A stretch of 64,000 nt of DNA from Cymodocea nodosa (lineage: Eukaryota > Streptophyta > Magnoliopsida > Alismatales > Cymodoceaceae). The position numbers and the translations under genes were made by a program. The stretch's first letter is position 1; the number at the start of each line of letters is the position of its first letter. The stretch covers positions 16,762,501 to 16,826,500 of the forward strand of contig CM072338.1 in the NCBI GenBank assembly GCA_036874045.1, in the 5' to 3' direction. The notes beneath the pieces were generated by a model. It was given only the letters and a program-made list of their open reading frames with translations. It ran no database searches and was not told the DNA's origin. Below, in pieces: positions 1 through 64,000 of the stretch.

Positions 1-87
1 AAGAGGGTTCCTAATAACCTTATCAACCTCCCTACCAGCCAAATTAGCATATCGATTGGCCTCCCAAGATGTCTATGTACTTGTTTC
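1..87 (-). pseudogene. possible RNase H-like retroelement remnant
   Basis: Read on the minus strand, this edge contains WEANRYANLAGREVDK, which resembles the REANKVANLVAKEG segment of the LINE-type RNase H fragment near 47.4 kb. No longer frame is open. It may be the end of a decayed LINE lying left of the window. The identification rests on one short motif and is weak. Confidence 0.25.
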
Positions 88-1646
88 TTTGACTTAATGA
101 TATCCAACTATAGGCTTTCTCATTCATTTGTCACTAAATCAATATTGCAGATATATTGTAGATTATAGAACATATTATACACATATTCCAAGGGAAGATT
201 ATGCCTTTTAGAGAGAAATCAGATAGGACACAACTCCATGAACAACAATAAGAAATTGAACAAGCAAGGCATTCCACTTGGTATTGTCTGTGTTATAAGT
301 TTTATTTTACATTTCTAAGTATTTATGTTATATTATTACTCTTGTTTGAACAATATATTTTACCCTGATTTGCTAGTATCGATGTATGGTGTATTTCTAT
401 TGTAACAAAAGTTCAAAATTTAAATTAAATTGTTTGTAGATGTGTATTATTGATTACTATGAATTGTCTTAAATTTTTCTACAAAAAATTTTTGGTCATC
501 TTTTATGGACTTCTGTGACATTAAGAAATTCTCACTGTCATTTTCCATTAAAATGCAATGTGAAATTGAAGTTAAATTCCGTGGCTCTTGCATGTGGAGA
601 CGGTAAGGCAAATATTCTGACACTTTCCAGTTATATTCTATGAAAAGATATCCCAAATTGTGTTCATTGGAACTGTATCCATCAAATCATGTAGAGGACT
701 TTTGGGAGTACCCTTTATAGTATGTGACTGGAAGGAGGATATTGTATGCTGCATTTGTTGGTATCATCAAGTCAAGCCTATCCTATAGTCTCCCTTTTCC
801 ATTCTTTACATGAAGTTATTAGAGGGTCAAGAATCCAACCAATATCACAAAGCAACTATAAGATTAGGATGCACGGCATAGCAAGGATGTAATAACAGCA
901 ATGACACTGTAACAGGCGATCATCCTACATGTGCACTAGTGGCGAGATGAGATTAGAGAGGGAGATAGATCAGCTTTGCAGATTATGCACTGTGATGGTA
1001 GTCTTCTATTAAGATAGCCCAACGATGATTCATATTTTCACCATGTGGCTATCATCGTTGATGTATATCATGCCTTCTGAAGTAGCACTTTAGAAAAGTT
1101 TCTCTTTGCTCATAGCCATCTACACTTTCTCATACCTGGGAGGCCTGAAAAAATGAAGGCAATTAGTATTGAAATCTAGGGGTAGGATGTAGTTTATCAT
1201 GGTGTAGGCTTTCTTATGTCCATACTTATAATAATAAATAAATAAAACATATGGCTAGGTCTTTTCCTAGCCTTTTATCACACTTTGGCAGCTTGACAAT
1301 ACCCTGGTGAGTGTCTTGATAACTACAGTTATAGCAATTATAGCCATTATGGTGAGAACCAAATGTAGTTTAACAAATTTTAAAGGTTTCACTTCTTTTG
1401 ATCAAGTGGTTGCCACCTTGGAATTGTGGGATGCACCAATACCTAATGTTATCTACCATACTTATATCATGTTGACATCATGTGCATGCAATACTCACCA
1501 TACTTCTTCATATTAGCTATATAGTTTGAGCCATCGTTGCATATTTTGTGATCATTACCAATATTTTGTTAGTTATAATTTACAATTAAATATCTAATCA
1601 GTATTTTGTGGCAAATCATGATTGTGTTTTGTTAGTAACATTTTAT
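88..1646. other. AT-rich intergenic or intronic DNA, no gene seen
   Basis: No open frame here has recognisable protein features and I see no structured repeat. If the WRKY exon at 4301 belongs to an intact gene, this stretch may be part of a long upstream intron. Confidence 0.4.
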
Positions 1647-3013
1647 TCATATGTGAAGACAAAGAAATGGTGGAAGAGAGATGTTTCATTAACAATGATA
1701 TAAGGCCTCTTATATAAAGGCTACCAAGAGGACACAAATGAGACTCTAACAATGTGGGACTAAACCCCACTACAACATACCTAATAACTCTAATACACTC
1801 ATACATTTAACACTCCCTTCAAGTTGGAGCATCCAACTTGAACTAGACTCATGAGTAAAACTAGAATAAAATAAAGGAAAAGTCACAAGAGATACATAAT
1901 GGACAAATAAAAAGCAAGAAGTGGTCAAACCATAGTTGATCATACACATACACACAATATCAATCATCCAAGAGAGATGTAGATTGTTAACTTGAAGTAT
2001 TCGACAAACTTCAGTGGATTTTTACTAAAGGTTATCCCACAAACCTCAAAAATACCTTGTGGAGTTACCATGCTACAACATCAAGGTACACAAAGGTAAC
2101 TTGGAGGTTGATAAAGGTGTTAACAAGTTTTTTTTTTTGACCATTTTTTTTTCTTGTCCTTTTCCTTTTCCCCTTTTTTTTTTTTACTTCCATGTTATTT
2201 TTTTATCATTTTTTTTTACTTTGACCTTCATTTTTTCTACATCTTCTTCTTCTTCTTCTCTGTTGACAACCCAAACAAACTTCCCCCCTATCCAGCTAGG
2301 TATCACAACACAAGTAGTATGAACAAGTGGCTACTCCCCTCAAACTCATGTTGTCATCGTTGGAAACACCTACTCCTATGCACAGCCTAGTTGGCAACTC
2401 CTTTCGTGTTGCTAGAACATGATGCTGCTTTCCTTGAGAATAGTTCAGAGGACAAAGAAAGGGATTTTGTTCTCGAGTAGGAGAAGATTGTGGCTTAGCA
2501 TTGACAGATTCCTTAGCTGGCTAGTCAACAACAGATCGATCTTTCCCTCTACCCACTTGAAGAGGAACTCAACTATGAAGCAATCGTCCAAAACCAACAT
2601 CTCTACGAACTACAGGGGGTTAAGCATGATGGGGCCTGCGTACTCTCTATGCACCTCCACCTTGAGCTTGAAGATGACTTCCACATAGTATTGGACCTGG
2701 TTGTAATTGATGATGGTGGGGATGAGAAGAAGAGGAAGAAAGGAGGAGAGGAAAGTGGGTCGTCGGTCTCTTACTGGTGGAGATCAGTGGCCATAGGGAG
2801 TTGTTGGTGGAGACTTCTTTGGCACAAACCTTAAGGCTTTGATACCTTGTGAAGACAAAGAAATGGTGGAAGAGAGATGCTTCATTAACAATAATATAAG
2901 GCCTCTTATATAAAGACTACTAAGATAACACAAATGAGACTCTAACAATGTGGGACTAAACCCCACTATCACATACCTAATAACTCTAATATACTCATAC
3001 ATTTAACATCATA
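1647..3013 (-). mobile_element. Complete small non-autonomous LTR retrotransposon (TRIM/SMART-like)
   Basis: Two direct copies of a 161-bp sequence, 1652-1812 and 2848-3008, both begin TGTGAAGAC and end TTTAACA on the plus strand. They differ at about nine positions by eye. They are flanked by the perfect 5-bp target duplication TCATA at 1647-1651 and 3009-3013. Read on the minus strand, the right copy is the 5' LTR. It is followed at 2847-2835 by AGGTATCAAAGCC, a primer-binding site close to the initiator-Met tRNA complement. The left copy is preceded by a purine-rich tract (GAAGGGAG, near 1813-1822). Each LTR has a TATA-like TTTATATAAG. The 1.03-kb interior has no gag or pol frame, only T-rich and low-complexity stretches, so the element must have moved with proteins supplied by another element. 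Confidence 0.88.
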
Positions 3014-4300
3014 CATGTATTAATCTATTAATTGTCAATATACTATACTTAATATTTTGTGCTTATGGTTGCTAGTGTTTGCTTATTATCATCTCATAAA
3101 AAATGTCATTACTAATATACATTAAAAAATTAGTCATATCTATGTCCATGTCACATATTCCTATACTTAGAAGTAATATTTGTATATGTACCTGTGGCGT
3201 TTAATTTGAAAATTTGGTATTATCTGTATTTGTATCCATACCCAAGTGTCATGTGTCGTGCTTCCTGAAAGGGTAGTGTTGAAAAGAATTCTCGTTTGAC
3301 ATGCCCCATTGCTCTTCATTACAAAAGCAGTAATTTCTTTTGACTGTGGCTGTGACTCGTGACTAGTGAAGTTCACTAATCAATAATTAAATTTCCAATT
3401 TTTTTTGTTAATTGATAAAAGCCAAAAACCTAAAACTGACTATGATGTTGGATGAAAGAAGAGAAATATTTTCTGTCAATTTTTGTAGTAGAAGGGAAAG
3501 GGAGACCAAGTATTGGAGGTAGAGTGGAAAAGGAAGAGATTGACAGTGCACAAGCTAATTGAAGCGAGACATATGTTAAATCACATAATTTTGTTGTTTC
3601 CACCCAAACTAAAAGCTCCAGGGATTAAAATTTTACAAGTTTCACGTTTGGGTCACTGATTTGTAAATTTTGTTGTTGCTAAAAAATTTGTAAATGTTGT
3701 CGATCATGTATCTAAAGCTTATCCAAGACTAAAGTCCACAAATACTTTAATAGATATATATATATATATATTCTAAATTTAATTTAAAACGAAGCCCAAA
3801 CAGATCGAGATTCATGGAATTGTACAGTTTGTCATCCTGTATACTGCCGATTCTAGTATTTGGACGAATTTCAAAAAAAACAAAATTAGTATCAGGGCAC
3901 CATCTTCCATTTTCATGTATACACCCAGAAGATTTGTTCGTATGGCTCTTGTTGTTGTAATGATGAGTCTGCACCTTTTTAGAAACTTTCTGGGTGTAAA
4001 TTAATGTACGAACATCTTCTCTAATTTACATTTGCTACTTTCAAAGCTCTGTTGTTGCTCTGGCCAAGGGGAACTGGTTCCACGTGGCAATCTGCGTAAA
4101 AACAACATGAGAAAAAATATGTCAGGGTTAGTGTTACATAGGTTCTGATGATAAATGGATTGGCATGTTTATAAATGGACGACTCTTATGAACTATATTG
4201 ACCACATGGTCATGTAAGTTTTATAGCCAAGTACTTGCAAAATACTGAATTTACTGCGAATCTTCTCTTACAAGAGTTTTATGGTCTTTGTGTTCTCCAG
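3014..4300. other. Sequence upstream of the WRKY exon; ends in a 3' splice site
   Basis: AT-rich DNA with a short TA microsatellite near 3750-3772. I looked for an upstream WRKY exon coding WRKYGQK and found none. The stretch ends in TTCTCCAG at 4293-4300, which serves as the acceptor for the next exon. Confidence 0.4.
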
Positions 4301-4757
4301 AAGCTATTACAAGTGCACCAACGCAGGATGCCCTGTCAGGAAGCACGTCGAGAAGGCCTCGAAAGATGCCAGATCTGTGATTATTACCTATGAAGGGCAA
4401 CATAACCATGACCTTCCAACCTCCAAACAGCATAACGAAACACTAACCAGAGCACCGGCCACTAGAAGCCCTGCAGATGCATTATATACCTCAGTAGTAT
4501 CGACTTCTGGCAAACAGGTGCAGAGTTCCAATTGTGTGTTAGATACAGAGTCTCCAGCTGGGGATGCACCGGTTAGAGATGGAGAAAGTATGGTTGGAAC
4601 GGAAATGGACCTTGCAGGTGAGATGGCTCTGGAGTCTGCAGAAACTCTTCTGAGCATTAGATGCAAAACAACTTCAGAAGACGGTGATAAAGCAAACAAT
4701 CCTGATGTGATCCAGTGTCCTCTGTTTGATCAAGCACGGCCAGTAGTTCCTGTTTGA
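4301..4757 (+). CDS. WRKY transcription factor, group I, terminal exon (partial)
   Basis: WRKY proteins are plant transcription factors that bind W-box DNA through a WRKYGQK strand and a CCHH zinc site. Here only the last exon is present. It opens with [16 protein letters not shown] and runs to YEGQHNHD, giving the zinc ligands C-x4-C and H-x-H. The exon starts at the conserved position where the intron splits the Arg codon before SYYKC (acceptor CCAG, then A completing the Arg codon). The wording [14 protein letters not shown] is typical of the C-terminal domain of group I proteins. About 105 further residues, rich in Ser, Thr, Glu and Asp, follow to the stop. A Met codon at 4281 lies in the intron and is not a start. 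The exons coding WRKYGQK and the N-terminal domain are not visible in the 4.3 kb upstream: either the intron is long and extends past the left edge, or this is a truncated copy. Confidence 0.85.
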
Positions 4758-5630
4758 AACGCACGGTTCGTTTCCAATCCATGGATCTTTCAAGCCCATT
4801 TGGTTTGTTCGATCCCTCTTATCCCATGGCTGAATTTGCTTCTGTACAGCTAAGAAATATCTTTAGCATCATTAGCATGCCCGTGTGAACGCTAGGACTT
4901 TCTTCACTTGTTTGAGGTTGAGTACAATTTACGAGGAGAATTTACCAAGGCCGGAGTGTATGGCCTGTCCCTATTTAAGTGATCAAGAGGAAAGAAAATT
5001 CCTTCTGGGTAATCGGAAATGTTGATTGGTATATGTAATTATTTTCGTCAACTGCTAGTGCATTAGTTCTGAGTTCTGAATGCATGTGAGAATGCCAATG
5101 GTTGGTAAGATAATGTTTTATCTTTGTTCCATTAATCTGACGTCTTGACCTCCATCTTTTTATTATCTATCAAAAGTAACATTACCTAGGGATGGATAAG
5201 GGGTAAATTTTTCACAAAAATGTTAAAGGTCCCTCTTCCATATGGAAAACTTTGTTAAATGCATTCTCGAGTTTTTCATAAATGCGTGAAGGTAAAACTA
5301 ATAATATATATTAAGATCCTATATGATTCTATCTATATAGTGAATTTTTCCTTTAGATCAGATGAATATCGTTCTTTGATCTAAATATTTTAAAATTCAC
5401 CAATTTTTGTTAAGTAAGCCATTGATTTTGTAACAGAAAATTTTGATGAATATAACTTATATTAAATAGAAATTTTAATATGGTTTAATTTAGGGTGTAT
5501 ATTAAGTATTGAAATAATAATAATAATGACATTATCATTGGTATAATAATAAATGGTGTCTAATAAAAAACGCTCTTTGTGGTAAAATTGCGAGAGCGTT
5601 GTTTACCTACCTCAAGAAAATTGCGTAAGC
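4758..5630. other. 3' flank of the WRKY exon, AT-rich, no gene seen
   Basis: Probably includes the WRKY 3' UTR. From about 5200 it becomes strongly AT-rich. A 34-bp segment near 5561-5591 (AATAAAAAACGCTCTTTG) recurs in degenerate form at 6351-6384. Confidence 0.4.
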
Positions 5631-5634
5631 TAAA

Positions 5635-6135
5635 ACAAGAAATAAGAGGGGAGATGGGGATTTCCGTCTCAAACCATTGGAATTTTTGAAAATCTAAAAG
5701 GGATACCATTAATAAAAAGAGAGAATCTAGAAGAAGAAATGTACATTTTCATCCAAGAAATCCATTTTTTTTCAAAGTTCAAGCCTTCCAACACTTCAGA
5801 AGGAAAAACCAATTAATGTTATCGAAGGCTTTTTCGAAATCAAATTTTTGTAAGAGTATTATATTCGCTAAGACTAGTAGAATTTTTTTTCTTGGAAATT
5901 AAGGCAATAAAGGTATTATTAATAGGCTTAAGAAGATTAGCATTTTCGCTAGAATAGAAATAGATTAGATTTATCAAGTTATGTCTAATGATGTTTCGAT
6001 ATTTTTAAAACAAGAATATAGAGAAACGTCAAGGCTAAGAGATTTGTGATGCACAAGAGTAAAGGTGGTTGATTTAATTTCCTCTTAAAAAAGGAACTTC
6101 AAGAGAGTCAGGATTATGTATTATATGAGGGAATA
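5635..6135 (-). pseudogene. L1-type LINE reverse-transcriptase remnant
   Basis: On the minus strand, broken frames give INNTFIALIS, then EKAFDNINWFFL, then SLFINGIPFRF, in the order found in plant L1 reverse transcriptases (T-F-I-x-L-I-P-K, KAFD-x-x-xW, and xNGxPxGFF before the catalytic block). Several frameshifts and stops separate the segments, and no catalytic YADD region is visible. It is an old dead fragment, 5' and 3' truncated. Confidence 0.7.
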
Positions 6136-7147
6136 TTTAGTTTCAGACCATGTTTGAAAAAAAGGGGGAATTATTGTTAAAAAGAGTTGAAAAGTATTTA
6201 ACAAAAACATTTTTAATCTTATACTAAAATATAATAATATGATCGTCAATAAGTAACGAAACCTTAAACCCTAAATACCAAGATATCCGATTATTTTTAA
6301 CATTACTTTTGTTGTCTTATGGACGGAGGTATTGGAACCGAGCGCTGTTTCCAATAAAAAACCTTCTTTATGGTAAAATTGCGATTTAATGAAATTATAC
6401 ATATTTCCTTACTTTTATTTTTATAATAATGATATTATTAGTGTAATAGAATCTTGCATGGTACAGATTACTGTTGTTGTCTCTACGATGACCGGTGATC
6501 AACTTCATCTGAACGGTGAAGCGGCGTGGGAGCCCACCAGACATATAAAATTGATAAAGAAATATTTCTGAATTAAATAACAAACAAACCAAAATTATTC
6601 AAGAGCATTGGAAATAATTTCCTCGTTCCATAAGCATTAAAAGAGGAATAGAAGACTTGACATGTGTAATTAACCGTAATTGTTATGCAACATAATGTAA
6701 TAAAATTGCATTTCTTTAGTGCTCTTACCCAACTAAACTACTCCAATTGGTTGATTTTTATACTTAAGTTTCGATTAGCATAATTGGAATTCTTTGAAAT
6801 ATCACTTAACTAATTAAACATGAGCTTAAATCAAAAATACATTATCTTATACTTAGTTTATATTTGACTATCAAACATTGCATTTAACTATGTAGTACAA
6901 TTTAATGAAATTATATTATATTAACCAATATTCAAAAAATGCCTCATTGATCCCAAGTTCAGAAAATGCAGATGTTTCAGAAGATTCCGCATATATTTCA
7001 CAAAGAAAAAGATATCATTGCGACGCAAGTAAATCCAAGCACTGGTAGAAGTGAAGCGGCATGATTATTTACAACAAAAAGCATCGAATCCAGAGAATGC
7101 CATGTTAACCACCTTCCTGCCCGCAGAACTGCTGCTCTTTAGATGGA
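6136..7147. other. AT-rich intergenic DNA
   Basis: No gene is visible. This is the region downstream of the PSMD9-like gene (minus strand) and probably contains its 3' UTR near 7147. Confidence 0.4.
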
Positions 7148-10100
7148 TCATAGGATTCTAAAATGACACCTGCAAAAGGAACGGCCAACGACAGGTGTTA
7201 ACATTAATACCATATGTAGTTTAATCATGCTGATTACAAAATAGGATGCAAGTCATAAGTACCACACGAATGACCAAGGCACGATAAATCCTCAATTATT
7301 GTTAAAATGCATCGGAAGAGGTTTTTTTGGAGTAATAGTGTCATTACGCCTTATATATATAGCAGGAAACTACAGAGAGCCTTGGTGATGCCTTCGATTC
7401 GATTACTAAACCCAGTTGGCAAGAGCTCCAAATGACTGGATACACTAAAGTTCAACAGCCATATTTCCTTCTATACATTTCATGTTATCATTTTGACAAT
7501 ATTTTATACACATTGACCACTAGTAACGCTCTTTTTTGGTAATGGTTGAATAGTAACAGTAGATGATTTTGAATCTAGATTGTTTAATTTATCTTCTAAT
7601 AATTATGAAGTGAGAAAGACCATATACATTATCGCTAGTGATTTACAGCACATCTAACGTTAATTATGATTTCTTTTATAATAGCAATGCTTTTAATTAA
7701 ATTTAAATCCAAGATCTCTACTCTTATAATGAAGTCAAAGACCAACTAGATTATCTTACTATTCTAATGCTTTGCCAAATCTACAAGAAAATACATAAGA
7801 TCCGTGATGAAATGGCATAAGAAAATATGACCAAAAAATCAAAAACCAACTTAAGATTGACCTTTTTTTTGAATCAGCACAAGACTAATCTATCAATAAA
7901 TAATACTAATTGATGAGTTATTGATCTATCAAACTTAACATCTTGCTGACTAAATGCACTAAGTTTGACTAGTAACCATTTTTGTTTTTTCGTGTTTCAT
8001 GTTATTTTCTAGTAAAATTTTTATAAACATTGAGTATATAAGACGTCCAACAAATTTTAGTCTTCTTATCAATCAAATTTATGTTCTTGATGAAACTGTT
8101 ATAAATATGGACTCATTATGATAAAAGCATAACACAATGAATGCTGTGGTTCTCTTTCTAATTCTACAAGAAACAAAATATAAGCATACATAATGAAATG
8201 ATAGAGAATGCAAGACAAAACATCAAACAAAATTATTAATATTATCACACTTGTAGAAGATTAATAAGCCTATAATTATGACTAAAACAACTCGTGCAAG
8301 TTTGCAGGTAGACCTACCCTTGACATTATAAAGAAATAACGAAAAGTAAGAGATAAGAATAATATGGGCAAGAGGATGACCTAATGGTGTTCCTTGACTA
8401 CCATGATTGACTGATTTTTAGGTGATTGAAAACCCTGTGGTAAAATTTGTAGAACAGATGGACCAGATTCACAGGAAAACCCAGTCTCTCAATGGTGACT
8501 TTACACCAATTTGAAAACATCAGCCATAACACGAAAATTTTTCAACCTATTCATTTGGAAAAAAACACACGGCTATTTTATATATTAGTGGAATAGTAAT
8601 GTTGAATGATTTTGAATTCAAGTAATCCCCTCCTGTAATTCTTATAGTGTGAGAGAATATCACCTGTGCAATCACTGATAGTGTCCCAATTTTTACTTTC
8701 GAAGATGGCATTAAAATTCTCAGATAATAACACAACGGCATCTAGACCCTAGAGATCAAAATGGCAATAATATCTGTGTCTTCTACATGGTTTTCTGGTG
8801 ATGGACTTATTTTTCCAAGTCTATTCTACAAATACAACCGCTCTCAACCCACTAGCAACCATGAAATATGTATGCATTGCCAGTTGCCACCTTTCTGATA
8901 AAAATATTATGGATTCTAGACCAATAAAAGGCACGAAATTCACGTATAAAAGATTTATACGCATAACACTAACTATAAGCATAGCTAAGCCAATGTGTAG
9001 CAATAGGCAAAATCTGCAACTTCATCAGAATATAGTGTCCATAGAAAATCTAACAATGCAAAGCATATTATGGTCAGTTGAAAGGGGTTGCAAACACATC
9101 GGTCAAATCACAGAAAATTGGATAAAAAATGCTGTTTTGGAGAAGCATAAAGCATATCTAGAATTTCCATGATAATGAAAACAAAAATGACAACTGAAAC
9201 AAAAAACAGCGAAAGAAGCATACCCTAACAATCCACGGCCATGCCATTGCCTAGGTGTCACAGCTAGATTTATTAAGGAACCTTGCCTCATAATTACCAC
9301 ACGTACTGGAATGCTCTCGTTCGACTGGGCTTCTGAAGCAAGTCGTGGAATCAATTGATCGCCAATTTCCACACTTCCAAATTTCACGATCTGATCTCCA
9401 AGCTGGATGCCATCTTCGGCTGCTGGAGATGCTTCAGATATTTCATCAACCAAAGCAAAAGGTACTTTGGCCACTATGTCAACATCCATGGAGATTGCAG
9501 ACTGTTGAGGTGAAGCAGAGACAGCTCCTTTGATATTAAAAATAGGTTAATAACGGTTTACATAGACGTACCAACATGCAAAGTATACATCAGTGGATGG
9601 TTTTTGATTGCTCAGAAAGGGTTCGCTTCAGAAATTTCAGAGAAAGCACTGCAAAAACTTCACGTTTAATCTCCCTACACATCCATCCTTGCCATAATAT
9701 CTTCACCCAATAAAAAAATTGGATATATTTCATGTTTTACATATAATTTTCCATGTTTTTATATGGCAACTTACCAGAGTATCTTCTAGACACAGATGCA
9801 TCTCGAGTGACTTTTCCAGAGTGTAGAATTTGAATGTTTTGGTCTATCTTGTCTGTAATATCTTTGTGATCATTACGTAATTCTGCATATAAATAAACTC
9901 GAATTAGTGAAATAACCAATATTCATGTAAGCAAGCAAAAACATTTGTAAATCGTGAAACAGACACAGCCCACTTGCATCTTTATGATTTTGTAACAACT
10001 CTCTCTTTAAGCACAACAACAAAAAAGCCCGACAGCTCGTACTTTCAGTTGGGGCCTTGTACTTTTACACAAAATTACTCCAGAGCCAGACCTCAGAGGA

Positions 10101-10626
10101 AGTAGCCAGAGGTTCATAACAAATTTTCACTGTAAATTCACCATTTTTCTTGAAACCCCGTAGAAACCTTGGTGATGTTATCATAGTTAAAAGGTTCAAT
10201 TGACTTCTAATATCACCACAAATGCCAGATGCCAAAAGCCAGTACTTGACAAATTATTTGTTCATCGTCAATGGTAATATCTTTAAAAAAAACCTTAAAA
10301 AGAAGTAATTTTAGAAAGAAATACAAAGACCGAATTGCAGTTGTACCAGCAAGCCGATTGCGATCTGCCCGAACAGCAGGGATGTTGATGTCAGACCGAG
10401 GGAACCCCTGCACATGCCGAGTCGAACGCATCAAAAGTTAAATCTCATTTATCGATCCATTAAATTAGAAGAAGTGTATCCTTGCCTCGGGATCGAGGAG
10501 ATTGCCGGAGAGCCCGGGGCCACCGGGCTGGCAGAGGCGCTGGATGATGGCGTCCATCTGGGCCTCGATGGACGCCCTCCCGTCCATCAGCGAGATCGTC
10601 TCCGCTTTCAGGTTCAGAGCTACCAT
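7148..10626 (-). CDS. PSMD9: 26S proteasome assembly chaperone PSMD9/Nas2-like (PDZ protein)
   Basis: PSMD9 (yeast Nas2, mammalian p27) binds an ATPase subunit and helps assemble the base of the proteasome regulatory particle. Five exons on the minus strand join in frame: 10626-10486, 10407-10347, 9882-9775, 9527-9224 and 7169-7148, giving 211 residues. The N-terminal helical region contains MVALNLKAET and the family motif GFPRSDINIPAVRADRNRLA, followed by ELRNDHKDITDKI. A PDZ domain covers about residues 120-200, with SPAAEDGIQLGDQIVKFGSV and PRQWHGRGLLGCHFRIL at the end. The start at 10626 fits the family; an in-frame Met at 10716 would add 30 atypical residues. Intron 1 begins GAG-GCAAGG, so it is a GC-AG intron; the others are GT-AG. 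The last intron is about 2.05 kb and the last exon codes only seven residues. Confidence 0.92.
7170..9223 (-). other. Last intron of the PSMD9-like gene (2.05 kb)
   Basis: Donor GGGTATGC at its right end and acceptor CTTTTGCAG at its left end. It is AT-rich and contains only chance open frames. I see no transposon with recognisable ends in it. Confidence 0.75.
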
Positions 10627-11416
10627 CTCCGATTCTCCGGGGAAGCGCCTAGGGGTTTCTCGACCTGGTCCTGGTGTGAGCCTGTGAGATCGGGAGGAAT
10701 AGGCTGGGAGGGTCACCTGCGTTGTTCTCTCTTAATAAGGAGTGCCGGCACAGAACAACCGAATAGTAGTGATCCGATTTGACGACCAAAACGGGTATTC
10801 TGGTTTAACCGGATCCGTTACCGATAACGCACATATAATCTGGTTTAACAGGATTTTTTTTTTTTTTTTTTTTTTACTCTCGTTTTCTTAGCGCATATAA
10901 ATGACTTGTTCACTTATTGTTTGTTTGATAATATCACGATTTTAAGTTTTATAAAGAGATTATAAAATACCTTTAACTTCGCAATTTAATCTTAATTTTG
11001 CAAATATTATCTCGTATTTTAGATAAATTAGATGTAGTATAATTGATTTTTGGAAAATAGCAAATTACAGAAACAATCGAATCCGTTGCACAATTATTAC
11101 ATCGGCAAAAACCGACGACAAATTTTTTTTTTCTTGTAAATTAAAGTAACGATGGTATTAAAAATAGTGTAGATACGACTGAAAAAAAAAAAAAAATCAG
11201 ACCAAACAGGCAATATCTGAGTATCACTCTCATCCACTTGCAAAGGAACAATACAGCCATTCATCACATCATAAAAGAGACAACCCCTTCCCTTCGGTCT
11301 CTCGAACGTCGGAGGGAAGAGACGATCGAATCGCATCGATAATAATCCAAAGCTAAGAAAATCCATCTGCCTAGCTTTTATTATATGTTAAACCAAACAG
11401 TTGAATTATTATCGGG
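10627..11416. other. PSMD9 upstream region and GASA downstream region
   Basis: The first 150 bases are GC-rich and probably the PSMD9 promoter and 5' UTR. A T-run of about 22 lies at 10855-10876. The rest is AT-rich and includes the probable 3' UTR of the GASA gene. Confidence 0.4.
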
Positions 11417-12575
<1,159 letters not shown>

Positions 12576-12670
12576 GGGGAGCTGGAGCGATCTTTGGCTG
12601 GAAAAAGAACGACCAGGGAGGAAGGAAAGGATGACTGGCAGGCACGGATCATATCAGAGACCGGGGGGGG

Positions 12671-12680
12671 ACATATATAA
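12671..12680 (-). promoter_or_regulatory. TATA-box candidate of the GASA gene
   Basis: On the minus strand this reads TTATATATGT, about 96 bases upstream of the ATG at 12575 and next to a G-run on the plus strand (12662-12670). The spacing suits a core promoter with a 60-70 base leader. This is inferred from position and motif only. Confidence 0.5.
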
Positions 12681-12689
12681 GGAAGAGAG

Positions 12690-14690
12690 GAGGACGGTCA
12701 TGTTTTTTTTCGATATAATATTAGTAGATGGAAACATTTCTAATCAATTGTTCTGCAGGCAGTTTAATGGTTGAGTTAATGTTTCGATTCGTTAAAATAA
12801 CGATCCACTTAATTTTTTATAAGATTTAAATAAAAAGTATAATTAAAAGATCGAACATGTGTTTGTTGCTTAGATTTGGTCGGTTTGTCCCTTTAAAATT
12901 TTAGAAACTTAGGACGTATTTGTTTAAAACAGTCATTAAGAATTACTTCCATAGTTTTGTCAAATAAATACATTTGTATCATACAATGCAGGGTGTGATT
13001 GCTCCATCTTCATACTATTCCAGTATTGTATTTCTTGAAGTAATTTCGAGGCAGAATAGAATTAAGTAATTTATTATCAGAGCGGCTGTTCTCGAATGTG
13101 AAATCTCCCATTTATTCGTCACATTGCTTATACTTCTACATTTGCCGCAAGAAATGTTCACGAAAGTCATTAGGAATGTAATCCATTAACATATTTTTGA
13201 ATATGTTATTTTCTTAAACATCTCATTTAGCATCTCGTGAATGGTTGCGAATGATAATTTCGCAATCAATAAATTACGGCAAAACAAACGGCACTTCCAC
13301 TATACCCAACATCACTTCGATTAAACACGATATTGCATTGGAGAACAACTAACCTGGCAGCTGAAAATATCGAAACAAAGGATTCTATTGCCTATCGTTG
13401 AGAGGATGAAATTTAAGACAGAGAAAATAATTAGCCCTTTGATCGCTTATATTTTTGAGACTAAAAAATTTACTTATTGTATCTTTCAAAGACTTCATAA
13501 CTTTTGGATCTCTTTCCGCAATGTCTTCTCTGTTACTAAAATTTTGTTTATAATTACATCCATTTTCTTAAATATATATATATATGCAATTGGAAGGGTG
13601 GTGTGAGAGGCATTAGGTGAGGGAACAGGCGGGTAAAAAGAGACGGTCATCGTCACACATGGGTTGTCAGTGACAGCTGCATTGACACGTGAAACGATGT
13701 GGTTGCTGTCTCCTCGTCAGATGTTTCCTTTGAATGGTACGTTTTTTACGCACGTATTTACCCCTGATTTTCTCGTCTTAAATTTCCGATATTTACGATA
13801 CTTGAACGGTGAGAAGAAGACGTTATCGTCAATTAATATGCTGGTTTTGTTTTCTTTGGTTACTGAAGTCCATGCATAATCATTCTTTGAGATATAATTC
13901 TTTTAATAACGCATTCTAAGGTGCAGCAAAGAAAAAAAAAGAAGGAAAGTACTTACATCTTAATCTACGGGTTCTGCATTGACATATTATGGTTATAAAA
14001 AATTAAATGGAGGAGACAATAATCTGTGTTAATTGAAGACAGCTATTTTAAATTATAACACACAAGAAAAGATAAGCATAAAAATGAAATTAAAATAATA
14101 GTTGATAAAGGTTTAAAAGATAAAATTGTCCAGGTAACAAGAATAAAAGATAAAAACATAATAATTAAACTTGTGATAGGAAATGAGATAATTAATCCAA
14201 TTAGTGTATATTCTCCATAAATAAGTATTAAACAAAAATTTTGAGAAGATTTAGATAGATTATGTAAAATCCATGATTTTTCTTAATAATAATGATCTAT
14301 TTTTTGAACCTAATTCATAATGATGAAAGAAATAACAATTTATTTCTTTATAATAGTTTTTTTTTTTTTTTAAGTTTATTAAGCTACTTACTTCAGCAAG
14401 TGATTCGTAATTTTTTTAAAAAAACTATTTTTTATAGATATCTACCGTAAATATTGTTGTAAGTATTTAAAACGTTATATTAAATTTAATTTTTAATTTT
14501 ATAATATTAGATGCATGTATCTTGTAATTAAAAAAAAAACTCTTAAAAATAAAATTGATATATTATTTTTAAAAGGTCATAAAAAATAATACATTCACGT
14601 TTATTTAGGAAAAAAAATAAACCCACTAGTAATGAAGCGAGTGAGCGTGCGAGACAGATCAAGATCGATCTTGCATGTCGAAGCTCAGAG
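12690..14690. other. Intergenic region between the divergent GASA and TBL genes
   Basis: AT-rich, with several poly-A and poly-T runs. It must contain the promoters of both genes. A possible degraded MITE lies at about 12912-13310. No gene is supported. Confidence 0.4.
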
Positions 14691-17600
14691 ATGGGCTGGC
14701 CATGGAGGAGGAAGGCCTCTCGTCCCTCGATCCTCTTGTTCCAGCTCCACCCTTTGCTCTTCATCGTACCACTCCTTTTCACCATCTCCCTTCTCTTCCT
14801 TTCCCACCTCCGCCATCCATTCTCCTCCTTCCCCTCTACCACAACACCTCCACCTTGTAACCCCACCGTCGGCAAATGGGCACGCGGCCGCCGGCCCATC
14901 CACTACGATGGAACCTGTCCCTTCCACCGGAACGCCTGGAACTGCCTCAAGAACGGAAGGCAAGGGATGAACGAGATCAACTCCTGGGTCTGGTTCCCGG
15001 AGGAGGAGGAGGGGGAGTGCGACGGCGGTGGGATCAGGCCTGGTCAGTTCCTGGAGAGGATGAGGGGGAGGAGGATTGGGTTCGTCGGAGACTCGCTCAA
15101 CGAGAACTTCCTTGTCGCGTTCCTGTGCGTGCTGAGGTCGGCGGACGATGGGGCGAGGAAGTGGAAGAGGAAGGGGGCATGGAGGGGGGGTTACTTTCCC
15201 AAGTTCGATGTTACAGTCGGGTATCACCGCGCCGTTTTGCTTGCCAAATATGAGTAAGGCGCTTTTTAGTTTGCTGATTTTGTCGTTTATCATTTCTCTT
15301 GTTGTTTTGGATTTTACAGATTTGCTGATGGGATAATTTGGGAAACACTACCAATCATGGCTTTCTATGTAGGTATCATGGTAGTCACATTGCATGAATT
15401 CGGACTAAGGCTGGTAGAGAAGTGCATAGGCTATTGAATTACGAATCTTTCTTTTATCATGGCATATGTCCAACAGAAGTTTGACATAATGTTATGTCTT
15501 TATGGGGAAGTTTTATAGCTAAAGAACAACTGCATCTTTCTTTTTACTTGTTTCTCTTGTAAACCCCTTTCTAATGAATGAATCTCTGATTTGTATAAAA
15601 AAGCACACATAAGTAAATAGTCTGTCCTAAGGTTGGTTTCTTGAAAATATGTAATAAAAATGTGTAACATTGATATGCCGAAGTGATCGTTTCCAGAACC
15701 TTAATGGTTTTTTGGTGGCAAAAACAAATCAGACGCAGTTAACTTTTTCAGGAGGGAAAAACTTGTTGAGAAAAAGTGAAAATTTCCCACCAAAAGTCCA
15801 AAACTTGTGTTTGTGAGGGGATGATAATATGTTATTGCAATACTCTTAGAGATGGCCACTGGTTAAGTCATGTACTTTCTTAGGAAAATTGTATAATTTC
15901 TATTTGGTAGGCTTTTTGGATACAATTTTGGGGAGGAATTTTTTTTTAAATTATAATTTTATGTAAATTTCAAGGTAATGAAAATCATAGATATTCAGTC
16001 ATTATACAAAATCTATTTAGAATCTTTCTTGATTTTATATACTTAGAGATCTATAATAAGTAACAATGGTTAAATTATAGAAGATGCTATTCATAGGATT
16101 AAAGTAGGTTAGATAAAGTGGAGAAATGTTTTCAAAGTGTCATGTAACAAGAGGATGCCATTAAAATTAAAAGAAAAATTTTATAAAACTGTCATCGGCC
16201 TTGCTATACTTTATAGTTGAAATTGTTGGGCTATAAAGCATAATCATATGCAAAAAATTAATATTGTTAAGATGCATATACCTAGATAGACAAATGGTAA
16301 TACTATAAGAAATAAACTAAAAAAAATGATTTTATTTAGAAGAAAGTAGGAGTTGCACTTATGGAAGATAAGAAAAAAAGGGCTTAGGTAGTTTGGTCAT
16401 ATACTTAAAAGATCAATGAATGTAGTAATTAAAAGAGGAGAATTAATTAATGTGGAAGAAATTAAAAGAAGTAGAGCTAGGCATAAAACTACTTGGTTAG
16501 AAATTATAAACAAAGATTTAAATTTATGTTAGTTAACCAAAGATTTAACAATAGGCAAAAATACTTGAAAGAAAAGGATTCATGTAGTCAACCTCACATA
16601 ATGGGATCATTTTTTTTTGTTTTTAAAATTGGATTTCATGTTGTGAGAGAGAATTGTACAATATCTTAAAAATTGATTAGAATCAAACTTTTCTTGATTT
16701 TACAATTTTGAAAAAATGAACTAGAAAATACTGTGCAAGGGTCTATTTGTATATGTTGGAAAGTTTAGAAATGAAAGAAACAGAAAGTTTAAAATCTTAG
16801 GAAATGGAAAGTCCAAAATCTCAAGAAAAATTGAGGTGTTTGTGCACGTAACGGAAAGTCATGAATTTCAGGAAAAACATGTATATTAATATGATTAAAT
16901 AAATTGATAATATTTTAAATTTTATCATTATGTAATAATGAAACTTGGTCCATTAATATACTTTAATTATATAAGGCAAAAGAAATTATATAAACTTGAA
17001 TTTTATCTCTCATAATTGTTATTATAAAAAAGAAATATCGACATTGTGGCCAAAATAATTTCATATAAACAAACTTTTATAAATTCAAATACATCACCTT
17101 TTATAAGGTGCAATAATCTACAATATTCAATAAATATACAATAATCAATAAAAATGAACTACAATATTCCTGCACATGGGCAGGGAGGTCAAGCATGGGT
17201 GTGGGTGGGGAGGTTGTGGTCAGAGTAGGGAGGCCACACATGGGCGGGGAGGTTGGGTGTAGGTGGGGAGGTCACGTGTAGGCAAGGAGGTCATGATCAA
17301 GGTGGGGAGGTCATGGTCAAGACGGGAAGGTCACACAGGTGGTTGGATTTCCTACGATTCTGAGGGAGAAGGGTGGGAATCCTTGGAATTCCAATCCTTT
17401 TATACTTGGGAAATTTTTTTCAACTTTCCCAAGATTCTGACGTGCACAGATGGCTATGAAAATTTTCCAACTTTCTTTTTCCTGAGATTCCCAAGATTCT
17501 GGGAGACACAACCCCCCCCCCCCCCCCCCCCCCCCTCCCCTCCCCTCCCCTAGTGTCTAAAATCTGTCTTTTCATGCTTGTTTATGCAGGATTTTAAGAT

Positions 17601-20600
17601 TATGTTGAAAATCAACAAAAATTGGTACCCAAAATCCTAACTGAATGCAACCTTAAAAGCAAAGCAAATTCCCCTTTATTCAAATGCCTACTTAAAAGAA
17701 TGGATTTTCTATCATTCAAAAATATTTTGAGTACAAATAATTTTTTGTGTAAATATAAAATGAAAACCAGATAACTCATGATTTGACGGTAATCTACATG
17801 ATGTTTTCAGCTTCCTTTCTTATCAAACAGTTTGTATATTTATGGCTTTTTGCTTAAAGTATCTTAAAAGAGGGTCCTATTTGATTATTATAAAGGTGGA
17901 AGCCTATAAATCAGTCAAAAGTGGAAGGCAATGATGGATTGAGGGGAATATATAAAGTAGATGTGGACACTCCTGCAGATGATTGGGCCAAGATCACAAC
18001 ATTCTATGATGTCCTAGTGTTTAACACAGGACATTGGTAATGCTTTCTTCTCATAAATTGAATTTTAGTGCTCATGTTCAATTGTAATGAACTTTATTCT
18101 TGCTTTTGTACTTTGTTGAAATTTGGCAACTATAATAATATCATGCACCATTTATTTAATCTAAATAATTTATCTGTTTTTACTTTTATTTGAAGTATCT
18201 TTTTTTTTGCACTTTGATCTGGGTGGAATTCATTTTCATAAATAGAATCATAATAACTATCTGTTTATACCTACATATGAAGTAGCTTATCTTATTTTGC
18301 ACTTTGAGCTTGGAAATTGATTTTAAGATGGAAAATGGGATAACTGGACATGTTGAATTTTTGATGTATTCCATCACACACAATAAATCATAAATTTTTC
18401 TTACTCCCTTTTTTAATTTTGCTGTAACTGCATACATGTGATTTTCGCATATATCTTGGAAATATTATATGTGAAAATTCCTTTTTTCTGACCTCAACCT
18501 CATGCCCTAGCCTGCTCTGACTTCAGAATTTACCATGCCAAAAATTATGTTTGAGAAAATTGTGACTTACTAACTGATGACTTCCTCAGATCTTTAGTTT
18601 CAATGACTGGCCATAGAACTGATGAACCCTTGCACTGGCATTAATTTTCCGAACTTGTATAAGAAACATGATAGGAGCCTGTGTTTGAACGTAGGATCTT
18701 ACTCATCATCCTCTTAATTAAGAAGAGAAAAATCTTCACAAATAAAATAGTGCTTGGGTAGTGATATTTATTGTATTTTTTAATAACATACATTAACTAG
18801 GAAGAGCATTCGTTAACTTATCAAGAGTAAAAAAATATGTCTAACTTTGTTTCCTCTTTTACAGTCGAGTACATGGTAGCATTGTTTGACTTAAGTATGA
18901 CCTTCTTCTAGGTTTCAGAAATTTCAGAGCTTGTGTTGTTGCTGCCTAAAAAAATTTCAGAGTTTGTGAATATTTAATAAAAAATCTTGTGGCATCATGC
19001 ACAAGTGAGTAAAAAAGGACAAATTTAATGTGAAAGACTTTCACTAATGTGAAGTTCAGACCTTATTTTAGAAATGGAAAGGTAGTTTCGTAGGATGCAA
19101 ACTGCAGACCTTTAGGTTACAATGGAACAACCTTACCATTGTGCTAAAACTCATCCTTATCATGTGGCTGATGAGTGATGACGTACATCAACCAAGAAGA
19201 GCATCAGTATAATAGTATGTTAACATATCAAGAGTTGAACTTTACATGCTTTCTCATTTACAAGGCAGTACACGGTAACAATTCTTGTTTTAAGTATGAC
19301 CTTCTCAATATTGGGGTCCAAAAATTTTGGAGTTTGCAAGTATTCAATGAGAATTGAGGCAATGTAATGTTTGATTTGGTTTAAGGTTTAGAATTTAAGG
19401 AAAACAATTTCATATTCATTACCAATCAAAACATCAACCAAATCCTTTCTGGCCAAACCAAATCAATATGAGTTGGTTGACTATCATCAAAATGTACCCT
19501 CACTTTGTACAGACATGAGGGATTGGTGATACATAAGTTAGTTCTAAAAAGACTAGTTTATCATTCCTGGTTTCAGATCTGCATTATCTCATATTACATT
19601 ATGGTGTGAGGCACTTGGACATTTTTTGTTGTCAAAATTTCCAACTTTGATCCTATGTATATTCCTCTATATTGATCTGGTTTGTTGGAATATCATTATT
19701 TGATATATTAAAATTTATTTTTGTAGAATATGATACCATTTTACATATTTCAAAATCAATTTCAATGGAATATGCTATCTAAAAATATCGCCAAAAATTA
19801 AAAAGGAAAATTGTTATTTTACATCATCACTCATTTTAGAATTTCAATCCTGCTTTGTAACAAATGAAAATCTTGAACAAATGATTAAATAGCTTTCTTG
19901 CATTATTTATCAAGTGAAAATCTGAAATTATTTATTTGGTTTAATTTAAATAGTTGGGTGTGTTTTAAGTTTCATGAATTTGTCATTTCTTTTTTCCTAG
20001 ATTTTCTTGATTTTTCTTATATATGTATTATGTAATATTAAAATATTTAATTGTTATTTATGATTTCATGGCGATGTTACGATTTCATTGGTCCAAGTGA
20101 CTGATGGAATCCATAAACCGATCATCCTTTCAATGACTGGTCTGGTTCTTTAAACCATTGGTATAATTGTATAACTTATTATAATTTTTGGATGGTCACA
20201 TTGTTTTCGAATCAGTCCCCCACGCACACATTGGTAGGTAGTTCTTTTGTGCTGCAATCCTCCAAAGAGCAAAGTTTGTAATCATCGTAATTATTATGTT
20301 CATCTAATCAATGGATTTTCATTTGAAGACTAACACTGGTTATACGCTTACACATAGTAAAAATTTTACCATTTTAAGGTAATTATTTAATTAGAATTAA
20401 GATTTCATATATATTTCAACCTTTCTCATTTTTTGAAAGGTTAACTCAAAGAAGATAATATTTCAATATTTGCATTGCTTTTTGTTGGTATTCTCCGAAG
20501 TCTATACTCCGAAGTCTCCGAAGGCTTTGCGATTTGTATCTTCTGTCTTCACAAATCACTCCTCTTTGTTTGTAGATGACATAATTTGCTGAAATTCAGG

Positions 20601-21231
20601 TGGGGCCCTGACAAGTTTCCTAAAGAAACGCCACTTGTCTTCTTTAAAGGGGGGGCACCGGTTATGCCACCACTTGGATTGTTGGATGGACTTAGATTAG
20701 TCCTCACAAATATGATTCAGTACATCGAAAGAGAAGTGCCTAAAAAAACCATCAAATTCTGGCGGACTCAATCGCCAAGGCACTTCGACGGCGGTGATTG
20801 GAACCAGAATGGCAGCTGTTTATTCAAGGAACCGCTTGAAGAAGCTCAGGTGATGTAGGGAGATAATTTCACACTTTTCTTCTGATTACGATTTGGTATG
20901 ATTTTCCTACCTTGATATGTGTTCTGCAACTAATATACATTCCGGACAGCTTGATGCTTGGTTTCATCCTTCAAACAATGGAGTAAACAAGGAAGCTAGA
21001 CAAGTTAATGAACTTCTATTTAATTTGTTGCGAGGAACAGATATTCATTTACTCAACCTCACACATTTAAGTGAGTTTAGAGCAGATGCCCATCCCGCAG
21101 TCTGGCTGGGAAAGAAGGATGCTGTAGCAGTTTGGGGCCAGGATTGCTTGCATTGGTGCCTACCAGGTCTTCCTGACACATGGGTTGACATCTTATCTGC
21201 CCAAATCATTTACCGGTTGGAAAAGGAATAG
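14691..21231 (+). CDS. Trichome birefringence-like (TBL/PMR5) protein, probable polysaccharide O-acetyltransferase
   Basis: TBL proteins are Golgi enzymes of the PMR5/DUF231 family, several of which O-acetylate xylan, mannan or pectin. Exons 14691-15253, 17896-18036, 20600-20849 and 20950-21231 join in phase and give 411 residues. Residues 13-40 form one membrane anchor. The PMR5 N-terminal domain has CNPTVGKWARG and YDGTCPFHRNAWNC. The catalytic GDSLNEN begins at about residue 133 and the paired DCLHW (DxxH) lies near residues 383-386; both are intact. Other family blocks are GGDWNQNGSC and FRADAHPAVW. The wording, including GAWRGGYFPKF and EFRADAHPAVWLGKKDAVA, resembles the Arabidopsis TBL12/TBL13 branch. 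Exon 1 is strongly GC-rich and later exons are not. Introns 1 and 2 are about 2.6 kb each. Confidence 0.93.
16060..16625 (+). pseudogene. RTE-type LINE 3' fragment
   Basis: Conceptual translation through stops gives HRIKVG, IKWRNVFKVSCNKRMPLKLK, EKFYKTVIGLAILY, NCWAIKHNHMQKI, then FGHILKR and WLEIINKDL, and ends near RIHVVNLT and a TAATGGGATCA tail. This order matches the C-terminal region of plant RTE-clade LINEs. It is in intron 1 of the TBL gene, in the same orientation, and is dead. Confidence 0.8.
17170..17345 (+). repeat. G-rich minisatellite with GGGGAGGT core
   Basis: About eight degenerate units of 15-25 bases share the core GGGGAGGTC, with spacers such as ATGGGC, GTGTAGG and ATGGTCAAG. 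The strand is strongly asymmetric for G. It lies in intron 1 of the TBL gene. Confidence 0.8.
17512..17551 (+). repeat. Poly-C tract and (CCCCT)n
   Basis: About 24 consecutive C residues are followed by three CCCCT-type units. The tract lies in TBL intron 1, about 350 bases upstream of exon 2. Its exact length may be affected by sequencing error. Confidence 0.9.
18037..20599 (+). other. Intron 2 of the TBL gene (2.56 kb)
   Basis: Donor TG-GTAATG and acceptor ATTCAG. It contains a degenerate internal duplication: about 18790-18925 and 19180-19310 share blocks such as CATCAACCAAGAAGAGCAT-like and TTAAGTATGACCTTCT sequences. No coding capacity is supported. Confidence 0.7.
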
Positions 21232-23197
21232 CCTAACGACACAAGGAAAATGATTGTTATGAAACCTTCATCTTTCATGGACTACACCAGGGAAATGAGA
21301 TCACCGGGTTTCCCCTTCCTCAGTCGTGTTGGTGGCAGCAGCAACGGCAGCTCAGACCCAGTGAAGATTTCACTTAGAAGGGTGTTGCTGTACGACCACG
21401 TCCAACATTGTCAACTTCTTGATTAAGGGAAAATTGAATTGCTTCAAACTTCCTAACACAGAATAATATCACAACTCAAAAGAAAATTCTTCTTTTGTAA
21501 TAATGAAATGGGATAAGTCTTGTATATTTTTCTAGCAGATTATGTGTTAGATATTTAATTTTGATGATATATATTTTATTAATGTATTTAAATAAGTTTA
21601 TATAATATTTTTTAATTATATTTTTCTAAGTATAATAGTTAACAAATTATCGAAAATTTTCATTTTTATGTTGTATAAATTAAAGATTTTTGAATATTTA
21701 GATTTGTAATAGTTAAATTTTAAGATAGTTAATGTTTTGTTTTTGTTGAATATTTTATGTTAAAAGCTCGTATAGTTAAGTTAACTGCACGTGTGTTTTT
21801 TGTTTTAAGTTGTCACGTATTTTTCATATGCGTTTGTTAATGAAAAATCGAATAGTTAGATAACTGTTTGAGTTTTTATATGCATAGATAGATAATTATT
21901 TTAGTTTTATAAAAGGACAAACGAACAGATAAGTTTTCTTATTTAGTCACGTATTTTGCAGGTGTAAAAATTTGAAGAGTTAAAGGATAAGTGTTCGAGT
22001 TTTTACAAGATTTAAAGGATAACTGTTTGATTAAATCGAAGACTTAGAAGATATTTTACAAGACTCTAAGAAGATAAAGTTTTGATGAATCTATGAAGTG
22101 GAGATCATGGAAATTTAAAATGTTAGTGGAGAAAGTGAAAATTCAAATAGGAAGTAATTTAGATTAAAGAGAAAATTAGTACGTGGATTATGGATTAAGT
22201 GGATGAACATGTTGAACGTGAAAGACAACAGAGTTTGATTACAAATAGAGAGTACGAGCTATATTACAACAGAGGATCTTAATCTCAAAAATCAAGTCTG
22301 AATATTCAATTTGGATCTTTAACTGAAAAGTTAAGTTTGAATATTTATATTTTGAAAAATTTTCCAACATCAGAATAAGTTTGAAATTCCAAGTAATTTC
22401 ATAAAAAGAGCTACAAACGTAAGAAGTTTAGAAATTCAACAATTGGAGAAGAAGATATATAGAAGTTGAGCAAAGAGAAAGAAAGAAGCTGTGTGTATAA
22501 AGATCAGGTTTTATACAATTCAAAATTAGTTTTGAATAAAAGCTTTATTTTTTTATTTGAATTGTATATCAAATATTATTGTATCAAAATCGTCAAGAAG
22601 TGAATTGAGTTGAAAAGATATTGTAAATTTTATCTTGAAATAAAAGAATAAAATTTTATTTACGAGTGTTTTGTACTTTTATTTTATTTGTTAGTATTTA
22701 ACTATTAAAGATACAATTTACTATCTCTCTTGTGATACAGACGATTTTACATTATGTGTGATCTATTTTGTATAAATTGCAAGCGGAGTACGATTTACCT
22801 TATTTACTTGCCAAAAAAGATGATAGTGGTCCCAAAGTGGACTACTGTCTACCAAACAATAAACAACTGTTGATGAGATTTGTTGTTAATTTGTTTCAAT
22901 CTGAGCTGACCAAAAAGAAAAATGAACAGCAGAATAATCGAGACTAACGAACAATTAATTTTGATAATGGCAGGGATAGATATATTAATGTTAGCTAACA
23001 CGGTTGTGAATAACACTACCTGGTGAAAGGTCCAAATGCAGTAGTGTTCATAAGTAGGGCACCATAAACACCCATGTACACATGCAAGACAGCAACTGTA
23101 ACTCTTGTACGACACGGTTTAGAGGAAACAAAATGCCACCTTCCCAGGTTTCAGTGGCCTATCATCAGTTGTTCTCCGGCTCTACATTTGAGGAGTT
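21232..23197. other. AT-rich intergenic region between convergent genes
   Basis: Lies between the end of the TBL gene (+) and the end of the kinase gene (-). The first 250 bases are probably TBL 3' UTR. The centre is AT-rich and contains no supported gene or transposon. Confidence 0.4.
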
Positions 23198-26082
23198 TCA
23201 GATGTTCCCATGGGAGCTTAGTTTCGATTCAAGCTCGTCGGCATGAGCAACAAGGTAATTGAAAGCTGAAACGACATCTGCAATGAGCGGCCGCATGTTT
23301 GGTTGGTCTTGCACGCACATTCCAGAAATTGCAAGTGCTTGGTACATCCCCTTTGAAGGAAACTTGCCCTGAAGGACAGGATCAGCGATCTCCCGAAGTC
23401 TCCTCCTGTCCCTGATAAAGGGACGAGCCTACATATCAGTGATGAATAACATAAGATCAATTTGCAAAAAAAAGAAAAAAGTTAACCAGGAAAACCACAC
23501 GGATTCCTCTTATGTATGGAAGTTGGGCTGAGAAGAAATCAGGAAATTGGACAAACGATAATATTACAAGAGTATGCTTTCAATATATTCCTTCATTAGT
23601 TACCTCATCTGATGAAATTAATGCAAAAACAGTATAATCATAGACAATTAAATTAATGAAAAAAAGGTCTCATTATACCCTTTTGAATAAAAACAAAAAA
23701 AATGCACAAAAAAGAAGGAACATCTGATGTTGGAAGTGAAGATGAAAAATGACCACATTTCTATCATATCTACGAACTTTGACAGAATCGCTTACCCATG
23801 CCACCAGATTACGCTCAGAGGCTGGTCTATCATTGTCAATAGCCCTTCTTCCAGTGAGAATTTCCAGAAGAACAACCCCCAAGCTATAAACATCCGACTT
23901 TGTTGTCAACTTCCCTGTCATTGCATACTCGGGGGCACAATATCCATATGTGCCCATCACCCTTGTAGAAACATGGGACTTATCTCCAACAGGACCAAGT
24001 TTTGCTAATCCAAAATCAGATAACTTTGGGTGGAAACCCTCTCCAAGCAAAATGTTGGAGCATTTCATATCACGGTATATGACGGGAGGACTGGATGTGT
24101 TATGTAAATACTCCAGACCTTTTGCTGCACCAACTGCGATCTTCATTCTTGTCACCCAGTCAAGTGGCTTCCTTTTAGAACGAAGATCTGCGGCAAAAAA
24201 CTGTAAGGGTGAATATAACAATCCAAACAAATTATTATATAAATTATATTTGTACAATATCAATGCGAATAAAACATGGAGATGAAACTTACCGAATAGA
24301 TGATCCTCTAGAGATCCTAATGGCATGTACTCGTACACCAGAAGCCGTTGATCCCCATCCAAGCAGCATCCAATAAGATTTACAAGGTTGGGATGGTGAA
24401 GCAGATTTAACATCAAGACTTCAACAAGAAATTCCCTGTGCCCTTGAAGTCCATCGAGATTGAGCTGCTTTATGGCCACAACCTATGTCAAGCATAAGAT
24501 GTAATTAATATGCCAACAATCTAACAGCAAGTCAGCAAGTGGTAAAGAACAACAGCGTAAGATGTGAACTCTTAGATGCTGAAGTTTTGAAATGCTATGT
24601 AAGCAACCACGCTAGGTGAAAATGAAAAAGGTTGAAAACAAAATAAATTGTTGAAGTTAATATGAGACCTATTACGCTCAACTGATACTTGCATACACGA
24701 CTTCTGATTCAAGCACTGGTTAACCGAACAAATAAAATCAAATATTTTCAAAAGTGGTAGATGCTTTTATTTGAATGAGAGCACAAACAAGAATGTTTAA
24801 ATTAAATAAAATTATTCCAGATAATCCTCTAATTATTAAAATTGATTGATAAGATAAAAGGAATATATCAGCGGTTGCACGTATGGCAATATACATGAAC
24901 CTGAGATGCTTGAAAATACCTTCCTGTCTTGTACGCACGGAGGATTATTATCAATTATGCCCCTGGTTTCAGGAGAAGCGGAGAACTACCATTGCTAAAT
25001 TAGCCTTGGAACATATGAGAGAGAGAGAGTGTGTGTGTGTATGTGTGAAGCAAACCTTGTCTATACATGCCAATCTGCCTTTATAAACTCGACCAAATCC
25101 ACCCTCACCCAAGAAGCAATTTGTTCTAAAATTATTAGTTGCAGCAGCCAAATCACTGTATGAAAAGATTTGAGCTTCATCTGGATCATTTCTTCCCAGC
25201 CTGCAGCTTCTATCCCCAGACAAAGAACTAGCTTCGGTCCTCACATCTAACAAGAGCTTCATATCAATTCCATGACCATACAGAAAAGTAAAATCAAATT
25301 AAACGAAATGCACAAAACAGTTCTAACTGTGAGTAGATTCCATTTACGTCGCAATCATGGAGGTACATACATCGACAAATATAAGAAACATTAAACAGCA
25401 ATGATGCACAAGAAGGCATGCATAAATTACAACTTCCCACAGTAATATTGATTACTAAATAGAACCCTACCAAATAAAATATATATGGTGATATGGTTTT
25501 GATCCTACCAAATACAAAGTCTTCCCCAGGATCTCTCAGCTGCAAGCTCAAATCCAACTTTGAAAATACAGAAGAAAAGAAATATGCCAAACAAGAACTT
25601 TCTTCACCCAACCATCCAGCCATGTTACAGAAGCAAAAGTAACCATTCCGGACGAGAATTTAAAAAGAGAATTTCGGACAACCAGCTTCTTCCAAAGCCC
25701 AGAAAACTAATTAAGATACCACACACTGAGAAATGGCCTGTCTAGTAAGCTCAAATCCAGAAAACTATCCAAACTGGCATATATTCAAACACCTAAAGAA
25801 CGAAATTTTCAAACAAAGAGCCATAATCCAAACTTTACAACTAAAACACGATCCGAAAGTTCTTCAATCTAAACCAATTATCAAAACAACGAAGACAATT
25901 ACAACAATAAACTCGTCCTTTTCTTACAAAGAATGCCATCGATGCCAATGCGATGGGGAGAGTGGAGAACATCAGAATTTGAACCGGGGGGGGTTGGATC
26001 AAATACCTATCGGAATCAGTTCCGGGAGGCTCCTCCTCTTGTCCTGTTTGCCGGAGACTCCGGTGCAGAGGAACCACGCCAT
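23198..26082 (-). CDS. Receptor-like cytoplasmic kinase, RLCK-VII (PBL7/CDL1 type)
   Basis: RLCK-VII kinases relay signals from plasma-membrane receptor kinases. Five exons on the minus strand join in phase: 26082-26007, 25246-25056, 24482-24293, 24187-23796 and 23428-23198, giving 359 residues. The kinase domain has the glycine loop [12 protein letters not shown] (about 71-82), VVAIKQ with Lys94, [10 protein letters not shown] (catalytic Asp192), SDFGLAK (Asp210) and [10 protein letters not shown]. All key residues are intact. [10 protein letters not shown] and [14 protein letters not shown] are typical of RLCK-VII, and [20 protein letters not shown] matches the CDL1/PBL7 branch. The N-terminus is [12 protein letters not shown], where relatives that are lipid-anchored have Gly at position 2; here it is Ala, so N-myristoylation is not expected, although Cys6 could still be acylated. 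The start is supported by correct splicing to exon 2. Confidence 0.92.
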
Positions 26083-26893
26083 GCCCAGAGTAGGAGAAAC
26101 GTAACGTGGAGAGCAATTTGAATTTGGCAAATGACTGTAATGGCATGTATATTAATAGAACATTTTAGATTGCTTTCACCGTGTCCGTCTGTTACAAGAT
26201 GTTTCCCTCAAGTATATCAACCTATCATAATGATTAGGAATGAAATTACCTTTGGTTGCCAAAGATCATTTGTGACGAATAAAACAAGGTTAGATAATCT
26301 AAATATGATCATTATAATAACCCATAGTTCAAACCAGATAATCTAGAAGGCAAAATCTTTCAATCCATAGACATCATTTCAAACAGGAAATTCAAGATTT
26401 GTTTTACTTTCCTCTTTGTAGTTGTTACCAATGTCAATTCCTACTCTTACCAAAATCCCAATTCTAATAGAAATTACTAGTATGGCTAGTTCTTTTTGTA
26501 TATCCATATTGACAATGGTTTTGAAGGCTAGCTTAATATATTACCATAAGTAGCTTCCAACACCGTAACCGTAGTCTTGAAAGCTAACTGTTGCAACTTT
26601 AAGTTGTAACAGATTTGTAGATTTCATTGCCAGGTAGAAAATAAGCAGAGATTTTTCTCAAAAACCACTCTTCGCTTAACACTGAAAAGCATACAAGGAC
26701 CCAACAATCTTGTAACGTTACAGAATACTTCAGAAAATATCCGAGTCCAAGTAAAAAGGTAGTTTATAACGAAAACGAAAAAATTGACATAGTCAGAGCT
26801 GTGCCTTGCGTGACTCGTCAACTTACCCATCGCCTTTCTGTACATTTTGATCAGCAGAACTCCCACCAAAGCCAAAAAAGAAAGAAAAGGCCA
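26083..26893. other. Intergenic spacer between two minus-strand genes
   Basis: Contains the kinase promoter and 5' UTR on the left and the probable 3' UTR of the BTB-NPH3 gene on the right. No other gene is supported. Confidence 0.4.
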
Positions 26894-29800
26894 TTAGGAA
26901 ACAGAATGTCTTCTGTGCCTGGAAAATCCTACAAGTCGAGCTTCTCCCATGTTCAAAGGAGCAGAAGGTGGACTCTGGGAACTTGTGGAGGTCTCGGAGC
27001 TCTTGTTGCTGTGTGACTTTCCAGACAAAAACTTGTCAAACATTCTTATAGACCGGGATGGCAACAAGAACCTGCTACCACCTCCTTTGTTCTTGTGCGT
27101 GTGATTCTTCTTCTCCTTCCCTACGAAACCATCGTCAGCCCCGGCAGACTCGAGGTGCATCTTCAAGGACTTGCAATCTCCTTTCACATTTGCAGTAAGA
27201 CGACGACCGGTTTTGCGTGTGATATCAGTTGTTTGAACATGTCTGCCTTCAACGGCGGCCGCCCTTGCCTGCTCAAAGTAGAGGACCTGAACAACAACGC
27301 GGAGTGGGAGGCATTCATTCTGGGCAGCATGTGCACACGCCTCTGCGGAGAGCTTCTTGACATCAAATAGGCCACAGATTTTCTTCTTCTCTGCTTTTGT
27401 CAAACTAGGATGCCTCTGAGACATTCATAAAACAATGGAATTGAGAGCTCAAGTGGGAGGCTATTGGTTAGTTCGGAATTTTGCAGAAATTGGATACGAT
27501 TTTAGATTCAAAAAAGAACTTAGAAGGAGAGAATAAAGCATAATCAAAGACATACATCGCAATTACCAAGGGGTTTAATGTCATAAAAAAAGGAATAACA
27601 ATAACATGAAGCAGCATGCACTTGTAATGTAAAAAGCATGCTCTGAATTACCATGAATTTCATATGATTCACAGATCACAACATTGAAAATTCCGATGGT
27701 GTCATGCTAGATTGATGTATCGTTACTTTTTGGAATGCCATCATCAACCACTACTTCATTTGAAGGCATTTATTAGGGGATAATACTAGAGCTAAGCAAC
27801 ATGGTGATTGGCATTCCATGCTTTCTAGCATCAAATACTTTCCACGTGCTATTTACAGTAATTTTGTGTTGAAAATTGTCTGTTCAGCTGTGTTATTTAC
27901 ATGCTACCTGTGAAAATCCAACTCAGGGGGTCGAAAATACACGTAATATACAGAATCTTAGATCCAAAAACCACCTACTGTTTATAGTGGTTGAATGAAG
28001 GAAAGGAGTCTCAGTTGAGTTGCATTAAATATTTGTTGATTGAAGTAACAAATTTATATGATGATATATTTGTTCAAAAAGCATATCTTAACATGGTTTA
28101 TGATTCCATATTATACACTTTTATTGAAAGATTGAGCAATTTGATAACTGTGAATTTCTCTTACATGGTGATTGAATAACCTTACAGTATATTGATTGAA
28201 GTAGCAAACTTATATGTGAATGTACATGTTCAAGTATGGTCTGCACATGGCTAATTATGCACTCTTTTAAAAATTATTTAGCAATTAAACAAGCATGAAC
28301 TTCTCTTAATACTATGAAGCAAAACAGTTTCTGGAAGTCATGGAGGCAGATTTTCTAGAGGAGGCCATGGTTGAAAAAAAAGAGAGAGAAGCTGCTTCAT
28401 TGGAGCATAGCGAGTTCCACCACAAACTGCAAGAGCTGGAGCAGTGGTAATATAAAAAGCAGTAAAGCAAAGAATATAACTAGGTAATGCCATAATTGAT
28501 TTAGTGGATGATGTCTAATTTTTCCCCATCTTTCAGATAACATATAATGTGATTGAATAATAATCTGGCAAATACGGTATCATAGATTATTCCCCTAGGA
28601 TCATGATTCAAGGAATTGAAGACATGAAGAAATTGAATTGAAGATACACTACCTTCAGATAGATATCAATGGCTGAGTATAACTCATCATGAACAGGTCG
28701 GGCAGCTTGAGGTAATGACTGTGAGAGGTCAATGAAGCTAGATAATGGAAGATTCGCATCACAGGCTATTTCAGCAAGATAGGCATCAATCAACTTTCCA
28801 ACTGCTAATAAAGATGTATTTGCTACAGAACATCTATTGCTCATATTTTCACCCTTCTTAATATACTCAGAAGTGTCACCATGCACCATAAATCTCTTGA
28901 CAAGTTCATGAACCAGATGCACATCATAGTTAGTGTTGCTAGTGGACTTTGATGGAATAAGAAGATCCTTAATGGAAGCTTCGTCCAGCTGTAGACTTAT
29001 TTGATTTAGAAGCATTTCTTGTGATGGGCCCTCAATCTCGATCAACTTAGCAACTCTCAATAGCTTTAGCAAGAAACTACATGAACAACCTGAACTCTTA
29101 TTAGATGGCAAAAGCGAAATAATAGTTTCAACAAGAGACCTATTCCTTCTCACATACTTGTCAGAAACTATTCCATCAAAAGAAATTGGCAACCATTTGA
29201 CTGCATAACTTCTTAGAGCCTCTCCTATTATATCTGCTGCCATCCTGCCTTTTCCCTTCACAGCAACCAACACCTTCTTGTAGAGATCAACATCCAGGCC
29301 ACATATGTCCTCAATCCACCAATTCCTGGGAACAGAAGACTGCATCTTTTGATCAAATCTTCTTGTTTGATTGACAAATTGATCAGCCAATGCCATATTT
29401 TTGGAATATGAATATGACCAGCTTACATCAGAAGGCTCCACCAATATTTTGGATGCAACAGCGTCAATGCATCTCCCAGTTATCTTTAGATCCTCAGGCC
29501 AGGGTAAGAAAAAATTGGTAGTCTGTAGAACAATAATAGAATCTTTCCAACTGCGGAATACAGTGGATGTCAGGAAAACATCAATTTTGTATATCAAATT
29601 TCCTTTTTCAATGTCCTCAGACATCTCAAGGTATTCCGCAGCACACCTAGCCACAACAACATTACGAGCATTCATCATAACAATCATGCCATAGCAGAAC
29701 TTTGCACACAACTCAAAAGCTGTTGATCCTCCAGGAATGTCATCAAGATGCACTTCATCAATATTTTCCTTTTGAGCTCTGAATAACAAATTACGCAGTA

Positions 29801-31299
29801 GTTTACTTTTTGATATCAATGGAAACTGTCACACAAAAATCACTATGTAAGTTGCCTAGATGATAATCAAAGTTAAAGCAGGAAAATAAAGCAACACAAT
29901 GATGTAGTAGTGAATCAATATTGTGGAATCATCTCCTCAAAAACCACCCAAATGAGCTTTAAGGAAAAGAAACAAATTTCTTTCAAATGTATGTCATTTT
30001 CATAGACAAAAAAGTTAGGAATAATATATCCAATAGTTGTCAGAGTTTCTTCAAGTAATGCAGTATACGAGAGAATGAAATATGAAATGAAAAACCATGT
30101 TCACATAAAACAAAGAAAAGGTGCAGGACAAGAAAAAACATGCCTTGTGAAGATAAAATTTCACTTCAGCAACATTCACAACAATATCCGTCGACAGCTC
30201 AGATGCCACATACCTGCAACAGAACAAGAACAAACTTATCTTCGAGCACTAGAGATGTTCTCATCATTGGTTATTAGACCTCAATAATATACACATGAGA
30301 CTGGAAAATTTCAAGATCTACCATTTGTGAGTAGCTTATTTTAGAATGCATCCCACATAATCCCAGAAAGCAAAAACGCGTGCAGAATACTATTTCATGT
30401 TTGTCATAAATCTTGCGCTACTGAATGTGGACGCACTTGAGACAAGGTGATGCACATGATTCCCTGGTAAGTGTTTGGAACATGCAAGGCATTAGTGGTG
30501 ACAAGAGAAAAGAGAAAAGGGGTCCACGTTGCAGAGTGTAGCAATGCAGAAGAGATAATGTTGCCATGACAGAATGCTTACTGATTCACCATGACACTCC
30601 TACATCAGATAAAAAGAGACAAAATCTGAGTGGTCTTTCACAGATATATGTTGATTCCGTTCACTACAAAAAGGGGTTTTAAGTTGGACTTTCACAGATT
30701 TAACAAGAAACATGTTACATAGAGTTGAATATTCTCTTTCGGAGGTGGGGAAAAAAAAAACATTCCATACAGAGTGGTCTTTTCATTGGCACCTTAAGCC
30801 TATTTCTGCCCGACAACCAGTCGAGAATAAACAAGAACGACATCCTTCCTATTTTTTGACGAAGAACAGGAGCACCCAATACTACATTAATGATTAGAAC
30901 CGAAGCACTTCATGCTACATTGGCGATTAATACATTGCATAACGGAAAACAAAAAACACTGATATGTTTCAAGAAATGGTCAAATCAACAAGGTAAAATT
31001 TTTTCATTTGTGGAACCACACTTTGTCCCGGCAATAGAGAAGATTTAAAGGAATAAACTGGAGAACCTATAGAATCAAACCAACCTGTCAGATATAGATT
31101 AAGAAATCGGATTTTTCAGAGAAGAAAGAGTGAATGATCCCTCCCTCCACAAAAAAAAAAAAAAAAAACAGGAAAACAGAAAAACCCGCAAATATAGATT
31201 TTCCATTAAAGATAGCAAACCAAGTAAGCCGACCAACCTGACGTTGATCCCATCAGCTTGGAAAGTATCTGGCTTGGATCCCAATTTCATGTACTTCAT
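26894..31299 (-). CDS. BTB/POZ domain NPH3 family protein
   Basis: NPH3-family proteins act as plasma-membrane scaffolds or CUL3 substrate adaptors in phototropism, auxin and defence pathways. Four exons on the minus strand join in phase: 31299-31238, 30213-30144, 29825-28653 and 27415-26894, giving 608 residues. Exon 1 codes [20 protein letters not shown], the family N-terminus. The BTB fold follows: [23 protein letters not shown] then [14 protein letters not shown]. The NPH3 domain includes [40 protein letters not shown] and [20 protein letters not shown] with [14 protein letters not shown]. The C-terminal tail is Ser-rich and basic. Intron 2 starts AAG-GCATGT, so it is apparently GC-AG. 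It resembles the Arabidopsis At1g67900/At5g67385 branch more than NPH3 itself; that placement is from memory. Confidence 0.93.
28328..28446 (+). other. Exon-like coiled-coil fragment, antisense in the NPH3 gene intron 3
   Basis: On the plus strand an open stretch of 39 codons sits between a good acceptor (AAAACAG) and a good donor (TG-GTAATA). It codes a charged segment, [20 protein letters not shown] followed by [19 protein letters not shown], which looks like a coiled coil. The host gene runs on the other strand. I recognise no family. It may be an exon captured from another gene by a transposon, or a chance frame. No partner exon was found nearby. Confidence 0.35.
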
Positions 31300-34200
31300 C
31301 TCCACTACCTACAGCGGAAACCGAAACGAAAACACCAAAAACCCAATCACCCAAGACTACAGCTCCCCTCTTCCACCCTTCCCAAACCTTCACAGGCTTC
31401 CAGTGAGAGCAGCACTCCTAGCGCGCAAACGACGACCGTCTTCTCTGTGAGGAAAAGCTCTCGGCTTTCTGGCGACGGTGGCGAGAAGAACAATAAAGCG
31501 GCAGCGGCAGCAAGGTAGAATGATGGTTCGGTCGTGTTCTGCTGCTTTCTTAATATTCCCGCCGCTGGCGCTGCAGCTGCCGGTTACCTTTCACGTTGCC
31601 TTTTCTGGGTTCTCACCTTCTTCTCTCTCCACAGAATACCCGTCGCTTTCCCTGGAGGGGCGTCGGTCGGAGAGACGGCGGAGGACAGCTGGTAGACTGG
31701 AGGAGATGGTGTGTTTGTAAGGTGGTTGGCTGTGTACTGTCCGCTGAAACAGAGGCTGATGAGTGATGACCAGAAGACTTTCATGGCTCTTCATTGTCTT
31801 ATTCATTAATTAAGGTCTAGTGGAGAGAGAGAGAGAGAATCACAGTAGTCAGATACACTTCATTGTGTACCGACGATTCAGCTAATCATACATTTTTCCA
31901 AACGAAAGATGCTTGATGCTATTCTTCTGTTAGGGTAGGTTCTTTACTTCTTTTTTATCGTTTTCCTACAGGTTTGGCTTTTTATTACTCCACACCGAGG
32001 ACCATTTCAAACTGTGACGTTCGATGCAAGTTAGAAGTGAAGAGTCTTAACATTTTTGGGTTTACGTGGAAAAATAAAAATGATATTATTTTTATCAAGC
32101 GAATATCAACTAATATTTCTTTGCATTTTACATTTCACTTATTTTTAGATGAAAATTCTTATTGTTGGCATCGGTATCAATTTTATTAAATAAATTCACT
32201 TAAAATGAATTCAAGAGTAATACTAACATAAGTGACTTCTTGAGAAATCTTCTTACTCTCGTTTTGTTTCAATATAAAAAAAAAAAACTTTGAAGTGCAT
32301 GGCGATGATCAAACTGCCCTACTTATAAGCTAAGTTGGTATTGTTGAGATAGAAATAATTAATCTGTCTTATTCTTTTTTCCAACCATCTCACGAGAGAT
32401 ATGGCCGTATGATTTATTTGTTTTAACTCTTTTTACCTGGGTTCATAATGAGGGTGCTATATTTAATAGTATCTACCTTAAAAAAGTGATAACATTTTTG
32501 CAGTAAGAACCCCATGTACCGTATAATTTATCTTTGATACTCTAATCAAGTATGTGATCACCACATATAATAGGCACTATTTACATTTTAAATTACAAAT
32601 AATTAAGCACTCAGCTGCAAATAGCTGTGTGGTGACTTGAACCTTTTTAATATGAACGTAATACTTTTTAACTCCACCACATGTTCATGAGCTGTAAATA
32701 AGCACTGAGTTGTCATTCATCTTTAAATATTACCTGGAAGACTTGACATTAAGGTTGATAAGTATAGATCCAAGACTTGCAGGTTTAAACATATGAGTCT
32801 TAAGTTGAAGCCTTTGAAAATCAGACTCCAGATTTGTAAACCTAAATTTGTTAGACTCAAACAACTTTTCGTCAATTTAAATCTTAAATGACCCACGTAC
32901 TAGAGGAATATTATATATCACTTTCGTATATTATACTACCATTAAGGTTGGGATAACTTTAAATATCCTTTTTCTTTTAATATTTATCTTTATACTCTCG
33001 TTTAGCTTGACAATTGATCTATGCATTCAGGTTCATCCATAAGTTTTAAGGCCACTTTTATCTTTTCGTCAACCTTCTAACTCGCCCTTTTTCTTTTCTT
33101 CTCCATCCTCATCTCTTTGTCATGCTTCCATGTGTTCAATCACAAAGCTATTGTGAAATGATAAGAGATCATTAAAGATAAGTCCAACATTATGTTCTCT
33201 TCTTTGTTGGGTATGGTATTAGGTTTTTCGTTTCTTCGCTTTTATTATGATTCGGAGTTTTCTCTACTTTATCTATTAATAGTACTGCAAACAGAGATTC
33301 TATAGATCAACAGCATTACCAAGAGAGGAGAACAAAGTGATGGATGAAAGATGAACTATGAAAGAGAAGGCTAGTGGTGGCGCACTTCGATCGACAAATT
33401 TATCCTGGGGTTTCACTGAAGTTAATTTCATCAATTCATGTTATCTTTTACAATAAAGTTTTTATCTAATTAATGGTAGGTCGTTTAAAGCAATGTCAAA
33501 GGGAATATGAGTAAAAAAAAATCCATGTATGTATTATGAAAAGAAAATAACATCAAATTCAGTGATAATTATTGATGTATTAAACTCCATTTAATAAGAA
33601 AAAGAACACTGGTAATTTTTTTAGCATGTAGTTAATTGATTGTTGAAGTTAAGTAGATGACTTTGTAATTCCCCTTGTATTTATTCCTATCTTTGTCACT
33701 GTATATTTTTTACTTTTCATTACATTCAAACATATCATAATCTAAGCAAAAGATAATTATAACTACTTCCTTACCCAGGATTGACTTTTGTTATGTTAAA
33801 TGCATTGCGTACATAACACTCTTCAAAAGACTTATCTCACAAGTAAGAGTTTGCAGTGGTCTCTGAAAGTTCTCTTTTGTGTGATTCCTTAGAATTGTGA
33901 AAAGCTTCACGTTAATAAATGTAAAGACGTAACTTAGTTTAACATATGATGAATTCTTTAATTCACTATTAACTAGTTTTAAAAGAAATTATAAGTATAG
34001 ATGCAGGACTTGACCTAATATATAATGAATCTTTTCACCTATTACAATTAATTTTAAGATAAAATATTTCACAAAAATTTCATTCTTCACGAAGATAAGA
34101 TAATCTTCACCATCAAGAGAATTGGACGATGAAAATTTAAAAGGAAGATTTGTGTATTTAAAATTTGAATTCAACTCTAGTGTCTCTATTGGAGACTTTT

Positions 34201-34999
34201 TACGTTTTATCTAGTCCCTAAAAGGGAACTAACTTCTCATGGGTGATATACTGGAATAATTCAACATTGGAAAAAAAATGAGGACATCATTAGTATATAT
34301 GCAAGGAATGAACTCTCCATCTACGATTAATCGATTGAGTTGGATGTGTCAGATCTCAATATCATATCAGAGCTGAAAATGTTCTCTTGGACCTTCAGTC
34401 TCTACACGTATACTCAATTAAAAAATGACACTTATAGGACCAAAAACAAAGGGCGTTGAAATTATCCCATAGCTTATGTTTACTTTGAAAATTTAAGACA
34501 TTTACGAGAAATGAAAGATGTTACCGTAACAACTCTTTAAAAAAGGTAGTATAATAGTTGCAGTGTTGAAGAATGGCGACAATACAGAATTAGGAGAGTT
34601 CCTAAAGCAGTAATTTACTATTTTACTCTTTACCTATTAATGATGGAAGAAACGAGGAGAAAAGATCTAGATGACCTCTTCATGCTAGTGTACGTAGAAA
34701 ATCACTACCATTACAGAAGAAAATAATAGGAAAGATCTTTACTAAAGCTAGTCTGCAGTGGAAAATGATTAAAAACAATCAGAATCCTAATCTGGACAGT
34801 TCCTCCCTTTTCTCATGCATGCAATAAAGCGCATGGTATGGAATCATGGGAAACAAGAAGAAGGAGCATATAGATTTGTGTGTATAGGGCACGATAATCT
34901 CACACGACTTGGCATGAGCGAAATCCACACCAAAGACTTGTATCATGATATATCCCAAAGTACGTAGCAGGTGGGTAATTGTTGAAGGCTAAACAAAGG
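31300..34999. other. BTB-NPH3 promoter and AT-rich intergenic DNA
   Basis: 31300-31720 is GC-richer with CT-rich stretches and is probably the 5' UTR and promoter of the BTB-NPH3 gene. Beyond about 31900 the sequence is AT-rich with no supported gene and no clear transposon ends. Confidence 0.4.
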
Positions 35000-35320
35000 A
35001 CTGCCGGGGTGTCATGGCGCGTGCCGAGCAAGTGACGTCCTCTCAGAAACCAATGTTCGTTAATTATGTTAATTACGTGTAGTTATCTGTGTTAATGGCC
35101 TATGTAATTAGTCCTAGTGTGTCTGTACCTTGCGATTAGTGCTTGTATATCTTTAAATACTTTTGAGGATGTTAGAAGAAAGTAAGGAAATACTGGTCTT
35201 AACTTCGGCACCGAAAACTTCCACCTTTTCTTCCCGACCTATATCAGCATTGGACCCGTCCAGACTTGATCTCTGGCGACATCTCCGAAGGTTGAGGGGC
35301 ATTAACATATTGGAATTAGA
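35000..35320 (+). mobile_element. Possible LTR and primer-binding-site remnant
   Basis: The stretch has a TATA-like TTTAAATACT near 35151, a transition from AT- to GC-rich DNA, and ends GGGGCATTAACA followed by TATTGGAATTAGAGTCG at 35309-35325, which resembles an initiator-Met primer-binding site (TGGTATCAGAG). No second LTR copy and no pol were found. It may be the 5' end of a decayed retroelement. Confidence 0.35.
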
Positions 35321-36297
35321 GTCGAGAGTACTGTTCCAATTATATCTCACATGGACAAGGACCTACCTATTGAAAGGGATGTCTAAACGTTCAAAGGAGA
35401 TTACAAATGAGGACGCAGGTGTAAGAAACATGATGAGATAGATGTAGATGATTAAATGGTTCTATCTTAGTGATGCAAGACATTATATGATTTTGATATA
35501 AGGTTAAACTCTTCCTTCTATCAGATTAAGATAGATTCTCGCAAACCATATCAACAATACGGAGAGAAGTTAGTTTGCTTAGACAATATTACTTATGATT
35601 GGAGTTTTCATCAATAAATGCTACAAGTAGTGGGTCATATAAACATTCTTTGTCATCTCAACCATATGTTCGGTGATGTGCGGCTGAGATTTTAGTCCAG
35701 TACGTACGTAGAGACAAAATCAACGCTCTTGCGCTGTAGACAAACGTTAGGTTTATCGTTGATATTTATGGTAAGATTACGTTACTTGTTATGAACTGTA
35801 TTAATTAACAGCCCAAGAAAACAAATACCAAACCCAAGGTAGGTGAGTGACGACACGCAAGACAACAACATGCAAGACGAATAACTGGGGCAGTCCTTGA
35901 AGACGAAAATACAAAACTACCTTTATTATTCTAACAGTTGTAGCAGAAATTTATTTATTTATTTATTTTTAACTTAAAGTTAGTCAGTACCATTCTTCTA
36001 CCACTTACTTAATGAAAAATATTTTAACTATATTTTATAAAATATTTCTGTAGAACTACCATACATAGCTCCTGAAGCTCGATGGGCATGAAATGTACAT
36101 ATCCAATTTAAAAAGAAGAAGTCAATTTTACGTAGCTAAATTGATCAAAGCTGTGTAATTACATAACATGTTTCTTAGTTGCTAACTAAGATTAAAATCT
36201 AACGTGACATCGATCTGAATGGTCACCTAACTGACAGAATCGGCAGGTTGGAGACAAAGGTCACGGACTTCAAATAAAAAAATTTCTTCGTGCAAAA

Positions 36298-36453
36298 TTA
36301 AGAAAGCGCCGTTTGCACAGGAATCTCTCCCGTGTACCACAGACCAAGCATGACGCCGCCTCTTACGTCGCTGTGGTCTCCTCCGTCCCTGACAGGCTCG
36401 GACAGGCACCGGTTGCACCACGTTTCCACGGTGCTCGCCACGCATCGGTTGAC
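36298..36453 (-). CDS. Orphan terminal exon candidate, unknown protein
   Basis: On the minus strand, acceptor GCGTTTAG at 36461-36454 is followed by an open frame of 51 codons ending in TAA at 36298. It reads VNRCVASTVETWCNRCLSEP, then VRDGGDHSDVRGGVMLGLWY and TGEIPVQTALS. Third codon positions are GC-rich, unlike the AT-rich DNA around it, which suggests real or formerly real coding sequence. I do not recognise the family. No upstream exon was identified on the minus strand within the next 1.5 kb, so it may be a gene remnant. The opposite strand also has a 64-codon frame, which looks less protein-like. Confidence 0.35.
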   Translation of the reverse strand, partial: VNRCVASTVETWCNRCLSEPVRDGGDHSDVRGGVMLGLWYTGEIPVQTALS

Positions 36454-36459
36454 CTAAAC

Positions 36460-38540
36460 GCAACCCCTCCATTTAATTACGGTACATGGCCTGCCCCGAG
36501 ACAATAAACAAATGAAACACATTTCATAATATCTACTTTCTACACCACCGTATATATACTGAAGTAATTTGTCGTCAATGATATTATTTTCTCGTTCAGG
36601 TATTGAAGAAAGTTGCCAACGCCTTTACTCCTGACTAACAGAAGTGGCCGTTCCCTTTCTAATTCGACTATCTATGTTTTTAAATTAACTAACAAGGATT
36701 GGACGTTTTGGTATCCATTTGCACTCTTCTGATACGCAATTCTTTGTTACTAATATTTCACTTGTAAGTATAATTCTTCCGTTGTTTTTCAGAACATGCT
36801 CTCAAACACAACCAATTAAACACCAACAAGTTCAACTTTTCCACAAGTGTAACTTCTGCATTTTGGTTCCAATACAATACTTTTAAAAGAGTTGATGAAA
36901 GTCAACTTATAAAAAGTTCAATTCATATAATACTTTTACAGGTTCATGTGATATCTGAATTAGAAAAACTCAATCTTAATATCTGAAACTTGATAACCCG
37001 TACTTTGTAATATCTAAATTTCATAAATAATTAATTTGGATATTCGAATCTAAATATAAATAGTTTATATTGATATATTATATTTTACACGTGAAAAACT
37101 TAATCCGAATATTCGAATCAAGACATCTAAAATTAAATATAATTATTTTAAATTAAAATCAATAAATATAATTATAATTATAATGATAAAATAATAAATT
37201 TACATTATGCCACGTATTCTAATATTCAATTAGTAGGGTAAATCAATTGAAATCAAACTTTAATCAAATGATATCATATATATCGAAATTTGTTCTAAAT
37301 ATTTTTAAATACAAATTTTTAAAATTTGCTTATGGTCCACCAAATTTTAAACTTAAATATTTCTTTTTAAATGGATTTTAGTTTGCACTTGGTTATTAGT
37401 TTCAGCTCTGAAACTTTTGAATGAAGTTGCACCGTAGTTCAATTACATAAGAGTAGAATTTAAGAGTGGTGTTTATTTAAGTGCTTTGCTATTGTAAGAT
37501 TTTCGATATTGTCTTTCTCATGTATAATTTGAATATGTTTTGCTCATTTTTATAATTGTAACTTTAAATTAATTTACTCTAAGTTAATCATTTTTAAAAA
37601 AATTAAAATTTTTAACTTACTGGATTAGAAATATCATGTTATTTCGTGTTTCGTATCAGAGTAAAAATTATAAGTAATATATTTTTTTATTTTTAAAATA
37701 TGTTAATTTTTTCTAATATATTACAAGAAAAAATTATTAGTAAAACATGATAACAATGTAGGAAAATATTTTATTGTAAATAAAAGAGCTGTTTTTAATG
37801 TGTGAATAATGTTAAAAATGCAGTTTCACTTTTAGAGCAGATAACTCTATGTAGGAGTTGTTTCTAGACAATAAACTGCGCATTTTACTTCGATTATTAT
37901 TAAAAACTCTAACTTTGAATGGTAACCAAAGTTAAAGTAAAATAACAAAATAACTTTGTATGGTAATGCAATGACGATTTTTAGCAACATCTCTAGGGTA
38001 AACCAATCTGACATGGTCTAACCGGCTCGACTTGGGTCGAGTCCGAACACCAGGCGGTCGTGGTATGCCCTTCGCAAATTGGGCTCAGCTTCATCTGGCT
38101 CGTTTCTCCGCAAGAGTCGCTATTTTGGTACAGCCATTGATTCGGCTCACCATACAAGCGTGACAATTCGATATTTCTTTATATTTTGTATCTCACTTTT
38201 TTTAATAAAAAAAAATCTTACCACTGATATTGCAAATAATTTTATTAAAAAAATTTAATCTAAATAAAAACAACAGGTTACTAATTTTGTGAATAACGTT
38301 GAAAGTGATAACGTAAAAATTGACGAGGGATAATACACATTTCTTTCAAATAAGTTAGACAGATATAGTAAAAAGAAAAGGAAACAATTAATCTTTGTAT
38401 TATCTTTCTATTTTGAACTATTCTCTTTTCGAGTTCGAACTTTATCTTTTGTATTTTCATCTCTTGACTATGATTTTATAGCTGAAAAATCCATTCACTA
38501 TGTGGATCATAAGTAAACGATATAATAAAGTTGTATAAAC
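36460..38540. other. AT-rich intergenic DNA
   Basis: Very AT-rich with a GC-richer island at about 38010-38160. No gene is supported in this stretch. Confidence 0.4.
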
Positions 38541-38920
38541 ATGTGTAAAAACATGCAAGACTCGCGACCAGGCACGGTTGCGTTCGCCTACTGGGGTTGG
38601 TCAGATCGACAAGCACCTGGTAGCAATTATGACCGACCAGGTATAACACAATTTACACATTTCTTCACTTTCATGGGGGGTAAAGATCGGATCCAAGGAA
38701 TGGTTGGAGAGAGAGCCTTCGCGTGCGAATCTGGCGGCAGCAACCGCATCATCTTTTCGACCAGATCAAAAGGCAAAAAGAATAAGAATTCTCTTTTACT
38801 TTTGCCACCTTTTTCCCAGCCTTTCCTTCGTGGAGTCTCGATGTGCGGGTAGTGGCCCAGCACGTGCCCTACACGCGCCCCGCACGCCACGAGAAAAGGA
38901 GAGAGAGAGGAAAGGAAAAG

Positions 38921-38957
38921 CGCCAACGCCAACGCCAACGCCAACGCCAACGCCAAC
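38921..38957 (+). repeat. Hexanucleotide microsatellite (CGCCAA)6
   Basis: Six tandem copies of CGCCAA lie about 155-190 bases upstream of the ATG of the ABCC13-like gene, next to a short GA-rich stretch. It is probably in the promoter or 5' UTR. The Ala-Leu and Gly-Val frames over it are artefacts. Confidence 0.9.
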
Positions 38958-39110
38958 CGCTCCACTCTCTCCGTACAAACACTACCCTCGTTGTGACGCT
39001 TTAATTACGGAGGCCACCCCTTTCGTCGGTACGCACACTCCACAATCCATTCCACTACGAAGTTCGAACTGCGTCTCGTCCTCCGCGCTCCGCCTCATCT
39101 TCGGCCTCGG

Positions 39111-42100
39111 ATGGATTTTATCTGCCCTAACTCTCCTCCGGTTTCAATCCAACCTCTGAGTTTCTTGTGTTGATCGCTCTCGTTCTTCTTCTTCCGCAGG
39201 ATTCCGATGATCATTGTAGTGTCATTGACAGTTTCCGTTCTTTTTCCTTGCATGTCTGTGTAGGTATGGGACGGGTCTCGCTTGTCGGCTTGTTTCGAGA
39301 ACATATATCCTTCCTCCGTGCATTACGTGTTGCTTTAAAATTTCGTTGCGGAGATATGTGCTGAATCTTTTCGTTCATGGACTTTCTCTCATTTTTTTGA
39401 ATGCTCGAGACCTTAACGATGTGGTTCACGGTATTGGGATTTGGTGCCAATTCGGTGACGATAGTGATGATCATCGTGCTTGGACTCAAAATGAAGAGTT
39501 CCGGAGGAACCTGGGTATGTGGTCCTACGCAGAGTTATGTCGATGATGATGTAGGTGTTTACTCTATTCTGTGGCTATGTGTGGTCGTTAAAGATCGTAG
39601 AAAATAAAGGAGGGGTGAAACGGCCGACGGGGTTTCACCCTTCCAGCGATGAATGACTGGATTTACTCCGGTGGAGTTAACGACCTTAATGGTTGGAAAG
39701 GAAACGGTCGACAAGAAACTTTTGGAGGGGTGGTAAAGGTTTCTTTATAAATAAAGAGGAAGGTAATGGAGTTGTATATTAACATTGAAAAAATACCTAG
39801 TTTTCTCTTGCTCACTATATGTCAGAGCTTCAAATCTGTCGTTGGTTTCTCTTCTTAACCTACATTGGTATCAGAGTTTTTGTTTTTCATTGTCGAGTTT
39901 TGTTGGTCATGTGTACACATTGTTTCTCTTCACATGCTCCATTCCTCTCTTCTTTGCATGCACAAACCATCGTTCAATCATGTGTGGATCACTTGTCGTC
40001 TACTACTCCTTTGTTTTGCACTTTTTACATGCCCTAATTAGACACATTCTAACTCACCGCCCCTTTTTGCACGACTCACCACTTCTACTCAACTAGTCTT
40101 ACATGTTTCCACCTCTTTTGTAGTTTCACTCGTCTACTTGTTGCTCCATTGCCTAAGCTTGCAACTCATCAACTTGCTTATGCACAATCTTCATCAAGCC
40201 TATCGACTTGTGCACTTGTATGATTGTCACCACTTTGAGCCTTGTCGATTCACTTGAGCTCACCTTCGCCATCCTCTACGTTCTTGCGATCCTTAGCCAC
40301 TGCTCGATTTGTTCTCACTTTGGTGGAGAATTGATATTATGACTATTAAACTATTCACAATTGAAATGACTAAGATTGAAAAGTTGAATGAGATAAATTA
40401 TAAGATGTGGTATCAAAAAATTAGACATGTACTGAAATATCATAATATTAAACATGTTATTGAATTAAATCCTTTGAAAGTAGAAATTGACGCGTTTGAA
40501 GTGAAAATTAAAAATGTTGAAAAATGGAAGATAAAGGACAAAAGGGTTAAGAACCTCATGTTTATGTTTATGAAGGATGATTTAATAAAATGTTTTGAAA
40601 ACTACACTACTAACATTCACATTATAGAATTCTTTGAAGGAGAAGTATGATAAAATAATAGAAACGATGACTTAATTTTTTTTTCAAAAATATAACTCTT
40701 GTAAAATGTAAGTAGAACAAAATATAGTGGAACATATTAATAATATGGTAGTAATGATCAAAGACTTAGCTATTACAAGAATCTTTATACCTGAAAAATT
40801 ACAGATAACAACTATATTGAATAGTTTGTTTAAAAGTTATGATATGGTAATCACATCTCTTAGATTTACCTTGATTCAACTTTTTAAACTATCAACTAAG
40901 TTGGATACTGAATAGGAAATTATTGCTAGCCAAAGGAAATATGAAATCAATTTAGAAGAAATGAATGCCATATTTTAGAAGCCAAAATATGACAGAAATA
41001 ATAAAAGGAAGAATATATTTAACAAAACCAGCTATAAACTAAATTAAGCTTGAGAAAAGAAAGCATGAAGATCTTACCATACTTATGGTCAATTTGGTTA
41101 CTTTAGGGTAAATTGTCCTAATAAGGACAAAAACAAAAGTGGACTCACAAAACAAAAAGGAAAGAATAAAAGAGTCTTTTTTGAAATTGTCGAATATAAT
41201 AATGTTGTGATTTCAAATTCAAATGATTGGTGGATAGATTCTAGTGTCACTAGACATATTGCTAAAACCAAAAAGGATAGGAATCATTTAAAGAATATAG
41301 TCTTAGGAAACAATGCATCTACATGAGTAATGACACCTATCTAGATGTGGAAGGTATTGACACTTATCGTTTGAATTTGGGAGACAATATTATAGTCTCA
41401 AAAGATGTCATCTAGACACTTGGAATGAGGTGTAATTTGATATCAGTCGACACTCTCATGAAAAATGGTTTGGAAGTTCATTTTTACAATAAGCGTGTAT
41501 CCATAAGCAAAGAGAAAAATGTCTTTGTTATGGGAAATTATGTACCTGAGCATGATTTGTTCAAGATTGTTGTGTTTGATAATGAAATAAATGATATAGC
41601 TTTTGGTTATTCCTTGTGTCACCTGTTGGAATGTGAATTATGACATTTGAGATTAGTTCATGTTAATATACATAAAATGAAACAAATGGTGAAAATGAAT
41701 TTGTTACCTCATTTTAATAAGTATCAACATTATTTAATTGGAAAAATAACTAAGAAATCCTTTGGAAAAAGACAGATTAGATGAATTTTTAGGTTTAATT
41801 CATTCTAATGTATGTGGTCTACTTAGTATTAAAACATATAATTATAAGGAATATTTTGTAACTTTTATAGACGATTTTCTAGATATACTTATGTTTATTT
41901 AATAAATCATAAGAATGAAGTATTGATTTGTTTTGAGAAATACAAGTTAGAAGTAGAAAAACAACTTAGAAGGAAAATTAAGGTGTTAATGTTAGTTAGA
42001 GGTGAGAAATATAATTCAAAAGAATTTAAACTGTATTATAAAATATATGAAATAATAAGACAAACTATAATGTGTTATACATCATAATAAAATGATGTGA

Positions 42101-45100
42101 CTAAAAGAAAAAACAAAACTTTAGTGAATTCTGTTAGATATATGCTTTCACATTCAAGTCTCTTCAAAAGTTAAAGGAGATGTTTTGTTTACAAAAAATC
42201 ATATATTTAATAAAATATTCATCAAATCCGTGTCAAATACGCCTTATGAGTTGTGGATCGGAATAAAACCCAATTTACATTATTTAAGAAAATGAGGCTC
42301 TATAACCTATGTACTTATTTTTGAATAGTTGATGAATAAGTTGGAATCTAGAATAGTAAAATGTAAGTTTATAGGCTATTGTAAAAATTCTTTTGGATAT
42401 AGGTTTTATAAAAAAAAAAAGAATTATTGAATATGGGGATGCTATTTTTCTAGAAAGCTTAAATGAAAAGGAGCAAAATGAAATAGAAAATGAACCACTA
42501 TTTATAGTAGATGGTGACTATTTCAATAATATTCTAAAAAATAACTTTATAATTGAAGGAGAACAAAATAATGAGAATACAAATGATCCTATGGAAATTG
42601 CAAATGAAAATATAAATGAACCCATGAAAATTGTGGGAGAAAACCATAATAAGCCTATAAATGGAAATGATGAAACTAAGAAGAATTGGTAGTGTCTGTT
42701 GGTAACAAAAGAATAAGATATCAGTCAACATGAATGAATGATTATCATTTGTATTCTTGTGAATTTTCCTATTTATTAGTTGATATAGAGGAAAATCACA
42801 TAAAACTTGTAATATATAAAGATGTTATTGAATTTCAAGAAAAGGATCTATGACTTAACATTATGGATGATAAGATAGATTCCATTAAAAGGAATCAAGT
42901 ATGAGAATTGTGTAATTTATTTGAAGGAAAGAAATTTATAAGATGCAAATAGATATTATGGAAAAAGTTAAAGACTAATAGGTCTATTGATAAATATAAG
43001 GTTTGATTAGTTGCTAAATGTTATACACAAAAGTTGAGAATTGATTTTCAAGAAACTTATTCTTGGATAGCTAGGTTTTCTTCGATAAGAATAATATTAG
43101 CTATTGTTGTATATTTAGATTTGGAATTACATTAAATAGACGTAAAGATTGTATTTCAAAATAATGATTTGCAAGAAGAGATTTACATATCATAGTTTGA
43201 AAGTTTTTAGGTGAAAGCACATAAAAGAAAAGCATACAAATTAAATAGATCAATATATGATTTGAAACAAGCCTCAAGACAATTATACAGAAAGTTTCAC
43301 AATGTACTTATCATAATGAGATTTGTTTCAAACAAGTCAAATTGTTGTATATATATTAGGAAAGGTGAGAGCAGGTTTGCGATATTGTCTCTGTATGTAG
43401 TGATATCTTGCTTGCTGGAAATGACCTTGATATATTGGTTAAAACAAAGGAAGAACTTAGTTAAAAATTTGAGATGAAGGATATAAGGGGAACATCCTAT
43501 ATTTTTGGAATTTAGATCCTTAGAGATCAAAAATCTAAGATATTGGGTATAAGTCAGGAAATATACTTATGTATGATATTAGAAAGGTTTAGAATAGACA
43601 ATTGTTCTTTAGCCCCTACACAATTTGTTTATGGGAAAATGTTAAGTAAAGATCAATGTATTAGAAAGGGAAATGAATCTTTAAGAGTAGCTTATGTTCA
43701 AGTGGTTAGAAGTTTGATGTATGCTATGTTGTCTATTAGATTAAATCTGATATATGTGGTAAGTCTTGTAAGTAGGTATTAAAATAATCTTAGAATAAAA
43801 CATTGAGAAGTTGTCAAAAGAATAATGAAATATATAAAAGGAACTTTGCATCATAAGTTAACATATCAAGTGGAAGAGCTTGAAGTGTTTGATTATTTTG
43901 ATGCAGATTTTGGTGGTGACAAAAATGATAGAAAGTTTACATCGAGATATTATTTATCTTTAGAGGTGCAACTTTATCTTAAGGTAATAAAAAATAAGGA
44001 TGTGTAGCAAAATATACACAGAAAGTTGAATATATTACTTATAGTTCAGATGCATCGCATGCTATTTAGATTAGAAGATTTATAAATGATTTAAATCTCA
44101 ACTTAATAAATAGTTCAATAAAAATGTATTGTGATAATCAAGTGACAATTAGTCTTATACATAGTAATACAAATAATTCAAAAGGATAATATATTAATAT
44201 ACATTATCACTATATTCGTGATATTGTAGAAAAAAGAGAAATAAAATTGAGTTATATTCCCACGAAAGATATGATTGTTGATCTTTTGACAAAAAGAATT
44301 TTAGTAAAAAGTTTTATTAAGTTTGTAAACTTAATGAGGTTAAGGAACATTTCCATTGATAAAAATGGAGAACATTCTCATGTGGTAAGAATGAAAGAAT
44401 CATACACTTCACGAATAGTAGGAGTGGAAGCAAAACATCTCATTGCATGAAATTTTATGTGCGGTCTTCATGACCAAGTGAGAGATATGGGTATGTGTGG
44501 TCATTAAAGACCATAGAAAATAAAGAAAGGGGTGAAATGGTCAACGGTTTCACCCTCCTAGCAATGAATGACTGGATTTACTCTGGTGGAGTTAATGGCC
44601 TTAATGGTCAGAAAAAAAAAACTGATGGGAAGTCATTGGAGGAGGGGTGGTGAAAGTTTCCCTATAAATAGAGAGGAAGGTAATGAAGTTGTACATCAAC
44701 ATTGAAAAAATACCTAGCCTTTTTCTACTCACCACATGTTGAAGCCTCAAATCTGTTGCTGGTTTCTCTTCTCAACCTACATGTTCTATTACATTGCTAC
44801 TCTTGTTCATATACTCGCTATGTTGTTTATACATCACACGAGATGTGGATATGTTTATGAGTGTGATGGAAAAGAGAAAACAATATGCAGTGGAATTTGG
44901 AAGTGGATGTACTGCCATGTTGAACTCTTGCTCGATGGGGAAGTGAGTGGAATGAATCTTTTATATCAAGTTGTATGTTTTTGGTGCCTTCAGAATAGCA
45001 CACTTTACTTTTATAACTCAGTTCAAGTCATTAATTGGAATAAGCAAGGATAGTGAGCCCATTATCATTAATGCAGAAGTTAAGCAGCAATTCCGAGAAT

Positions 45101-48100
45101 AACAGTGTTATGGATAAGCTTTTGGAAAAGTCTTGTGATTTTTTTTTAGTTACATAACATTTCTAAGTAATGAACCTTGGAATAAACATGATTCATAATT
45201 CTGAATGGTGGTCGTGATTGTCTCCAGTTAACATTATTTTATTACTGTAAGAACTATATGTAATTTCAGATTCTAAGTTTGTTCTAGGTTAAAATGATGT
45301 ACTACTTGAATACCACTACAGTCATTTTTTGAATATTTTTCAAGTTATACTTGATAAAAGAGGACAGTCTATCCTTTTGTCTGATGGCTTCAATAAATAA
45401 AATTGATCCTGTGTATATATCCTATCCATTTCCCCCTTAAATTCAATTTTGAATATCAATAATTTGAAATATATTTAATTAGGAATCATTCTTGGAATAT
45501 ATAGCATTTGTGCTAAATTACCAGGTCACATGGATTAAAGATTGGTTGCCATGAACAAAATCTAGGGCTATTTATTTTTTAATGGACACTTTGTAATGGA
45601 TTTCTTTTAGCTTTGTCTTATTTTGCAGTTTTTAGTCTATGTTCACTACAACTTTTTTCAGGGTAGTAGGAGTCATTTTCTGGCAAAGGTGTTTTTGTCA
45701 TTTGTTCCTGCTCTTGGAGCATGTGCATGCTTTTGCAATATACTTTTGCTTCTGAATGGCAAAATTCAGGGACACATTAGTCACTATCACGAGTGGCTGC
45801 TGGTTTGTTCTCAATTTCTTTTATGGGTATGCCTTCTGTTTTTTCACAAGCAATGGATGACTTATTATATCTGAATGTGTTGTGATCTTCACTTTGGTTC
45901 TAATGATGCTTTAGATGATAGTTGTGCTCTTCCTGAAATGTGATTGTTCGCTGCTCATATTCTGCAATCCAATTCTTTGCATTTGGTGGATAATCAAAGT
46001 TCTCTTTGAGGTTTTCCACTTGTGGACTGTATTTTCTTCATTGAAGGTTAGTTGTTTGACTGAATATAGTCTAATATGTGAAATTGAAGTTCATTAGGTC
46101 TAAATGAATGAATGTGATCATTTACTGGAATTGATTGTTGGATTTTTGTTTATTAACAAAAATCATATATTTTTTGGATAATTGTTGATTGAGAAAACAA
46201 ATTGCTTTATTGTTGATTGATTTGATTAAATTTGCTGAGTTGTTGATCATTCATATCCTAAATCAATTTATAATTTGAGCAAATTATTGAATTTAGATTC
46301 TTATCTGGAATGCTGATTTATTTTCTTAATGTAGATGGAAGTTTTTAACTTCAAATTAGCAGAAATTTGATGTGTGGTGGCTGTTGTTAATTAGGTTCTA
46401 TATTTGACAATTTTTGATTAGCAAAATCCTCTCTAGTTGGAAATCAAGTTTGAATTGTGGGTTTGTCGATCAGATGTCTAGCGTGGATGTCCATACTTCC
46501 TTTTGGAGGCATGCGTGTAGAGGATGTCCTGTGTGGACATCTAGTAAAGCTCTTTGAATGATCTGCAAGAGGAGTGGATGTCCAGTGTGGACGTCTGGTT
46601 CAGTTTCTTGAGTCATCTGCCACTAGAGTGGACATCCTGTGTGGATGTCTGGTACAGGTGCAGTTGGTCCTCTTGTCTTGGGTGGATGTCAACATGGGAT
46701 GATTATCCGTTCCTGAATGTTAGTGGGCAGTTTCTGATTATTGTAGTTTCCATTCTGGGATGATTGTGCATTGTATTTAGTGTGTGCCTTGGATTATGGG
46801 AGAACATGCCAAGCAAATTGTGCTCCTATTCTCTTGTGATTTTGTTCTCTCTATCAAAGTATGAAGAAGTTTATATGCTTGATTCATGTGTTTGTGCTAA
46901 AGTTTGAAATTGTGCTGTGGAAGATCGTGTGAAGAAAGTTTTGTGTGCTTGGTGTAAAGGCATATGACAGATATTGCTCTTGTCTAGCCATATGACAGAT
47001 CTAACATGTCATGAATATTGAAGAAATAATGAATAACGAGATGACTATTACCCTTGAAGCAATTCAACATCAAATTGAGATAGTTTTTATAAGGTCAATG
47101 CATTATGAATTATTTTTCTACAATTATTGTTTACTTTCAAGGTTTATTCTTTTTTTTTTTTTTTTTTGAAATAGTCCTCAATCTATATATGGGGTGGGGG
47201 CCCATCAAAGCCAAGTACAAAGCAAAAACAAGATCAGCTACATGAGACAACAAAACAAAAGCTTAACACAATCTACTTGTGAGAATTGCCCATCTATCTC
47301 AGATGTTATGTCCTCTCTTATCTCCTTGGGAAGGTCCTTAAAGTGTTCAAACTTGTGGTATCCTTTGGTGGAAACCCCTTCTTTAGCCACCAGGTTGGCC
47401 ACCTTGTTTGCTTCCCGGTATGCATGCTTAAAGGAGGATACTTGATCCATATATTTGACTAGAGGGTACCAAAAATCTGTTATGGAGCTAGTTGGACATC
47501 TTCTCTCCTTAATGGCCTCATATGGCACTTTTGAGTCAATTTTCACTTTTGAGATCAAACCTCCTCTCAATACAAAGTTGCAGCCCCTCAAAAAGAGCTT
47601 TTGCTTCAGCATAGATAGGGCCTAAATCCTCCAAAACATTATAGAAGGCCACCACCATTTTGCCCCAATTGTTCCTTAAGATCCCTCCACCAACTGTACC
47701 CTTATAGTCAGTCGCTTCATCTGTATTTAATTTCAACTTTCCCTCACCTGGGTGGTCACATCATATCCATTCCATCATTTGATTTCGAGATATTATTGGC
47801 ATTTCAGAAATGTTGAAAGCTTGGCTCCGTTCCTCTAAAATTCACTTACTTTCCACTGGATTCTAGAAAAAGGATTATTCTATTCATGTAAATGCTAAAT
47901 TTGAATGTATGTAACATTTTAATTATGGTAATTGCACAGAAATTCAATCTAAACAATTTTATGTGTTAATTATAAATTTTTTTATCTTGTCCTAGAGTTC
48001 CAAGTCAAAACTTGAGATTTTCTACCAAAATTTGATGTTTTTGTGCTTTTACACCATTGTCATTGAAATTTCCATTGATACTCAATGGCTATTTTTTCCT

Positions 48101-51100
48101 TAGGATCGATACTTACGTACAAAATCGATATGAAATACATTTGTTAGTAAAAACAAAGTATCACTTAGGATGTATTTGGTAATGGAGTATAGCTTTGCAA
48201 CTCCTAGGTAGAGTTACACTCTACAAAAAGGTTGTAATCGGGGCTCCCATGCACCCCACATGGAAGCCCCAAATTTGTTTGACAATGCAACTCCTAAAGC
48301 TTGTGTTTATTTGGGTAACTACCAAAATACCTCATGAGCACAATGGAGTTTCTCTTTCTTCCCCCGACAACCTCATCCTTCCACACAATTAATTCATAAC
48401 CATCCTTGCCCCCACTTCTCCTCCTTGAGTCAGGCCTCTAGTGATTCTTGGGGTGTGCTTACTTCCTACAGTTAGGATGGTGCGTTGTTTTTGTCTATCT
48501 AAAAGCCTAACCTTTAATCTCATTTTCCTCCTCTTTGCCTTCCACTAACTGCTTTGTTCAATGTGGTAAGATATAGGTCTTTGGTAGAGGGAGATGTTTG
48601 CTTTCTTGCAATTCAAGAGAGCCATCACTTTTGATCCTGCTAGGCTCCTCTTTCATTGGATGGAGGAAGATTGGCTACTCTTGTAAGGATGTGGAGGACG
48701 GTAGGTTAGAGCATAGTGAATGAATGTTGGATTGTGTAAGGGATGATAGGGTGGATCGTGTAGGGGCAAATGAGTCTTTTCATAATTAGCATTCTTGACT
48801 CCCGTACATAGCAGTCTTTTGTTAGCGCCCCTCCAATGATGGAAATTTACTTCTACCTGTAGTAGTGGGCATTGGAACTCTATGCTTGATATTGTTACGA
48901 GCTACAATGTTTGGTAACATGAGATCCAGCTCTTTATTGCATAGTAAAGGGGATAGAGCTGTGTTTCCAAACACTTCCTTAATATGAGGATGACAATATT
49001 GATATCTTTATTGAGTCTAAGAATAACAAAAAAAAAAACACTTTATAGTACATAAGGATAATTTGTCAAGATTGGGTAACAAGTCTTGAACTAAAACAAC
49101 ATAACTAATGAACACTTGAGGAGACAATGAGAATAACCCTGACTTTGGATAGAGTGGTCGAAGATGAATTTTGCCACTTAGTGCTATAGAGGCTATCCTA
49201 CTTATCAAATATAATGATGCATGTGACATCTAGAATATGTTTTTATTTATGTTCAATCTCACCATTTTTATTGAGATGTATGAGGGAAAATGGTTTGGAA
49301 AACAATCTTCAATGTAGTGCAATAAAATTTAAACCCAATTTAAACAAAGTCAAGTTATTAACATGCAAAACCTTTAGTGTAATGGAAAACTAATTTATTA
49401 TTTTAGTAAAGAAATTCTTTATTACATGAAAATGAACATGTTCTTTCAAAAGGTAAACTCAAGATGTACGTGAATAATTATCAAAAAATGTAATATCTAT
49501 GACCCTAATACAGATTGGATGCAAGGAAAATCTCAAATTTCAAAGTGAATCAATTCAAATAGACTTTAACTTGACACAAGATATAAGTACCTAAGGGTAG
49601 CATGATGGTGCTTGTCTAACTAATATATCTCACAATCAAAAGGAGATACCGAAATCTTAAGATAATTCCTAAGGTAACCAGGAAAAGTGTCATAGGGAGT
49701 CCTTTTCTAAGGAGTAGTTTGATAGGGTTTGGGAAGGTGTGCATGTTTTGTTGCCTAAGGTATTGCAAGGAATGCTTGTCACCTTGAACACCTTGAATGC
49801 CAGCTAGGTGGTATTTTTGTGCTTTTCCAGTGATTTTTCCACTACAAGACTTCTCCTATGAGCTACTTCTCATCCTTTGGTGACCTTTTGGCTCTAACTA
49901 TTTAGCCATCTCAAGTATACAATATATTAATGTTTTTCCCATTCTCATATTTTTATTTTCTTAATTTTTACCGATTTTTCTTCATTAAATTTATTTAAGG
50001 AGGATGATGCTTATGTTATTAATGAAATGATATTCACTATTTATTTTTCAAAAAATTTCTAATGATTTTTCTAATTTTTGAATCTTCAAGATTTCTACTA
50101 ATTTAAAATAGAAGAATAAGAGGAGGTAGAGTTAGAAAAGACAATGAAGAAGCACTTGGCTGCTATGAGCCTAATAAAAATGAAGCTGACGTGGGGATTC
50201 TTGATGATGGGGAAATTGAAGAGGAGGTTTGATGGTGTTTTATTCTATCATCTATCTTATATCTAGATTTCAATTTCTTGTAGTTTATAGACTAGTATTG
50301 GCCCCTTTAATTTTTGTGAACTTATGTTTTAAATTTGATGTTCTTATGTTAGTGTTGAGTAAACCTTGAACACATTTAATATTTGACAAAGATATATTGC
50401 CTATTTTCTTTATTCCATTGATTTATCATTATGCTGTTTATATATTTCTTTGTTTTATTCATATTTAACTTAATTATTGATGTGTTATATAATTGGATGT
50501 TTAGTTTTGTTTATTTATTTATTTAAATTTTATAAGTCATCTCTTTGCTTCAATTTGGTGTTTGCCTCATCTCTTGGCATAGAAGTTTCAAGGGGGTGTC
50601 ACTTTTCACCTTGATAATTATGTAGCAAAAAAGGAAATTCCTTGCCTAGGTCATATCCAACTATTTTTAGGCCTTTAACCATCATTTTATGATTTCTTTG
50701 TAGTCATAGGACATCATTTGAATGCCTATAGGTGAAGTAAAGAGGAAAAAAAGGTTGCATGTTTTTCAAGAGGTTGTGAAGGGCACCAATCTTATTTTAT
50801 TTTACTTTTAGAAGGGCACCAATCCATTTAAGCAACATTGTACACGTCTGATTGAATCAGTTTAACTTGAAAGTAACATTGATCAAGATCCAACCTATAA
50901 AATATTAGTATTGTGTTAGTATGGGTGGGAAAATAAGATGTATTGTGTATTGATGGAAATATAATAAAGATAGTACAAAAACATAGAACTTTCAAATTTT
51001 GGTCAAAAAACCTCAAAATTTTGACTTGAAACTCAAGGATAAGATAAAGTATGATATAATATGCATAAAAATCAATTAAATTTAATCTTACGTATTTTTA

Positions 51101-54100
51101 TAATATATAAAATAGTGTGTAGTTTATGGTAATATACCTAAGGATCACCTACTTATTATATTGTATATATGTAAACTGTCATTTGTACATGACTCAAGTT
51201 AATGCAAAAGGGGGGATCAGGGATACTTCCAATTTGGTATCAAAGCCGTACAATTCCACCCCCCATCCTCTCTAGTTTCCAATCATTAGTTGTCTTATCT
51301 GTCATTTGTCTAATGGTTAAAGCTCATTCGACACAACCGCTCATTTGGCTGACAATAGGAGCTTCATTCAACAGCTATCCATTTGTTCGACAGTCAAAGG
51401 GTTCATTTGATGTTGTTGCTTGCTCTGTTAGTCATCTCGTGAACGTGTGCACGCTTGTTTTGTCAATTGTAGCTCATTTTCTTACTGCAGATTTCCAATC
51501 ATCAGTCTTGCGAGTTTGTGCCCATCAAGGATAGAGAAGGATCATGTGTCTAGTCTAAGACTATGCATCTTGTTGTCTGCAAGTTCATCTTACCGGTTTT
51601 GCCTAGTTGTGTTCGTCAATAGGCCCTTTTCTCCAAGTGGTGTGTGTTTGTCCACCACTTGTGTTGCTTTTCTTTAAGTGGGGTGTGACCCTTTTCTCCA
51701 TTGCTAAAATTCTCTTTCTCAGACAATGACTTCATGAGATTTGTTCAATAAGAACATCCCTGGAATCACAGAGAAGCTTAATAGACTAAACTATCTTTTA
51801 TGAGCTCAAAGCTTTGAGACTATCAAGGGTTACTGTTGAGAAAATCATTTGTACAATCAAGCGTTAATACCTACAATGATTAGAAGGTAGACAATACAAT
51901 CATTGTCTCTTGGATGCTCTCAAATATGAGCCAACCATTGTACGAGGAGTGACCATGTTATGCCCTACCAATTGAATTTGGGAAAATCTACAAAAAACCT
52001 ATGGTCATGATAAAAATATCTTAAAGTTTTTTTAAGTATATGAGCAAATTTTCGGCTTGAATTAAGGTGACCAAACATGTTAGCAACATTACAGTGTCCT
52101 TTGTGGCTTACTTGATGAACTCAATTGTTATTAGCCTCTAATTATAGATTTGGCCACATTTTACTAGTATCATGAGGAATTTGTCGTGACCAGTGATTTG
52201 GCTAGTATTAATCCAGAGATTGTATCCCAAATCTGTGGATCTATTCTCAGTGTTAAGTCAATGTTTGATTTAGATGAGACTTTCGCTCGAGCCTTACATG
52301 TCTCTACATCTCATTTAGCAATTTCATTGGCCAACAATCTACTCTCGTAGCTTTAAGAAGTAAGGGAAATGATTGCTTAGGACATGAAGGTAATCGATAA
52401 CATCCAAAATGCTAGTGGTGCAATAGATTTGACCACAGATTAAAGAAATATTATGACAAGTGGGGAAAACCCCTAATGATGGCTAACATTATCACCAAGT
52501 CTGATGCTCTCACTATTGTTGTTGCTTCAAGAGAATCCATAGTTACCATCTCACAAATAGATTGTGATCGTCTCCTTCGGTCTTAGAGATTAGACTTAAG
52601 TGCCATGAGCGTCCATGCCTCCTCTTATCACTTAGGTACTAATACTAGCATTACCCTTATCGCCTCTAGTGTTGATCCCTAAGTAGTTGACTTTAAAGCC
52701 TCTTCACACATATTAGGTACTTTACTTCTTTTTGATCGATTATCTCATCTTCCTAACCAATCCACTGTAACTATTGTAGATGACCGGTCCTATTCTATAT
52801 CTAGTAAGGGGGAGGTCTAGGTCTTCTCTTAGATGTGATTAAATAATGTCCTATATGTTTCTGATCTCTTTTTTAATCTTTTATCTATTAATGTTATTAT
52901 CGAACAATTATCTTGTTCTTTAACTTTTTTTTCCTTTTCATTATATCTTTTAAGACTTGCAAATGGGTTGGAGGATTGATTTGGGACATAAGTGTAGCAA
53001 TAATGTCTACATTTTGGCTTGTAATCACATTCTTCAGGGTTTGGTTGCCTACATGACGAGCACTGAATCTTCCATCCCTTGACACTACTGCTTAAGTCAT
53101 CCTTCTTAGGACAAGCTTTGTCAAATTCTTTAGTGGACTTTTGTGTTACCATTTCAGTATGAGTCGTATCAGCTTGGGAAGTACACTTGTACTACCTTGA
53201 AGCAGTTAAGTCTGTCGTTGACCTCAAATTTATTCAATTTACTTCATTGTGATATTTGAGGTTCTAGTTATGTCAAGTCTATTGGTGGCCATCACTATTA
53301 TATAAATCATCTTTTAGGTGTGTCTGCTTAAAAATCATCATACTATTGTTGATGTATTTCAAACTTTTTTGGCTATTAAAAACCAATTTGATGTTTGTCT
53401 TAAAATTTTGCATATAAATAATGCATTAGAGTTTGTGTAGTCTGAATTTTAGGTCCTTTTCTCCTCACATGGTATTATACATTAGACCATGTGTCCTCAT
53501 ACTTCCGCGTAGAATGAAGTTGTGGAGCACAAACATTGCTATATTCTTGATGTTGCTCATACTCTTATGATGCATGATCATATTCCTAAATCTTTTTGTT
53601 TTGATGTCATTCTTACTGTTATCTACTTTATCAACAAGATGACCTTTTCCCCCTTGGGTGGTGCTATTCCCTTTAGTTGCCTCTACTCGAAGCAGGAATT
53701 GTTCTCTTTATCTTCCAAGGTCTTCAAATATGTTATATTTGTTCAAGATCTTTCTTCTAGTCGTGACAAACTCTTTTCCTGTGCCTTCAAGTGTATGTTT
53801 GTTGGGTATTCTCGTTCTCAAAAAGGATATTACCTCTATCATCCCTCTACTTGCAAATACTACACCTTCATGGATGTCACTTGTTTTGAGTCTCGGTCCT
53901 ACTATCTTGACACTAGTCTCACCTCTAGTGAAGGTCTTGACACTCTTGTCTCTTGCCCTCTTTTTACTACTAGTGAACCAAGTGTTATGTCAAAGGACCT
54001 TCTAGTGTCGCATGCCACCCTTGCAGGTTTACACTCAACAATCGCGACACACTTTAAATGTCCTATCTCAATCCTCTGACTTTGATTGCAATGTCCATTA

Positions 54101-57100
54101 CACTTCCCTACCTGATGATTGCCTCATTATCCTTTGTAAAGGCACCTGTACTTGCACCTAACACCCTTTATTTGATGTATTTTCCTATGCTAACATTGAT
54201 TCCACCTTTTGTAGTTTTGCCTTATCCCTTATCTACAAAGTCAATTTCCACGGATCATCATCAAACTCTTTAAATCCCTCATTAGAAGACAACTATGGAT
54301 GAGGAGATGGAGGTACTCCATTCTCATGGCACTTGGGATCTAGTCTCTTTCCCTAATGATGTAAATGTGACCTCCTGCCAATGGGTTTTCACCATCAAAC
54401 GCCATCTTGATGGCTCCATTGATAAATATAAAGCTTGTTTGGTGGCTCGCAATTTTTCTCGAGAGTATAGGATTGACTACTTAGAAACTTCTTCTCTAGT
54501 TTTACAACTTGACTCTATTCATGTTCTCTTATCTTTTTCTGTTAGTCACTCTTGGTCAATTTACCAACTTGATGTCAAAAATGTCTTCTTATATGAAGAC
54601 CTAAAAGAATAGGTGTTCATGAAACAACTTCTAGATCATATTGCTTAGGGGGAGTTATGCGTATGTAGATTGAACAAAACACTCTATGATCTTAAACAAA
54701 GTCCTAAGGCTTGGTTTACCAAGTTTAGCAATGTTATGAGGAGTGCTGGATTTGAAAACTACCATGTTGATTATTCTATATTTATCAAGAAGACCTCTCG
54801 AGGTATTGTTATTGTTACAGTTTACGTTAATGATATGCTATTCATCGATAATGATCGATAATGTATTGATGATATAAAAAGGTTCTTGAATCAGTATTTT
54901 GTCTCAAAGGATTTAAACACTTTTTGATACTTCTTAGAAGTTGAATTTACCTACTCAAATGGGCAACTATCTCTTTTACAGTGGAAATATGTACTAGACA
55001 TGTTGAAAGAAACTAACTTTAAGGGATGCAAACTAGAGACAACTTTCATAGAGCAAAATCATTCCTTTCATGATGATACATCTCTACTTTTTAAAGACTC
55101 AGGGAGATATAGGCATATGGTAGGCAAACTTATATATCTAATTGTTACAAGACTAGATATTACATTTATTGTAAACCTCCTAAGTTAGTTCATGCATACA
55201 CCAAGAGTTGTCTATTGACAATGGGTTATCAAAGTTTTAGCTTACATAAAGAAGTCTCTTGACAAAAGGTTTCTCTACAAAAAGTATGGTCACTTATGAG
55301 TAGAAACCTACTTAGATGTAGGGTATGTAGAAGATAGAGTTGATAGAAAATCTACCTCAAACTACTATACCTATTTGAGAGGAAACCTAATGACCCGATG
55401 CAGCAAGAAGTAAAATGTTGTGTCAAAGTCAAGTGCAATGGTAGAGTATTAGACTATGTCTCAAGCTACTTTCGAGATGATCTAGCTAAAGACCTTACTT
55501 CCTAAATTAGGAGTGGAAGTTCAAACTCCCATGCCAATGTATTGTGATAATTAGACCATCATCTACATTGTTAGCAATTCTACTTTCCATAAGAGAACAA
55601 AGCACATTGAAGTTGATTGTCCCTTTATTAGAGATAATGTGTTAAAAAAGGTCATTTCAACTCCTTTCACCTGTTTCACAAATCATCTTGCAGATGCCTT
55701 CACCAAAGGCCTTGAAAATGAAAACATTAATGTTTATGAGCAAACTATGTATATTTGATATATATGTTCCAATTTGAGGAAGAGTGTAAAATAGTGTATA
55801 GTTTGTAGTAATACACCTTAGTATCACCTACTTGTTATAGTGGTCCATTGTTACTGTATATTGTCATTTGTACATGACTCAAGTTAATGTAAAAAAGGGG
55901 ATTAGAGATTCTTCCAAGTTAATAAAAATTCTATATACAATCAATATCAATGCTAAGAAAATTACTCAATTTGATTTAGGAATCCTTGAAAATATTAAAA
56001 TTAAAAAAAGGAAAATTATAAAATTGAGATTTATAAAAAATAAAAATAAACAAAATAATGTTATATCTAACCTAAGAAAGTAAGATTTTATCAGAATGAG
56101 ACTTGATTTTGAGAAATATGAAAAATACATACCTTGAAACATCACAAAAGTTGTTGGATTGCCTTCAAGTCCCCAAAAGACTGGAGCATGATTTCAGTGT
56201 AGAATGGCAAGTTTGTAGGGAGTCGTAGGAAACCTAGGAGAAGATTACACTATCTGAGGCAAATGAAGAAAGTGCACCTGTCTCCACTGATATATCTCGT
56301 GTATCAAGTGATACACATGAAAACAATTTGAAATGCACTGTTTTCACTGGTACACTGATATCTGTCCGTACAATATGCCAGTTAAAATGTGTTTTATAAA
56401 TTGATGTATTCTATGTACTGGTATTTCAAATTTCCAAAATGCATCAGTGAAGATTTGCCGATACATTTTGATATGGTATTCTATGTAGAGGTCATGGTAG
56501 TTGCATGATTGACAAGAAGTATCATCACTGTTGATGACTGTTGCTATTTAAGAGGTTAGAACCAAGTAATGCTGTGACCATTGGAAGTGCCAAACAGGTT
56601 TGGCTTGTGGCAGTATGGAGGGATTACTAGGAGCAGTTCCATGTTGCTGTGAGAAACTTGTTGCTTGGTTAATGCATTCTCAAAACTGGATAACGATGTG
56701 CCATAATGGAGATGCGGATCTCTTGTGTGCAACGAGCTTGAAGCTAGACTGATGAGTCAATGATGCAAACTGATATCAGATCATCAATTGAAATTTGTTA
56801 TTCTGTTGTAGCAACTAGCAAGACTATCAATGTCAGAATTCAAGTATCATTCGATTCAATAGACACCTTTTTTGAAGTTGGTGAAACTGAATATAAGCTG
56901 TATAACATAAGCTTAATTTGTTGTGGACAGTTAACCGTGATATCCAAAGCTTCCCAAGATGGCTGTGCAAGTTAATTCTGATGAATTGAAGCATGATAGA
57001 ATCATCAATGATGTGATGAACTGGTGCTCCACCCGGGAACAAGTAAAACACTAAAGAAATGCTGTCAGATTCACGAAATTGTTATCAGATGTTTCAAAGC

Positions 57101-58060
57101 ATGATTACTGATACTGATGGTCCATTAAAGAGCAAGTTAATCACTAAGCAGTTATGCACCCAAGTGTCATAGGCTGGATATGTTGTTGGATCCAAATACT
57201 TGTTGGCAGTTGAAGTTGACGTTGAGAAACATCTTTGCACTTGAATAGATCAAGCAGAGGTTCAAAGCATATATTCAGAGAAAATCAAGTTTTCTGAATA
57301 GGTAGTTGGTGCCTTCCAATCAAACCCCTATGCCTAGAAGATAGAATATAAAAACTGAAGAAAGAAGATAGAGGCGTATGAACAATGCAGTTGTGGAAGC
57401 ATAAAATAAATACTCTTGTATGAGAGGATCGGAAAGCACAAAAAAGAGTCTTGTGAGAGTCATGACTAATGAAGAAAAGTTGGTTTTTCATGAAGCCTAA
57501 CTTACGTATCGTCATTGTTCTGCATATTTTTATAATAGGTTTGCGAAGGAGTCCATATCTGGTCTTCTTTCCATTGGGTGTTTGCAATATTTGAATTTTA
57601 ACATATATGCAGAAAACATAAAAAATTTAATTAGGAAAAGATATGAAAACTAAATTACAACTGTTCCTTCACCAGTTAGAAAAGATCCATGAAAAGATCA
57701 ACAAACTTTTGATTTTACTATTGTGGCCCATAGATCCATACACACCTCATATTTTGTGGTCGTAATAGTTTGATGGATAAGGATCTGTCTCATTGCTTAC
57801 ATGAGAATTCCATTCCTCTCCTATCTTAGTAAGTTTCTATAAATTGCAACCATATACATAAGATGCCTGAAAATTAACCTGTGGAAATGTCATGATATAA
57901 ATGCCAATTCCTTGTGATTCTTTGAGCAGTGTGAACTTATGGTGAACTTTTCTTTTCAGGCAATAAGATGCTTTGCAGAAAGCACATCAACCTCTGCTGA
58001 AATCATGTTTGGTATTTACATCAATTTGGTCAAGATAATGCCTACTACTTTTGAAAAGAG
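39111..58060 (+). CDS. ABCC13: ABCC-class (MRP) ABC transporter, ABCC13-like, 5' exons only
   Basis: ABCC transporters export conjugates or other organic compounds. Six exons join in frame: 39111-39140, 39264-39304, 39430-39514, 45662-45826, 45915-46046 and 57960-58060, coding the first 184 residues. The order is MDFICPNSPP, VWDGSRLSACFEN, MVLGFGANSVTIVMIIVLGL, LAKVFLSFVPALGACACF, HYHEWLLVCSQFLLW, FCNPILCIWWIIKVLF and AEIMFGIYINLVKI. This matches my recollection of the N-terminal membrane domain (TMD0-like) of Arabidopsis ABCC13/MRP11. The hydrophobic segments are consistent with several transmembrane helices. Intron 2 is U12-type AT-AC. Introns 3 and 5 have swollen to 6.1 and 11.9 kb by transposon insertion. 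Exons coding the ATPase domains must lie beyond the right edge, or the gene is broken; no premature stop was found in the exons seen. Confidence 0.78.
39305..39429 (+). other. U12-type AT-AC intron (125 nt) in the ABCC13-like gene
   Basis: The donor is ATATCCTT at 39305-39312, identical to the minor-spliceosome AT-AC consensus. The branch-site CCTTAAC lies at 39411-39417, with the branch A at 39416 about 13 bases before the 3' end. The intron ends in AC at 39428-39429. Splicing joins AAC-AT to G-GTA, producing CFENMVLGFGAN, which restores the family sequence across the junction. No GT-AG pair gives the same product. Confidence 0.85.
39572..44781 (+). mobile_element. Decayed Copia LTR retrotransposon in ABCC13-like intron 3
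   Basis: Related sequences at about 39572-39864 and 44488-44781 are the LTRs, ending ACCTACA. The first is followed by TTGGTATCAGAG, an initiator-Met primer-binding site. The interior reads in Copia order, through many stops: gag (KLNEINYKMWYQKIRHVL, from 40375), a zinc knuckle (YGQFGYFRVNCPNKDK, near 41080), protease (WWIDSSVTRHIAK, 41229), integrase-like segments, reverse transcriptase (AYKLNRSIYDLKQASRQLY, 43233) and RNase H (MYCDNQVTISLIHS, 44126; YIPTKDMIVDLLTK, 44253). The YVDD catalytic motif is lost (YVVISC). LTRs differ by roughly 15 percent, mostly transitions. I found no convincing target duplication. The 3' LTR keeps CTATAAATAG at 44662-44671. Confidence 0.9.
44782..45661 (+). other. 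Rest of ABCC13-like intron 3
   Basis: AT-rich sequence between the Copia 3' LTR and exon 4, ending in the acceptor ACAACTTTTTTCAG. No coding feature is supported. Confidence 0.6.
46475..46700 (+). repeat. Degenerate tandem repeat with TGTGGAYATC core
   Basis: About three units of 65-70 bases share GTGGATGTCC, TGTGTGGACATCT and a spacer with GATCTGCAAG- or CATCTGCCAC-like sequence (46490-46560, 46560-46625, 46625-46690). It lies in ABCC13-like intron 5. Short Trp/Val-rich frames over it are not genes. Confidence 0.7.
47145..47765 (-). mobile_element. 5'-truncated LINE with RNase H domain and poly-A tail
   Basis: On the minus strand the sequence codes KLNTDEATDYKGTVGGGILR, VAFYNVLEDLGPIYAEAKAL and FEGLQLCIERRF, then, after a frameshift, DSKVPYEAI and AYREANKVANLVAKEGV. 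These are the segments of the plant RNase H-like domain found at the end of many LINE ORF2 proteins. It ends in an A-run of about 20 (T-run at 47149-47167 on the plus strand), as expected for a retroposed 3' end. Reverse transcriptase is missing, so the copy was truncated at insertion or later. No target duplication was recognised. Confidence 0.75.
48165..48981. mobile_element. PIF/Harbinger-like non-autonomous DNA element
   Basis: The ends GGATGTATTTGGTAA (48168) and, inverted, GGAAGTGTTTGGAAA (48978) form a degenerate terminal inverted repeat of about 15 bases. They are flanked by TTA on each side (48165-48167 and 48979-48981), the target site of PIF/Harbinger and Tourist-type elements. The 811-bp interior has no transposase. 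It lies in ABCC13-like intron 5. Confidence 0.6.
49017..49235 (-). pseudogene. Copia integrase fragment
   Basis: The minus strand codes LYLISRIASIALSGKIHLRP, LYPKSGLFSLSPQVFISYVV and TIKCFFFCYS. This corresponds to the end of the Copia integrase (LINRMPS, then the LYPK, LFSL, KCVFxGYS series) and resembles the segment at 53.65-53.82 kb. It is a short remnant in the orientation opposite to the intact-ended Copia nearby. Confidence 0.7.
49236..51100. other. Part of ABCC13-like intron 5 without recognised features
   Basis: AT-rich; probably old transposon debris. No protein motif or paired termini could be identified with confidence. Confidence 0.4.
51101..55924 (+). mobile_element. Decayed Copia LTR retrotransposon in ABCC13-like intron 5
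   Basis: Short LTRs at about 51106-51234 and 55785-55919 share AAAATAGTGT, TCATTTGTACATGACTCAAG and TTAATG blocks. TGGTATCAAAGC follows the first LTR directly at 51235, and the purine tract GAGGAAGAG precedes the second. TAATA on both sides (51101-51105 and 55920-55924) is a probable target duplication. Frames broken by stops give integrase (SSKVFKYVIFVQDLSSS, 53715; KCMFVGYSRSQKGY, 53789), reverse transcriptase (CQWVFTIKRHLDGSIDKYKA, 54378; NKTLYDLKQSPKAWF, 54673) and RNase H (HIEVDCPF-like and DAFTKGL near 55600-55710). The YVDD motif is YVND, so the polymerase is dead. The transcriptional direction is that of the host gene. Confidence 0.88.
55925..57959 (+). other. 3' part of ABCC13-like intron 5
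   Basis: AT-rich sequence with no supported coding frame or paired repeats. It ends in TTTTCTTTTCAG, the acceptor of exon 6. Confidence 0.6.
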
Positions 58061-59091
58061 GTATTTGTCATGTGCCATTTGTCTCTATTCTAATGATTTT
58101 GTGTGTAGAACTGTTAGGATCATATTTGCCTAGCGTATTTTTGGCAATCCTTTTCGAAGATAAAGTGGTGTTACCAGTATTTCTTTCTCAGTAACTGTTT
58201 AGCTATTCCATGATATTATTTTATTCATTGTGCATTATTTTGACAACTTTTACTTTCTCCTAGAGTAATGTAATGTAGAAATTATTTTTGTGACAATGCA
58301 ATCTGAAAAGTGATTAATAAAGAATGATATACAAGAGCATTTTGATATCATATTCTATGTAATCTCAATTGGATAGAAGTGAATTGTCAGGAACACAACA
58401 TTATGCCATCAGTACATAATCTTACTTGTTGTTATGTGCTTATCGTATTGTAGTTGGGTAATTGGGTAATCAAACTTGTTAGTTGTTGTATAAACATCTT
58501 AAGATGGTGTTAGGTTTAGGGCTTTTATGTATTTGAGTTGAACTCATTGGAGAGGCACTGACTCTTGAATCTCAGCTGACTGCCATCTTCTATTATCAAT
58601 CATAGATTGATATCCATCTAAAAGTTCATATAACTTGTGTTTTCATTGACATAAAAGTTTATCTAACAAATTGGTATTAGAACAGTAAGATCAACGGACT
58701 GACTAGGACCACGTGCTTGACAGTCAGATGGTAGAGAAGGAATTAATTGAGCTCATTAAGAAGATGGATGCTAAGCTTAGCAACTTGGAGGGCCAAATGT
58801 AGTCGCAAATGAGCAACTTCGAGTGGAAACTTGAATCAATAGGGCAAGCTTCAAGAGAATCTTCTCACATGCATTAGTAAAATGATCAGGAGGAGTCAAT
58901 CAGAGGGAGAAATTTCAATGGCGAGGGGTGACTGATGGGAACTGTTCCACTATTTGATGACATGGGTGATCTAGAAGAATGGTGTTGCCCTCCAAATGGA
59001 GATCTTGAAATGGGTTATAGTGGTGGCCATTAACCTAAGGGGTTTTGTTGATCAGTGTTTTTTGGCCTTTGATGATGGTAGCAAACCATTA

Positions 59092-60598
59092 GGGGGGGTT
59101 TGTGCACTCGGAATCTGACGGAATTGAAAATATTTTCCGTCAGATTCTGAGTTAGTGGTGTTTGTGCATTTTGGAATTCAAATTCCTTGGGAATTTGAAT
59201 TCCAAACATTAACAAAAGTTGGGAAAATGAATTCCGACCTAAAAGGTCGGAATTCATTTTCCGACATTCGGCCCCTCGCATCCCGCTCGTCGTCCTCGCC
59301 CGCACGGTCGTCGTCTCGCTCGTCGCCCTCGCCTGTGTGCTCGTCGTCTGGCTCGTCGCCCTCGCCTGCGTCATCGTTGTCTCGCTCGTCGCCCTCGCCT
59401 GCGTGCTTGTCGACTCGCTCGTCGCCCTCGCCCGCGCGCTCGTCGTCTCGCTCGTCGCCCTCGCCTGCGTGTGTCGTGTCACTCGTCGCCCTCGCCTGCG
59501 TGCTCGTCGTCCTTGCCTGCGTGCTCGTCGTCCTCGCCTGCGTGCTCGTCGTCCTCTCCCGTCGCCCTCGCCTGCGCCCTCGTCGTCTCACTTGTTGCCC
59601 TCGCTTGCGTGTGTCGTCTCGCTCGTCGCCCTCGCCTGCGTGCTCGTTGTCTCGCTCGTCGCCCTCGCCCGCACGCTCGTCGGCCCCTTGTCGATTCCCC
59701 CTCGCGCTCGTCGGCACCAACACTTTCGAGTATCGAAAGTCTCTATTTCTCCTGAACGAACGCAGGTATGTGGTATCGCAGATTTGCGTTGATTTGAGAA
59801 ATTTGTTATGAGGTATGTGTATCAGGCCTTGATTTGAGAAATTTGTTGATTCAACATTTTATTTTGTTTTGGTATGCAATGATCTAGTTTTACATTGATG
59901 TGTTGGAGTGTTGGGTTCGACTCAATTTCATTCCAGTAACCATGAACATTTCGAGATATTTGCTAGGTATATGTTGATTTACTTAGTTAAGCATAATATC
60001 TTTTGTAATTTGTTTTCCAAAAGAAGAATATCTATGGATTATGCGTGTGAGATCATCACATCAGGAATACTACTAGATTATGTAGTTGGTATCAATGAAA
60101 TAAACCAGCCTTATCAATCAGAAAGTTAAAGTGCTTATAAATTTTTTGTAATATGCCTTTTTTTTGATCATTACGAGGAATATAAAATTTATAATTATCC
60201 TTTTGTTGTTTTAAATATGTAATATAACGGGAAAGTTATCAATTTCTGTTATGTTCTGATTTATTTTATATAATGATATATTTAATTAATTGATAAATGA
60301 TATATAAACATTTATTTTAATAATATATTCATTTATTAATGTCAACAATTCATTAATAAATTAATTACATTTTCACTAATTATTTTAAGTCAATACTTAA
60401 TTTTATTAAAAATCAATTTTATTCAATTCCCTCCAATTCTGTCACGTGCACAAACACCTGGAATTCAATTTCCGTCAAATTCCTGAACGTGCACAGACAC
60501 CCAGATTTTGAATTATTTCCGTCAAATTCTGCAGAATTCAAATTCCGTTAGAATTCAAATTCTGCGGAATTCAAATTTCAAGTGCACAAGGGGAGGGG
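59092..60598. mobile_element. Nested DNA element with hairpin-rich end and minisatellite
   Basis: It interrupts the gypsy gag. The termini TTTGTGCACTCGGAATCTGA (59099) and, inverted, CTTGTGCACTTGAAATTTGA (60590) match at 16 of 20 positions. GTGCACA sequences recur near the right end. The left end holds three inverted repeats: 13-bp arms at 59111-59123/59135-59147, 16-bp arms at 59171-59186/59190-59205, and 19-bp arms at 59222-59240/59244-59262. A GC-rich minisatellite follows, then AT-rich DNA. No transposase is visible. Flanking TTA and TTT may be a decayed target duplication, suggesting a Harbinger-type or foldback element. Confidence 0.6.
59270..59700 (+). repeat. GC-rich minisatellite, 33-bp unit
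   Basis: About eleven imperfect copies of a 33-bp unit (GTCGTCTCGCTCGTCGCCCT, then CGCCTGCGTGCTC), with some 21-bp short units around 59508-59570. The unit length is divisible by three, so all frames stay open and give Arg/Ser/Pro-rich or AGEGDERDDEH-repeated peptides. I regard these as by-products of the repeat, not genes. Confidence 0.92.
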
Positions 60599-61959
60599 AG
60601 TTTTCCGAAGCCCTAATAGCCAGATTCGGAGAAGATCTCTTGAGAGATTATGAAGGCAATTTGTACAAGTTATAGCACACTAGTCACTAGCGGAATACTT
60701 TAATGAGTTTAATGCCCTTTTGATTAGGGTTTCGGGCATGTCAGAGGCCATCTGTGTGAAATGTTTCATTGGAGGGCTTACCAAGGATCTATAGGTTGAA
60801 GTTAAATATCTCAGACTGACAACAATGGTGATGGCAATTTCTCTTTCGAAAATGCAAGAGGCATGGGAACTTGCTTGACATAAAAAATTGGGGACTCTAG
60901 GGGGTGGAAGTATGAGGATGTCATTCCCACTGATACATAGAAATAACAGTATCAATCGAGCTCAAGGGGAAACTGGAAGGCTAGAATAGGGTTTGACTCT
61001 ATCTAGACATCGAAGGATAGCAGGGAGCAGTCATCAAGAATGCACAAATTCACCAAATTAACCCTAGCAGAAGAGTAAAGATAAAGGGAGAAAGGATTGT
61101 GTTTCTGCTGCAATGGAAAATACCAACTAGGACACATATGCAAGGCTAAACAATTATGTTTAATTGAGGGACCATTTTCTGATGATGAAAGGAGGAAATA
61201 GTTAAAGCTACAAGTGGAGAGGACATCAAACAGGAAGAGGAGGAATTGAAGGAATAACCCAAAATTTCTACGCATGCATTGACTAGAGGAGCATCTGGAC
61301 ACCATCAGGTTGCTAGAGAAATGCGTGGGAAGGCAGGTAATCGCAGCAACCAAAAACTCGCACCCAGATACCATGGCCCCTTCAAAGTCTTGGGAAGGAT
61401 TGGCACAGTTGCGTACTACCTAAAGTTACCACAGGGTTCTAGGATCCATCCAATCTTTCATATCTTACAGTTACACTGTAAACTGGGCCCAATTGACAAC
61501 TTAATGCTGCCCTTAATATCTATTCTTGCTCTTCCTCATTCTAAGCAATGAAAGAAACTGTTAGCATGCTAGATGAAAAAGAAGAATAATGCTGCTGTTA
61601 CAGAAGTATTAGTGCAATGGCAAGCAGATGGAGAAGAGGTTGCTATGTGGGAAGAGCATTCAAAGCTTCTGGTCAACTTTTCAGACCTTGAGGACAAGGT
61701 CTATAAGAGTGGAGGGAGATATTGTTATGTGCTTATCATATTGTAGTTGGGTAATTGGATTTGTTAGTTATTATATAAACATCTTAAGGATGGTGTTAGG
61801 GTTGAAACCTTTATGCATTTGAGTTGAACTCATTGGAGAGGGGTTGACTCTTGAATTTCAGCCGACTGCTATTTTCTACTATCAACCATAAATTGATATT
61901 CATCCAGAAGTCCATATAACTTGTGTTCTTGTTGGTGCAAGGGTTTATCTAACACTTGT

Positions 61960-62100
61960 CATTTTGTTAGAAAATGACAATCCACTTCTATGTACTTTAT
62001 GCTCTTATAGAACAAGATTACTTAAGATGTGGATTGCTGCATGTTATCATAGTACATAGGCATTATTCTTTTGGGGCGAAATTAGCTTTAGTAAAGGTTT
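61960..62100 (-). pseudogene. Copia RNase H fragment interrupted by the gypsy element
   Basis: The minus strand reads MYYDNMQQS, then FYKSIKYIEVDCHF, a decayed form of the Copia RNase H block MYCDNQAAI to HIEVDCHF. The gypsy element lies directly to its left, so the gypsy probably inserted into an older minus-strand Copia. Its continuation would be at 58380-58429, where only weak similarity is seen. Confidence 0.6.
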
Positions 62101-62379
62101 TGCTTCGTCATATGGCCATATGGGCCATCCTCCTTCACTAGTACTGGAACAAGGCAACCTTTTTGGTTGCTTTTTTTTAGCTGCCAAGTTATTATCCACA
62201 AAAATATGGTAAGTTGGTGTAGGTTTCTCATCTCCTCTATCTGCAATATAGACTAATGTAACATACCACATTTATAAATTCCCTTTCATACTATTTTAAG
62301 GTCTTTTTATGCTTAGCCTATAGCGACCTAAGACTATCACATTTCATGATGCTCATCAAGATACTAGAATGTAATACAA

Positions 62380-62725
62380 CAACAATTTCCATAATTCTAC
62401 TATGTTTGGTTGTTTATAATGCTACAATGGAATAGAACAACAATAATATGTGTTGTAATCCCATTATGTGGGATCGACTATATAAATCTTTTTTCAAATA
62501 TTTCTTGTTATGGACAAATCTTTTGTTAAATTGCATAAATTTAAATTTTTTCTTATAATTCTTAAACAAGCAGTTTTAGGTTTTTCTCCCAATTAGTGCA
62601 CCCTTTGGCTTCTTAAGAATATGATTAAACCACTTAAGTTAATTTTCTCTTATCTTCAATTGGTACAACCCCTACTCTATTCCTGATAAAATCATTTTTA
62701 ACTTATCCTTTCTAATATTAAAATG
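62380..62725 (-). pseudogene. RTE-type LINE 3' fragment
   Basis: On the minus strand a VVPIEDKRK-like segment is followed by sequence ending ATAGTCGATCCCACATAATG and GGATTACAACA. This is the 3' end style of plant RTE LINEs, and the CACATAATGGGAT ending is shared with the copy at 16.6 kb. It is dead and short. Confidence 0.65.
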
Positions 62726-63649
62726 AAATAAATAAACAAAATCTCACCTGACTCTTTGTGTTTGGGCTTGTGAACCTATTAATCAAGCTACTAATACCTC
62801 TATGCAAGGACCTATATAAGCAATCATGTAAGTAGTACATGTCAATTAGTATACCTCTACTTATCACAACCTGGATGCAAAGTAACAAAGTTCATGTAGG
62901 CAATAGGCATCACATTGACCTAGTACAATCATAGGTGATTGCATCTCTACCGTCTATGCTTGAGCCTGTTATCTTTGTCATCCATTATGGCATTATTAGC
63001 TTTGTCACCCATTTGTAGGAAGTTGCAAAAATCCTTGTTTTTAGTATCATCTTTTGATTATGAGTTATGCCAGTTAAGTGTTAGTTCCACCTTACATATA
63101 TTTTGATTGTTACAAAAAACTAGAAGTGAAATCAACGAAGCAATGGATAAAAGAGGAAATTAAAGGATTGGGTGCTGATTTTGCTTTAGATATATTATTT
63201 TAGATAAGCTTTCTTTCCTTATGGCTCATAGATATTGCATACACTTAGAATTAAGACTTGTAAAGCATATTGGTCAACTAATTATTTTTGGATAACCAAA
63301 AATTTATATCATATGCATCATTTAATCTTCATTCATTGAATGTAGGTCTTATGGTCAAACGAACACCACAGATTAACCAAATACACTTAGTCATTTCTGC
63401 TTCGGCAGGTATCTTTCTTGTCATCTGAAAATGGGTCAGATAACTGAAATATTTTCCAGTGAGGTACTTGGTCAATCGAAGTGAACTAGTTGACTGATCT
63501 ACATTTAATGGGAAGATGGGTTAACTGTTAACTGGCACAGACAATCAAGTAGTCAAACATTGTTGTATTCAGTCAATCGATTTAGTTGAACATTAAGATA
63601 GATTTTCCTATTGTTAATCATCTCATTTGCATCTATAAACAGGAACTTA

Positions 63650-64000
63650 GTTCTTCTATTAAGAGAGAGTGTCATTTGAAAAAGGTTATTTATGGCTTCA
63701 AACAAGGTCCATGGGTATGATTTGAGATGTTAAACATACTTTCCATAAAAGGTAGTTTTTGAGCTGTACAATTGATTATTCAATGTTCTATAAGATGACT
63801 ATAGGAAGTTGTGTTACATTGATTGCCCTTGTTGATGACATACTACTTAGAGTACCTTAGAGAACATTTGTCACTAAAAATATTCAGAAGTTAAGGTACT
63901 TCTTAGGGATTGAGTTTGCATATGCCAGAAAGATGACATTTTACCAATGAAAGTATGCATTGGTTCTTCTTGAGAAGACATTACTCTTATGTTGTAAGCC
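63650..64000 (+). pseudogene. Copia reverse-transcriptase fragment, runs off the window
   Basis: Segments HLKKVIYGFKQGPW (63677), ALVDDILL (63827) and YFLGIEFAYA-like (63898) are Copia reverse-transcriptase blocks (LYGLKQAPRAW, YVDD, FLGIE). Stops and frameshifts separate them. The element continues beyond the right edge, within or beyond ABCC13-like intron 6. Confidence 0.75.

Follow-up and report, generated by a model that had tools for sequence, protein, structure and literature searches.

Gene model and neighbouring features

The Cymodocea nodosa genome searched comprised 374.6 Mb in 28 contigs. The stretch of 64,000 nt analysed here (G000:C6:16762501-16826500, hereafter the window) carries on its plus strand the first five modelled exons of a gene that begins with an ATG at 39111 (Table 1). 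These exons join into 151 codons with 0 stops. Intron 4 is a GT-AG intron of phase 0, with an acceptor ending at 45914. Translation of the model demonstrated that stop codons appear if intron 2 is retained, and that the frame shifts away from VLGFGAN, the peptide following intron 2, if exon 2 is skipped. The 151-aa N-terminus gave four matches in its own genome: exons 3, 4 and 5 once each, and one on another contig (E 0.535) that was set aside. No second copy of the gene was detected with this 151-aa query, in a kind of search that misses exons as short as 1 and 2.

A short run of CCAACG repeats lies just 5' of the gene (38922-38958), perhaps in its 5' UTR or promoter. Intron 3 may harbour retroelement sequences, as its open frames have that look when judged by eye. 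Matches to other protein families were located on both strands of the window, those 3' of exon 5 being of the transposable-element kind (Table 1). The NPH3 family among them is not known outside plants, and its presence agrees with a plant genome.

Table 1. Features of the window. Positions are those of the window; coordinates of the domain matches (last column: domain) were converted from residue numbers.
Feature	Position	Strand	Description
Protein kinase	23820..24482	-	domain
NPH3 family	28653..29324	-	domain
CCAACG repeats	38922..38958		short run, just 5' of the gene
Exon 1, coding part	39111..39140	+	MDFICPNSPP, phase 0 end; start codon and boundary placed from the reading frame
Intron 1	39141..39263	+	GT-AG, 123 nt, phase 0; model
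Exon 2	39264..39304	+	VWDGSRLSACFEN plus AT of the split Met codon
Intron 2	39305..39429	+	probable U12-type AT-AC, 125 nt, phase 2
U12-type 5' splice site	39305..39312	+	ATATCCTT, exact consensus match
U12-type branch site	39410..39417	+	ACCTTAAC, 7/8 against TCCTTAAC; branch A 39416
Exon 3	39430..39514	+	(G)VLGFGANSVTIVMIIVLGLKMKSSGGTW; recovered in genome search
Intron 3	39515..45661	+	GT-AG, 6147 nt, phase 0
Exon 4	45662..45826	+	model; recovered in genome search
Exon 5	45915..46046	+	model; recovered in genome search; donor scored
Copia-type Pol_BBD, SH3 and reverse transcriptase	52686..55047	+	3' of exon 5; domain
Repetitive open frame	59128..59808	+	long, with many RSSPSPARSSS-like units; apparent tandem repeat
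Tf2-1-like SH3	61339..61476	+	3' of exon 5, other element; domain

The gene as an ABCC transporter

On the same strand beyond the window, pieces of an ABC transmembrane stretch (TMD1) matched ABCC chains in the PDB; against PF00664 they reached 18.4 bits, below the cut-off of 28. The NBD1 motifs GSGKSS and LSGGQ were located by pattern only, at 145.4 and 145.9 kb on the scale of the window. NBD2, at 153.2-154.4 kb on the same scale, scored 81 bits against PF00005, and its best PDB match was ABCC2 (194 bits). The sequence supports the assignment of the gene to the ABCC (MRP) transporters, because the modelled exons are followed by ABC transmembrane pieces and by a pair of nucleotide-binding domains, of which the second is closest to ABCC proteins in the PDB. 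From the start codon to the last recognised piece it spans about 115 kb (39111 to about 154,600 on the window's scale; loci L009-L013 and L020-L024), which is large for a plant gene, and Copia-type and other transposable-element domains lie between its exons.

The original prediction of an ABCC13-like transporter is upheld by these transmembrane and nucleotide-binding domain matches as far as the ABCC family is concerned, while the name ABCC13 itself is putative. The gene is probably the orthologue of Arabidopsis ABCC13 (At2g07680), and its expected N-terminal segment is presumably that of ABCC13. The ABCC architecture is common to the gene and to Arabidopsis ABCC13/MRP11 (At2g07680), and their N-terminal segments are presumably alike. 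In the PDB, chains of 9vrb and 9vrc bear the name 'ABC transporter C family member 13'. With both query pieces they ranked eighth and ninth, below seven ABCC2 sequences, so their name was not taken as evidence for an ABCC13 identity; plants may differ in which ABCC gene bears the number 13. The 151-aa N-terminus had no PDB match at E up to 10, and no relative of it was found in genome_contigs (43 pattern stretches, 0 confirmed) or in viral_contigs (4 stretches, 0 confirmed). In Hevea, HbABCC13 is listed as the counterpart of At2g07680 with the figure 66, which we read as percent identity (PMC4304824).

Splice signals of intron 2

The donor of intron 2 at 39305 had been predicted to equal the minor-spliceosome consensus, and it does so exactly (Table 1). 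The predicted branch motif CCTTAAC is likewise present (39411-39417), and the longer ACCTTAAC deviates from TCCTTAAC at a single position, its first base. The last base of the intron, the C of the terminal AC, is 39429, which lies 13 nt past branch A 39416 as predicted; in U12-type introns this distance is usually about 10-16 nt. Pyrimidines make up 50% of the 20 nt before this AC, against 65-75% before the acceptors at 39263, 45661 and 45914, and a weak pyrimidine tract is expected at U12-type 3' ends. Joining 39304 to 39430 gave CFEN-M-VLGFGAN, with the Met codon split AT/G (phase 2), and so confirmed that FENMVLGFGAN is read in phase. Intron 2 combines a 5' splice site and a branch site of the U12 type with the spacing of such introns, the lack of a long pyrimidine tract and an in-frame AC. 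The AT-AC 5' splice site published in PMC2831892 is ATATCCTT, and the branch site published there is TCCTTAAC.

Alternative splices between exons 2 and 3

Holding exon 1 and the beginning of exon 2 constant, we listed all GT-AG, GC-AG and AT-AC introns of more than 60 nt that connect exons 2 and 3 in frame. Nine introns kept the frame: six AT-AC, one GC-AG (39288-39409) and two GT-AG (39318-39409 and 39327-39409). Three of the AT-AC options start from the ATATCCTT donor and three from the AT at 39266; of these six, 39305-39429 alone carries a suitably spaced pair of U12 signals. The claim that only this splice restores the expected protein holds if the presumed orthologue is accepted; as a statement about the reading frame it does not stand, since nine introns keep it, two of them GT-AG introns with very weak donors.

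A U2-type GT-AG intron at either of these positions, or the GC-AG intron, might therefore link the two exons. All three keep the reading frame, and their common acceptor at 39409 is preceded by 70% pyrimidine, like the U2-type acceptors of the gene. The GT-AG versions would give CFENIYPSS(VHY)TLTMWFTVLGFG, 12 or 15 residues longer, and the GC-AG version a changed segment, so that the presumed ABCC13 N-terminus would be disrupted. However, the two GT-AG donors, TCC/GTGCAT and TAC/GTGTTG, scored -1.66 and -0.03 compared to 3.31, 6.95, 5.92 and 9.37 for introns 1, 3, 4 and 5 (scores from an approximate matrix of round figures, to be read as relative only), and they rank 2926th and 2260th among the 3377 GT on the plus strand of the window. 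The lowest of the gene's own scores belongs to intron 1, whose donor is unusual and weak (CCG/GTTTCAATC at 39141-39149). All three rivals would moreover reduce the U12 signals to a coincidence of about 0.002 per interval, and we consider it highly improbable that any of them links the exons.

The gene might also be a decaying pseudogene in which the motifs no longer matter, a reading compatible with a formerly working U12 intron. The length of the gene, about 115 kb, and the transposable elements between its exons fit such decay, but the first five exons hold 151 codons without a stop, the motifs of NBD1 and NBD2 are present, and the NBD2 pieces match a PDB protein of the ABCC family at 194 bits. 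Decay is accordingly very unlikely.

Least probable of all, and hardly to be credited, is a translation start at the ATG at 39419 with noncoding exons 1 and 2 and no AT-AC intron: this ATG does exist, as predicted, in frame with VLGFGAN, and would read MWFTVLGFG, but MDFICPNSPPVWDGSRLSACFEN, the translation of exons 1 and 2, continues in frame into exon 3, in agreement with the presumed start of ABCC13, and the U12 signals would be left without explanation.

Frequency of the motifs

The arrangement scored consisted of an exact ATATCCTT, a TCCTTRAC beginning no more than 500 nt away and allowed one mismatch, and an AC 9-19 nt after the branch A. It was found once in the window, both strands counted, and this single occurrence is intron 2. 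Order-2 simulations trained on the window produced 24 such arrangements per 4 Mb of one strand (0.0024 per 404-nt interval; about 0.8 per window, both strands), and those trained on positions 38600-40600 produced 19 (0.0019 per interval; about 0.6 per window).

Genome-wide, the motif pairs were not enriched compared to a reversed-pattern control (31 vs. 51 at gaps of 60-90, a range that excludes intron 2 itself with its gap of 98). A strict pattern (exact ATATCCTT, TTCCTTRAC and AC, gap 50-80) was not enriched either (4 vs. 3, the four rows being three distinct places). Eight of the 31 places were retrieved as loci, and the flanks were inspected in six of them (L001-L004, L007 and L008, leaving out L005 and L006); none of the six was recognised as having coding flanks. 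All three places of the strict pattern were inspected, and two had no recognised coding flanks. Motif statistics were consequently rejected as proof of a U12 intron, the pairs being no commoner than those of the reversed control. As the motifs are expected 0.6-0.8 times per window by chance and show no enrichment over the control, it is the position between coding exons, together with the phase, that carries the case for intron 2.

A second AT-AC intron in the genome

One further locus of the same genome (L037, minus strand, around locus positions 1501-1583) contains an AT-AC intron of the U12 type, 81 nt long and of phase 0. It has an exact ATATCCTT donor, a TTCCTTAAC branch site and an AC 12 nt past the branch A. 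Its flanks are coding: the upstream stretch ends in CIATWA and the downstream stretch begins with TFQLKRVEPPG. With an E limit of 1, four distinct PDB sequences matched the joined protein; the best (E 1.8e-11) belongs to the endonuclease/exonuclease/phosphatase family, and the two PDB alignments examined had no gap at the junction. The separate pieces had no Pfam match at E up to 0.1. The junction alignments therefore indicate that coding genes of C. nodosa do contain AT-AC introns of this type. Intron 2 and the L037 intron are alike in the exact ATATCCTT donor, the AC end and the position between coding stretches, but the L037 intron differs in its phase (0 instead of 2), in its gene and in its length (81 instead of 125 nt).

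Components of the minor spliceosome

The genome search returned a U12 snRNA gene (91 bits) and a U6atac snRNA gene (88 bits), both above the Rfam cut-off. The U11-48K zinc finger (PF05253) was matched at 34 bits, above the Pfam cut-off; one of the 14 control genomes, that of an archaeon, also matched. U4atac had no match in the genome search, nor in the control genomes, and the window itself yielded no Rfam match. The U12, U6atac and U11-48K matches point to a minor spliceosome in C. nodosa. Pairing is possible between the GTAAGGA of the U12 gene and CCTTA(A)C, with an adenosine bulged out, and between the AAAGGAGA of the U6atac gene and the TCCTT of the donor.

Discussion

Positions 39305-39429 very probably form a genuine U12-type AT-AC intron, the second intron of a plant ABCC (MRP) gene that is probably the ABCC13 orthologue. 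We favour the U12-type reading because of the splice signals, their spacing, the phase, the absence of a convincing GT-AG alternative, the U12 and U6atac genes of the same genome, and the L037 intron. We infer that intron 2 is spliced as AT-AC, in the following way. The AUAUCCUU of the pre-mRNA would be recognised by U11 and then by U6atac, while U12 would bind its CCUUAAC. Adenosine 39416, bulged out, would attack the 5' splice site, the AC 13 nt downstream of this adenosine would serve as the 3' splice site, and the join from 39304 to 39430 would yield the N-terminal segment MDFICPNSPPVWDGSRLSACFENMVLGFGAN. The order of recognition and the chemistry of splicing are established knowledge.

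Intron 2 agrees with the U12-type AT-AC introns of plants in its 5' splice site, branch site, spacing and terminal dinucleotides, and the sole difference is the one branch-site mismatch. According to PMC7367187, the AT-AC share of the U12-type introns is 23% for Glycine, 26% for Arabidopsis, 22% for rice and 13% for maize, and U12 introns are biased against phase 0, a bias that is significant for Arabidopsis and not significant for soybean, rice and maize; the phase 2 of intron 2 fits this bias. Its position near the start of the gene fits the concentration of U12 introns in the 5' part of genes described in PMC2426677. In one count (PMC5716242), the representative transcripts of Arabidopsis contain 81 AT-AC pairs, and PMC6310983 puts AT-AC pairs at about 0.06% of annotated plant splice sites. 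Intron 2 is very probably an ordinary member of a class already catalogued in plants (PMC7367187 and PMC5716242).

Among the papers searched, none was found that names a U12 intron in ABCC13; the intron may already be catalogued in supplements or U12 intron databases. The string VLGFGAN was absent from the literature searched, and 'ABC' was not found in PMC4892727.

The use of the finding lies mainly in annotation. Non-canonical splice sites are described as difficult for ab initio prediction in PMC5716242, and a predictor limited to GT-AG introns would probably lose exons 1 and 2 of this gene or start it at 39419. A more far-reaching reading is unlikely: that intron 2 is an old, conserved control point at which slow minor splicing sets the amount of the transporter, so that, with stop codons appearing directly after exon 2 on retention, the activity of the minor spliceosome would gate the transporter across the flowering plants. 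If the intron is conserved, this gene is to be counted with the minor-intron genes for which the minor spliceosome could control output.
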